Source: Polyodon spathula
Taxonomy: Eukaryota; Chordata; Actinopteri; Acipenseriformes; Polyodontidae
Length of the DNA stretch: 64,000 bases
NCBI RefSeq assembly: GCF_017654505.1
Contig: NC_054538.1
Location: 54,361,786 to 54,425,785 of the forward strand
Reading direction: 5' to 3'
Each line of letters begins with the position of its first letter. Position 1 is the first letter of the stretch. Position numbers and translations under genes: made by a program. The notes beneath the pieces were generated by a model. The model was not told the DNA's origin. It was given only the letters and a program-made list of their open reading frames with translations, and did not search any database. Below, in pieces: positions 1-64,000 of this stretch.

Positions 1-1115
1 AATAAAAAGCAAGTTGCAAAGATGTAGCCACAAGACCCCTACTAAGCTTATGCCAGACTTGCTGACTGTTCTGTTTCCCAGAGATATTTTGTCCCAGTGT
101 TCTTTGATGGAAACAAGCAGTCATGCAGCTAAAGAAGGAAAACTAAGAAAAAAAAAACTGCACAAAGAGGTCGTTGATGCTATTGTTTGTGAGTTTTATC
201 TTTTCTGTGCATTGATTACATGGTATTAAACATAACAAAGGACAATAGTTAATAACTTAGTATTTGCTATTGTAAAAAAAAAGTAATATGACCTCAGAAA
301 TTTGTTATAAACTAGATATGCAAAGTTTTGCAAATGTCAAGGTGCTTCCTCAGATTTAGTAAATACATCTGAGTTCAAAGCAATCTTTTTATTTTTATTT
401 TGTATACAGTAGTTTTATTTACTATTATATTATAAAGTGATGTAATATATAACTTGTATTATAAGTAGTAGCAAAATTGTGCAATGTATAAGAGGAAAAC
501 AGATGTCAAGATACAACGAATCACTGTTTTGTATTAAAAAAGGGATAGAAAATATTTTAAATAATAATAACAGAACACAAGCTCTGTGAGTTTACACGTT
601 TAAAATGAATGACAGAGTGGTGAGGATGGTTTGCTGACATTTGTAATGAGTTGGTCACAGGAATCTCTTAAAACTGCAATACTGTGGAAAACGTGTTATT
701 TGGCACCTTTCTATTTGTTATTGTTATATTATGATTTTTTCCACCCAAATATACTGAATAAAGGAGGGAGGATATCAATGGAGATTCCATATGATTATAG
801 TAACAATCTGTTTTGATAAATTATACTGCATAAAAATTACAAAATCATTTTAAAAAGTAAGAATGAAGCTTTAAAACATTTTAGTGAATCTGTATGCCTA
901 TTTTAATATAAATATGAATATTTACTTTTTAGCGTACGTCACAAAGAACTGCACAGAAGCAGAAGTGAAGAAATCAATACGGCAGAAATTAAGCAATGAA
1001 GAAATTAAGCAATGAAGAAATGCTTATGCATTGTTGTAGGAAAATTGTTTAAGAATTTTATTTTTTTGGGGGGAGGGGGTCACAGTACTTTTTCTGGATT
1101 TTATTATACATATGA
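1..1115. other. AT-rich stretch without recognised features
   Basis: I see no open frame with protein-like composition, no recognisable transposon terminus and no RNA gene here. Short runs of A and T occur throughout. The reading frames present are short and of low complexity. Confidence 0.6.
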
Positions 1116-1352
1116 TAGTACCTTGGTATAATGTATGATGCCTATAGGATTTCAAATCATGGTGGTTTTATGGTAGTACCATGGAATTATTTACCATGAT
1201 AGTACCATGATAGTACCAAGGTACTTTGTACCATTCTAGTACCATGGTATAACATACCATGCCAGTACCATGCTATGTACCATGCCAGTACCATGGTATA
1301 ATGTACCATGGTACTGTCCAATTTACTACAAAAGTGACATGGTACATTTTCC
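1116..1352. repeat. Array of GTACCATGGTA palindromes
   Basis: About ten copies of the core GTACCATG, many forming the self-complementary unit TAGTACCATGGTA, are packed in roughly 230 bases with irregular spacing (for example near 1177, 1201, 1240, 1265, 1290 and 1305). Between them lie short variable AT-rich spacers. Each unit is palindromic, so the array reads nearly the same on both strands. It could be a degenerate satellite or the inside of a palindromic MITE; no flanking terminal repeat or target duplication is clear. Confidence 0.7.
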
Positions 1353-1979
1353 ATTTTTTGTAAGCTAAATATTTGTCAAAAATTTGTCAATACTACGACT
1401 ACTACTGCTAATAATAATAACAATGTAATATCAGAACTAACTACCAGTATATTACTGATATTAACCTTTTATGAAGTGCTCACTACACTTTCATTTTTTG
1501 TTTCCATTTTAATTACTGAAATCCATTTTGCCTTCCTGTCTCAATCAGCAGGAGCCCTGTAGAAGGATAATCCATATTTCTGTCCTTTCTGTTGGTGCAC
1601 CCAGTAGCACAACATGAATCAGCATTGTTTTGTACCACACTTAAATGATAGACAGTGCTTTTTGCCTGCTATGGCATCTCAGTAGCCGTAAAGTCACGTG
1701 AAAAACTTCAATTGCAACTCTCGGTGAGCAAAATTGTAAAGGGTACTTTTGCGGAAACCTCTTGACAGACAGAGTGCAGTTTCAATAAAAAGGGTGTAAA
1801 CAATTCAATAGTACTGAGCTGCTGTGTTTTTCAGGACGCTGAAGATTTCAGGACTGAGGATCATTCATGCTGAACTTGAAAATCCAAGTGAATACGGCGG
1901 TGTCATGGTAAACTTCAACCCCCACTCAAGTAACGTGGAAATTCAGTTTTGCGATCACGAGTCAACAGAGTAAAATCAG

Positions 1980-1983
<4 letters not shown>

Positions 1984-2067
<84 letters not shown>
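1984..2067. repeat. (TG)n(TA)n microsatellite
   Basis: A pure TG run passes directly into a long TA run. The short reading frame across it (repeated Cys-Val then Ile-Tyr) is a by-product of the repeat. Confidence 0.95.
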
Positions 2068-2070
<3 letters not shown>

Positions 2071-2485
2071 TGTGCATATGTATAATATGCTTTACATATG
2101 TATCTGTAGCTCAGTTATTTGCAACGCTGAAAAAACCCAAACCTCAAATTTGAATACGTTTTGATTGGACAGAATGACAATGAATGACAAAATGCAATGT
2201 CCACTGACAATGGAGAAAGGAATGCCCATTCACTATAATGGAGAAAGGAATGCTTATTGAACATAACAGAAAAAAAGAATGAGAGCTTATAATTTTAAAT
2301 TCTAAGACAAATATTTTATGTCATTACATAGACATGAGCTGTTATACAACCTAAAAGTGGACTGTCATAGAATGACAGCTGTTTTCATTGGAATGAGGCT
2401 TGGAATAGCAAAAAAAATAGTAAAACCATAGATAACTAATTAATAACAGCTCATATTTTATAATCCCGAACACAAATATGTTAAT

Positions 2486-2871
2486 TTACATGCATGTCTC
2501 ACAAATGAAGTACTTCGGAAGTTGTGTGGAGTATGTTGAAATGCAAGCCCCATGGTAACACTTCCTACACTGGCAACAAAGAACCATACAGTCCACAGCT
2601 GAGAAGTTGCCAGAACGAAATCTGTGCAGGTAGACCATCTGCTGTTGTCATGGTTTGTAAGTGTAGAGAAGTAGTGCATAAGTGTTTTTTTTTCTTTCAG
2701 AGGCATGCACACATCTGTTGCCAGGAGGGGTTTGTGCAGATCTGAATAGGATCCTAGTCTTCCTTTTGCACTTGCTGAGTTTGTGTTTCTGAAATAATCA
2801 CTGTTACCCATTTGTGACAACCCACAATCATATGAATTGCTTTGCTGCACAGTATCGGAACACAGGAACAC
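2486..2871 (-). pseudogene. Ulp1-like protease motif plus PHD-like finger, decayed transposon ORF
   Basis: On the minus strand near 2820-2850 the frame reads QQSNSYDCGL, which matches the Q-x-N-x2-DCG active-site core of C48 (Ulp1/SENP-like) peptidases, cut off soon after. About 250 bases downstream, in another frame and ending at a TAA at 2488-2486, is C-x2-C-x4-H-x2-C-x13-C-x2-C (LCCQC, CYHGAC, FICETC), the last six metal ligands of a PHD-type finger; the first pair is not visible. At least one frameshift separates the two. Ulp1 protease followed by a C-terminal PHD finger occurs in some animal transposon proteins. With the MULE-like fragment at 3824-4027 on the same strand, I infer one old element. 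The protease histidine and aspartate region is missing, so it is inactive. Confidence 0.5.
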
Positions 2872-3113
2872 ATTCCACTCCTCTTTATTGAAAGTTGCAT
2901 TGGCTATCTGTATATACTTTAATATGTGCTTGAGCCCTTGTTTTGTTTTATTGTAGAATCAAGAATTACTATTTCATGTATAGAAAAGATTATTACATCA
3001 AAACACCAGTGTTATCCAGGACCCACACATCAGTGTTGAATGGAATTAACACAATGTCTTTGTTTATAGCTGCATTGCTTTCCAAAATCTGGTTTACCAG
3101 CTGCAACATGAAG

Positions 3114-3115
<2 letters not shown>

Positions 3116-3168
<53 letters not shown>

Positions 3169-3176
3169 TATATATC
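3116..3176. repeat. (TA)n microsatellite
   Basis: A nearly uninterrupted TA run with one slip (TAATA). No coding content. Confidence 0.95.
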
Positions 3177-3351
3177 CCATAATGCTAGAATTTGGCTGTT
3201 TTGCTTCGCATTGCAAACAAGAGCAGAAATTGCATCATCAGTCACTCCTGAATTGAGTCAATTTTCTGGGTATAATGATTGCACATAATCATTTTGAGTA
3301 AAACCATGATCTTCACTTAAATTTCAGGCATGTCCCATGGAAATCTATTCT

Positions 3352-3555
3352 TTATATTGCTTGACTTTGGTGTGGAATGTTTGGCAATTGGATTTCCATC
3401 TCATCACTGAAGTCAAAGTGTCCAGTTCCTTCCCCAAAAAAGCTGGTATCACTGAAATGTGATATCCGGTCTTTTTTCCACACGTGCCACTTGTGTTGCG
3501 GTACCACTTTTAATCTGTCCAATGATTGTTTCCAGAGGATAACAACTGGAAGCAA
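3352..3555 (-). pseudogene. Possible middle part of the same decayed transposon ORF
   Basis: A 67-residue open frame of balanced composition (for example HKWHVWKKDRISHFS and FDFSDEMEIQLPN). It lies between the MULE-like fragment upstream and the Ulp1/PHD fragment downstream on the same strand. I do not recognise a domain. Its position is the only reason to attach it to the element; it could be chance. Confidence 0.2.
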
Positions 3556-3769
3556 TATGTGAACAGGATTTTTGGCCAGTTAATGAAATAACTTCTTCAG
3601 TTCATAGTTTCGAAGCCCACAGTGTGCAGGTCTGAACTCATGTAGTAAGTCTGCATGTAGAACATTGCCAGTACCATGCTGCCAACAGGTATGGTTTTCC
3701 AATTAGTTTGCTTCTTTGTGACTTTCTGCATGCTTTCACTGATATAATAAGTAATTTAGGACACAGTTG

Positions 3770-3823
3770 GAACAAAAACCAGGAGGGTCAGTGGCCCTCC
3801 AGGACCAGGATTGGACACCCCTG
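3770..3823 (-). mobile_element. Transposon terminus (CAGGGGTGTCCAA type)
   Basis: Read on the minus strand from 3823, the sequence begins CAGGGGTGTCCAATCC, followed by a stretch rich in GGAGGG. Termini of this form are common at the ends of hAT-type MITEs in fish. The opposite end is not recognisable, so only one terminus is called. It breaks the reading frame of the MULE-like fragment at 3824, so it is the younger insertion. Confidence 0.45.
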
Positions 3824-4027
3824 CTTTACATGATCTTTTAAAACTTCTGTGTCATCCTTTAAACCCCTGTACTGTTTGATCCAATTATCTGCATCTGAAA
3901 TTATGTAATTGGCGCAAAAGACATGCAGGAGTTTAGGATAATCTTGCTGAATTGTTTCCACAATCCCTCTTTCTATGTCAGTAGCAAAAGGAACAGCATG
4001 TATTTTGTCAACATTCAGCTGCTGCAA
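3824..4027 (-). pseudogene. MULE-like transposase fragment
   Basis: A 68-residue open frame contains FATDIERGIVETIQQDYP, then LHVFCANYIISDADNW and KDDTEVLKDHV. This resembles the part of Mutator-like (MULE) transposases that carries the second catalytic aspartate: a TD-x-E/R motif, a short amphipathic stretch, a C...N/H motif, then a spacer. The frame is cut on the 3' side by another element's terminus at 3823. No other transposase domains are visible upstream. The assignment rests on pattern resemblance only. Confidence 0.35.
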
Positions 4028-4972
4028 AATATACCTCTGAAAGTCTCCACAGCTACTCCACAGCCTCTAAAGTACCATGATACAGCTACTATTTTTCTGT
4101 GGTGTAAATTTACATTATAATTAGGGCTTGAAGTTTTCAGGTTTTATTTTTGATCACATGACACCCCTTTAAGCTTATTTTGAGATTATTTTGTTTCCTA
4201 ATTAAACTCAGAAGAAGTAATGTTACTTGTTTTTACCTTTGTATCTTGACTGAGCCAGATTCTGTTTCATTTTTATTTCAAACACACATGACAAATTATT
4301 TTAAATTGCCGCTCCTAATTGCATTTCAGTTTCAATTTCTAGTTGCATTTCAAGTTCTAGTTGCCTAGTTTATCGTTGTGCTTTTGTTTTCTTTCATTTA
4401 ATAGAGATGTTGTAACAGACTTTCTTTTCAGCAGAAAATACACAGTATGGAGTGTACACTGACAGCAAGTCCATCATTTAAAATCCCCTTGATTTGTAGC
4501 AAAGAAAAAAATGTTCTTAAATCCAGTCTTTAATTAGTAGTTTTCTCTTTATTAGGATGCAGAGACAGCTTAACAACTACTAATTAACATTTAAAGGAAG
4601 GTAGAAATTTGGAAAACAAAAAAGAAAAGTTCAAGCCCTAATTATAATGAACTAGTGAATTTCACGGGCATGTATTACTTTACTTGATAAAGTGGGTATT
4701 TAAAATACTATCCTGATTGGTCAAAACAGGTAACGTAGGGATGTTGATATTACAGCATATCATCATGGGTTGGCACTTTTTTTCAAAAAGGGATAACTAA
4801 CGGGTAGGTATCCATACACCACTAGAATTTTGAAAAAACTAAACAAAAACGGCAGCCATTTTATCACAATAAAAATAACTAATCAGGTTTATGTAAATGT
4901 TGATCTATTTGGAAACTGAAGTGTAGATGAGATTTTGAATGAGTCTGAGTTGGACCTCAGTGACTCTAGTAT
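4028..4972. other. No recognised feature
   Basis: AT-rich DNA with no convincing ORF, RNA gene or terminal repeat. Confidence 0.5.
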
Positions 4973-5839
4973 CTCGTTTCCATAGTCAAGCCAACTCGAG
5001 TGCACTCAAGAGCTCCCGGGTTAGCCTGAATTTTGCAAAACTCGAGTTGAGCGAGACGAGCTGGCTAAAAAAAAATAAGTTTCCAGGGTTTCCTGAGTTT
5101 CTCGAGTTATAACGTGAGCTGGACAAGTCTCACTCATGTTATCACGAGAGATGGCCAGATAGTAACCAGGTAACCAGATTACTGTACCATCATTATTGAC
5201 ACTGAAACATTGGTATCATCAAATACAGCAGTGGATACGTTTTCCGGAAAATTCACTGCAGACTGTCTTGTGATATTGGATGGTATCCTAAAATTACATC
5301 TAATATGTCATAGCATAATGTTTTGAGATCGTTTCCGCTTTTGTTATTGTGGTCCTTGATTTTTTTCATACATTGGAGCACATTCCTACTCACAAAATAG
5401 AAATTGACTTATATTTTGAAACACTTTTTGATTTAAAAAAGATCCTTGACGCTAACTTTGAATGACCCGATCTCCCAAAACAGTAATCAGTGATAATGTT
5501 TCATCAAGATTCCACGTTGCATAATATGCTGTCATGTTGAATCGGGTTTTAAATGACAGGTAAGCTATTCTTTTTTTTTTTTTTTTTTTTTTTAACTATA
5601 ATTTGCAACTGAAACTGGCTTTCATAGAGATTGTTGCTAAGACCCGGAATTCCATGATTAGCGACATATTCTCTGCTCTGCCCGAATTAATTCAAGCCAG
5701 CCTGCATATGAAATGGTATCAAAGAACTCAGTTAAGTGCCCGAATTGGTGGCCAACTCGAGTTTTACAAAAACATGGAAATGCCGCATTAGGGGTTCAAT
5801 TAGGGTGTGTACTTGTGTTGGATTGACTATGGAAATGAG
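4973..5839. mobile_element. Non-autonomous TIR element, 867 bp
   Basis: The left end CTCGTTTCCATAGTCAAGCC (4973-4992) is matched in inverted orientation by the right end, which on the minus strand from 5839 begins CTCATTTCCATAGTCAATCC. Further inside, AAAACTCGAGTTG occurs near the left end and again, inverted, near the right end, so the sub-terminal regions are also palindromic. The inside has a poly-T run and one 62-codon frame without recognised motifs. A related terminus lies at 58290-58411. I could not fix a target duplication, so the superfamily is open; Harbinger-like is one possibility. Confidence 0.6.
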
Positions 5840-8800
5840 GAATAATTCAAGCAGTGAGAAAAAGCATAAGCAATTATTCAAATCATTTCAAAACTCCTCA
5901 TTTTGATTGCTCTGCCCCTTCTCCCTGAACTCTGCCAAAACTACAGGGTTTCCCTATCCCATTCTGAAAAATAATCTTTTTTTTTTTTTAAATATCTTTA
6001 AACTTTCAGCTTTAAAAAAAATATATATATATTTGGGTGGCTCTTAAAAGAGCATGTTAAGGTTAAATGGATGTTTTGTTGCCGCTGGACCTGGTCTACT
6101 GTATATCTGCAGTCCTCCATTGGTCGATTGTATCTCCTGCCCCGCCTGCTGCACAGCTGTGTGATCTGTGATGAGGATCATTTATACACAGCATCTCGAC
6201 AATTCCTGCCGTACCTTTCTCTCCACATAAATTCGTCCTGTACGATGGTATCATCTCTTCTGCTGTGCCCTGCACTTTTTTTAATTGTTTAACACGGGCG
6301 GAGTAGTTCTCCACGTTGTCCAGCCATAAACCACAAAGTCAGTTTGATAAGTGACCGGGTATTCCATAATGCAAACGTCTTTCTCGCCACTGTGAAGCGT
6401 TAATGCTAATGTGGTATGAATACCTCCTGTCACTTCCGCGGAAAACAAAGGACGATCAAAATAAAAAAAACACAGCACTGTCACCTGCATGACTAAAGGC
6501 AAATTTGTTTGTGCTGTACCATGATGAAAATTGGCAGTAATATTTTAAATATAATGAACAAACCAAGAAGTACAAGAATTATAATGAATAAAGAAAAACT
6601 GCACTTTGAATGGCAATCTATAAATTGCTTTATTTTTCTTAATGCATTTTTGGTTTTATTTTATTTTTAATTACTGTATATGGATCTATTTTTTCTCAGA
6701 TCAGTTTTAGGCGGAAGGATATTTAACAAAAATCACTTTTCTATTAATTAAGAATATGTTTGTAACGTACAAAATATACGCTAACACTAATAATTTTAAT
6801 TTAAAAAACTGAGCACTGTCAGCCCCTCCCCCCTCTAGCTTGTGTTATCAAGAGGCAAACTTTTAAGTATAGCGTAAACTGTATTGAAAGAAATGTTTCG
6901 AAACCCTGCTGCTGTTTCGTATTTTTTAGTTAAATGCCCAGGTGACCAAAAAAAAGTTGAATGCAAACTGTGCAGTGACTGTTGATATATCATAGAGGCA
7001 CAACCAATGACATTTATTGTTAGATATATATATATATAATATATATATATATATTATATATATATTATATAATATATATATATATATATAAATTTCATTT
7101 AATGTGTGTGTTGCATCCAACCTATGAGACTTGCATGTGTTATTTCCATTATATACCCGTCCCCATCACACTGTTGTTATTATAAACCAACAAAGGTCCC
7201 TTCACGATCTGATGGCAAACATGATGTGTTACATAATTGTGACAAACTAATATCCTGCAAAATGTCCTCAGCCACTGGCACAAGCAGAGTGACATCTGTC
7301 AATGACTGAACAATTCGAAATTAAAGCATTCCCTGTATTAAAGCACAACTGTATTTTGCTCCACTCAGTAGTGATGTGTAATTTACCTGAATATTATACT
7401 GTTACATGGTGTTCTCTCTAGCCATGATGCAAAAGAAAACATCTTGTCGCAGTTACATTCATCTTCTCCTGTTCTATAAATCTACAACTTTATCTTTACA
7501 TGGTCCTTCTGCTTTCTCTAAACAACCAATATTCCTGTAATCAAATCTCCAATATAGTAAATGCACTACAGTAACAACTTCTGATTGAAATGTACTGTGC
7601 CACTGTTTAATGATATTGTGTGTGTAGCCTTCCCCACATCCTCTGTCCACATGAAAAATGGATAAGCATACCATAATTAGTGAGTTATTGCATGCCGGTG
7701 TGCTAAAAATAATTAATCTTACAGACTTAAATGTACACAGAAGCATACAAACAAAACAATCAATTTTAGCTCTACACAAATCAGTTACCCTATAAAAGTT
7801 GAGTTGAATAGTGAACTAAATTACATACCCCTGATACATATACAGGGTGTACTTGAGCATGCATAGAATATAATGCTTTACAGGAGTGGCTGTGGTCATG
7901 TTCTGTTTCCCAAATGAATAGCAAGTGCTCTGTTTAATGGAAAGTCAACTATTGCCCATTGATTTTACTGCTGTTGACCACTGGCCACTAAACATTTTAC
8001 ATCTCTGTACACTGGCTCTGATAAAAATGGAAACGATCATTGAGCATCCATTCTCTAAAGGTTCACAAGCAACAGTTCCAAAATGAATTAGAAATCTGTG
8101 TTATTTTCATCAAACACAGTCACAGTTTGAGTATTGATTGATTTCACTATATGGAAAAGACATACAATCTGTGACACACATGATGTATACACAAACCTAC
8201 ATGTATTATATTTAATATATGCAACAGTATATTTAAAAAAAAATACACTAAATACAAATGCACATTGCAATATGTATTTCATATAAATCACCTTTAAATA
8301 AAGGAGCAAATATACACATACATTTGTTCCCAAATAGGTCTAATTTTCTAAATCAGACTTTAAAAAATAGCTAAACTAAATAAGCCTTTTTCTAGCTTTG
8401 ACTACATTATATCGTAAAAAAAAAAAAAAGCATTGCAAAGTATGCAGACACAAAAGAAATATAATACAAATAAATGTTAGTCTTACCCAGCCTGAGGAAA
8501 CAGAAAATGTAATCTAATCCATACAACTCTGAACCAGGCTGTTCGTCCACCACCAGCTTTGAACAAACACCAGGCACTCCATAAGAGAATAGCAGAAATT
8601 AAACTCACCGACATGCTCCCACCAGGCTCTTCACAGGGCGAGCTGCATTCTCACTGCATGTGAGCTTCAACTCCAAGTACTTGGACCGAAAGCAAGGTTA
8701 TATCTCTTTTTAACTGAAAGGTTAATCTGTGAAGGTCTGTTCCCTCTAATAATGTTACAGTTGTTATATTGACACCGCTTTTACGATGTGAAAAATTTCC

Positions 8801-9083
8801 AAATAAAAACTGTAATGTATGGTTTTGAATACAGCAAGGCACTAAGAACTGACACAATGTCACAAACTTACTCTGTTATGCAGTGGCAGGAGAGTTCTCC
8901 TGCAAAGCTACCTCACATATTCACTCCTTAGAACAGAAATAACAACATAAATGTGTTTTAATACAGGCATGAATAAACATACCTGGCTGCACACAAAGAC
9001 TGTTCACATAGAAATAGCTTAATGTAAATTTAGACAAGAGCCTGGCTGGTTGGATTAACTCACAGTAATGCTGGCTCAGGTTT

Positions 9084-9137
<54 letters not shown>

Positions 9138-9321
9138 ACTCTGGATCAGAAAAAATATTAATGCACTGTCATGAAGTGGCACACAGACCAACTACAAACC
9201 TATTTACTCTGAGAAATCATTGCTAAGATTTTGCTTGCTTAACACACATAAACACACCCACACCCATACATACTCTTACACTTATCATAGTGAGGTCATA
9301 TTTCTATAAATATGAGAATGC
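5840..9321. other. Mostly featureless; two simple repeats
   Basis: Contains a TA-rich microsatellite at about 7022-7090 and a (GA)n run at about 9089-9131. The part around 6070-6450 is somewhat richer in GC and has overlapping minus-strand frames of 72-73 codons, but I recognise no domain. On the minus strand a GTGAGT donor-like site near 8610 follows a short open frame; evidence for an exon is too weak to call. Confidence 0.45.
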
Positions 9322-9912
9322 TATTATCATAACCCTGGTTCCCTGAAATAGAAATGAAACCATTGCCACATGGGTGTTCACCTGATAAAGACCCTGAACC
9401 TCAATAATTATATCAAAGCTGCACAGAGTGCCTGTGATGCAGTCATTCCTGCCCGATGGCATATAAGGACTACAGCATCATTTTTACTTCAAGCCTGCTG
9501 CAATCATGGACGAAGCAACCTTGAAGGTTAATGGTTATATTTCTATTTCAAGGAACCAGGCTTATGATAATAACCTAACCATTGCTGTATAGGTGAGAGT
9601 ACCAAGGCCACAAGGCTAAGCCAAAGACTGGCTTGTGCATTACCATATGGAACCCCACCTTTATGTCTATGACACTGGGGTCTGGTGGGAGAGTGCTCGG
9701 ATGGTAACAAACGCACCTCTCAATATATCTGGCATGTGGCACTAAAGTGCGGACATAGTGTGGGGCCTCACTAATGCACACCTGGGGACAGGTCTGGTCT
9801 ATTGAAGGTAAGTATGTTGAAGGCACTGTGGCACTAGTTTTTCCGCACTTCATTATTTAGGGGTAATTATTGTACAGGGTAAACCTTGCCACAGGCACAG
9901 GACAGCCTGTAA
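9322..9912 (-). mobile_element. DIRS-type element, terminal region (copy 1)
   Basis: The outer end reads ATCATAACCCTGGTTCCCTG (from about 9327) and is repeated in inverted form at about 9548-9573. A fragment of the outer repeat (AAACCATTGC versus TAACCATTGC) then recurs in direct orientation. This layout matches the DIRS copy at 37322-37640 closely, where the same repeat sits beside a tyrosine recombinase gene. DIRS elements use a tyrosine recombinase instead of an integrase and have inverted termini plus an internal complementary region. The minus-strand frame at 9575-9853 occupies the place of the recombinase 3' part but is too decayed to assign. The element is interrupted at about 9912 and resumes near 11400. 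Confidence 0.65.
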
Positions 9913-10849
9913 CACGATTGATGGTTCCCAAGTCTTGTTTGCCCGAGGTCATGAGGCTGGCACATGATAGCCTTTCTGCAGGGAACCTCAGAGCTGACAA
10001 AATCAGAGAATGGATATTGGCTCAATTTTATTGAATAGGACTTCACAATGAAGTGACGAAATATGTAGCCACATGCTTAGACTGCCAGAGAGTAGTGCCC
10101 GGTCGAGTGAACCCCACCCCTTTGGTTCCACTGCTGATTATTTTTACCCCCTTTGAACGCATTGCAATGAACACAGTTGGCCCTTTGCTACCTTCTGATT
10201 CCAGGTATATGCATATATTAGTGGTGGTAGATTATGCAACGTAATACCCGGAAGCAGTTCCACTAGTGCAGCTGCAATAGCCAAAGAACTAGTGCAGATT
10301 ATGGCTATAGTAAGGATCCCCAATGAAATCTTGATTGATCATGGAACTAACTTTCTGTCTAATACGTTACAGCAAGTTTGCAAAATACTAAAAATCCATC
10401 CCTTCAGGACATCTGTTTACCATTCAGAGATGGATGGTTTGATGGAACGTTTTAATCAGACCCTAAAGCAGATGGTGAGACTATTTGTGAACCAAGAACA
10501 AAAACATTGGTCCTCGCTTCTCCCCTACCTTCTTTTTACAGGGAGAGAGGTGCCACATAGTTCAACAGGGTTCTCCCCCTTCAAGCTTTTATATGGCGAC
10601 AGCCTCACGGCATCCTGGATCTGTTGAGAGAGGAGTGGGAGGAGCACAAAGACTCATCCAAAAATGTAGTACAGCATGTGCTCCTACTGAGAGATCACCT
10701 GGATTTGGTCGGTCATTGTCCCAGGAAAATCTCAAATCGGCTCAGCACCCGCAACAGCAGCATTACAATCAAGATGCAAGAATTCGAACCTTTCGACCAG
10801 GAGACAAAGTAATGCTGCTTCTTCCCTCTCTGAAACAAAATGATGTGCT
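9913..10849 (+). pseudogene. pol: Ty3/gypsy integrase fragment
   Basis: Translation gives, in order, an H2C2-like zinc-binding region (AHDS at about 9960, GNLRADK where the second histidine is replaced, CLDCQ at 10078-10092), the integrase core from about 10140 (AMNTVGPLLP, where the first catalytic aspartate is replaced by asparagine; LIDHGTNF with the second aspartate; ERFNQTLKQM with the glutamate), and a C-terminal FRPGDKVMLLLPS at about 10790. In-frame stops occur at about 10035 (a tryptophan codon turned TGA) and 10241. Protease, reverse transcriptase and RNase H are absent, so this is a truncated, dead copy. It ends inside the codons of the usual K-W-Q motif, where sequence jumps into an LTR. 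Confidence 0.85.
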
Positions 10850-11376
10850 AAATGGCAGCCGCAAATTGGAGGAGCGGTTGCACTAGTTAACCAAGGGGTC
10901 ATGATTGACTGTACAAAAGGGGACGTAGAGAAGTGATCTGTTCCCTTGTATGGTTAAAGCTGAACAGGAAGGAGAAAAGTGTATTGAGTTTTGTTTATTT
11001 TTGTCATGTCTAAGGAACCACTTTGTTGTTATTAGAGAGCTGAACACGATCCAGAGCTGTCGCCAAGGGCCAGCACTTATCCATATAAAACCACCATTGT
11101 TCACTATACTGTATTTGCAGCATGAGCACTAAATCACACACTATGTTTGTGTTTTGTGCTATGTGTGGGTGTTAAAGATCGGGACTGTTATTATTTCGGG
11201 ACCAACCTGTGGATTAAACAAAGCAATACACGCTGCTGTATTGCCTGTTCTCATTATTATTATTTGGACTTTGGACTGTAAAAATAAACATCATTGGACC
11301 TGGATTATTGTTATCTGCCTGTTTATTGATCACTGCTGCGTTCGTGCACCTGCACATTGTTAACCAATTTGCCACA
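10850..11376 (+). mobile_element. Ty3/gypsy 3' LTR, 5'-truncated
   Basis: This stretch aligns through most of its length with the solo LTR tail at 25705-26248: both share GGCAGCCGCA, CCAGAGCTGTCGC-AAGGGC and a terminal ...TTTGCCACA. An AATAAA lies at about 11282 and a TATA-like ACAAAAGGGG near 10914, both in plus orientation. The first ~165 bases of the family LTR are missing, and the join to the integrase falls in the shared word AAATGGCAG, as expected for a deletion by microhomology. Confidence 0.75.
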
Positions 11377-11399
11377 GGGACTTTCAATTCGAAAATAGC

Positions 11400-12150
11400 C
11401 ATCAACTAATGGGTATCGCCATTAGGTGATAAAAAATTGCAATATAACTGCCATGGGACAGGTCATGTTGGGTCAAATCCCCAAAGGAGGTACCACATCT
11501 GTCAATGACCCTACCAGACAGACCCAGACAGCCGTTCAGGGGCCAAACCCAGAGCTGTAGGCTTGATGGGTCAGGATGCCAGAAGATCCCCTGCATCTGA
11601 CTGAGCAGGTTGCGGTGTTTGGGTAGCCTCCACGGCTGGCTGCTCAGGAGCTGTATCAGAGTCTCCTGGGCCAATATGAGGCTACTAATAGCACCCAGGC
11701 CCGATCCTGTCTGATTTTCTCCAGACACAGTAGGAGCATTGCCAGTGGTGGGAAGGCATATAAACAGTTGCCTCGGGCACAGGTGAGCCAAGGCATTTAT
11801 CACCAGTGGGTCCTTGGCTCCTGTTAGGGAGAACCAAAGGGGACAGTGGATTCCTGGGAGGCAAATAAATCTATCTCTGCTCTCCTGAACCTCTCCCAAA
11901 TGAGACTCACCACCTCAGGGTGAAGCCTCCACTCTGAGGTGCTGGGAACTCCCCTTGAGAGGATGTCCACTGCCCAGTTTATCACCCCGGGCAGGTGTAC
12001 TGTCCGCAGTGAGAGGAGGTTCTCGTGCGCCCACAGCAAAAGCTTGTGGGCTATGCAATGGAAACTGGGAGACCTGAGGTCGCCTGGTAAACTGCCTGTT
12101 GTTCCAAAGTATTTATATGGAGACCCTGTCAAGTGGGGTTCCATACCCCC
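11400..12150 (-). pseudogene. DIRS-type RNase H and downstream coding region (copy 1)
   Basis: On the minus strand, 12140-11880 encodes the end of a DIRS-type RNase H: SFHCIAHKLLLWAHENLLSL, then VHLPGVINWAVDILSRG, where the final D-x2-SRG is characteristic. The next frame (11899-11470) continues with DLFASQES and WPLNG-type text that parallels the 38.6-39.6 kb DIRS copy. Frameshifts divide the reading frame and the reverse transcriptase is missing. The 11377-12150 part and the 9322-9912 terminus are the two halves of one element separated by the gypsy insertion and its deletion. Confidence 0.75.
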
Positions 12151-12355
12151 TGTGACAAGATGTGAATGGTGGAATAAAACAAGGGAAAGCACAAACAGTA
12201 ACTCCAAAAATGTCGGGAGAAACACGGTAGGTTACAGTCCCCAAATAAACAAAGGTACACCCCAAAACCACAATCCTCAGTGTACGAAAGTGTGCTCCTT
12301 CAATCCAGCAATGTTGGTGTCTTGTGCGGTGCTGTGAGGGTGTGAGGGATGTGCT
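12151..12355. other. LTR-like or unclassified insertion, left part
   Basis: DIRS coding similarity stops at about 12150, where a TGTGACAAG begins. The following 200 bases look like retroelement non-coding sequence and resume after the hAT-type element at 14042-14450, where they contain CCAAT-like and GC-rich promoter-like sequence. I found no matching right end or target duplication, so the identity is unresolved. Confidence 0.3.
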
Positions 12356-14033
12356 TAGGGTTACCAGACGTCCCGATAAAATCGGTATCGTTCCGATAAA
12401 ATTGGTATCATCCCGATATTAGGGGCTTTGTCCCTCGTCCCAATAGAGGTACTTTCGGGAACTTTTTTAGACTAAACTATGAAAACCCAGGAGAAAAATG
12501 TTATTATTTTCTCGTTATGAAATTTCGTAGATGTGGCTACTGTACTGTCTCCCGGTGCAACAGCATACTCTACTGGTTTAGGGCATGTTGTATGAGTGCG
12601 ATGTTTGCATTGTATCTATGCGGCTATCCAGTCACTTTAATCTGCAATCATATGATGCGGTATGCGTCATGTGTTTTACTTGGTGCGTCTGGTTTTACTG
12701 ACAAAGTGTCATGGGGCTGGTGTTGAAGATCCTGTCACTAAAAAGAAAAAAGAAAAAGTGCAAGTACTGAACACAGTGGCGGAGGCGGGGGGGGGGGGTG
12801 GATTCAATCATGACTGTGTTACAAAGACATTTTGTAAATTGTGTAAAAAAGAGTGCGGCATCACACAGCTACGAGTTGGATGTGAAGCACCACGCAGGTG
12901 GGATACAACATTATTATTATTATTATTAGTAGTAGTAGTATTAGTATTGTGAATGTGAATTGAAGCTTCGTAAGTAATCGAAGCTCAAAAGTAAAAATTA
13001 ATTAATTACTGCAAGGAGTTCTACAGTTATGTCATCAGCAAAAAGGATGTTATGTGGACCTGTTTAAACATTAAATACACCTAGATAATATTTCATAGCA
13101 CTATAAAAGCCTAAAAATTGTGTTACAATTAGAAACAGTCCCAAAACTCAGCTACCCAAAGGTATCTGACATTCTTTAATAAAGTCCATATATGCAGCAT
13201 GTTCATTGTCATGTTATTTGTCCCGTCCAGGAATTTATTTGATAAGTACAGAGCCAAACAAAGAAAACCAGCATATATTCGTGTCAAAAATTCTAACTGC
13301 GTTTAAAAAGTAAACAGCAAGTTTTTTGAACCGATGTAGCTGTTCTTGATTGTAGTGCTGATTTAACTTGGGTACAACCAACACAGGAATACTTTTTTGT
13401 CTGCGCTGACTTTCCAGTTTGTTTTCTGAAAGCTGTTGTTTGTTTTACATTCTGTTCAGCAGCCTTTTGTTTAACGTGTGATTCTGAAGTTATAGCGATC
13501 GATCGAATTTTAAGTCACATTACAAGATGTTCAATACAATTACCTCTATTTGCATGTACAGTTTCGTTGGGGAATGTCTTGACACAATCCTCAGCCAAAA
13601 TGTACTTTGCTTGCTTTGTTTTGTCGTCCATTTCTGTTTTTTTTACATTTAATGCTGAAAACTAGATTTTAGCAACCTAAATCAAAACATTGGAGCACTG
13701 ACTTTGTCCCACCCCCTACTGTACAGTACAGGTCACAGTAAAGCAATACAGATGCACTGATAGGCTGATAAAACATTGTTGTCATCTGAACAGTAAATAA
13801 GAAAGTTAACCGCTTTGAGTTTTTTTTTTTTTTTTTTAATGTTTCTCTACGTTTTTGTTTTTGCCTAAGTGCAATGCACACAGGAAGATTAAATTAAAAA
13901 AGCCTGTGTACAAAGAAAGATATGTAGTTTGCGTCACTTGCGTTGTGTAGTAGTTCATTTAAACAAGGTTTCTATCTCCCCCACACCAACTTAAAGTGTC
14001 CCTATTTTTCACTCTTACTATCTGGTCATCCTA
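12356..14033 (+). mobile_element. hAT-type DNA transposon, internally decayed
   Basis: Left end TAGGGTTACCAGACG (12356) and right end, read on the minus strand from 14033, TAGGATGACCAGATAG form an imperfect terminal inverted repeat. The flanks GATGTGCT (12348-12355) and GGTGTGCT (14034-14041) form an 8-bp target duplication with one mismatch, as expected for hAT. Inside, at about 12820-12900, a frame contains FCKLCKKECG, a C-x2-C half of a BED-like zinc finger often found at the N-terminus of hAT transposases. No DDE core or hAT dimerisation domain remains, so it is not autonomous. It is the latest insertion in this stack. Confidence 0.75.
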
Positions 14034-14041
14034 GGTGTGCT

Positions 14042-16350
14042 CAGGGGTCGGTGCTGGCTCTGTGGCTGCAACTCTTAGTGTCTTAATCTTCCTTTGTAAA
14101 ATACTATAAACAAAACAATGACAAAAGCTCTAGCCATTAGTTACATTTCAGCGCAAGGCCCAGTGCTGACGTAGCTGCTTCCCCTTTGTACCATAAAACT
14201 CCTCCCTGCAATCAACCTGTCACTGTGGTTTCTCCAATCGCTCTCTGTCCTGTCACTGATTTCAAGGGAGTCCTTCTACGTATGAGTAGCTACGCGCTTC
14301 CCTTAATATGGTCACCTTCTGGTTTCCGCCTATCGTCAAAGCTGTCCATTTAGGAGGAAGCATACCACCAACCTTACACAGCGCCCTTTCTATTCAGGAG
14401 AGAAAATCCTAAGGGGTTCACAAACTTTCTCTCAGCACTGTATATGTAGCATCCCTGAGTGGTTTAGAGGTCTGTTTTGTGCTTTAAATTATTATACAGT
14501 ACAAGTTCTCAAAAAGACGCAGGATAATGAATTTTTACAGCTTTTATTTGTGTCGTCGGTACGACTATTTTTCAAACTCAACACAATGAATGAAACTGAA
14601 GTATTCAGACTCACTAGTAACAGAGTAATAAAAAAAAAACAAGGCATAAGGTAACCACAGTAATGATATTACATTATGAAAATGTGTCTTTTGCCACTTT
14701 GTTTATTGTGCAGAAACCATAATACCAGGAATACATTTTGTTTTTAAAATCTACTTTTATACTGTTTCTGCCTGGAAAATATTTTTATGGAATAGATCTA
14801 CGCAGAAACACAACAAAGAAACACACAGAATATATTATTGTAGGATTAGTAATAAGTAAAAAAATACATAAAAGAAACAGTCATGTATGTTCTAATCCAA
14901 GGCTATTATTGTAGCGTGGCCAGGTCCTGTTGTAGGTGCAGGTTAGCTGGTACCTTGCAAATGTTTGGCCAATCGGTGTGCTGATGGAAATAGGATCTAC
15001 AGAAGGTATGAACATGAATAGGACATCAGCACAAAACAAGCCAAGTTTATTCACCTTGAAATCATAAAAAGAAAGGAAAATTGACAGATCTGGACGTTGC
15101 AAGCCATCGGGAGAAATCATCACCAACTAAATCATCACCATTTTCTGCCAGATATTTACAATTAGGATTGTCAGCGTTAGGCAGTGTTAGCTAATGGACA
15201 GACAATATTGTCATAGAAAGGCACCAATACATACATCTCTGCAATAAACAGTGGCTGTTCTTTTTATTAAAGCATGTGGAAAAAAAGCTGCATGAATGGA
15301 TTGCTTGTCTCTCAGTTCACTTTATTGTATTGTTTTAATATGTCTCTTATTTTTGAGTATGTTCTTTTATTGTCAGCACAAACTTAATGGACACTGCCGC
15401 AGCCAATCAAAATGCAACATGCACGTCATTATGCACCAGTTGATGTCTACCTCTTTAAACAAAAAGGCTCATCACTTTCTTTAAATTATCCACCATTTAC
15501 ACAGATGGAAGCTGAAATGAAATGCAAAGTGTAAAGCTACTGGTAAGATGTGACACAGACTTTTGCATGACATGCTAAAAGTATTACAATAACAACATCA
15601 GCAGCTATAGAAAGCTATAGGACCCCAGATGTTAAAACCCTTTTTTGCTCTTCAATCCATGAAATATTCAAGGTGTCAAGCACTGTACAGAATGAGGTAT
15701 GTGGGGGCAGAGGTACGTAAGAAAAATTAGTTTAAAAGAAAGAAAAGATATAAAAATGACAAACTTTCCATTGGGAAATTCAGCAGTCCTGTTCTGATAT
15801 GACCTGTTAACCATTTAGCGGCTGAACTTTGTGGATGCTTAAGGTGGGTGGCTGCTAATTATACTGCCTTTCTCATTCACTTGTATTGAAAGAAATGTTC
15901 TGGGGTTCACTAGCTTGTTAAAGTGACCGTTAATGTGGGTTGTACTGTATTTGAGTTATCCACATTTGCAAAACAACTGCATAGAAATCATCATCATGTT
16001 CAGTCAATAACTACCATAACATTATAATTAACATGGAAACAAAAACCTTATTATGGGTGAAAAAAAAGGTTTACAGGGTGCATAATTTAATAAGAAAGCT
16101 ATGAATGTGAAAAGAAATTAAACCAGGATATGAACTGTCAATGAAAACCTCTTTCTATAAAAAGAAGAAAACAAACAGTGCAGCTACAGAAAGATGCAGA
16201 TGGCAATGGATTGATTATATTATCCTATGTTAAACCCGTTTGCAGCACAAAAAGATGCAAAACTGATTGAACACACATCCTTAATGAGTTGCTAAAGATG
16301 AAACCAACTAGTCCTATTCAACCCCCACCACCCGCTCAAATTAAGAAATC
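14042..16350. other. No recognised gene
   Basis: The first 400 bases continue the unclassified insertion seen at 12151-12355. The rest is AT-rich with only short frames. The minus-strand frame at 14881-15126 (81 codons) has no recognisable motif. Confidence 0.45.
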
Positions 16351-16367
16351 CATTAAAAATAGCTTAC

Positions 16368-16535
16368 ATGTTCAAGTTTGTCCTTTTTTCTTAGCCACAC
16401 ACTTGCAGAATAGTCCTGTTGCTGAACAGTACTGTACACGTTAGAACCAACTCGGAGGAGAGATGCAGAGGTGAGCTCGGGTCGGCTCTTCAGCCTCAGC
16501 TGCTCGAACCCTTCCGCTGGCAGCCGGCCTTCCAT
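16368..16535 (-). CDS. Candidate first coding exon of an unidentified host gene
   Basis: A minus-strand ATG at 16535 in a good Kozak context (AAAATGG) opens 56 codons of ordinary protein-like text (MEGRLPAEGFEQLRL, then VQQQDYSASVWLRKKDKLEH). The last codon is followed directly by GTAAGC (16367-16362), a plausible splice donor in phase 0; the frame then ends four codons later in the intron. Upstream lies a GC-richer segment with an inverted CCAAT box (GGATTGGCT, about 16580 on the plus strand) and a CAG/CTG run at about 16650. The composition differs from the surrounding repeats. I do not recognise the protein and see no second exon within reach, so this is a hypothesis. Confidence 0.35.
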
Positions 16536-17423
16536 TTTGTCATGACAGGTGCCAGTGCAGACAGTAACCCTGGGGCTTAGGATTGGCTCTCACAGCACTT
16601 TCCCCAACTGTGTGCATGCCGCAGCTCCTTACTGGAGTTACTTACTGTGGCAGCAGCAGCAGCAACAGAAAGCAGAGGCAGTGCTGACCAGGACTCTCAG
16701 TGGGTGGGGCAGACATGAAATTTACTGCCGTTGTAGTGCAATGAGCTGCAGCTGGGAGAAAGAATGACAAAATCTGACTAAAATATTCAGCATGTCAGAA
16801 GAGCTCTACATCGATGAGTGTGTTCAAGCTAAAGGCAATGACATAAACTTCCTCTGTCTCTCACATCCATTTTTCTACCTTTTCATAAATCAGATTGCTT
16901 TAGAACTAGAGCAGCTGAATTGCCTGCATGAAGTATTGCTAGATTCCCCCTTCCCTCGGTTGGTGTGACTTGAAACATAAATAAAGCAGTATAGAGTTAA
17001 AAACACCTCAATCTTAAAGCTATAGGTCTTTCTTTCCTTATAACTCTATGGTTTAATAATCAATAGTAATATTTAAAATAATGAATCTTAATGTAACTGG
17101 TCTCTGAGGATACACCACTAAGCAGCCTTCTGTAACATTTTAATATCCACTTTAACACACTCCCTGCTAACCCTTTCTTTGCTCGATAGATAGTCCAACC
17201 ATATCTTTAACTAATGGCTGGTTCCACACACCCTGATTAGCACAGTAGCCTACAAGACAGTCAAATCAGGTTATTTGCTGGATGTAATAGGCCCAGTTTA
17301 AACTTGTTTTTGACAGTTGCAAGTTAATGTTTTTTTCTCTTCCCCCTTTCTCTTGGTCAAAGGGAGATTAGATGCAGCTTTGAAGCTGAGTCTTTTTTTA
17401 TTATTACTTTGTGGAAAGCTGAA
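16536..17423. other. Possible promoter-proximal region, otherwise empty
   Basis: The first 250 bases are richer in GC than the rest and would be the 5' flank of the candidate exon. A short CAG repeat occurs at 16652-16668. After 16800 there is nothing I can assign. Confidence 0.35.
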
Positions 17424-17960
17424 AAAAATACTTTTGAGGAAGAGCTGTAAAAAGCAGCAAAACTGGCAGCTGCTGCAACAGCAGCAGTCGCAGCCTAACA
17501 GGTGGTGGTCCCCGGTTCCAACATCATTTGGACCCCCAGATTGGCAGCCGAACAGGAGCAGTGGAGGAGGGAAGGAGCTCCTATGTGTGGCTCCTGTGGT
17601 GAATTTGGGCACATCCAGGAGGACTGCCCTTACGGGGACCCGTAGTATGAAGAGGAGTGGACCCAGGGCCATCTCCAGCTCCCAAGAGGGAATTGTCCGA
17701 GTGTCCACAACCAAGAGGGAGTAGTCGGTGCATCCACATCCCAAAAGAGAGGAGGCCAAAGTGCAGCTTCTGCTGCCTCCTTCATGGCCAGGGGCTCCCC
17801 TGCCGCCGTCGCCTCCAGAGGGTCTGCTGCTGCCATCGCCTGGGGTTGCCAGCTCTGCAGTTTGCTGCAGGAGATCGTGTGGCTGAAGTCCCGGAAGAGG
17901 GAGTTGCCAGACACTAAGAAGTGGGGGTGAAGGACCTCCCACCATGGCCGCCCCCATGGA
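17424..17960 (+). pseudogene. gag: Ty3/gypsy-type gag remnant with CCHC zinc knuckle
   Basis: A glutamine- and tryptophan-rich stretch (WQLLQQQQSQPNRWW, 17464-17510) leads, after a frameshift near 17570, into CGSCGEFGHIQEDC (17586-17627). This is a perfect C-x2-C-x4-H-x4-C nucleocapsid zinc knuckle. A stop follows at 17643. The later text is proline/arginine-rich and runs to a G-rich tract and an LTR. Pol is absent, so a deletion has joined gag to the 3' LTR. Gag would package element RNA; this copy is dead. Confidence 0.75.
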
Positions 17961-18030
17961 CACCTTGCTTCCCGGCTAAGTGGAACTTCCCCCTCCATCG
18001 ATAAAACCGGTACACACGTGCTTTGCAGAA

Positions 18031-18070
18031 GGGTGGGGGGGGGGGGGGGGGGTGGGGGGGGGGGGGGGGG
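18031..18070 (+). repeat. Poly-G tract, polypurine-tract position
   Basis: Forty bases that are almost only G, broken by one or two T. It lies directly before the LTR, where a polypurine tract is expected, and probably expanded from it. It can form G-quadruplexes on the plus strand, and its exact length may be unreliable in an assembly. Confidence 0.8.
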
Positions 18071-18074
18071 TATA

Positions 18075-18649
18075 TGTAACAGGGCGAGGAGCCCTGTACA
18101 TCATTGTTTATTTATTTTAGAAAAGGGTACCCCTCTGCCCCTGTGCATATTTTGTATGATTTATTTATTGTATTTGTGTTGGTGTAGACGTATGTTTGTT
18201 TTTGTACTATGTTTTTGTACTATGTTGCAGCGTGGATGGGAAGCCCCATCCACATTAATACATTCGTGCAGATTGTGGCCGAGGAGTAATAGAATAATTA
18301 TTAGCTAGTTAAACCCCTCGGCCATGACATATAAGCCTGCAGTTCTCTTTGGTCAAGGTGGGTGTTTGAAAGGAGGAACGAGAGTGAGCGATTTAAAACA
18401 AAACCAAAATATATATAGGAAGAGTGACAGAAACTGCAACTGACCAGCCTGACCTATTTCTTGTTTTTGGTTTTCGTGATTATTTTGTTTAAACTTTATT
18501 TTGCTCTGTGAGTGTTGTTCTGTTAAAGCCTTTTTTTTTGTTTTGTTACTTAAAAACGGTGCACTCCACGTCTTTTGCCCTGCAGTACTGCATTTGTTTT
18601 TTGTTCCTGCATTCTGGCCTGACGTCACCATATCGGCTACCCTGTCACA
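18075..18649 (+). mobile_element. Gypsy-type 3' LTR, 575 bp
   Basis: Begins TGTAACAGGG and ends CCCTGTCACA, an imperfect 10-bp inverted terminal repeat with TG...CA ends. A TATA-like CATATAAGCC is at about 18327. It follows the gag remnant and G-rich tract in the same orientation. The 5' LTR is not in view, so no target duplication can be tested. Confidence 0.7.
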
Positions 18650-19904
18650 GTACAAAACAACCAAAAACACAAGAAAAAAAGTTTCAAACACAATTTTGCT
18701 AGTGTTAATAAGAAGTAACTTAAAAAATACTATTTATTTAGGTTTTAATGAAATTGCACAAGGCAATGAAGTAATGTATGCAACTGGAAATATACAAGGC
18801 CTGTAACTGGTTAGGACCCGAAACTGAAGAGCAAGGGGCACTGGGTCTGCATAGGAACTGCCCATACCAAAAATAACCCCTACAACACAAAGTATATTAA
18901 CAATTATGATATTATCATAAAATAATCAAATTTTATTTCCATTTAGGATTGTTAGGTAGACATTTATTCTCATGTTCAGCAGACTTTTTCACCATTTTCA
19001 CCAACATTCACCATTTTAAAACCTAAACTATGAGGATCAGTTTTAGACTGGTTGTCCTAAACTTAACCTGCTGGTTTGACCTGTACATGGGCTTTCAAAG
19101 GTCATGTCCTCTGGGGAGGTGGTCTTGCTGCTTGTCTATTAGGTATGGTTAAGTAATCAAAATGCATGTGAATTTGGTGCAGAAAAGATTTGGATCTACA
19201 GAAAAATAGGGAACAATTTGGTTAAGAGAAAATAAGACCACTTGCATCGCTATTACAATGTAATTGTACTTTTGGACACATTCCAAAAAACATAAACTTT
19301 GCACTAGCAAGTCTCTAAGGTACTATAAGTTAAGCAACCGCTGTCTATGCTTCAGTACATTACACATGAAGATATCTAAAAAAAACAATAGAAAGCACAG
19401 TAAAACAAGGGAAATTTTAAATGTGTCAAAGTTAAAAAATGTATAACAAGTTAAAGGTAGAACTGCTAGGATTTGCAAATAACTCAGCCATGTGGGGAAA
19501 AAACAGCTAGTTTATTTACTTATTATTATATATCTTTTTTAATATAATTTTGTCTGAAGTGGGGGAGCGGAGCGGGAATCACAACTCATATATTATTATG
19601 AGTGGTGAGCGGAATTGTCACTGCTTCGCTTCGCTCCACTCACATTCTCTGAACACAACATAGACGCTTGCTGTTAAAATATATTGTCTTTAGCACAGGA
19701 TTTGCACATCACAGGAGAGTAGAAGTGAATAAACTATATCCCTTATATGATAAGTGGGTAAACGATATATTGCCCAAATTCAAGGTGGGTAAATGCTGTT
19801 TACCTGCGTATACCCTCGACCCAAAGAAAAGTTTAAAGTACCCATCAGGCCTGAAAATCATTATTTTATTTCTTAGCAAACACCTTTAACCAGGCCAACT
19901 TAAA
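18650..19904. other. No recognised feature
   Basis: AT-rich sequence with short frames only. A GAGCGGAGCGG motif at about 19565, with an inverted partner GCTTCGCTTCGCTCC at about 19624, hints at an old palindromic MITE. A similar motif is at about 35780. Confidence 0.4.
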
Positions 19905-20075
19905 ATTGTGATGTTGTTATTTATTTTTTTTACATACAATTACTCATTTATACAGTTGGGTTTTTTACTGGACCAATCTAGGTAAAGCAGCAGTGTGTCC
20001 CCCACCTGAGATTGAACTTACAATCTTTTAGTCAAGAGCACAGTGCTCTAACCACTACTCCACATATGCTACAAG
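19905..20075 (-). repeat. tRNA-derived SINE
   Basis: On the minus strand from about 20070 the sequence has an A-box-like TAGTGGTTAGAGCA and a B-box-like GTTCAATCT with tRNA-like spacing. These are followed by GGTGGGGGACAC and by TGGTCCAGTAAAAAACCCAACTG, a body seen in fish SINEs. The internal RNA polymerase III promoter is degenerate. The 3' tail is not seen on this side. Confidence 0.6.
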
Positions 20076-20117
20076 TGAACAAACACTCATGAAACATACT
20101 TTTTATATAGGTATATG

Positions 20118-20160
20118 GATGCCAGTTGCTCTGGATAAAAGCATCAGCCAAATCAATTAA
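20118..20160 (+). repeat. SINE/LINE 3' tail
   Basis: GTTGCTCTGGATAAAAGCAT followed by CAGCCAAAT resembles the conserved 3' tail (GTCGCTCTGGATAAGAGCGT form) shared by many fish SINEs and their partner LINE. It is in the opposite orientation to the neighbouring tRNA-like head, so it belongs to a different copy or a rearranged one. Confidence 0.5.
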
Positions 20161-20525
20161 TATGACATTTTTCTGGCTTGTTATTTATTAATTTATTTAT
20201 ACATTTATAATATAAACATTCATTTTTACAAGTATCTATTTAAAAATATTTATTTATAAATATATTTATTCCTCTGTACAATTTTTAAGTCATTTATTTA
20301 ACTACAATTAGGAAATACAATTTATCAGAGATCAAAGATTTAGACAAGGAAGCTACATGCCACGCTTGTGTACAATTCCATTCTATGGCGTCTACCAAAC
20401 AGGAAACTGGATATTTTCAAACAGGAAATAAAGCATTTTTAGAATTGAGTAGAACCTTCAGGTTTTCAACGAAAGCTGGTCAGGCATGGATGTAAGCTTA
20501 AAAAATTAATGCATTTAAACAACAG

Positions 20526-20610
20526 TGCAGTGGCACAGCGGGCTAAGGCTGTGTGCTCTTCAAGGATGTCATGTAGCAAGTTCAAACAAAGGTTTTTTTT
20601 TGTACTATAT
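20526..20610 (+). repeat. tRNA-derived SINE head
   Basis: TGGCACAGCGGGCTAAGGC matches an A box and AGCAAGTTCAAACA, 35 bases on, a B box. The rest of the element beyond the poly-T at 20591 is not recognisable. Confidence 0.5.
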
Positions 20611-21132
20611 GTGCTGTTTTACAATATAAATCAATTAATTGTTTAATATAAATGTTGTGGATATCAAACTGCTTGCATTCCGTAGTTTATTTTGATGTTG
20701 ACCAACATGTGGAATCTCATGATTGGTAGATGTCCAGTTATTTAGCTTTTCTGTTTGAAAAGTCACTACACACTCTTAAAAAACTAAAAATTAAGAAACG
20801 GAAGAGGAAGAAGAAGAAAACTATTTGTAAGGCAGATGTTCCTTATAATTAATGCATTTCACATGTCTTCAAAAAGAAAGTTGAAACTACGTGCTTAATA
20901 GTCTCAAGGAATTTAGTTTCATTACTCAAATTTCTTGTTGACGACTTATAGTTTCATGACATGTATTAAAAGGTAGTTACTTTGAGGGCCTTTTTTTTTT
21001 AATATATCTACATGTAAAATATAACGACATTCATAGTGGTTCTTGGTGTCTATGTAATCTAAAGCGATTTTTCTATGTTTCTTACGCTGCCACTCCTTCT
21101 CAAACTTCTTGGAAGCGTAAGAACCTCTTTCC

Positions 21133-21519
21133 CAACAACTTTCTGAGTAAGGCTACCGTTCCTCTCCATATAGATGTCAAACCTTGTATAGAGTTTAACA
21201 GTGGTTCAAAAGTCTTTCCATTGCTGTAGTTTCCTATCTTAGCGTTTTTATTCAAATTTTACTTGCAGTGATTAGTGGTAACTTGGCGGAAGCGCATAGA
21301 TTTAAAGCGATCTAGTTTTGCCGCTGCAACATGGTGAAAACATCAAAACTCTTGGAGCTGTATAGAGACTCCGTAGTTTCCAACAAGTTTTTCTAACTTG
21401 TAGGAGGAACTACCGTTCCTCTCAATATAGATGTGGATGGAACCTTGTATGATCGCTGGGTGTTTTCCATTGCTGTAGTACCTCGGTAAGCGCCTGCATT
21501 TCACTTCAGTGATTAGGTG
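21133..21519. repeat. Imperfect direct repeat of about 140 bp
   Basis: The unit from 21133 (CAACAACTTTCTGAG, CTACCGTTCCTCTC, CATTGCTGTAGT, CAGTGATTAG) recurs from 21381 with the same landmarks in the same order and diverged spacers. It may be a tandem duplication inside a larger repeat. The word CTGGGCCC at about 21822 could be a nearby DNA-transposon end. Confidence 0.6.
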
Positions 21520-22774
21520 AGTGAGTGAGTGCTGGAATGATATGTGTGGAGTTAAGGCTTGTTTTTTAAATACATTGTTTTGTGCCTTGCAAAACTGGTT
21601 TTGTGTTTGCCGCATAATTTCAAGCATGGCAGGATCTCGCAAATTGTCATCCACGCCCGTCAAATTGCGCTATGCATGCATTATATTTGTTCACAGCGCA
21701 AAACGGATTGTGGCATGCAAAAATAAGTTTAAAATATAACACATTTTGTGCACATTCATGCATAACGTTCATTTGCGATGCGCATAACCCTCTGCGTGGT
21801 GCGCAAACCTTTCGAATATCTGGGCCCTTATACTTACTTTTAGGACAGATTCAATCATTTGATTATTTTTACTGGAGTATGGACATGATACCACAGTGAA
21901 AACAAATGCAACATAATTCTACAGTATCTTTCAATTACACAGTTAACAGAATCTCATTTTAACTTATACCCGGGGGCAGATTAACGACCGGGCAGATTAA
22001 TGAACACTCACTGTAATGCAGAACAACTGCCAACAACCGCTGGATCCAAATAATAGCATTTACAAGTACTATCCAAGTGAGTTTTCGCAAGAAAAAAAAT
22101 TGAATTGGAAGGAATACTCTTAAATAAATATTCTTTTTAATTTAACATATTAATGGCAGAGTACAATATCCAGGTGTTTGTAAGTACATCAGACATTTTT
22201 CGCTAAAAGATTTCTAGGCTGTCATGATACTTCATCTCTATTTTCTGTATATTACTACACACACACACCTCCAATATGCAAAATAAATGCTGTATGATTC
22301 ATTAGATGCTAAATTAACAGACATCAAATCAGACATTGTAGAAACTGTTCTTAATGTAACAATGGGCTGGCGCGAAGCGACGATACCATGCTCTGCTACC
22401 AAAAGATAATAAATATGATCTATTGTATTAATTGACTTATTTTATCACTACTATTACAGTTAACGGCAGGTAGTAATTGTAGTCCCAAATGTTTTAATGA
22501 ATCCCCCCCCCCCCAACTATAAAAGACAAACCAGAATAAAGTGGTTCCACGCACGCAGAAAGGAGTTTACCACACCCAAAGGTTTGTTTAAATGATTGCT
22601 GTTGAATGAATGAATGTTTGTTTATTGTTGTCACAGTACCATCCTATTTAAAACAGTAAGGCAGTTCTAATGGCCAATGTTTTTCAGCAATTATACACAG
22701 AAAATCAGATATACGAACAGGTCATGATTAACAGCACTGAATAACACTTCAGCAGGTATCAACAATGAATCAAT
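21520..22774. other. No recognised gene
   Basis: Includes a C homopolymer at 22503-22514 and otherwise AT-rich DNA. Minus-strand frames across 21343-21663 overlap the direct repeat and have no recognised motif. Confidence 0.4.
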
Positions 22775-22850
22775 CATTCTTTATTTTATAAAGCGCCTTT
22801 CATAGTGGACCACCATTACAAACTGCTTTACAAGATGCAGTAACAACAAG
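22775..22850 (-). repeat. LINE-type 3' tail
   Basis: The minus strand carries TAAAGCAGTTTGTAATGGTGG, CCACTATGAAAGGCGC and TTATAAAATAAA. The same tail occurs in plus orientation at 63668-63740. It resembles L2/SINE 3' ends used in target-primed integration. Confidence 0.55.
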
Positions 22851-23030
22851 AAAATCCATAATACTTTAAATACAGAGAACTGCATAATTGTCACAGAAAT
22901 ACAATGATTCTGGGTGGTAAATCTCCCTCCCGACCTATGAGGACACTAAGCAGCGAGAACAGAGTTCTTTGGATGGGCTAGTCTGACAGTTCTTTCCCCG
23001 GGTTGGGAGGTCGGCCAGTCTGGAAGAAGG

Positions 23031-25682
23031 TGTCACGTCTGCCTCGTTTCTTAGATTTTCACGTACACTTTTTATTCGGTCTTATTTATTTTCTATTTAT
23101 TCTGCACACACTCAACTCAGGGGAGACGTTAGGAGGACAGAGATGTTTTAAACTCCTAGTGGTTTATGTTCGAGCACTGGACGAGCTGTAAGTATGTCTG
23201 TATAACCTTTATTTAATCGGAAAGAAAGACACTCAAGACTCATTCATTTTAAGTTTTACGAATCAGAGCAATGCACTTGCGCTTTATTAAAATGCTTTTA
23301 ATATTGGAAAGGTAGGTTGATCAGACCACCAAATTCCAATACACGCGGTCTACAAGCACCCACTTCTATATTTCAGTTTCATTCAATATAACACTCTCTT
23401 AAAACCAAAACATAGTTTCAAAACCTTATAGCATGTAAGATATAAGATATACATGTAAGATATAACAATGTTAGTAATATGCTTACCTCCTATTATAAGG
23501 AAAAGTAGCGTGAACAAAGGAATCAGTCTGAGTGATGGACCACTTCACCCTGTCAAGCAAGGTTTGGATTGTGGTACCCCTTTGCGAAAAGTGTGAGTTT
23601 TTATAGGATTCATATCCTAGGAATACATGGAGAATCTTTATCAAGTCTCTTTGGCACACATCAGCCTAAAAATTTAGAGCCTTGTGTCAGCAATTTTTCA
23701 AGATACGACACCTGGTCCACACATCCGATCATGATCTCATCTCTCGACCCCTCCTCTATCCAAAAAGTTAGATGAAACAAAGAAAATAATATTATTTTGA
23801 ATATATGAGTGTTGTTTGAAATATATACAACACTATTAGTTATGATTATACTGATTATATGTATTAATGTCTAATAATATATTCCCTCATGCCATTCTAT
23901 TCTTCAAATTAGTTTTCCTTCTCTCTTTACAGGCGTGTGCTTAACAGATATTATAGGGAACTTCCATTATGTTTTTCTAATATAGAGTTTCTCTTCATGG
24001 ATAATCTATTTGTTTTTTATTTAAGTGTAAGATTGTAATGTCTTTGTCCTATGAGTTTCCTAACAGCACGAATTCAGCTGAACTGCGGACCACCTCCTAT
24101 TTTATTCAGCTGCACAAAAAACAGCTAAAACCGGTTCGCTAGCTGTGCACTTAGCTTTCCAATTTCCAGCGATAATCAAGGTTTTTTCCAATTTTTCTAT
24201 GGTGAGAAGACACTCTAACCTTGATGCTGTTAGATAAGAGAACTCCGCTCTTCATGCCAACTATCCCTTCACTTTCTGGCACGACTTTAAGACAGGCTCA
24301 CAGCAAGTTATAAAGTTTTACCTTCTTAAAACCCATCTTCTATTCTTTTTCTTAAAATTACTTTTTATTATTTGTTTAAGGTTCTTATTTTATATTTCAA
24401 ACAGCATCTCTTTCTGCTGCATCATCTTTTAACTCAGAGTCAAACCAAACAGTTTACTCCCTATAGAACACGATTATTAACTATTTTAAATGCAAACCTA
24501 TCTTGACGAGAAACAATTTCATGTATATTATTATAACAGGCAGTGTTAAGCATATGGTCTTACACGCACAAATAGTTTATAGTAAAAAGCAAGCATATTA
24601 AACCTTATTTCAACATTTAACAACATTTTCTTAGGCTAAAAAGGGTGCTGTAAAGACTTAGCATTCAATTCTGGGAATCAAGCCCATCTTGATAAGGAAC
24701 TGCCTAAAAACTGGCCACTTGTATCAGACTATATCAGTTTCTACTGCATGATTTTACATTTAAAGAATGCATGATTTTCACAATTATTGATTAGAGCAGC
24801 ATTAAACATTACATTTGATTACACATTTACATAATTTACCAAACAAAAAGATTATACAAACACTACAAAAGATTATAACACATATTATTGCATTAATACA
24901 TTTCATTTTAAATTCTCCAATCCATGTCCAGGGTTTCAGCTCGCTCCCAGCAAGACTCCACTTCGGTCTCAGGTTCAACTCGGGTTGGCTCAGCGAACAC
25001 GACAATAGGCTCTCGAATCCATCGTCTCGCATCACAGGTGTGAGTCGCCATGGCCTTGACTTCGTACCTACAAGACACTTGTACACGCTTAGTAGGGACA
25101 CCTTCCTCACATTCTAATTTTCCCAGATGCGCCCATTTTACTAAGTGACCTTTTCACAACTCATGCATTCAGTCCTCTTAATATCTTTTTGGGTTTACAT
25201 TTAAATGAGAGAAAGAAACTCCTACAGAATCATTGCATTCAAACAAGATTCTACAGTGTTTAGCCAAATGACTGCATGCCGGACAAAGTCTGAGCCCAGT
25301 CACTGATGACTTGCTTTGGCACATATTACATGCATGATTAACAAGAGGATTATGTTTTAATTTATGTGACAGGGTTACTTCTGCACCATGTACAATAGTT
25401 CTGGATCTGTACACATTGTTACTATACATTTCTTTCTGCTCATACAAGGTCACTTTAGAAGGGATGCCATTCATCCAGAATACAGTAGGGGGCCAAAACT
25501 CACTGTTTTTCATATCAGCAGGCACCTAACTTGTAGTTTGTTTATCATCATCCGTGGGCAAACTCAATACAACTGAATCTGAATCAGTTGATGAACCATA
25601 AGTCTTAGCTACTGAGATTCTCCATACAAAAGGAGTCAATGTTTTACTGACCAGCCTAGCTGATTCAGCGTTATTTGCGACA
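23031..25682 (-). mobile_element. Retrovirus-like solo LTR B, 2652 bp
   Basis: On the plus strand it begins TGTCACG and ends TTGCGACA. The flanks are AAGG at 23027-23030 and AAGG at 25683-25686, a perfect 4-bp target duplication. On its own (minus) strand it begins TGTCGC and ends GTGACA. Signals fit this orientation: a TATA-like CCTATAAAAAC near 23600 and AATAAA-type signals at about 23290-23080. This gives a U3 of about 2.1 kb and an R-U5 of about 0.55 kb. Its 5' end carries the accessory frame listed at 25178-25682. It sits inside a gypsy solo LTR. The exceptional U3 length and 4-bp duplication suggest a complex retrovirus-like family rather than gypsy. Confidence 0.75.
25178..25682 (-). 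pseudogene. Accessory-type ORF remnant in LTR B
   Basis: The frame runs from the LTR's first bases to a stop at 25178 with one in-frame TAG at 25528-25526. It has KTLTPFVWRI near the start, then ADM, GIP, YEQ-x2-M and C-x2-CQ-x11-C-x2-C (CNMCQ...CPAC). The ORF in LTR A has the same landmarks in the same order: ADM-x17 to the end of GVP in A and GIP in B, then 59 or 60 residues from ADM to the first cysteine pair. The two-pair cysteine motif suggests a zinc-binding domain. The frame is also open upstream into flanking DNA, which is by chance. The true N-terminus would lie in the lost internal region. I do not recognise a named family. Confidence 0.55.
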
Positions 25683-26329
25683 AAGGCATTGACCCGGAAT
25701 GGAAACAAAATGGCAGCCGCAGATTGGAGAGGCGGTTGCACACATTTACCAAGTGGTCATGCGTGACAACATAAAAGGGGATGGAGAATCGTAATCTGTT
25801 CCTTCTCATTGGTAGTAGTGAGTAAGAACAAAGGACAGTGTTGTGTTTTGTTTGTTTGTAATTGTCTTGTCTTCTACGCTACCAGACATTTAACAAAGTT
25901 CCAGAGCTGTCGCTAAGGGCAGACACTAAACCGGACAACACTACACCTTTTGTCACAAATATAAACCTGTATCACCCACCATGAGCACCACTGCGCGCAC
26001 CCAGGACTGGTGACAGTGTTTGTATTATTGTGGGACAGATATTGTTTATTATTTGGGACTGTCTGTTCTTGTATTAAATACCATGTGTTATACACATTGG
26101 TGTCTGCTGCTGGGGAATTATTGTTTGGTCGCTGGACCTGGAAATACAAAATAAAAACATTTCCATACTGGATTATAATTATCTCTGTCTGCTTTTTTCA
26201 CGCACTGCATCACTGCTGCACCTGTATACAATAAACCACTTTGCCACAATAATACATTAAATGCAGTAAAAAATGCATAATCCATGACATGCATTCAACA
26301 CTCTTTATACTGCCTAGTAAGGGCCATGG

Positions 26330-26707
26330 GCAAAAACAGGCAATAAGCGAGGGTGGCGTTATATTGAGGGTCCAAAAATAAAAAATAAAAAAAAACACAC
26401 ACTACCTGCTATGTTTGCAATAAATTCAAATGTTTTATTTTTTTTAGTTCTACAATTACGGTATCTCCAGGCAATTTTAATAAAACATTAATCTTTTTTT
26501 TAAAACTACAGTACTAGTACTAACACAACAATAGGTGTACTAATGATGCTTTATCATCTTTTCCCATCTCTATGAAACATACATGGTTACTTTTGAGGAA
26601 CAGTTTATAAAAAAAAATAATTATTATTTTTTTATCTTTTTTCATTTAGTGTCAAATCCCAGTTTAATGGGTTTTGTTGTCAAAGTATTTGTGTTTTTGT
26701 ATATATT

Positions 26708-26769
<62 letters not shown>

Positions 26770-27390
26770 TTTTTTTTTTTTTTTACAGTACTGGTCGTTT
26801 GAACTTTAGTGTTTGTGGCACGACTGTAAGCCTGCTGAATACTATCCCCCACTGAAAGATGCCATCTATCTATTTCACAAAGCAATTTAAGCTCAACATA
26901 ATTATTTTTTAAGCAGTTAAAAAGAAACGTTGAATATGTACAGACAAACACTTTTTAAACGAAAAGTAAAAAAAAAACACTATTCTGCTGTTTCCAAAAC
27001 TGATGCTTAAGTCAGCCTTCATTTGTGCAAAACTTGCATGTAAACAAACAAACCTCTTATCCTACTTTTTTTTATTATTTCTGTGGTTTATAAAAGTCAC
27101 TTATTTTAGACTGCATCAAGCCCTTTTCGGGTTAAACAAATCAACCCGTTCTGTCAAGGTAAGTCATTTGTTTTTATTCATTACAATGTCTCCAATTGTT
27201 CCTTGATTAACAGTATGCTTCACTTAGGCGAGAAAACATTATCAATGTCTTGCTGACTTGCTTTCTTATTTTCAGATGCATACATGGCGATTTTTTTCTT
27301 TTGCTCTGGTGTTAAATGTAGGGTCGACTCGCCATTTTGTACTTTCTGTTTTGCTTTGGGAGCGGGAGTGTTGATGACATTGGTATTAAC
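26330..27390 (-). mobile_element. Possible Tigger/pogo-like element remnant
   Basis: On the minus strand near 27340-27230 a frame reads LTPEQKKKIAMYASENKKAS, similar to the start of a helix-turn-helix in pogo/Tigger transposases (a K-x2-I-x2-Y/A-x-E-x-N pattern). At about 26345 the plus strand has AATAAGCGAGGGTGGCGTTA, reminiscent of Tigger termini. A (TA)n microsatellite (26717-26765) lies between. No DDE domain is left and the second end is unclear, so this is tentative. Confidence 0.25.
26717..26765. repeat. (TA)n microsatellite
   Basis: Uninterrupted TA run followed by a poly-T. Confidence 0.95.
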
Positions 27391-28947
27391 TTTCTGTTAA
27401 CAATGAATTAGGAAAGAGTCAAAGGTTAACTGCACAACTGTGTTGTTTTAATTGGCCATGATTATTTCTCTGGCACTACAATGAGAGAAACTACAGTGCT
27501 TATATTTACGTTTGCTTAGCTTGGGAAGTTGGCACATGGCGGAGAGCTGGGTGCGATATAACTGGTAAAAATAGTAGAGTTTTTATATTGGTGACATTTG
27601 TTCAGAGAGAATAGCTGGCGGTATGTGAGGGTGGTGTAAGGGGGGGGCGGTATAACCCAGACAACTGTAGTAGCATAATACATGAAATAGTATCACAGCA
27701 GCTAATAGAAGATTTCAGGCTTAAAGAGCGTGGAAAGCAAGAGAGAACAAATGTGTCTTGAGAGTTGATTTAAAGAGTGAGCATCACGTACCAAAGCTGG
27801 GAGAGAGTTCAAATAATCGGAGCCATAAAGCTAAACGAGCATTCTCCAAGTGTGTTGCACTTTTGCTTGGGGAGTCAGAGAACCTCAGCTGGCAGGCAGG
27901 GACATAGCGAGTCAGCAGGTAGAGGAGGTACTTGGGACCTGTGTGATGAAGGGCATTGTAGGCGAGCAGGTGAGTTTTGAAAGTTATCCTGAACTTTACA
28001 GGTAGCCAGTGCAGCCGGGCAAGACAGGGGGTGATGTGCTCATGTCTTTTACATCTGGTAAGGATCCTGGCAGCGGCATTCTGAACTAGCTGCAGTCGGT
28101 TTATGATGCATACCGGGAGACAACCATAAAAAGAGTTGCAGTAGTCAAGTCGAGAGGAGACAAATGCATGACAAAGTATCTCTGCTTCCATGATGGAAAG
28201 GTAGGGATGGATATGTTTCGAAGATGGTAGAAGGAAGATTTGACCACAGAGGAGATGTGGGCATCAAAGGAGAGGTTGCTGTCAAGAAGTACACCAAGGC
28301 TTCGTACTGTGGAGGAAGGCAGCAGCAGACAGTTTCCGAGATTCAGGGCATTTATATTGAGATTCTTAAATTGAGTTTTAGATCCTACTAGAAGGAGTTC
28401 AGATTTGCTAGTGTTCAGCTGAAGAAAATTGGCAGACATCCAGGCCTCGATGTCTTGAATGCAAACGAGAGCCCGACCATGGCAGAAGGGTTTCCAGCAT
28501 CGAGTTTTAAGTAGAGCTGGGTGTCATCGGCATAGGAGTGAAACATGAGGCTGTGTTGGTGGATGAGGTGACCCAAGGGGAGCATGTAGATATACAAAAA
28601 AGGGGCCCAAGAACAGATCCCTGGGGAAGACCACAAGTGACTGGGTTTGCTACACCACTGCATCCAGCATAGAAATCAGACTGCATGCGTCCAGATAGGT
28701 AAGAGGACATCCAGGAGAGACAGGTTCCAGAGATCCCAGCATACTTCTGCAGGCAGTCAAGAAGAATGCCATGATCTATGGTGTCAAAAGCAGCTGTTAG
28801 GTCAAAGAGGAAAAGCACGGAGGGAGCTCCAGCATCAGCATTAAGCAGGAGATCATTCACAATCCAGAGCAGAGCAGTTTCGCTACTGTGATGCAACCAG
28901 GAGCCAAACTGTAGAGATTCAAGCAGATTGTTATCTGTGAGATTGTC

Positions 28948-29521
28948 ATGGAATTAATCAAAACCCTTGAGCCTGGCACGGTGTGGGGAATACATAAAAT
29001 AAATACTGGTGTTCAGGTAGGCTCCTTGTTTAATATGTTGCAAATACCTACTGACTGTGGCTACAGCACGGAGGAGTGGAAAGTGGCAGATATGGAGGCA
29101 ATTCCATATTATATTAGAGACAGTCAAATGGCCCACGGTGTGCCCAGATTAGAGTATTTATGTGAACAGACTGATATGGATAAGTACGGCACTTTACATA
29201 ACTGCCCAAGATATGGTTTGAGAGTGATAAATTCCAGGAATAAACAAGCTTCTCCAAGACAACCCGATTGTTGTGACGAGTGCCAGCTAAGAAAACCATT
29301 TCAAAAGATTGTTTGTACAGTTTGCTCCCCTGGAAGATGTTGTGTTTATACTGAGGTTAGTTCAGGAGAGCCAGTCTAATTTCAATATAAAAGAAAAAAT
29401 AAGAGCAATCTGCCTTAAGTGTAGACTGGGAAGCCATGGGAAGCATGATATGTCTAGTGTAGGGAGCTTACTGAGGGAGTTGCAGTACATTACAGGGAAG
29501 AGCTTGCTTGCTTGCTGCTAA
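28948..29521 (+). pseudogene. Accessory-type ORF remnant in LTR A
   Basis: From ATG at 28948, five bases into the LTR, 143 codons run to a stop at 29379. A second frame, overlapping by 70 bases, continues to 29521, so a frameshift is likely near 29330-29380. Landmarks: KTLEPGTVWGI, ADM at residues 47-49, HGVP, CEQTDM, and C-x2-CQ-x10-C-x2-C (CDECQ...CTVC), then a further cysteine cluster and, in the second frame, CLKC. The same landmarks appear in LTR B. A gene that starts in the internal region and ends in U3 is typical of complex retroviruses, for example foamy virus bel genes or MMTV sag. I see no similarity to a particular named protein. Confidence 0.55.
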
Positions 29522-30065
29522 GTAGTTTTTATCATAAAATATAGTTGCATACTACATGTTCTATACTTAAAAATAAACCTATGCTCTCTGGTCACTAGCA
29601 CCTGTTTTTCTCTAAAAAATTGATTATAGTTATCTTTTCTTTTAACACCTTTTCAGTGAAGCAACAACACCTCAAGTATTTATAAGCTAGGGGCTTTTTC
29701 TAACTAACCATTTTCTCAGACAAATTAAATTACCCAGTAACGCCATCCGACAGTGTATTTTTATCAGTAAAAAGGTCAGGGTGTTTTTTGGTCTTGCAGT
29801 ATCGCTCATTAGAATCGGGTTTTTAAGGACGTAGGCTGAAGTCTATTTTCTGTGAAGATGTTAAATCAAGATGCATAATTAACATGCTAAACTTGTGATT
29901 ATATTTACTTAAACTAATGCCTTAGAATTCTATTTACTTAGAGTAGTATGTGCATTTTTGCTTGAATGTGCTAAATATTTTGTAGCATGAATCTAAAGAT
30001 TTAGGTAAGCTTGACAGCTAGCAGACACATTGTAACCACATACCGCACGAGCAGGGGGGTTGTGG

Positions 30066-30113
30066 TGACGTCATGAATGGTGGGTAGGCAACTGAAACAT
30101 TGGACATAAAAAC
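30066..30113 (+). promoter_or_regulatory. LTR A core promoter with CRE and TATA-like box
   Basis: A perfect palindromic cAMP-response element TGACGTCA (30066-30073) lies about 32 bases before CATAAAAAC (30105-30113). This is the usual layout of a retroviral U3 promoter; transcription would start at about 30135 and define R. CREB/ATF control is an inference from the site alone. Confidence 0.55.
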
Positions 30114-31570
30114 TTTAGTCAAACGATACTAAAGTGGTCTTTTTTCTGACCTCCAATCCTCATCTGAACTTGTAAGAATTTGAACCCAGCCTCTGTAGTG
30201 TAATCCTGATTTGAGACTCTGCCTGAAAAGCCTTCACCTACTGATTGACATCACCAAGCCGCTCTGAATCAATTGTACCTGAGAGAAGGGTCAGCATATA
30301 TTCATTGCCTGAATTATAATGTCTTAAGTATGAGTAGAATTAGTATAGCCATGATGTTAGGTGGTTTAGTTAGATTAGTGTGCCTGGTTGAAAACAGTAA
30401 CTGGTTTGAATTGTTTCTCGTTCGATTGTTCTTTAAATACTTGTATGATATTTTATAAACGTGATAAAACATTGTTAGAAACTTAAGTCATGAAACACTT
30501 GTATTATTGTGTCAGTAATATTTCTAATTAGGAAGAGTTTTGGATAAAACATTGTTAAAAAACATTGTAATATTATCACTATTGTGCTTCATTAAATATA
30601 GTCGCTCAAAAGGAGACTGTTATCCTAAATACAAGTATCGTGTCTGTGTTTATCTCTCATAACATTTAGTAGATTCTGTGTATTCATTTCACTCGGGCCC
30701 AGTGCATGAAAATTTATCCACTAGGAGTACTGCTCCCTCCTGAGTTTTACCTTCATAAGACTCGAACGTGACAAGATATTTCACAACTGACTGGCTACAG
30801 CCCTTTCGAGAGCTTTGGACAGAAAAGGGAGATTGAACAGAAGTTGACTAAGTCAGCCAGGTCGGTGGAGGTTTTATTGAGTACTGACGTAACTCGGGGA
30901 AGCTTAAGGGTAGCAAAAACAAAGCCAGAGTCCAGGGACAAGCTGAGAGTGTGCCTAATGGAAGGAGCAAGATCAGATGCACAGAGATGGACAAGAGTAG
31001 TCAGCCAGGGGTCCAGGGGGCACATGGCAGAAGTTGATTTCAACAGTAAGCTGGAGACATCAGCAGTGGAGAGAGGAGAGAAAGTGAAGAGTGCAGGAGG
31101 GGCAACCGGAGGAGATTCAAGGTGGTCAAGTAGTAGACTGGGTTTGTGGCAGGAGAACGTAGAATAGATGTTGTCAGTTTTGTTCTGAAAGAAAGAGGAG
31201 AAATCATGATAGGTAAGGAGGATGAACAGGAGATGGATCTGTCGGAGGCAGGATGTAGGATGTAGGATGTAGGAGTGGGGACATTGACAGACTGAGAGCC
31301 CAAGACAGCCCAGAAGTCTGTTGAAGTCAATCACTGGGGACAAGGAAGGCAAGTCAACATGAATGTTGAAGTCACATAGGAGTAGGATTTGTCATTAGAA
31401 GTGCAGTCGAGGGAGAAGAATTCTGAAAACTCAGCAATAAAAGCAGAGTTATTCTTAGGTGGACGGTAGATAACAGCAAGTGTGAGGGACGTGGGAGAGG
31501 GGAGCTTGACGGCAAGATGCTCAAATGAAGAAAAGTATTAACAGATAGTATTTCAATAGATATCAATAGT

Positions 31571-31984
31571 CATTAACAACGCCATAATATTTCAAACAGG
31601 TAACAACAATCACTAGCAATAAATAGTAGCAGTCTCTTGTCCCTCAGCCCTAGGCAGCAAAGCACATCATCACCAGTCCTCCTTACCTGAATGCTGCCAT
31701 TTCATTTCATTTTGCTTACATGATCAGCCAATCACCACCAAATCCTTTATATTGTACAGAGGATGGTACATTGAAAAGCTCCTGCTCCTCTACAGGTAGC
31801 AGCACTTGGTTCACACCACCGGACACCAGGAATACAATTTACCCAACAACCTCCCTCCTGAATCAACTCAACAGTCCTCAACCAGACTGGGACTGTGATC
31901 ATCTTGCCAATTTACATACAACAGTCATTTAAAAACCCCAAACCTAAGACTAATAGCATGTCAACCTGTTCCTATCCAGTTTTA
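31571..31984. other. No recognised feature
   Basis: Between the L2 endonuclease remnant and the start of CR1-type similarity. A 70-codon plus frame at 31720-31932 is threonine- and proline-rich with no motif. Confidence 0.4.
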
Positions 31985-33535
31985 AATAACTTTAGCATAA
32001 CAGAGGCAGCCGTGTTTAAGGGAGTAGGAGTTCTAAAATAAACAAATCACCTAGGCCGGATGAGATCCTCCCAATAGTACTGAAAGAAATTAAAGAAGTT
32101 ATTTATAAACTGGTAACCAAGATCACGCAACAGTCTCTTGAGACAGGGGTTTTATCGACAGACTGGATAATTGTAAACGTAATACCGGTTCACAAAAAGG
32201 GAGACAAAACTGAACCAGGCAACTACAGACCAATAAGCCTGACTTCTATTATATATAAACTTATGTAAACTATAAGAAGATCCAAAATGGAAAATTACCT
32301 ATATGGTAACAGTACCTGGGAGAGTCAGCATGGTTTTAGGAAAGGGAGATCATATCTAACTAACCTGCTTGATTCTTTTGAGGATGCAACATTAGCAATG
32401 GATAACTGCAAAGCATATGAGTTTGTTTATTTAGATTTCCAGAAAGCTTTTGACAAAGTCCAGCATAAAAGATTAATTCTCAAACTAAACGCAGTAGGGA
32501 TTCAAGGAATGCATGCACGTGGATTAGAGAGTGTTTAACATGTAGAAAACAGAAAGTATTGATTAGAGGAGAAAACTCAGAATGGAGTGGAGTACCACAG
32601 GGATCAATATAAGGTCCTCTGCTCTTCCTAATCTACAATAATGACTTAGACTTAAATTCTGGTATAGTAAGCAAACTTGTTAAATTTGCTGATGACAAAA
32701 ATAGGAGTGGCAAAGGTCATTCAAAATGATCTAGACAGCATTCAGAACTGGGCAGACACATGGCAAATTACATTTAACAGAGAAATGTGTATGATACTGC
32801 ACACAGGCAATTAAAATGTGTATTATAAATACCATATGGGAGATACTGAAATTGAAGAAGGAATCTATGAAAAGGATCTAGGTGTTTATGTTGACTCAGA
32901 AATTAATTAATCTAGATAATGTGGGGAAGCTATAAAAAAGGCCAACAAAATGCTTGAATATGTAGTGAAAAGTGTTGAATTTAAATCAAGGGAAGTAATG
33001 CTAAAACTTACTAAATGTATTAGTAAGACATCATCTAGAATATTGTGTTCAGTTCTGGTCACCTCACTACAAAAAGGATATTGCTGGTCAAGAAAGAGTG
33101 CAAAGAAGAGTGACCAGAATTATTCCGGGTTTAAAAGGCATGTCATATGCAAACAGGCTAAAAGAATTGAATATGTTCGGTCTTGAACGAAGAAGACTAA
33201 GCAGTGATCTGAATCAAGCTTTCAAAATTCTGAAAAGACATCGACAATGTAGACTCAAAGGAATTTTTCAACCTGAAAAAAGAAAGGACCAGGGGTCACA
33301 AATGGAGATTAAATAAAGGGACATTCAGAACAGAAAATAGGAGGCACTTTTTTACACAGAGAATTGTTGGAGTTTGGAACCAAATCCCCAGTAATGTTGT
33401 TGCAGCTGACACCCGAGGATCCTTCAAGAAGCTGCTTGATGAGATTCTGAAAACAATAAGCTACGTCTAACGACCAAATGAGCAAGATGGGCCGAATGAC
33501 CTCCTCTCGGTTGTAAACTTTCTTATGTTCTTATA
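31985..33535 (+). pseudogene. CR1-type LINE, 3' two thirds (copy 1)
   Basis: Reverse transcriptase text appears in several frames: NKSPRPDEILP, VIPVHKKGDKTEPGNYRPIS, SQHGFRKGRSYLTNLLD, VYLDFQKAFDKV (catalytic block A), a GVPQGS-like block near 32590, FADD as TTTGCTGATGAC at about 32680, then the thumb and the C-terminal part ending RRHFFTQRIVGVWNQ. Stops and frameshifts are frequent. The 3' end CTTATGTTCTTATATG (33520-33535) is the short tandem tail typical of CR1. Two more copies lie in minus orientation at 41010-41905 and 42978-46355. Confidence 0.85.
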
Positions 33536-34288
33536 TGTACATACAAAACTGTAAAATCAAATGTATTTTGTAATTTAAAAAAAGTAAAAGTTTCTCTGTG
33601 TGTGTCAATCTATAGCACTGAGTCCAGGTTGAGCTGCTGCAGCCCTGCTTTGCAGTTTTCTGGTTAATATGTTTCTGTGGCTAGCTTCAAGATTAAATCT
33701 CTCCTACTGATATTTTCCCTGGTGCATGTATTGCAAAAGGCAGTCAAAGTTCCTGCCATGGAAGTCATTTTGATGGTTTTCATTTTTAAAATATAAATCA
33801 CTCTGCATGTGAAAGATACGTGCTTGCCCGTTCTTGACTTTTCCTAAATACATGTATTAAATACCCTGATGGTGTTTGAAAGGCACGATCGCAAAAAAAT
33901 GTTAGAATAATTCTCTCTGCCTAGAACTGTCAAAGCCGTCACTTTGAAATCCCTTAATACATGTTTTTTATTTTGAGTATAGCCTACAATATTTATATTT
34001 TTTTCTTTTTTTTTTTTTTTTTATATACAAGCCTGTTGTTATCTGTGCTGGACCTGGCAGCCACCAATTCCATCGTTTTGTACAAGGAATGCAAAAGAGA
34101 AAATATCAGGAGATGTCATCTTGAACAGCGCTTCGGCAGAAACGTTTTGTTCAGAAAACTGCAAATCTGCAGGCTGCAGCAGCTCAACCTGGATTCAATG
34201 CTACACAGACTGACATATGCAGAGAAAAGATATAACTTTTGTTTTAAATTTAAAAATACATTAGTTTTTACAGTTTTGTATGTACATA
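33535..34288. mobile_element. Long foldback (inverted-repeat) element
   Basis: The left arm starts TGTACATACAAAACTGTAAA at 33536; the right arm ends with its inverse at 34288 (TACAGTTTTGTATGTACATA). The arms remain alignable for about 250 bases: for example AGGTTGAGCTGCTGCAGCC on the left matches GGCTGCAGCAGCTCAACCT on the right. The middle has a poly-T run. It abuts the CR1-type tail at 33535. No transposase is present. Just after it TACATACAAACAGTTAACAG occurs twice in tandem (34284-34326). Confidence 0.7.
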
Positions 34289-34930
34289 CAAACAGTTAAC
34301 AGCGTACATACAAACAGTTAACAGCGGAACAGCGAGGATGGAGAGTCCGTGTTTACCCAGTGTAGGTAGGTTGTCGAGGATTTGTGGCACACTCTACAAC
34401 TCGGTTTCTCAGAGACATTGAATTCAGTGGCCAAGAGTTGCGTTGCACTATGAAGAACTTATCTGAAGCAGCAGAGAGGATCAGCAACTGACTGTGGTTG
34501 AGATGGAAAGATTCTGGCTGGGGTTCTCAAGCACAATAGAAAGCAAAGTTGATGTACGAGTAAGTAAGCTGGATTGAGTGGGGGACGGAGGGGGGTGATG
34601 CTGGGACACCAGAATCACTGTAGAGCCCTCTTGATGTGTCGTGGGCTAGTCGACGAAACACAGAGTACAGAAGGTGCCCACTTGAAGACTCCAGAGATGT
34701 ACCCTACTTAGCTCAATCCAGACGGTTGTCATGCTGATGCGCTGGGGAGACCGCACTATGGTTGATCCCCGGAGCCAGCATTGCAGCCGATGTGTGTTGA
34801 TGTGCTGGGGAGGCAAAATAAGCTGATTCCTGGAGCCAGCATTACACTTCAGCCATCAACACCAGACAGAAGGATATCTACATCTTCAAATGGAAAGAAA
34901 GGCAAATGGATGGAGATGCAGATGGATCAC
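34289..34930 (+). repeat. Unclassified retroelement-like repeat with internal duplication
   Basis: A segment around 34725-34850 contains two diverged tandem units, each with GCTGGGGAG, TGATCCC or TGATTCC, and GGAGCCAGCATT. The wider region (GGGCTAGTCGACGAAACA at 34646) looks like dispersed repeat sequence rather than unique DNA, but I cannot classify it. Confidence 0.4.
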
Positions 34931-36154
34931 ATTAGTTTACTGTAAAGCTACATCTTAGTTGGTACTTATCTTGGCGAGAGCTAAGAAGCTGGGAAGACAC
35001 ACAGACAACATTGCTTCTCCTAACTTGGGGTTTTGTGTTTGATATCACCACTTTAATCGGCTACTGCGTTTTTCTAACTTGTTTTTTACATTTTTGTTAT
35101 AGATATCACTTTTTTTTTTTACTTCATCAAATAGTGAAGAAAGTAAGGGAAAGCTATTCGAGAATGTATATGGTAAATAGACAAACAATCAAGACAAGAG
35201 AGTAATAAGTAGATTAATATAAGAGAAATGAGAAAAGATTTGAAAGTAAAATAATGGTAGAAGGGACTTTTGGACAGTATTGAAACTGTAAACATTGTAT
35301 TCTTTTAGTTGCAAATGTACATCCATGAGTGTTGAAAACAGTATGTCCGTTTTGGTAGGTATTAATATATTTATATTTACATAGGTACAAAACTACAATG
35401 TTATGAATTGTTTAAAAGGTATATATGCATGTCAGTGCTAAAGGGTAGTATACTAACACATTTTAATGCTGAAAAAAAAAAAAAACATTATTCTCCTTGT
35501 TTTAGAGGTGTTATGAACTCAGGCCAATGTAAGGCATTTGTAAAGCATTTGATCTCTTCATAAAAGGCCATATCCATGTCCTTTTGCCTTTCTTGGCCAT
35601 GGTTTGACTTCAATGAGTGCATCATTTGCATGGACCCATTTTCCAGTAGCACCCAGAGCAAGAAGAGACACACACACACACACACAAAGAACACGCTGTC
35701 CAGTGGCCACGCCCCCTGCTCACACCACAGTTCTGACTGAGGTCTCAGCTGTCAGTCTCATGCGCAGGAACACCCAGAGTGTGAGCGGAGCGGAGCGAAC
35801 CAATTGTATATGGAGCGGGGGAGAGGAGCGGTGTAGTTGCTGGAGCAGACATTTCCGGCCCACTCCTTTACAACACTGAGAAGAACTGAGCACAGTTTTA
35901 TTTTTCTTAAATATTTGTTTGGCCATGGAATTTGGACAAGAGTTATAAAAAAAGGTGATAAATACATATTTTCCATCATGTCTGTGCATGGTAACCATAC
36001 ATTTTCCTGTTTCAAACCAAAATTAGGCACTTTATGTTTTGCAGACTTGAGAATTGCATTTAAAAAATATATTTATTAAAATTAATTATATTCAATAACT
36101 AGTGTATGTACACTGTTATTATAATGATACTGATAATTAATAATAATGGATATA

Positions 36155-36232
<78 letters not shown>

Positions 36233-37321
36233 TGTGGTGTGTGTGATTGAGGTATCTACTATAGATCTACTAATGAGAGCAAAACAGATACAACAGAAAA
36301 ACAAAGGAACCACAGATATTTTCAAGAAAGCTGGGAGACTTTGTATAAATGGATTTTATATTTTTAAACGCTGCAATAACAATTCTGCTTTTGAGGCATC
36401 CACACTATAATTTGACAGAACAGGTGATTTATTTACACTGTGCAGAACCTCATTTTCCCTCACTGGTGCTTGAGCCCCGCAGCACTCACTGAATCATCGC
36501 CTGTGCACCTATTATCAGTGATTAAAGTCCAGTTTTCAAACAAACTGATTATCACTCAGCAGTACTGTAATAGTATAAGAAAAGTGTGCTTTTAAAAATT
36601 TAATTTTAGCTTCCAATCACTTCAAATATGCTGACAATAATGTAAAAAACACCAAGCTATGGACAATGAGTCCCAAGCTTCAAACTTGTTACTGTTTATA
36701 GATAAGAACTCAACTTTATTATGAATATTATGTTATTATGTTTTAAGCAACACAATACGATAGTGTTCATTATGGTAATTGTTTATTATCTTTAAAATGT
36801 TTAGTAAAACGTGACCTATTGTTTGACCTCGTTAGTACAACCAGCCCCCTTTGCTAATGACATCTTCAGTCGTAACCAAGTATAAATCTCCACATTTTTG
36901 CAAAATGACTTTACACTTACTGCTAAAGATGCAATGCGTTTCAGTAAACTAAAACAATAAACTTTGCATCCCGCACAGAGGGAGAACACAATTGTAAAAC
37001 ACCATTAAGTGGGATTGGCATTGCAGGGGATATTGGGGAAAAAAAAGTCTCCCAGATTTGTATCCCATTTAAGCAGCAATCCAGATTACTGTAATTTGTA
37101 AACTTGGGTGTACAACTCCTTTATCTTCTCCAGTGCGGTGTCCAGTAAATGCTTTTTAAAGTCAAATAAGAGACATTACATTTAATAATACACGCTGTCA
37201 CATTCTAGGCAGCACACTAGGTGAAATGAGTTACTCTTCTAACACAATGAAAATAAAGTTATAGACAGATAAAACAAATTATGTAGCGCATATGCACAGT
37301 CATTTTATATGTAGAACATTA
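34931..37321. other. No recognised gene; one composite microsatellite
   Basis: Includes (TA)n(TG)n at about 36150-36240 and a (CA)n run at about 35671-35688. A minus frame at 35488-35650 (SNHGQERQKDMDMAFYEEIK) is protein-like but unassigned. GAGCGGAGCGGAGCG at about 35782 echoes the motif at 19565. Confidence 0.4.
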
Positions 37322-37640
37322 GGTTATTACCATAACCCTGGTTCCCTGAAAAAGAATGACAACCATTACCGAATGGGAAGAGCCCTCTCTGAACGTCAAT
37401 CACTGAGCATATATAAAAAAGATGCCCTATTAGGGTTCTGCTGTGAGGAGGAAGTCCCTCCCACCTCTTGCTGAAGAGGGACGTCCTCGTAGTAACATAT
37501 TGCCATCTTTCAAAATCAGAGGTCAGCTGGGGACATGACCTCGAAGGGTAATAGTTGACATTCTTTTTCAGGGAACCAGGGTTATGGTAATAACCCCACG
37601 TTCCCTTTCAATGGAATGACAACCATTACCGAATGGGAAG
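37322..37640. repeat. DIRS terminal repeat and internal complementary region (copy 2)
   Basis: CCATAACCCTGGTTCCCTGA (about 37330) is found inverted at about 37570-37589. The next segment GACAACCATTACCGAATGGG occurs in direct orientation at 37358 and 37618. DIRS elements need such inverted and complementary ends because they replicate through a circular intermediate joined at the ends. The 9322-9600 copy has the same order. Confidence 0.75.
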
Positions 37641-39660
37641 CGGTACCAAAGCTGTCGTGGCTCCAGATTACTGACAGTACAGCCTTACACACGATAGCCT
37701 CAGAGCCCACATGACACCTAAGGGCATGTCACCTGCAACACCCTAGAGCCCAGAGTGGGTCTCGCTCAGTTTGCAACATCAAGGCAGTAAAAACGTGCAA
37801 ATGTCTGACTACCTGTCCATGCAGCATTGCAGATCTCATCTAAAGAGGCGCCATGAAGGAGAGCCCACAAAGTTGCCTAGTCCCTGGTAGAATGGGCCTT
37901 AATGTCACCCGACAAGGGGGAGTCCGTCTGTTCATATGCCAAGCGTATAGCATCTGCCACTCAGTGCGCTAGATGTTGCTTCGATAGGTCCTGACCTCTA
38001 GAGTGGGAACCATAGCAGACAAACAGCTGGTTCGATTGACTCCAGGATGCTGTCCTATCCAGGTAACAGTGCAGAGCCCGAACCATGTGCTGTCTAAGGT
38101 CCTCCTCTGACTTGTGCTGGAGAGGTGTGAAAGTATGCAAAACCACTGGTTGGTTAATATAGAATGAAGATACCGCCTTTGGCAAAAAGGCTGGATTTGT
38201 TCTTAATGTTACCCGCACATCATTTCCAGTGAAAGCCATACATGTGTCATCGATGGACAGCGCATGAAGCTCACTTACTCGTCTGGCAGACGTAATGGCT
38301 ATTAAAAACGCTACCTTCAAGGAAACAGGGCGCAGTTCTGCTGACGCCATGGGCTCATGGGAGACCCCTAAGGACCTACAGTACCAGTTCTAGATCCCAC
38401 TTGGGGACCATACTTTTCATGGGAGGACGAAGCCGCCGAGCCCCTTTAAGAAATTGCACTGCCAGGAAGTGTGGCCCAGGGGACACCGAGTCAATTTTGT
38501 CGTGGCACACTGATATTGCTGCCAGGTATGCCTTCAAAGTGGACGCTGTTTTTCCTGCATCAAACAGATGTTGTAAGAAGGTTAGTATTGTCTCAGTAGG
38601 GCAGGTCACTGGATCACAACCTTCGGCAAACTTTCCATTTATATGAATACTGGCCTCTAGTGCTCGGGGCCCTAGCCAACTGTAGTGTCTCTACCACTGC
38701 ATCTGGCAAACCTCGTCTGAATAGACGGCTCCGTTCAACGGCCAGATCCAGAGTTGGAGCTGGGCTGGGTTCAGGTACCATAATAGCCCCTCCACTTGGC
38801 TCAGGAGATCCTTGCGTAGCAGGAGCTGCCACGGTTGACCTGACAACATGTCGGAGAGGAGAGCAAACCAGGGGTGCCTCAGCCATCTGGGTGCAATCAG
38901 CAGAACCTGTGTTCTCTCCATCCTGATCCTCTCTAGTGTCAGGGGTAATAATGGTAGCGGAGGAATCGCATACAAGACCCCCTGTGGCCAGTTGTGGGCT
39001 AGCGCGTCTACTCCCAGGGGCCCCCCGTCTCTCTCCATGGAGAAACATAGGAGACAATGAGTGGACTCGGCTGTGGCAAAGAGGTTGACTCGTGCCAGCC
39101 GAAACCTCCCCCAAATCTGTTCCACCACTTGAGGATGTAGTCTCCACTCTGAGCTGTCTGGAGCTCTTCTGGACAGGAAGCCTGCTGCCTTGTTGTACCG
39201 CCCTAATGGTACACCAGTTTCTGTGCATCCAGGACAGGAGTCTGTGCGCTGCGTGGTGAAGGCCTGGCGAGCGCAGGCCGCCTTGATGGTTTATGTAGGC
39301 TACCACTGTAGTATTGTTCGTCTGGACCAGCACATATTTGTGCGTTAACTGCTGGCAAAAATGAAATAACGCCAGGGTTACTACTTGCAGCTCTTGGGCA
39401 TTTATGTGCCCTTGCTGCAAATGTCCCTTCCAGTAACCTCTTATTCCTCTCTCATTCCAGACCGCTCCCCAGCCCAGGCTGGAGGCTTCTGTAGTGACCT
39501 CCCTTCTGTGAGGGAATCCAAGCATGCTCACAGAGTTCAGTTTTATCCCCAGGAACACTGTGGACTGAGACGGTAAAAAGTTGCTCTTCTGTTGATGTAT
39601 AGAGAACCTTAGCTTTGTCACATGATCTATGACCTATTTTGTGCGCGCCTCGGCGCATGC
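37641..39660 (-). pseudogene. DIRS-type element: RNase H and tyrosine recombinase (copy 2)
   Basis: Minus-strand order: RT/RNase H part (SIHQQKSNFLPSQ, EASSLGWGAVWNE, GHINAQELQVV, VLVQTNNTTVVAYINHQGG) from 39621, a linker, the recombinase N-terminal domain (APSTRGQYSYKWKVC, then TASTLKAYLAAISVCHDKI at about 38560-38500), and the catalytic domain. Its first arginine lies in ITSARRVSELHALS (38300), the H-x2-R in AHSTR (about 37900), and the nucleophile tyrosine in FARFYCL (about 37800). A TAG follows HSTRD and frames shift more than once, so it is inactive. The 5' part with most of the RT is missing beyond 39660. Recombinase and DIRS-like ends together make the assignment firm. Confidence 0.85.
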
Positions 39661-40420
39661 TTTTGGAATACTTCCCCCGTCAGCAGTAGATAGCATCTCA
39701 AAAAAATTTGCTCAGTTTTTGCCCCAACAATTTGATAGTCTACCAAATTGATACGATGATGACGTTGGCTCATAAAGAGCACACATTGAAAATGCAGATC
39801 TACACATTGAAAGAGGAGGAATGGGAAAGATATAAGAATAATACATACACTTAACTATTATATTTTACATGGCATCTGTTTTTTTTCCAAACTTACTGTT
39901 GAACATAATTGTTCAGTTTATAACAAATATAATAAATACCTCCTCAATAAATAGCTACTGCAATAATTAAAATCCACTGCTATCTGCTCGTGGTGAAATA
40001 GTAATTAGTTAGGCTATTTTATCCATGTTTAATGACTGAAAAAATGTGTTAGCAGCCACTGTATCATCTCCTGACTGCCTTGATGCCTTTCGCAGACAGG
40101 AGGCAGGGGGACGGGGTCATCAGGACGTGCGTTTTTTTCAAAATCCCGAAACACGCTAGTCTAGTGAAATTGTGCAAAACTGCACATGCAACTGTGCTCA
40201 CAAGTGACCTTTCCAATTTAACATGAAGTCCAAATGCTAAACATGGAAATCTTTTTTTAAAAAGTCTTTCAGGACCATTGCCACTTAACAATAAACCTCC
40301 AATCTGATTATTATCAGACTAAACAAACAAAAACAAAACTGTTATCAAATATTCGAGAATTGTGTGTGGATCCAGGCCATCGAGCAACTACTTTGGTAAT
40401 AATTAGCTCTGTATTACAAA
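39661..40420. other. No recognised feature
   Basis: AT-rich sequence between the DIRS fragment and the Harbinger transposase fragment. It may include non-coding parts of the latter, but I found no terminal repeat. Confidence 0.4.
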
Positions 40421-40963
40421 TCATTTGCACATTGACCAAAAACATTTACAATTCCGAAAGATTTCAGCACTATCACCCCTTGGTGAAATTATTGGCACAT
40501 GAGTGCAGTCTATAGCACCTACTACAGCTGGAAAACCTGCTCTAGCAAAAAACAATTGCTGTATACGATGGCTGGTAATGCTTTCTCTCGTTAGAAATTT
40601 CATATATTGCTCATGTAAATTTGCTATAGCTTCAGTGATCCTGTGAATTAGTCTACACACAGTCGACGAATCGACATGAAACAGGTCCCCGATTACTTTC
40701 TGTGATGACCTGGTAGCATAAAATCTCAGAGTAAGTAACACTTGAACGAATGGAGGAAGAGACTCTCTTTTGTCTCTGTATCTAACTATTTGAGGTTTTA
40801 GTATATTAATCAATTCAGTCATGCTTTATTTTCTTATTCTGAATCGCTGTATAAAACTTTTGTCACTAAATTCAATAAAAGGATTGCTGCGATCACGAAC
40901 AACATAATATCTAACCATTCTTGCATCCTGAATTTGCCTAACACATCCAAAATAACCTGCCAT
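40421..40963 (-). pseudogene. PIF/Harbinger transposase fragment (HARBI1-like)
   Basis: An ATG at 40963 opens MAGYFGCVRQIQD, followed by SNPFIEFSDKSFIQRFRIRK, an in-frame TAA just before SMTELINILKPQIVRYRDK, then VIGDLFHVDSSTVCRLIHRI (helix-turn-helix-like) and AVVGAIDCTHVPI, which carries the first catalytic aspartate of the Harbinger DDE nuclease. It stops after EIFRNCKCFWS, so the other two acidic residues are lost. A full protein would be about 350 residues; about 180 codons remain. The protein otherwise would cut and join transposon ends with 3-bp target duplications. Confidence 0.8.
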
Positions 40964-41009
40964 CTTTGCAGGAATTCAGACTCAATCCACCTAACACCAG
41001 GATTGGAAT

Positions 41010-41905
41010 GTAATCTAGGATTGTTTAGTTGTTAGTAGCTTATTGATCCCAGAATCTCATCAAGCAGCTTCTTGAAGGATACCAGGGTGTCAGCTTCAAC
41101 AACATTACTAGGGAGTTGGTTCCAGACCCTCACAATTCTCTGTGTAAAAAAGCGTCTCCTATTTTCTGTTCTGAATGACCCTTTGTCTAATCTCCATTTG
41201 TGACCCCTGGTCGAAAAAGTCCCTTGGGTCGACACTGTCAATACCTTTTAGAATTTTGAATGCTTGAATTAAGTCGCCGCATAGTCTTCTTTGTTCAAGA
41301 CTGAATAGATTCAATTCTTTTAGCCTGTCTGCATATGACATGCCTTTTAAACTCGGAATAATTCTGGTCGCTCTTCTTTGCACTCTTTCTAGAGCAGCAA
41401 TATCCTTTTTGTAGCAAGGTGACCAGAACTGAACATAGTATTCAAGATGAGGTCTTACTAATGCATTGTACAGTTTTAATATTACTTCCCTTGATTTAAA
41501 TTCAACACTTTTCACAATGTATCCAAGCACCTTTTTTATAGCTTCCCCACATTGTCTAGATGAAGACATTTCTGAGTCAACAAAAACTCCTAGGTCTTTT
41601 TCATACAGTCCTTTTTTAATTTTATTATCTCCCATATGATATTTATAATGCACATTTTTATTTCCTGCATGCAGTACCTTACACTTGTCTCTATTAAATG
41701 TAATTTGCCATATGTCTGCTTAGTTCTGAATGCTGTCTAGATCATTTTGAATAACCTTTGCTGCTGTAACGTTGTTTGCCACTCCTCCTATTTTTGTGTT
41801 GTCTGTAAATTTAACAAGTTTGCTTACTATACCATAAGTCATTAATGTAGATTAGGAAGAGCAGAGGCGCTAATACTGACCCCTGTGGTACTCCACTAGG
41901 TACCT
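41010..41905 (-). pseudogene. CR1-type LINE fragment (copy 2)
   Basis: The minus strand encodes SGVPQGSVLAPLLFLIYIND (41890-41830), then YHMGDNKIKKGLYEKDLGVFVDSEM, LVRPHLEYYVQFWSP, RVQRRATRIIPSLKGMSYA and RRRFFTQRIVRVWNQLPSN, ending LDEILGSISY at about 41032. Most of the frame is open over 41159-41653, so this copy is better preserved than copy 1. The 5' part and the catalytic aspartates are not fully present. Confidence 0.85.
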
Positions 41906-42977
41906 CGCTCCAAGCAATGGCTTCTGTGTTGTCATTTTCTTGCGGGTCTGTTGTTTCAGCAACAGGAGGGCAACGATTATGGCTGACACAAAGTTGAACA
42001 TTTGCCCTGTGAAAGGACAATTCCCTACATAACGATCATTCTTCCCAATCTTTCCACTTAAACCATCAGAGCACGGTCCCTTTCTTGAGGTGAGTTTGCC
42101 CGGTTGGCGAAGTAAACACATCAGAGGGGTTGAAGTACTGAGTGCAAATGTGTGGTTCCTGCACCTACTTGTTGCGTAGCTCAAGGTCTCTTGGGAAGTC
42201 GTGGAATCCAAAATAAGGCTGCTTCTGTTTAGTGTTTGAACACTGTGGTATGCTTCAAGTATAAAGATACACTGTAACTCAAACTTCCAGTTTCAAGAAC
42301 CTGGAAACTTGAAAAGGGTCAAATTCTGATGCTTGCAAGCAGATGACCCTGTTTCCTAGGTGATCAGTCAAATAATATATAGCCCCCAGGTTCTCAAGGA
42401 CAGTTTTTTTTTTAAACTCCCAATGCACTGCAATTTGGAACATGTAATTTTTCAGCTCATAAGAAAAGACATTGAATGCATAGGGAGGTAGGTTAAAAAC
42501 TTGAATTAGCAATATAGAAAACCATGAAGCACTGTTTAGGCATATCTCTACAGTCTGGTGTCAAGTTACAAATCCTTTATTAAGAGTGACCAATAAACTA
42601 TATCTGCCTATTTACAATATGTTCTGGGGGAATATACGATATAATAAATAGCTTTTAATTCATTGAGACATGATTTCCAAAGCCACAGTCCTGCATTAAA
42701 TTACTGTATTCATGTGGAACAGGAACATCATAAAAGCTATTAGTGGAATATGCAGGGGCTTTTAACATGATCTGATAGGGGTTTTTATTTGACATTATTA
42801 AAAAATAATGCTTCTATTTTTACTAGGGAGGATATGCAAAAGTACAGTGTAAACAGGTCTGCTTGGATAAGCAGAGACCTGGATTTGTTCAGGGTGTCTT
42901 TTAATTAGGATAATTCAAGAGCCATGTGTTCAAACCTGTTTGTCTTTGTTCATTAAGCAAGCAAGGTTTGCTTTTCA
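41906..42977. other. No recognised gene
   Basis: A 113-codon minus frame at 41870-42211 overlaps the CR1-type fragment and continues beyond it, with no domain I know. The rest is AT-rich. Confidence 0.4.
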
Positions 42978-43264
42978 TAATAACATAAGAAAGTTTACAA
43001 ATGAGAGGAGGCCATTCGGCCCATCTTACTCGTTTGGTTGTTAGTAGCTTATTGAGCCCATAATCTCATCAAGCAGCTTCTTAAAGGATCCCAGGGTGTC
43101 AGCTACATCAACATTACTGGGGAGTTGGTTCCAGACCCTCACAATTCTCTGTGTAAAAAAGTGCCTCCTGCTTTCTATTCTGAATGCCCCTTTATCTAAT
43201 CTCCATATGTGACCCCTGGTCCTTGTTTCTTTTTTCAGGTTGAAAAAGTCCCTTGGGTCGACAT

Positions 43265-45451
43265 TGTAGGAACAATTCAATAACTGATATTTTAGAGTTT
43301 ATCTGGATTGATTAGTTTATAAATAATATTTAACTGACATGTTACAAAGATCAAGGATTTACTATGAACACACATGCACATGCTAGACACAAGGAATGTT
43401 TAATCAATAGTAGTATTTTATTAAGAACAGAAATATGAAACAGAAATGAGAAAGGTCAGAAAGTAAATCTCTTAGTCTCAAGCACAAAACACAAGTCAAA
43501 AGCTTTCACTGCATTCATGAGGCTAGCAGGGCAATTGAAATATGACACGCCTATCTCCTCTCACACCAAGCAGCAACTTCAACAGCCAAACAGGCTGTGA
43601 CGTAGCTAGTAACTTGCTCACACACATACATGCCCACATACACACACACAGCCTAAACTCAAAAATTGCAGACAATCTTAGAATATATCACATTACACTT
43701 ATTAATGGTATATAGATTAAATATATGACAAGTTTACTTTTAAAGAAATTCTTCATACACTAATATGAGGTAGATTACTTATAGTTACTTCTTCAAGTTT
43801 CACTAAAAGTAATTTCACATGCAAAGTGTGCAAACTAAATTAACCGTTCAATCCTCTGTGAATGTGTTACAATGAATTAATTTAGCTACAATGAAAGGAA
43901 AAAGCAACTGGAATTATACTCATCGGTTCCTTGAAGCTCAGACTTTTGGTTCACTGGTTTGGAAACTCAATCTGATGAAGTGTCCAGTACAAAAGGCTCT
44001 CCTCTCAGCAACAAAGACTTCAATCTCACATTGGATCAAACTCGGTGTAATAAAAAAAAGTGTGTTTTAGAAAGTTCTAGAAATGCGTTCGAGTTCATCT
44101 TTGCCCTTCCCCTATAATAACCCTGTATCTTATATAACTTGTTTTTGTCACGTTTATATAACTTGTTTTGGTTAGAATGTTCTAGGGAAAGGAATAGTTT
44201 ATTCAGAGGGCCGAGCCTCGAGGGAGTGATCTGGCCAATTACTCTCTCGCATGCAAAAGCCTAACTTGGTAAGTTATAAAGGACGGGGTTCTCCTCTGCT
44301 CTGATGAGAGTCAGCCGTGAGGATTAGCGCGCAGTCCTGCTCGGTAATTTCTTGGAGACAGCTGCTTTCTCTTACCAGGGTCGAAGGGCTCTCCCGATCC
44401 GCTTGGAAGGGTAAGAATTAGTTCAGTTGCGTCTCATGGATTGTATTGATCTGTGATTAATATAATCTTTGTATGTAACCTTGTTGGGTTATGTCCCGTT
44501 AGGGATATCGTTATTCGCAGTATAGCATCTGTGTATGTAACTGCGTGTGTGTGTGTGTGTGTGTGTGTGTGAAATAATAAAGGACCTTTTAAAATTACTC
44601 TGTGAAGTAATTGCCTTATTTACTTCCACATCAACTTCCTTTTAAATTTAAAGTAATTAAATTTCACACAACACTCGGCAACACAACTTTCAATTCTCGA
44701 TAGATCAACAAACCCAGCTGCAACAAAGTCTTCAGTCCTCGGTATAGGATCCACAACAGTGCCCGTCCGCTCTGTCCTCTTCGCTGAATCTTTTAGCTAC
44801 GTAGTAGGAGGGGACAGTTTCTTTTGGATTCTGTGGTTTTAGGTGAACAGCAGACCCAGATTTGTTGTCTGATAACAGTCTCTAAGTTTTACGGCAGTCC
44901 TCCAGTCGGGCCTCAGTCTTATTGCTTGTGATAGTGGCTCGCTTGAAGCTTGCAGCTTAACCTTCTTGGGTCCATTTTAGGCAGTCCCGGAGTTGCAGCT
45001 TCGCTTAGCAGAGTGACAGGACCTTGTTTAGCATTCGATGTGGAGCGCAAAATATTCAGCTTTGCTTGGATATTTATAGTCTTTTCACTCTGCTAAATAG
45101 CTACTTTCATGAGATCATTTGTGTATCTTGTCTCTTTAAACTCACAGTCCTTTGATGTGTTAATGTCCTTTTCCACTGGGGCATCACTAGTTTATGTCTT
45201 CCTTGCATAAAAATGATTGTTGTTGCAATTGTGAATTATCTGTACATAATTTAACTGTCCTTTCAGCCTAATCCAGTTCAGGTGTCACCTAGCCCCGGTC
45301 ACCTCGTTCAGTAGGTCTGCAACAGAGAGGCCCTCTTCTCAAGACACAGCAGTTTGCCCTGTTTCTCAAGACACACAGTTTCATTAATTAATCCAGTTAC
45401 ATTTCTAATACAAGTTCATGTATTAATATCATTCAGGGAATATGTCCCACA
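43265..45451 (-). mobile_element. Retrovirus-like solo LTR C, 2187 bp with nested insertion
   Basis: On the plus strand it begins TGTAGGAAC and ends GTCCCACA. ACAT flanks it at 43261-43264 and 45452-45455, a perfect 4-bp target duplication within the CR1-type copy. Read on its own (minus) strand it starts TGTGGGACATATTCC, has a TATA-like CTATAAATATCC at 45079-45068 and an AATAAA-type signal near 43420, and ends TTCCTACA. Without the nested LTR it is about 1.55 kb. No coding frame is seen in U3, unlike LTRs A and B. The short U3 and long R region also set it apart. Confidence 0.75.
44046..44673 (+). mobile_element. Solo LTR D nested in LTR C, 628 bp
   Basis: Begins TGTAATAA and ends TTTCACACAACA, flanked by CTCGG at 44041-44045 and 44674-44678, a perfect 5-bp target duplication. 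A TATA-like GTTATAAAGG at 44273 and AATAAAGG at 44575, after a (TG)n run, fit plus orientation. It interrupts LTR C, so it is younger. The family is not recognised. Confidence 0.7.
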
Positions 45452-46355
45452 ACATTGTCAATACCTTTTAGAATTTTGAATGTTTGAGTCAGATTGCTGC
45501 ATAGTCTTCTTTGTTCAAGACTGAATAGATTCAATTCTTTAAGCCTGTCTGCATATTAAATGCCTTTTAAATCCAGAATAATTCTGGTCGCTCTTCTTTG
45601 CACTCTTTCTTGACCAGCAATATCCTTTTTGTAGCGAGGTGACCAAAACTGAACACAATATTCTAGTTGAGATTTTACTAATGCATTGTAAAGTTTTAAC
45701 ATTACTTCCCTTGATTTCAAAACACTTTTCATTATATATCCAAGCATCTTGTTGCCCTTTTTATTAGCTTCCCCACATTGTCTAGATGAAGGCATTTCTG
45801 AGTCAACATAAACTCCTAGGTCTTTTTCATAGATTCCTTTTTCAATTTCAGTATCTCCCATATGATGCACATATTTATTGCCTGTGTGCAGTACCTTACA
45901 CTTTTCTCTATTAAATGTAATTTGCCATGTGTCTGCTCAGTTCTGAATGCTGTCTAGATCATTTTGAATAACCTTTGCTGCTGTAACGTTGTTTGCCACT
46001 CCTCCTATTTTTGTGTTGTCTGTAAATTTAACAAGTTTGCTTACTATACTATAAGTCATTAATGTAGATTAGGAAGAGCAGAGGAGCTAATACTGATCCC
46101 TGTGGTACTCCACTGGGTACCTCGTTCCATTCTGAGGTTTCTCCTCTATTCAGTACTTTCTGTTTTCTACATGTTAACCACTCCCTAATCCATGTACATG
46201 CGTTTCCTTGAATCCCAACTGCGTTCAGTTTGAGAATTAATCTTTAATGCGAGACTTTGTCAAAAGCTTTCTGGAAATCTAAATGAACTATGTCATATGC
46301 TTTGCAGTTATCCATTGTTGATGCTGCATCCTCAAAAGAATCAAGCAGGTTAGAA

Positions 46356-46655
46356 GAGATGGTAACAAAATAAAATGAAAGGCTTTACTCTTTAAAGCTG
46401 TAGTGCACTATATGTTCATGTTGAACCCCTACCCCTCCGTCCAAAAAAGAATGTGTGTGTTTACTACACATCTCTAAACACTTAAGAAGCCTTACTAAAT
46501 ATTTCAACAGCTAGCTAACTGCTTATCTAGCATTGGATCCCCAGGGGTTTCATCCATAAAAAAATGGAATATAGAAAGATCTTTCTTCTCCTCTGTGCCA
46601 TTTAGTAACAAGCTTGATGCTTGTTCAAACCAGCCACCCTGCTGGATCTAGTCAG
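46356..46655. other. No recognised feature
   Basis: Short AT-rich stretch between the CR1-type copy and the candidate exon. Its last bases would be the exon's 3' splice site. Confidence 0.4.
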
Positions 46656-46795
46656 AGTTTCAAATGACCATTTACTCCCCTTATCCCCAAAGTTTAAATG
46701 AGCAATACGAGATTGTGTTAGCTCAGGCAGCCTATGCAACCGAATTCTCTGCCATGCTTATGAGAGCTGCAAGAGTCAGACCTGTTAAGCAGCCG
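46656..46795 (+). CDS. Candidate internal coding exon of an unidentified host gene
   Basis: A splice-acceptor-like GGATCTAGTCAG ends at 46655 and a donor-like GTAAGG begins at 46796. Between them an open frame of 46 full codons reads FQMTIYSPYPQSLNEQY, then VLAQAAYATEFSAMLMRAAR and VKQP. It has ordinary protein composition with no repeat similarity. The in-frame TAG at 46649 lies just upstream of the acceptor, and the donor is in phase 0. I cannot name the gene. A retroelement gag fragment is a possible alternative. No second exon was found in the window. Confidence 0.35.
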
Positions 46796-46799
46796 GTAA

Positions 46800-48205
46800 G
46801 GAGTTATTGCTTTTTGACACATGCAATAACTCAAGCACTAGAGAACTTATTATTTTTTCATTAAGAATGTGTGCAGATTTGTTATGCTTAATTTTATCTT
46901 TTGATAAAATAGATAGTCCTGATATATTCAATAATTATGTTTCAGTGGTTTAAAAGCTCATCAGTTTAAACTACAGCATTGAATTCCCCAATTGTCGTTG
47001 AGTAATGTGCTCAGTCTCAGCCATAGATATCTAAACATACGGTAACTCTAGCTTAGACATTTTAGTAACTCAGTTTATTGTCTGGAATTCAAGAATAATT
47101 CAACATGAACTAAGACATGATTTCTTTCTTTAATTTATATAAAGTTCAAATCAATTCAGCAGTTTTAATGATGATGGTGTGCCTGTTTATTTTATTTCTT
47201 TGTAAAAATTGATTCCTTTTTGTATTGAGACACCTTAATTTTATAACCTAGTGGCTGGATTTCTGCTCAGTTTAGAAACTCCAGATTCTCTCTCCATTAT
47301 CTTATATCATGTAGCACACACATACCACGGACATTCGTTGTGCTATAGGAAGTGTGCATCTAAAATTTTGTACAACTTTAAAAGGTGGGTAAATAAAAGC
47401 CATACCTTATGCTCACGAGACTTCAGCAGTGAAAATCCTGCTTGTAACGTAACCTTGCACAACTTTCTGCTATAGCTCAAGGTCATGCTACTGCAATCCT
47501 TAACAATCTCAGACCTGCTGGAAGTAGTCCTGGCAAGCTTCTATGACCAAATAGGAAAAAAAAAAAAAAAAAAAAGCATACAGTACGAAGAGTTTAGAGA
47601 CCTCTTCATTCACTTTTTTTGGTGAGACCATTTATTCAACATTTTAAATTATTGCCATTTGACTCACAAAATGACAGTGCTTTACAGTTTTGTTGTTTTA
47701 TAAGGTTATACAAAAATACTGAAGCTACTACAAATAAAATAAGTACATCCCTTTTCAATCAATAAGTAAATAAATAATGAGGCCCTTTGCAAAGCACAGA
47801 TATTTTTTTCATCCTGTTACACGTTTGTTATCTTTGTGTTTGATGATCGGACAGCCGATTGCTTGAAGCTTAGATTTTTCTTTATCCTAGTAATAAAATG
47901 CAATCCACTACCAAGGACAAAAAAAGGTCAAGAGTCTACCCCCATTTTTTTTTTTTTTTAATTATCAATTCTGGGAATTCATTGCCAGTGGCTTTATTAT
48001 TGCTGCGGGTGACCGACAGCATTAGGGTTCAGTGATCACCTAGAGCTGAAATAATATCTCTTAAACCTAATACACTGAGCAAGATTTGTTTTAGAAGAAT
48101 GAAAACATGAAAAAGAAAAAAAATGCTGGTTCCATGAATTTGTTCAAAAAGACAAATACAGGGTTTAACATCTACTGAGAAATTTGTTAACTACCAATAT
48201 ACTGG
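46800..48205. other. No recognised gene
   Basis: AT-rich with an A run at about 47557-47575. If the candidate exon is real, this would be intron. Confidence 0.4.
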
Positions 48206-48209
48206 AACC

Positions 48210-48238
48210 CCCCCCCCCCAAAAAAAAAAAAAAAAAAT
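48210..48238. repeat. C-run followed by A-run
   Basis: About eleven C then about eighteen A. Probably a remnant of a poly-A tail plus slippage; length may be unreliable. Confidence 0.8.
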
Positions 48239-48406
48239 ATTGTAATGATCCATGCATTTGTGTTTATGTACTGTATTCCCTGCTGTCTGTTTGTATTTGC
48301 ATGCTGTGTTATTGCCTCCCTGCTGTATTCTGCCAGTGCTTTACCTTTTGTGTGTGTCATTCCATACATGTAACCCGCTGCTGTTTCTCTTCCCTGTTCT
48401 GTTCCC

Positions 48407-48510
48407 ATTGGTTGGTACCTGTGCGACCTCATTGGTTGTTGTTTACCAATGGACTGTGCAGGAGCCTAGGCATTCTGTTTGCATAAAGGGGCAGGGCTGA
48501 GGCTATAAGA
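48407..48510 (+). promoter_or_regulatory. Promoter-like block: three CCAAT boxes and a TATA-like box
   Basis: Inverted CCAAT boxes (ATTGG) lie at 48407-48411 and 48431-48435, a direct CCAAT at 48446-48450, then TTTGCATA at about 48478, a GC-box-like GGGGCAGGG, and CTATAAGA at 48503. Spacing suits an RNA polymerase II promoter starting at about 48535. It may be the U3 of an unrecognised LTR, since (TG)-rich and retroelement sequence surrounds it. No ORF of note follows. Confidence 0.4.
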
Positions 48511-48990
48511 AGGTGCTGTGACTCTGTTGTGTGTGGTATGGAATGCAAAGAAGCAGACAGAGCGGTTGACTCAGGTGGGTGCAAGTATTGAATTTGAGAA
48601 TTTAAAGAAAATTTAGAAAATATGACAGTGCAGTTGTAAGCGTGGGTCTCTGGTTAGTGCAATGAAGGCAATGTTAAAACAAGTTTTGCATTAAGCCTTT
48701 TATTAACTGACAGGATATAAAGTTTTTACAGAAAACAATAACACACAGCAGCAATCACACACAATAATAACTGCAGCGATAATTCTCGGGAAATAAATGT
48801 GAAAGAAAACAACAAAATCCTGTTGGGGTTATTTCAGTGATAACTCAGTGATCCATTAATACAGTAATAATAACTGTGTGGTTTCCAATACAGAATGCTG
48901 TATCTACAGTTATAGCGTAGATATAGTTTATTATAAAAAGATCAAATAAGTAGTCTTTATTTAAAAATAAAGAAATAAATAAAGTATTTA

Positions 48991-49140
48991 TACACACACA
49001 CACACACACACACAGTGCCTATAGAAAGTCTACACCCCCTTGAACTTTTTTCACATTGTGTTGTGTCAGTGCCTCAGAGTTTCATGCATTTAAATCAGAG
49101 TTAAATGCATTTTTATACTTATCTACACTGCATACTCGAC
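48991..49140 (+). mobile_element. Tc1-like terminal fragment next to a (CA)n run
   Basis: After (CA)n, CAGTGCCTATAGAAAGTCTA (49013-49032) and CACCCCCTTGAACTTTTTTC match the end of a Tc1/mariner-family element of fish. TTTCATGCATTTAAATCAG follows. No transposase or second end is near. Confidence 0.6.
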
Positions 49141-50815
49141 ACTGTTAAGGGGAAAAAAGTTTTTAGTGAGAAAAAGATTATATATTAAATACAAAACTGA
49201 AAGATCATAATTGGATAAGTCTCCACAGATGGACAGCAATCTTCAAGTCACAATTACAGCGGGAATTACAGTAATACAGACACAGTAGCCCAGATCGCTG
49301 CAATATGTAGTTTAAAGTATGAAGACAAACTTTTCAAATGGAGAATATTCTTGGGAATTAATACATTTATCAACATTGTAAATTTGAAATACCTCTAATA
49401 AGACTATTCAATCTTAACGAAACTATTGTTAAAAGGGTCCAAAGTAAACTTACGTTGGTATGAAAGTGTGTGGAATTTCTTCAGGAAATAGAAACTAAAA
49501 TGCCGCTAAATAATAATGTATTTGTTGAGAGATATGTTCTTTGGAAAGATAATTAGTTTTCATTTGAAATGATAGGCATTTTTGAAAGACTGGGTGTGTC
49601 TGAAAATGACTTGAATTATACAATGCCTGTGTTGGTTATTGACACATCATCTGAGGATATGCTAATGACAATTCAACTTAGATTTTGTTAAAATATGCCC
49701 TTTGGCATGCAGTTGTAAATTAGTTTTCTCCAAAAACAAATGTAACCTATTTATTATGTCTTCCAGCTTTTTTTGAGAATATTTTGGTTGAAAATAAAAC
49801 AAATACATTTTTATAGTCTACTCCCAAAGGCCCTACAGCATTGTATATTTAGGGCAGCTTATTTTTTCGTCTCCTGAGAAGTTGCAATTTTTGAGAGACC
49901 CTATTCATCTTTTTTTTTTTTGTTACATTCTTACAATCCATAACATCATTTATTTCTTAACTTGTTTGGTTTCTTCATTGGTTAGGTAGCACAGGTTAGA
50001 TCTACAGGCTTAAAAGATCTACTAAGCTAGAACAAATTACTGATCAGGTTCTTTAGAAAGTACATTTTAAAATAATAAATTACAAATAGGTGTATACATT
50101 TTTCTAAAAATCAAAAGTGATTTTTTTTTTTTTTTTGATAACTGAAAACCTCCATTGCCATCACATGACCATTTATGACAGCTGAAGTCCAACATGACAC
50201 CCTGTGCATCAGAAGTGTGCAAAAGTACTTAACAGAATAGTTCTGTGGCCTATGTTTTATTATGTCAATACAACAGCACTAGGGGCCTCTTGTTATAAAT
50301 GAAGGACTATCTGTTTTTTGTTTTTTATTAATTTAATTTTTTGGTGCTTATTTTTTTTAGCTATTTTCGAGTTTTATGTACATTTTTTTTTTTTTTTTAA
50401 TTGGGGCTTTCGTTTTTTACATACTGTAAGAAATTAGTGTTTTCTCGGTTTCTTTTCAAAATGCTTTTTTTTGTTGCACCTTCTTTGCTGTCTTCCACAA
50501 CGAAATCCTAATGGTCACGGGTACACTCTTCTGGGGTTTTTGTGTATGAATTTTATTACATTTCGCCACAATTTGCAATTCTGTTTTAAATCCTCTGTAT
50601 CTTAACGGTAATACAGCTTTATTTAAATCCTGTGAACAAGCCTTCATTCCTAATTGTAATCTTGTTTTAAATCTCGCAAGCAGAGTCCCCAGTAGAAATG
50701 TAGAAATGTGCTGCCACTCAGTAGTTGGGGTGGGTTTCACCAGGGCAGAAATGCTAGAAATCTGTTGGCTGCACATGGATTTTCTATCTTGCCTGATATT
50801 TGTGGGAAAAATATG
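49141..50815. other. No recognised gene
   Basis: AT-rich with several poly-T runs. The minus frame at 50456-50836 overlaps the SINE below and is not convincing. Confidence 0.4.
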
Positions 50816-50975
50816 TGCCCGGCGATGCCTAGCCAATTGAGCGCCGCCTCCTGGGAACTCCCATCCACAGTCGGCTGTGGAATAGCCCAGATTCGAACAG
50901 GCGACTTCCAGGCTATAGGGCGCAACCTGAACTCATGCAAACGCCTTTACTGGAGGCACCTTTACTGGAGCCCCA
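50816..50975 (-). repeat. tRNA-derived SINE
   Basis: Contains GTCGGCTGTGGAATAGCCCA, AGATTCGAACAGGCGACTTC (inverse of a B-box-type element) and GGCTATAGGGCGC, ending in an imperfect duplication of TTTACTGGAGGC. The body matches a SINE-like repeat common in fish. The internal promoter is degenerate. Confidence 0.5.
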
Positions 50976-51022
50976 ATGACAACTTTTTCCTGGCAACCGA
51001 GTGGTTGTTAATAAGCGGCATC

Positions 51023-51025
<3 letters not shown>

Positions 51026-51107
<82 letters not shown>
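51026..51107. repeat. (TG)n(TA)n microsatellite
   Basis: Long TG run, short TATATG interruption, then TA run. Its final TA is the dinucleotide target of the Tc1-like element that follows. Confidence 0.95.
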
Positions 51108-52494
<1,387 letters not shown>

Positions 52495-52780
52495 TAGTGT
52501 TTTGTTTGTAGATATCACATGAGCCTGATGAGGTCATCAGCATATGATGGTAGGTTTTTATTATAAAGGAGCAGCAGACAGAGGCAAGCAGAGGGGGCAG
52601 AAATACAGGAAAGCGCAGAACAGAGAACGAAGACGAGCGATTACAAGACAGAAAGTAACCCCAGAGAGCAACTACCAGAAACAAAGGACCAGCAAGCTTG
52701 GCTTTAAATGCAGCATTGAGGGGAGTAAACAATTGGTCATTTTTATTGTGTTTTATTGCGTATAGTACTCTACTTAACCC

Positions 52781-53410
52781 TGTCGCAACATACCTGTGAT
52801 CATTTTTATCAAGAAATGTGTCTTTGTAGCTTTATTTTTTTATTTTATTTATTAGTACTGTTTTAGTGAAGAGCTCTTTAAACACTTGGTTTTAATAAAA
52901 AAAATTCTAAGCTGCTTTGACACTTTTTTGGCTGGTAGGAATAATGGCGGCGGTAGAGAGGGAACTCAGACAATTGTTTTAATTGTAATTTATTCTGTGT
53001 TAATTGTGATCTTAGTTGGATATGAGGGGAGAGCCACATGAGAGGTACTGGACCATTCCTGTGATGAAGTGCTGCAGCGGGAGGGTGACGATTGCCCTCC
53101 TGTGAACCAGTCAGGACGGCTCTATAAGAAGTGGACTATGACCCCCTTGTTTGTTCAATCTTCCCTCTAAAACTTTTGTTTCTTTTTTACTTTGCACCCT
53201 AATATATAAGTGAGCATTTTTTTTTTTTTTTTGCTAATTTCCATTCTAGCCATTTGTGGGATTTAACATTTTGGGGTTGTGTTTAATAATTATTTTTAGA
53301 CATTTTATTTACTGTTTGTTAAAATATTAATAAAATATATTTAAACCTAGAACTCCTGTGTTGTCTGTCCCTGGGTAGGTTGGTCTTTTGTCTGGCTCCT
53401 ACTGGTAACA
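52781..53410 (+). mobile_element. Probable LTR
   Basis: TGTCGCAACA at 52781 and GGTAACA ending at 53410 give TG...CA ends. CTATAAGAAG (about 53121) acts as a TATA-like box after a GGGAGGGTGACGATTGCCCTCC dyad, and TTAATAAAAT (about 53328) as the polyadenylation signal. AACATAC occurs near both ends (52787-52793, 53407-53413), so the exact edges are uncertain. A purine-rich segment precedes it. The family is not recognised. Confidence 0.45.
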
Positions 53411-53895
53411 TACAAATTGAACCTTCTTCTGTTAAAGTTGTAGTACAAGTAGATATTGTGTCCTAGTGCCCCAAAGTTAATCTAAATTAAAAATGTATTT
53501 GTTGTTTGCAATTAAATCTGAAAAAAATAAATACAATTTTTTTGCACGCATAATACATTCAAATCGCTTTCCATGTCAGAAGTGGACCAGAGTAAACAGC
53601 AAGCATTTAAACAGCAACCTTAAGGAACTGGTTTAATGTACATGCAGAACCAAGAAACTGGGTGCAACATTTTAATAAGCGATTAATCTATAATTTAAAA
53701 AAAATGAATGCCGGACACACTCGATTACAGTGATATTAATTCATTTAAAATCACATTTCTCGCCATCTAAGTTTTTTTGTATATCATGAGTTGGACAAAG
53801 ATCAATAATACAAGCCAGACACTTATTAATGTAAGTTTTTCCTCAATTAATTCCAGTCCGAGAGAAGGCAGACTGTCCTGAAAACAGGGTCCGAT
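53411..53895. other. No recognised feature
   Basis: AT-rich DNA between two retroelement fragments. Confidence 0.4.
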
Positions 53896-55214
53896 TAACT
53901 AAACACAACGAAGTAGAAATGAGACGGTGTCCATGACAGATTTAGTGGACACATTTAGCGAGATTTGTTCATAATGGAGTCTTAGTGAAGGAGGGTACCT
54001 GAAAGCCATTGTAAAGATGACCAGGTCAAGAGGGCCGGGATTCCAAAACCTGCTGCTCTTAGCGCGGGACACTCTGGCTGTGGCAGCGGTGCTGCTTACT
54101 CCGGTAGTGCAAGGTGGAGGTGGTCTCTTCATCTCTACCCCCTTCTCTGTAGCCTTTCTCTTGGGCTCTGGCCCCAGAATTTCCGGGAAATGTAATTGCT
54201 ACTGCTGGATACAAATCCCCAGGTGATGACAAGCAGGCATCCCCGGACAGTGTTGTGGAGGCCTCCCTGGGCTGGGGCAAACTGGCCTCCCAGGGCCGTG
54301 GCAAACTGGCCTCCCGGGGCAATGCAGGCTCGGTAGCCTTGGGCATTGCAGGCTTGGCAGCCCTAGGCTTTGCAGGCTCGGCAACCTTAGGCAGCGCAGG
54401 CTTGGCTGCTCTAGGCATTGCAGGCGTGGCAGTCCTAGGCGGTGCAGGACCGCGTAGGCTCTGACCCTTGGGAAGTAGATTCAGCTCTTCTGGTGGTGGT
54501 GGTGGCGGGAGTAACAGGTAGTCTCCCTGTGGCGGTGGAGGTGGGAGCTGCAGGTAGTCTCCCTCTGGTGGTGTAGGCGGGACCAACGCAGCAGGTAGAC
54601 TCTGGGTGGCGAAGGTGGGAACAGCTCTCCTTCAGTCACTGGGGACTGGTGCGGCTCTCCTCTGGGTCCTGGCGTGGACCTGCCTACTGCTTGTGGATCT
54701 GGAGTAGGTGGGTCCCATGTCTGTACCATGTATGCAATGTCTCAGGCATGCTGGGCTGTGTTTTTTTTTCCAAGGTTTCCCATCACTCCCCATCTCTGGC
54801 ACACAGCAGTTTGAATTCGGGAGGACCTCCATGATGTTCACCTTAGGGTTCAGCAGCCAGTTGCATATCTCAATCGAGGGCGTTGGATGCTCATGCAACC
54901 CCTTGTGTGCATTGGATACTCAGTCTACTCCTTTGTGGGCGCTGGAGCTTGCACCCGCTTCTTCCCCTTCTTTCGAGCATGGCCACTTCTCCCCTTTTTC
55001 CTCCTCAGGACGGGCAGTCATGCCTCTTCCTGGTGTGGGGGATGGTAGTCGGGTGACACGTGCCCGACCTCACAAATGGTAAGACGCCACTCCTCTTTTA
55101 AGCAGGTGAGACAGACGTCCATCCCTTTCTCCAAAAATCACACACACAAAAAAAGTTTTTTCCAAAAAAAGTCACTCGCAGTACTGTTCCTATCCTGCGT
55201 ATTAAAGGCGCTGT
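53896..55214 (-). pseudogene. gag: Gypsy-type gag remnant with proline-rich repeats
   Basis: Downstream (minus) of the LTR and primer-binding site, gag-like text begins near 55120 (MDVCLTCLKEEW) and passes several stops. It continues as IEICNWLLNPKVNIMEVLPN and ACLRHCIHG, a decayed zinc-knuckle-like site. It then enters a long low-complexity part with repeated PPPPP-x-GDYLLLP units (54586-54480) and a run of diverged A-x-P-R-A-x-K/E-P-A-L/M-P repeats (54430-54260). The absence of pol and the stops show a truncated dead element. The proline/alanine repeats are an expansion, not a host protein. Confidence 0.6.
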
Positions 55215-55231
55215 TCCCACTGTTAACACCA
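55215..55231 (-). other. Primer-binding site of the gypsy-type element
   Basis: Two bases after the minus-strand LTR end comes TGGTGTTAACAGTGGGA. It begins with TGG, complementary to a tRNA CCA end, at the standard place for minus-strand priming. It fixes both LTR edge and orientation. Confidence 0.65.
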
Positions 55232-55233
55232 TA

Positions 55234-55766
55234 TGTGAACAGGATAGCTTGGGGTGACGCCAGGCCAGGAAGGGAATCAACATACATTCAGGACTGTGGT
55301 ATGTAAACGCTGCTGCACATTTAATAATAATAAATAAAAGGTTTAAAAAAACACAAAACACTTGTACAAACAAAACGGTACAGTGGCCAAAATGAACAGA
55401 CAAACAGACATCCAATAAAACAAACCAGTATCCTGCTAGAATATACCCATCATGAATAGCCATGGCTTATTTCTCTCAATTTCTTTCTCTACTCAAGACT
55501 CTCATTCCACCCCTGAACACACTAACCTCAATTAGCCAAAGTGCAGATTTTTATACATGTGACTGTCTCCAGATTAGTAATAAATGAATCAATCTGGAGA
55601 TGGTCACATTCTGCACAAGTTTAGCATGGACGGGAAATTTTAACCCCACCCATGCTGTCGAACAACAATAACAAACCATTGTGTTTTTACACACTTAAAC
55701 AATACATTCAAATAATTATAATACAACAAATACAATACACACAGGGGTGGGGTGTACCCGGTCACA
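55234..55766 (-). mobile_element. Gypsy-type 5' LTR, 533 bp
   Basis: On its own strand it begins TGTGACCGGG (55766) and ends CCTGTTCACA (55234), with a near-inverted repeat at the ends. A TATA-like GTATAAAAATC is near 55556. The primer-binding site and gag remnant follow directly. The 3' LTR is not in view, so no target duplication could be tested. Confidence 0.7.
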
Positions 55767-57627
55767 TTGTGCTTTTACTTTACAAGCACTCCCTTTTTCA
55801 TTGCAACATAACAGGTGTTGTCAGATAGTGAGACATGGTGTGGGCTTAAGTATGGTATATGTGAGCACTTGTTCTATAATGGAAATATCATTTAACCAAG
55901 ACAACAGTATTAGAAAGCATGTTATGAACATTCATTTAAGTTGTATTAGTCCTATGCATTGTATGCAGTAGGTTTACTCAATAGGTTCTTAAACTCAAAC
56001 AGGTAACAAAGCACTATGTGTAGCCTTAGATTCCAGTTTGTCTCTTATCCTACTAACAATTACTGACGCCAATAAACAAGTACAAACATATTATCAGTCA
56101 AGACGCTACATCAGATTTTTAGTTATGATCTTGGCCTGTCCAGCTCTACTCCATGTTACCTGTAAGTGTTGTAAGTTGTCTGTGACCATCATGCGCAGTC
56201 AATGGAAGAGAAACGTTGTGAGGATTTAAAATGTACACAACTTTCTCAATTCCTTTATTTCTATTTTTAGAAGAACGATATACACGTCTGTTACATCGTT
56301 AGTAACCTCTATGGATATTGAGGTAACACTATGTGAATATTGAAGGAATGGTTTATTTGAATTAGACTTTAAAAGTATTATTGTGGGGCTTGACTGTATT
56401 TGAGTAGTATTTTGGGTTTGAAATATTTTCTTGAAGCCGGTTTCTGGTGTGACATGAGATGGTGACGCCATCTTGTGTAATTATAACAATTGGGCTCCCT
56501 ACTAAATCAAGGATACTAACCCTAAATACATTTTTTTTTTTTTGTTCATTTTTTTACATTTTTTATATTTATCTCCAATATTTAGAAAGTGTGGCTTATT
56601 TCTGTAGAACTAAAAGATTTATTAGAAAATAAACAGCTTTCAGGGGGCAGCCATGTTTATTGTATTTTAATTCAAATACATTTGCAACCATATTTTTAAG
56701 CGCTACCATTATTACATAACATGGATTTACATATTATAAGTAATAGTACAACTGCAAGTGAATTTCTTAACAGACAAAACTGGGAAAAACGCAAGAAAAC
56801 TTGGTAAAGCTGAATTTTAATAAGCAATTGGTGAACAGATGGACAACTATTTATAAACAATGTCCCATAAGGTTACTGACTGACAGTGACTGCTAAGCTT
56901 TATTTTTTTTAACTAAACAACTACTGTGATTAGATCAATAATCTTCTGACCAGTATTTATTTTTTTAAATGTTATTATTCAGTTTCTGCTGCATTGTATT
57001 CAGCATGGGTGGGATAGTAGAATCCCTCATGGAAGCCCTTTATTCTGAAACACAATATCCTATACACACAAGCCCTAGGGTCCTGCAAAATTACTCTAAT
57101 TTTTTGACTTGCAATATTATAAATTATTAAGTCGCTTTCGCCAGAGCCTCATTCCCAAGGATTCTAATAAATTTACAGTGTTATTCAACAGACAAAAAAA
57201 CATCTACCACTGCCCCTTACTGTTTTCGATAATGTGTTGAAAGCAAAATCAGTGCAAATGTATTCATAACCGAAAATAAGAAATGCAGTATGAACCCACT
57301 TGGCAAAATAAAAAAGGTTATCCTGGTGAGATCAAATCATCTGCAAAATCTAATCAGCACAACTTTATATGAATGGTCAACCTTAATACAATTAGAATGA
57401 AATTGATTTGGCCATTTTGGACCAATCGTGGTATCAATTAACCTTTCTTGTGTTTACTAGCAGGTTTGAATTTTTCTCAACTGCACCTTAAGTATGAATC
57501 ATTGTGATTGCGAACACCAGAAGTTTTTTAAATTTATGAACCATAGATCAAAGTCAGTTTATTGCCAGAAAGTGAACATATTTCTCATGAATTCTGAAAA
57601 GTATTAGAAAGCTTTCGAATTAACCGA
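55767..57627. other. No recognised gene
   Basis: AT-rich with poly-T runs near 56530 and 56910. No supported feature. Confidence 0.4.
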
Positions 57628-58077
57628 TTGTCGTTTGCGTATCCTGCAGTTCATATCAACATTGTCCCTAACCTTCACATTATGGATTCAGCTTTCCAAG
57701 AGCAGACCAGTCCAGGAATGTGGAGGAAATGTCCTTACAGGAATCGTCAAAAAACCCATATCCATCTTACAAACGCTGCTTTGTTTAATTTTACAGCAAT
57801 CCCTTCATCCCAGTCACTCTGTCACCGAACGTTTCTCGTTCCAGTAATCCTCATCTTAAACATTCACAAGGTAGGAACGTATAACATAGCATTATGGTTA
57901 TTTCTCCATGCATTGCATAATCAAATTCAAGACTGCGACACCTTGCTTCTGCAAAAACCCCTGATGCATATCCAGTACATCCTCAAGAGCATCGCTGCCA
58001 TGGAGCATAACCGAATGCAAGAGCAGTCCCGCAATCAGGATTTCAGAAAAAGAAAAAACATTGTTCATAGTTGGTAA
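57628..58077 (+). other. 149-codon open frame of unknown status
   Basis: This is among the longer open frames in the window, with histidine- and leucine-rich text (LFLHALHNQIQDCDTLLLQK). The opposite strand also has a 69-codon frame (LHGSDALEDVLDMHQGFLQK) over 57898-58107 with more natural composition. Only one can be coding at most. The TIR end at 58411 is close, so this may be the inside of an old DNA transposon. No domain is recognised in either frame. Confidence 0.25.
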
Positions 58078-58289
58078 GGTATCATAGAACCTCAGCGTAA
58101 CATTCATACTTTACAAAGTTAGTCTTTCCAAACACTGCTTGTACACCATGTATCGCTGTTCTAGGAGGGTGGTCAAATGTTCTGTCTCTCACAGGATATG
58201 TACTTTGTGAACAAATACGCAAGAATGTCTGGATGGATTTATCTTTTAAATCATCAACAATTTGACTAATACTGATTGCAGCTAATTAA

Positions 58290-58411
58290 TATTTTGACCT
58301 TTATCTCGAAAGTACTCTTGATAACTCGGAAACTCCACCTTTCACCAACTCGACTTCTGGGAGAAATCAAGCAGATTGGAGGGCACTCGAGTTGGCTGTC
58401 CATGGAACGAG
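58290..58411. mobile_element. Terminus related to the 4973-5839 TIR element
   Basis: Read on the minus strand from 58411: CTCGTTCCATGGACAGCCAA, then CTCGAGTGCCCTCC, then GTCGAGTTGG and TTTCCGAGTTAT. These are the same blocks, in order, as the left end of the element at 4973. The other end was not found. Confidence 0.55.
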
Positions 58412-58509
58412 GTATACTGGGAAAATGCATAGGCATTATTTTAAATGTGTGGGTTTTTGGTTTATAATATAATATGCAGAAATGTGGCGTGTAGTTTTTA
58501 TTTTATTTA

Positions 58510-60440
58510 TTTATGGTGGGTAACGAAACTGCATGTTCACTACACTATATGGAAGGACCACCTGGCTAAATATAGGAAGGCTCTGGCATTGGCCAGATCA
58601 ACATATTACTCTAACTTAATTGATAATAAAAATAATCCTAGATTTATTTTTACTAATTGATAAATTAATTAATCATTCTCCAAATAGTTCCACTCTTGAT
58701 ACTGGTTTTATTCCTAGCTGTAATAACTTCTTATATCATTTTAAAAATAAAATACTACACATTAGAAATCAAATTCCACAAACATATTCTGTTAAGGCTT
58801 GTTGCACAGTATTACCTATTATTGCCTCTGAGGCTACTATGGAGATATTTTCTTTGATTACACCGTGTAACAATTTTTTTTTCTTGTTTTTGTTCCTGGG
58901 TAGTAAGTGTTATTTCCTAATTGCATATACCTCAAAAGAATAGAAAATGGCTATTATTCCCCACAAACTTTGCTTTTGTGACCAGGACAGTGATATTTCA
59001 AAATATCACTATTTCCAGTGGGAAAACGGGCAAATGTGTGTCTTTTCGTTCACATAAAGTCAGAAAAAAACAACATATGAATCCAAATTAACATGTATTT
59101 ATACTAAAGTAATACAAAAATGACTACAATAGATTGAGAAGTGAGTAGTTTTTTGAGATTTACGATTATACTGTATTTACAGTATAATCATATGTTGTTT
59201 TTTTCTGACTTTATGTGAACGAAAAGACACACATTTGCCAGTTTTCCCATTGGAAATAGTGATATTTTGAAATATCACTGTCCTGGTCACAAAAGCAAAG
59301 TTTGTGGGGAATAATAGCCATTTTCTATACTTTTGAGGCATAAGCAATTAGGAAATAACACTTACTACCCAGGAACAAAAATTGTGTTACACAGTGTTAT
59401 AAATAGTTCTCTCTCTTCTGGTATTGTTCCCTCAGTACTTAAGGTAGCTATAATAAAGCTCAAGAAACAGAACTGGACCCTAAACTCTTTAATAACTACA
59501 GGCATATTTCAAATCTTCCATTCTTAGACACGGTTTTAGAAAGGGTTGTTGCATTAAAAGTACAAAGTTTTTATTTATTTATTTTAACTCTTAATGGTGT
59601 AACTAAGAAATTTGTCCAGATTTCGTACTGCATATAGTACAACGCCAGCCCTTGTCAAAGTTGTAAATCACCTACTGATAAGCTCTGACTTGGACTTTCC
59701 ATCAGTTCCAATTCTTTTTGATCTAAGTGCTGCTTTTGACACCATAGATCACTCAATTTGTCTCTATTGGGGAGGAAAAATCAGCATTGACAGAAGTTGA
59801 TTGCGGTGTTCCACAAGGTTCTATTCTGGGTCCATTGCTATTTTCATTATATATGTCACCATTGGGTGATATCGTTAGGAAACATGGTGTGAACTTCACT
59901 GCTATGCAGATGACACCCAGCTGTATTTGTCTTCTGTCGGGGTGTTATTTGTTGCTTGCCTTGCTGATATCAAGTGCTGGATGTCTCAAAACTTCCACTA
60001 ACTAAAAAATGTAAGATTGCATGAGTTTGACCAAAGCAGTCTTTTATCAAATACTGAAATAAAAAAAGTGGGGGTTCTCTTTGAACCTGATTTATCACTT
60101 GAGTCTCATATTTAGGGAAAGTATCCTATCATTTGAGAAACATAGCCAAACTGAGACCTATAATCTCCTTATCTGACGCAGAGAGACTAGCACATGCCTT
60201 TGTTTCTTCAAGAATTGATTACTGTAATGCACTCAGGCATCCCAAAACATCCCACCTATATCTTGTTCCGAATACCACTGCTAGAATTTTGACTAAAACC
60301 AAAAAAAGAGCAATCTCCAGGACCTGGTTTCTGCAAGACTCTGAAAAGGCCGCCTTTCTTCCTTGAACTATTCATGCCATTCCTTCAAAATTGGAGCTGC
60401 AACCACAGCTGCTCAACAAAACATTCCTGCGCATGTCATA
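58510..60440 (+). pseudogene. L2-clade LINE (copy 2), split by a foldback element
   Basis: Before the insertion: KYRKALALARSTYYSNLIDN and NKILHIRNQI. After it: GIVPSVLKVAIIK, then [35 protein letters not shown] (catalytic block A), [20 protein letters not shown], a decayed YADD region (59900), HAFVSSRIDYCNA, ending near 60440. Frames change several times. Removing 58869-59389 and one flanking repeat restores the LINE order. Confidence 0.8.
58869..59389. mobile_element. Foldback MITE inserted in the L2 LINE
   Basis: Two arms of about 210 bases (58869-59080 and 59186-59389) are near-perfect inverted copies around a 105-base loop. For example GTGACCAGGACAGTGATATT on the left is inverted as AATATCACTGTCCTGGTCAC on the right. 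The flanks CACCGTGT (58861-58868) and CACAGTGT (59390-59397) are an 8-bp duplication with one mismatch. The arms are much better conserved than the host LINE, so it is younger. No transposase. Confidence 0.8.
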
Positions 60441-60890
60441 AAGCTTGATCAGTGGTCTTCAGAGGCTTATAAGATTTATATAAGGAACAATATTGAAGAC
60501 ATTCTAGTTGCACAACAACATCCGAAACCAACATCCTAAAGAATGACTTTATCCAAGATCAACCCTTCCATATCCTTTGCATATAACGAAGGAAAACCAA
60601 AACAAACTGCATTCTGCTACACCTACTTTGTATAATTATGCTATTTTCTTAGGCCTGGAGGGGAAGCAGCTGAAGGCAAAGGCCCCTGTAGATTTTTTCC
60701 TTTTAGGTTTTTTTTTTCCTTTCCTCTGTTGCCGTCAGTCATGCAAAAGTATTGCATAATGTGATATACTTTTTTTGGGGGGAGTTAATTATTTTTATAT
60801 TTCTCATTCAGCAAAAGAGGTGGTGTAGGTGGCCATAATTATATATAGTTGCATATATATATATATTTGTTTTGGGTTTTTTTGTTTTGG
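60441..60890. other. No recognised feature
   Basis: AT-rich with G- and T-runs and a TA run at about 60853-60865. Confidence 0.4.
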
Positions 60891-61038
60891 TTTTGTTCAC
60901 CGGGATGAACACAGCACACTAATTCTGACTGAATTAGGGTTCTTCGGGAATCTCTCAGCCTCTCTGTTCCTTTGTGGCGGGGAGGGGGAGTATACGATGC
61001 TCCCCTGCCTAATCATTTTTGTTCACCGGGATGAACAC
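60891..61038. repeat. Duplicated hairpin motif
   Basis: TTTTGTTCACCGGGATGAAC followed by AC occurs at 60891-60912 and again at 61017-61038, 126 bases apart. Each copy contains GTTCA-CCGGGA-TGAAC, a 5-bp stem with a 6-base loop. Confidence 0.65.
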
Positions 61039-61405
61039 GTCTCATAGATTTATTATTTCATTGTTTGTTTTTCAGCAGGCAGCACTGGGATGCTCCAAGG
61101 GATGAGGCTGTGCTCCAACTACTTTTTTTGCATTCACCCATTTTTTGTGTTCAGTGTTTTTGTGAGGTTTCAGGCAGGACATCTACAGTACAAGTGTGCT
61201 ACATTCATTGGTTAATCTACAAGCCTATTGCCAGCAAGTTCTAATTAACATAAACAAATTTTTCCACGTATATATGAAAGGAGAAGCGTTTCGAGAGAAA
61301 AAGCCTCTCTTTTTTTTTTAATATAAATTCACCAATTTTTTACTCTGGTTTTTCTCCCCAGTGTTGTATGCCCAATTATTATCTCAATCCTCGGCTCAGT
61401 CCCAC

Positions 61406-61456
61406 CCCCCCCCCCCCCCCCCCACCCCCCCCCCCCCCCACCCCCCACCCCCCCAA
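61406..61456 (-). repeat. Interrupted poly-C tract
   Basis: Several C-runs of 7-17 bases separated by single A. On the minus strand these are G-runs with G-quadruplex potential. The length may be affected by assembly or slippage. Confidence 0.85.
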
Positions 61457-63667
61457 ACGTACTATGTGTATTATACACTTTCAAAACCTTTAAACTAATT
61501 ACGTCATTTTATCGTTCAAACTTGTACAACTTGTATAACTAATTTTCACCATCAAGTACATGTTCAAAGATAATAAACTAGTTTGCAACAGTGCAAGGAA
61601 CAGAATGAAAGGTAAGTCTGTTTTTTCCTATTTTAATACATATTTTAGGCTTTGTGCCATTTGTACACACTGTCCCTGCTTCGAAATGAATGCCTCTGCT
61701 TTCCATATCACAGAGGCTTTCTACAATATTTATTTTTGTCAAAGAAGTTTATTTTCATATTACTAATTATCTTGCTTTGTTTATCACCATGGATGAACTG
61801 CAGCATTGAAGTGATGATTCTGATTATAGGAATTTTGTACTGAGCAGTCACATCCTGTAACCCTCCACTTTTACAAACCAGAAGCATTAGGGAGCAGAAT
61901 TCTCTTTGTTCAAAATGAGCCAGCGTGAAATCTCCTCACACTGGACCACTTTTAAAGAAGAAACACTTTCAAACTCACATATTTTTTCTGTTTTTGATTT
62001 ACACTAAAATACAACAATGAGATTTCAGTGCCACCAAAAATGATTCAAACAGTCATCCTACATTTCCCACCACCATGCGTCTAATTCTCTTCCCAGAGGG
62101 GTGAGTGCGGGGGCTTTTTACCATCTTATCTTCTTGCCAGTCAAGCTGTACCTTAGCCCGTATCTCAGCAATTAAGAGGATAGACGAAATCTCCTAGGGA
62201 AAGAATCGAGGCCAAAAAAGTGTTCTGTGTTTCTATTCTTTTTGGTAGTACAAGAATATTGAGTTCAGGTTGGCTAACAATACAAATCCTGAACCTATTT
62301 ATATTCTCTTTGCCCCTTTGAAATAGTATATTGTAGTTAAATTCAGTTCTAATGTATAAAGTATCCACTCTCAAGTTGAAGCCTTCTGTTACTTACTACC
62401 TTCTTTTTTTGCTTTTCTTTTGTGTATTGTCTTTGGCCATTGCTAATACTGATGCAACTGAACGAATCAATAAAACTATCAAATGTAATTTTTTTCTTTT
62501 AAAATTTTTTTGTAAAAATATGTAACATAACATGCAAGACAAGTGAACTTTGTGCATATGCAGCTTGCGTTAGTCCATGACCGGTCCAGAAATGCCACTG
62601 TGCGTTTTAACACAGAGTAATGAAATCTGCAAAAGTTTCCTGGTATTGCAAGCATCACTGAAAGACATCAATGCGAGGCACAAAGACGTTTGGTTTCCTT
62701 GGTCCATGCAGTGCTACCCATTACTTTACAAAGTAAAACACTCAGGGCCCTGAGCTACTAAAGCAACAAATCTGCTTTTCTTTTATTTTTTTTCAAAGCA
62801 AAGACGATACAGTGAAGCAATGGAAATGTTCAGTTTCCCACAAACACCTGTCTCATTTAAAATGCTTTAGCTGTTCACCCCCCTATCATTTTTCCTTCTC
62901 CTCACTAAGTCTCCACACACCAATGCATTCAGCTGTCTTGCAAAGAAAGACTGGAGTTGCAGTAGATAGGAGCTTCCTTCACTGCCTGTGAAAAAAGAAA
63001 GCAGGAAACGTAATGACTATACCATGTCCAGCATGCTACAGTACAGTAATGTATACATTTACAGCATGCAGTGCAATGATCAGTGCCATGCATTAAAGGG
63101 CTGAGTCCCTGCATATGCTCATAAAATAATATGTTTCTTGTGTAATATTAAAAAGCCCACTTGAACCCAACAGAGAGCCCTTCATATTATACCATGGTTG
63201 ATAGACTTTCTATAGAATTTCTTATCTTCTGAAGATTTCCAGTAGAAAATAGATGCAAGTAGAGATCATGCACTGTTTACTACTGTAAATACAATGCTAT
63301 GTCCCTTTGTGTGCCAAGGTAAAAATAGCAACTACAGTATCATTGTTATATTGGGTCAGCGTAATTTTTGACATGTTGTTTTTTTTTGTTTTATTTTTTT
63401 ATATCAGTAAATGTGTATATACAGACTAAAACCACACACTATTACATGAGTATAATAAACTGAAACTGCTCATAAGTCATTATAGCATTTATCAAGCAAG
63501 TGGCAATAAACAGAAACTCAATATCCTATATAATCATTTATGGAATTTTCTATTTTCAGGAAAGCTAACATTTTTTTACCTCGTTTCTCTGGAACATTTT
63601 TCAGGTGAGACGTTGTTGTAAGTGACTCTGCAGCTGATGCATAGTTCACACACCTTAGTCTCGAATC
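61457..63667. other. No recognised gene
   Basis: Short frames only; none has a recognised motif. Simple poly-T runs occur near 62500 and 63380. Confidence 0.4.
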
Positions 63668-63740
63668 TTGTAAAGCACTTTGTGATGGTGGGCCACTATG
63701 AAAGGCGCAATGTAAAAATAAAGATTATTATTATATTTAT
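63668..63740 (+). repeat. LINE-type 3' tail
   Basis: GTAAAGCACTTTGTGATGGT, then CCACTATGAAAGGCGCAATG and AAAATAAAGATTATTATTAT. This is the plus-strand counterpart of the tail at 22775-22850 and ends in a short AT-rich repeat, as L2-type tails do. Confidence 0.6.
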
Positions 63741-64000
63741 TAAATATGTTATCCTGTTATTCTTAAGTTATTGCATTGTCTTTCAAAGGTTAGTTAAAAT
63801 GTTAAAATAGGTAGCAAATGTTGATAGGTGGAATTTGCCAATAAACCAATGTGAGTAATATAAGGAAGAGCTCACGCATGGCCAATTGTAAAGTGGCAAA
63901 TGGAAAAAATGAGTATGCTATTTTAACATGGTAAACTTTTCTAAGGGTTAACAAATGAGACAAAATTGGGTCCATCCCTATATAGTTCAAGTAAAGTAGA

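Follow-up and report, generated by a model that had tools for sequence, protein, structure and literature searches.

What kind of element carries a protein-coding frame inside its own long terminal repeat (LTR)? The question is raised by a 64,000-nucleotide stretch of the Polyodon spathula genome (contig NC_054538.1; hereafter the window), in which a preliminary description had picked out two large LTRs with similar reading frames at their 5' ends. LTR A (28944..30773, plus strand, 1830 bp) and LTR B (23031..25682, minus strand, 2652 bp) indeed both begin with TGTC and end with GTGACA, their termini reading TGTCATGG...GAACGTGACA and TGTCGCAA...GCAGACGTGACA, respectively. Each is enclosed by the perfect 4-bp target duplication reported for it: AGAT at 28940..28943 and 30774..30777 for LTR A, and AAGG at 23027..23030 and 25683..25686 for LTR B. 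A solo LTR is recognised by TG...CA ends and a short direct duplication of the target, and perfect 4-bp duplications were counted by eye in 7 of the 12 A-type genomic copies in which both ends could be made out. LTR A sits within a minus-strand LINE; its joined flanks read by eye as LINE-like coding sequence on both sides, with a frame that is not continuous. No second copy of LTR B was found in the window (blastn, E 0.01). The 3' tails of LTR A (30654..30773, plus strand) and LTR B (23031..23210, minus strand) are partly similar and have CCACTAGGAGT in common, a score reached by 3 of 500 shuffles, and the core-promoter regions of the two LTRs are not similar (409 of 500 shuffles). We consider it probable that both are solo LTRs from two diverged but related retrovirus-like lineages of this host.

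The A frame is open from LTR base 2 for 144 codons plus a stop (28945..29379, plus strand; first ATG at 28948), a length equalled in none of 1000 dinucleotide shuffles, and contains KTLEP, VWGI, IPTD, ADM, GVP, LCEQ, CDECQ and CTVC. The protein continues in another frame (29375..29479, plus strand; an ICLKC...H block); this continuation is weak alone (17 of 2000 shuffles; hhalign E 0.11), and other A-type copies align with the protein family across the equivalent part. LTR A is also missing 112-135 bp after LTR base 553 that are present in all 9 genomic copies compared. The similar B frame, on the minus strand, falls into three pieces. Piece 1 (25529..25681; 51 residues with KTLTP, VWRI and SLPTD, and no Met) reads without interruption from LTR base 2 up to an in-frame stop, which lies between KTL and ADM and went unmentioned in the preliminary description. 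Piece 2 (25181..25525; 115 residues with ADM, GIP, LYEQ, CNMCQ and CPAC) is 62% identical (E 6.3e-40) to P0001, a 201-residue protein of Acipenser sinensis. Piece 3 (24911..25153; 81 residues from GHLVKWAH to DMDWRI; 83% identity to P0001) follows a second break and ends at the stop at 24908-24910. Both window copies are broken.

On re-measurement, all landmarks claimed for the two frames were present in the same order. KTL to ADM spans 42 residues in A and B alike, the end of ADM to the end of G-V/I-P spans 17 in both, and the end of ADM to the first Cys spans 59 versus 60, as had been stated. The Cys pairs were also confirmed, but the spacing of 10 or 11 residues given for them measured 9 versus 10 from CQ to the second pair, the Q apparently having been counted earlier. 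Protein alignment of A with B under two matrices scored 76 (shuffles 27.7 ± 4.5) and 115 (36.9 ± 6.0), each unmatched in 2000 shuffles; the frame halves before and after ADM, and B piece 1 alone against A, were each unmatched in 5000. Among 1536 six-frame chunks of the window, the A–B match was the best, the A copy itself excepted. As a null, these shuffles are permissive: one chunk riddled with stops, at 12949 (plus strand), reached 82 with BLOSUM45 and exceeded all 2000 of them. Full of stops and without a match to B, that chunk was rejected as a third copy, and those at 16187 (plus), 55034 (minus) and 21917 (minus) were ruled out in the same way.

The proposed similarity of the frames held under shuffling, but hhalign gave a weak result when the window A copy was set against a small alignment of the B family (E 0.0036, probability 9). 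The window A copy also matched P0001 weakly (score reached by 73 of 2000 shuffles) and found no database relative when used alone as the query. An A-type copy elsewhere in the genome, L027, holds 226 unbroken codons from LTR base 2. Most of its length aligned with P0002 of the B family at a score of 190 (shuffles 46.2 ± 7.5; 0 of 500; z ~19), with a tblastn E value of 9.8e-9 over ~180 residues. Since the similarity to the B family extends across most of the 226 codons of L027, the protein is longer than was initially seen.

Across the window's genome, LTR A had at least 88 matches, from 40 scored candidates, and all 150 places scored, out of 1390 candidates, matched P0001. By our own count, 23 of these 150 carry no stop inside the match and 127 carry stops; frame 1 stops within the protein length in 8 of 9 A-type copies. 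Stops are shared between copies, suggesting spread after the frame was broken. Copies of the A type, collected by DNA search, gave dN/dS below 1 in all 36 pairs compared (median 0.55); those of the B type, collected by protein search, did so in all 66 (median 0.32). The pairs within each count are not independent. The A-type frame showed a third-position excess (p 0.027), and in the A-type comparison the non-coding U3 was more divergent (0.221 versus ~0.127), with a phase signal that was not significant. At the sequence level, the frame bears the marks of selection between copies of the elements, and the 5' U3 holds a frame conserved at the protein level, as is characteristic of an accessory gene overlapping U3. 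The dN/dS values, the shuffles and the L027 alignment together uphold the initial proposal that both LTRs begin with a shared, selected protein-coding frame.

Our best reading, which we hold as a whole to be well supported, is a U3-borne accessory gene placed like nef, sag or bel2. In both LTRs, the 5' U3 would encode one and the same cysteine-rich accessory protein, whose frame selection would have preserved as the elements spread. The promoter in the 5' LTR of a provirus would drive expression of the 3' LTR copy, and the frame would begin upstream of the 3' LTR or be spliced to the LTR part. We propose an upstream start or splicing since the B-type LTR part has no start codon before the first conserved residues: of 12 B-type copies, 11 have an open, Met-free run across the 56 codons preceding the first conserved Met, so the B-type frame probably enters the LTR from upstream or via splicing. 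This gives indirect backing to the initial idea of a frame that arrives from the internal region. In the A type, three to four copies place an ATG at LTR base 5, and for this type a start inside the LTR is possible. The LTR alone is predicted to encode about 220 to 260 residues without a membrane segment, and the paired C-x2-C motifs point to possible zinc binding. Such a protein may act in the cytosol or nucleus, antagonising host factors or serving as a regulator like Bet or Nef, a role to which we give slightly less than even confidence; a transcription activator is the next candidate and a less likely one. We infer that the lineage is that of a complex retrovirus.

Pfam includes both Bel and Nef families. 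Among the pieces and proteins scanned, the sole hit above cut-off came from the immunoglobulin portion of a chimeric gene model; Nef was not matched, and Bel was not matched up to E 10. U3 genes come so far from few retroviral groups, namely those with nef, sag/rem and bel2. nef lies partly within the U3 of the 3' LTR (PMC12789967), and the frame here would likewise enter U3 from upstream; the family here differs in being cysteine-rich and in matching no Nef family. In MMTV, sag is a U3 reading frame and the second exon of rem lies in U3, as described in the same source (PMC12789967). The family here shares the position in U3 and has a C-terminal piece that appears as a 3' exon behind an acceptor-like AG, but it has no Pfam match, and whereas Sag is a type II membrane protein, P0001 and P0002 show no membrane segment by hydropathy of the LTR part. 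Snakehead retrovirus, also from a fish, is described as carrying, close to its 3' end, an accessory frame (3'ORF) that has a cluster of cysteines (PMC12193657); the spacing of that cluster, by inspection of its description, is unlike that seen here. A further unrelated U3 family, selected, multicopy and in a basal ray-finned fish, would suggest that accessory genes have colonised U3 repeatedly, and, with relatives that can be aligned at two depths, the protein would offer a handle on accessory-gene function.

Foamy viruses provide a further comparison and the strongest rival. Their bel2/bet reaches into U3, with Bet made by splicing (PMC6950176), and bel1/bel2 (Tas, Bet), like acc1/acc2 of fish foamy-like endogenous retroviruses (FLERVs), are accessory genes that follow env and precede the 3' LTR (PMC5512871). 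It is a real, if not the likelier, possibility that the elements are FLERVs, an already described group, and that they carry a bel2/acc2-type gene which has diverged strongly. Downstream of env, the AciFLERV element of cichlids has accessory genes of 234 to 253 residues that resemble no known protein (PMC5512871). The bel2-like position in U3 and the comparable size of the LTR part (~220 to 260 residues) fit, FLERVs being set beside the family here by description. Against this, foamy-virus families are absent from the Pfam matches up to E 10 of the pieces and proteins scanned, and no reverse transcriptase (RT) was seen.

TG...CA ends and 4-bp duplications occur beyond retroviruses, and neither env nor a retroviral RT was seen with these LTRs. 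The elements could accordingly be LTR retrotransposons of another class, such as Ty3/Gypsy, with an LTR-borne gene, which we regard as rather unlikely. A Gypsy-type integrase piece, recognised by eye, lies at 10199-10627, but it has no sequence link to the LTRs, and U3 genes are otherwise described for retroviruses (PMC12789967).

The genome search suggested at the outset yielded many further A-type copies but, among the small part of copies examined, no full-length provirus; nor were pol/RT, env, PBS or PPT seen with these LTRs in that sample. Copies viewed from both sides are solo LTRs. At 20 fetched A-type places, no flank common to the copies adjoins the LTR, and ten B-type loci have no upstream flank in common. 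Two same-strand B-type pairs were rejected as proviruses: in the pieces read, C6 (9.9 kb apart, 83% alike) contained no retroviral frame, and C5 (19 kb, 98.3% alike) contained LINE sequence and no retroviral frame. A run of N stands ahead of one LTR of the C5 pair. A 730-codon open frame reaching upstream of an LTR (C8) was rejected as the missing link, as repetitive proline-rich sequence precedes the LTR edge; by eye, we took this upstream part as read-through from another element. The copies might instead be independent repeats that move with the frame inside them and have no larger, two-LTR form. No paired element was found among the copies examined, and stops common to many B-type copies make the frame unnecessary for spread. 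We find this improbable, however: that sample is small, old families usually hold far more solo LTRs than full elements, and TG...CA ends, 4-bp duplications and a conserved, start-less frame at the element edge fit an LTR better.

The preferred reading of an LTR-borne accessory gene also bears on annotated sturgeon genes. All named relatives in the protein search were from sturgeons, and together with the lack of a Pfam family above cut-off for the family part, this accords with the initial characterization of the lineage as unnamed or poorly described. Seven of ten A. sinensis-type proteins place the family's C-terminal piece behind other N-termini, one of which has an immunoglobulin V-set domain. 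Of these seven gene models, six switch to the family at the point that corresponds to an AG at 25068..25069 (minus strand), a candidate splice acceptor in the B frame (TCTTGTAG/GTACGAAG) before RYEVK. More tentatively, we suggest an undescribed complex retroviral group in sturgeons, with at least two lineages and an LTR-borne zinc-binding gene, in which an internal acceptor would give rise by splicing to a second product, as with rem or Bet; the same acceptor would make the abundant LTR a ready 3' exon for host genes. The LTR exon contaminates sturgeon gene annotation, which is a warning to its users. The fused proteins might alternatively mean that selection keeps the frame in host genes, with LTRs as incidental carriers, but we judge this very improbable, as the N-termini are mutually unrelated (best pair E 0.69) and the C-terminal piece hardly varies, a pattern expected of a dispersed repeat taken into gene models. 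Chance or motif picking as the source of the A–B resemblance, to which the 34 identical codons of 122 aligned between the window copies and the low hhalign probability might point, is contradicted by the shuffles (0 of 2000, 0 of 5000) and by the unbroken L027, and is practically negligible.

Viral contigs yielded no relative of either the A frame or P0007. One viral-contig match (L001), a ten-residue identity with nothing further by eye in the frames, was taken as chance, and the N-terminus of P0007 was rejected as an env exon, having just four sequons and a KGKR site. By sequence, the A/B alignment found no PDB entry up to E 10, P0001 found one (C2HR1_4r, E 0.025, no stretch passing) and P0007 found seven, all at E 0.34 or worse. 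AlphaFold models of A with B (pLDDT 33) and of P0001 with five further rows (pLDDT 43, pTM 0.38) were uninformative, as were the best Foldseek matches (E 0.062 among viral structures, 0.44 in PDB). A CRIPT-type zinc ribbon, considered as an origin, gave E 0.0014 with one B piece, below the curated cut-off, and 1.7 with P0002.

We read the frames at the 5' ends of the two solo retrovirus-like LTRs in the window as a U3-borne, cysteine-rich accessory gene of retrovirus-like lineages, an interpretation that we consider quite probable. LTR A (28944-30773, plus strand) and LTR B (23031-25682, minus strand) both begin with TGTC and end with GTGACA, with perfect 4-bp target duplications (AGAT and AAGG, respectively), as the preliminary description had it. 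Its report of low nucleotide identity also holds, as the LTRs share short DNA matches only (best E 0.11). The order and spacing of the protein landmarks were borne out, except that the gap after CQ measures 9 and 10 residues rather than the 10 and 11 described.

With X placed at the stop in the B frame, the A and B proteins scored 76 under BLOSUM62 (2000 shuffles, 27.7 ± 4.5; none as high, maximum 55) and 115 under BLOSUM45 (2000 shuffles, 36.9 ± 6.0; none as high, maximum 71). Among 1536 six-frame chunks of the window, the score was exceeded by just three, all overlapping A's own place. The shuffles are a lenient null, since a stop-ridden chunk at 12949 scores 82 with BLOSUM45. Each half of the frame, before the conserved ADM landmark and from it onwards, was significant separately (0 of 5000 shuffles each), and A scored 61.7 against a three-sequence profile (33.6 ± 5.6; 0 of 300 shuffles). 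Weaker results came from BLASTP of A against the second of the three B pieces (E 0.004), from hhalign against the B family (E 0.0036, probability 9) and from P0001, a B-frame relative, taken alone (score reached by 73 of 2000 shuffles). Starting at LTR base 2, A runs for 144 codons without a stop, a length equalled from the start by 0 of 1000 dinucleotide shuffles, in any sense frame by 1 and on either strand by 9. The corresponding figures for B (44, 11 and 142 of 1000 from the start, in sense and on either strand) are not striking because its frame is broken.

The second B piece matched P0001, a 201-residue hypothetical protein of Acipenser sinensis, at 62% identity (E 6.3e-40). P0001 covers both the second and third pieces (63% and 83% identity), so the third belongs to the same protein, and the B frame then extends from LTR base 2 to 24908, or 258 codons with the stop counted. 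Searching with a profile built from P0001 plus two B pieces recovered ten proteins from 395 candidates, nine from A. sinensis; the tenth, P0002, diverges from the family near its C-terminus. For the A frame, a search of 5.8 billion proteins yielded no relative; neither of two candidates came within E 10. One A-type genomic copy, L027, read as it stands, has 226 unbroken codons counted from LTR base 2; it scored 190 against P0002 (shuffles 46.2 ± 7.5; 0 of 500). Copies L029 and L025 also exceeded all 500 shuffles, the scores of L023 and L022 were reached by 1 and 6 of 500, and L010, L018, L026 and L028, which are interrupted in that frame, were unremarkable. By tblastn, P0002 aligned with A-type copies over ~180 residues (E 9.8e-9 for L027, 1.6e-8 for L010), including a near-terminal block HTCDA(R/K)xW.

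Selection was gauged over LTR bases 2 to 400 in nine A-type copies found by DNA. dN/dS was below 1 in all 36 pairs, which are not independent (median 0.55, range 0.35 to 0.92). Differences at codon positions 1, 2 and 3 were 0.105, 0.127 and 0.150 (432 columns; third-position excess, p 0.027), and in non-coding U3 (A 701-1200) the difference was 0.221 and the phase signal was not significant (p 0.97, 0.27, 0.13). For 12 B-type copies, picked by protein similarity and hence biased toward low dN, all 66 non-independent pairs lay within 0.20 to 0.64 (median 0.32).

In 11 of 12 B-type copies, the stretch from the LTR edge to the conserved Met is open and Met-free for its 56 codons (L030 is shifted there), and its conservation between A and B types argues that it is translated. 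Its translation should begin upstream of the 3' LTR, depend on splicing, or use a non-AUG start codon. The window A copy and three other A-type copies have an ATG at LTR base 5; L027, L028 and L029 are open at the LTR start with no Met.

In the paddlefish's own genome (1.54 Gb, 4204 contigs), LTR A had at least 88 matches, with the best 40 of 130 candidates scored. Both ends were recognisable at 12 of 20 A-type places fetched, 7 of them with a perfect 4-bp duplication by our own count; comparing the copies at these 20 places gave 18 shared-flank hits, none abutting the LTR. Past LTR base 553, the window copy is missing 112 to 135 bp present in all nine complete A-type copies. P0001 matched at least 150 places (150 of 150 scored, 1390 candidates) at 62 to 80% identity; by our own count 23 matches are stop-free and the remainder contain stops. 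Many B-type copies have TGA and TAA numbers in frame similar to those of the window copy; they may form a subfamily whose spread followed the breakage of the gene. The ten best B-type loci start with TGTCAC, ~169 bases before the Met of P0001; directly upstream of the LTR edge they have no flank in common. At L015 (contig C4, 58053856-58061528), an A-type LTR holds a B-type LTR in reverse orientation, so the A insertion there is older.

The full-length provirus that the preliminary description proposed to look for was absent among the genomic copies examined. Candidates were the two closest same-strand pairs noticed among the P0001 matches listed, checked in separate pieces, and neither showed a retroviral interior in what was read. 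For the C6 pair (9.9 kb apart, LTRs 83% alike), inspection of those pieces by eye gave no retroviral frame. The C5 pair, L044 and L045 (46037900-46058000; 19 kb apart, 98.3% alike), has LINE sequence between its members and may be a segmental duplication; L045 is preceded by a run of N. A 730-codon frame entering an LTR on C8 was rejected as an upstream link, its repetitive, proline-rich upstream part being taken by eye as another element. The lack of a provirus strengthens the alternative that these are LTR retrotransposons of another class, which we regard as unlikely; the dN/dS of both types and the full-length homology of L027 raised our confidence in the U3-borne accessory gene. The idea that the copies are stand-alone repeats without a two-LTR form was brought in since no provirus was found.

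Seven of the ten relatives (P0004-P0010) have N-termini unrelated to one another (best E 0.69) or to P0001 (best E 0.85), that of P0005 carrying an immunoglobulin V-set domain (Pfam). Six join the family directly ahead of (R)YKVK and P0008 two residues downstream; in the window the switch point follows TCTTGTAG, with AG at 25069-25068 (minus strand). As annotation models, these proteins may be artefactual, their shared LTR-derived C-terminal piece reflecting either exonisation or an annotation artefact. Residues 1-200 of P0007, from a contig of 15,340 bases, hold four N-glycosylation sequons and a KGKR site; this N-terminus could derive from an env exon to which the LTR exon has been joined. 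The second exon of MMTV rem lies inside the LTR (PMC12789967), and foamy viruses make Bet and an Env-Bet fusion by splicing (PMC6950176).

We infer from the C-x2-C pairs that the protein may bind zinc. Neither P0001 nor P0002 has a membrane segment, and fold prediction gave no model of useful confidence. Among the tested pieces and P0001 to P0010, the immunoglobulin part of P0005 alone exceeded the cut-off of a Pfam family. AciFLERV has accessory genes without recognised relatives, similar in size to the gene here (PMC5512871), and two frames of this kind occur in a coelacanth element (PMC3386198). The 3'ORF of snakehead retrovirus, whose protein is described as largely dispensable for transcription, also has a cysteine cluster, but its spacing differs (PMC12193657). 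Nothing on the gene appeared in the open-licence literature searched on sturgeon retroviruses or foamy viruses, including passages of PMC7269910, PMC7599744, PMC8227577 and PMC4977317, which leaves its absence from print unproven.

LINE-like coding sequence flanks LTR A on both sides by eye, not as one unbroken frame; on the minus strand, LTR A splits LINE coding sequence at 27784-28953 and 30774-31391 (AFDTIDH and GLPQGSVLGPL motifs, by eye). Immediately beside LTR B, 25708-25872 is 72% identical to 10850-11011, which follows a Gypsy-type integrase piece (10199-10627). A CCHC zinc-knuckle-like motif (CGSCGEFGHIQEDC; 17586-17627, plus strand) is perhaps a decayed Gag. By eye, long frames at 37961-39633 (minus strand) also resemble a DIRS-type element, and one at 51473-52132 (plus strand) looks like a Tc1-type transposase.
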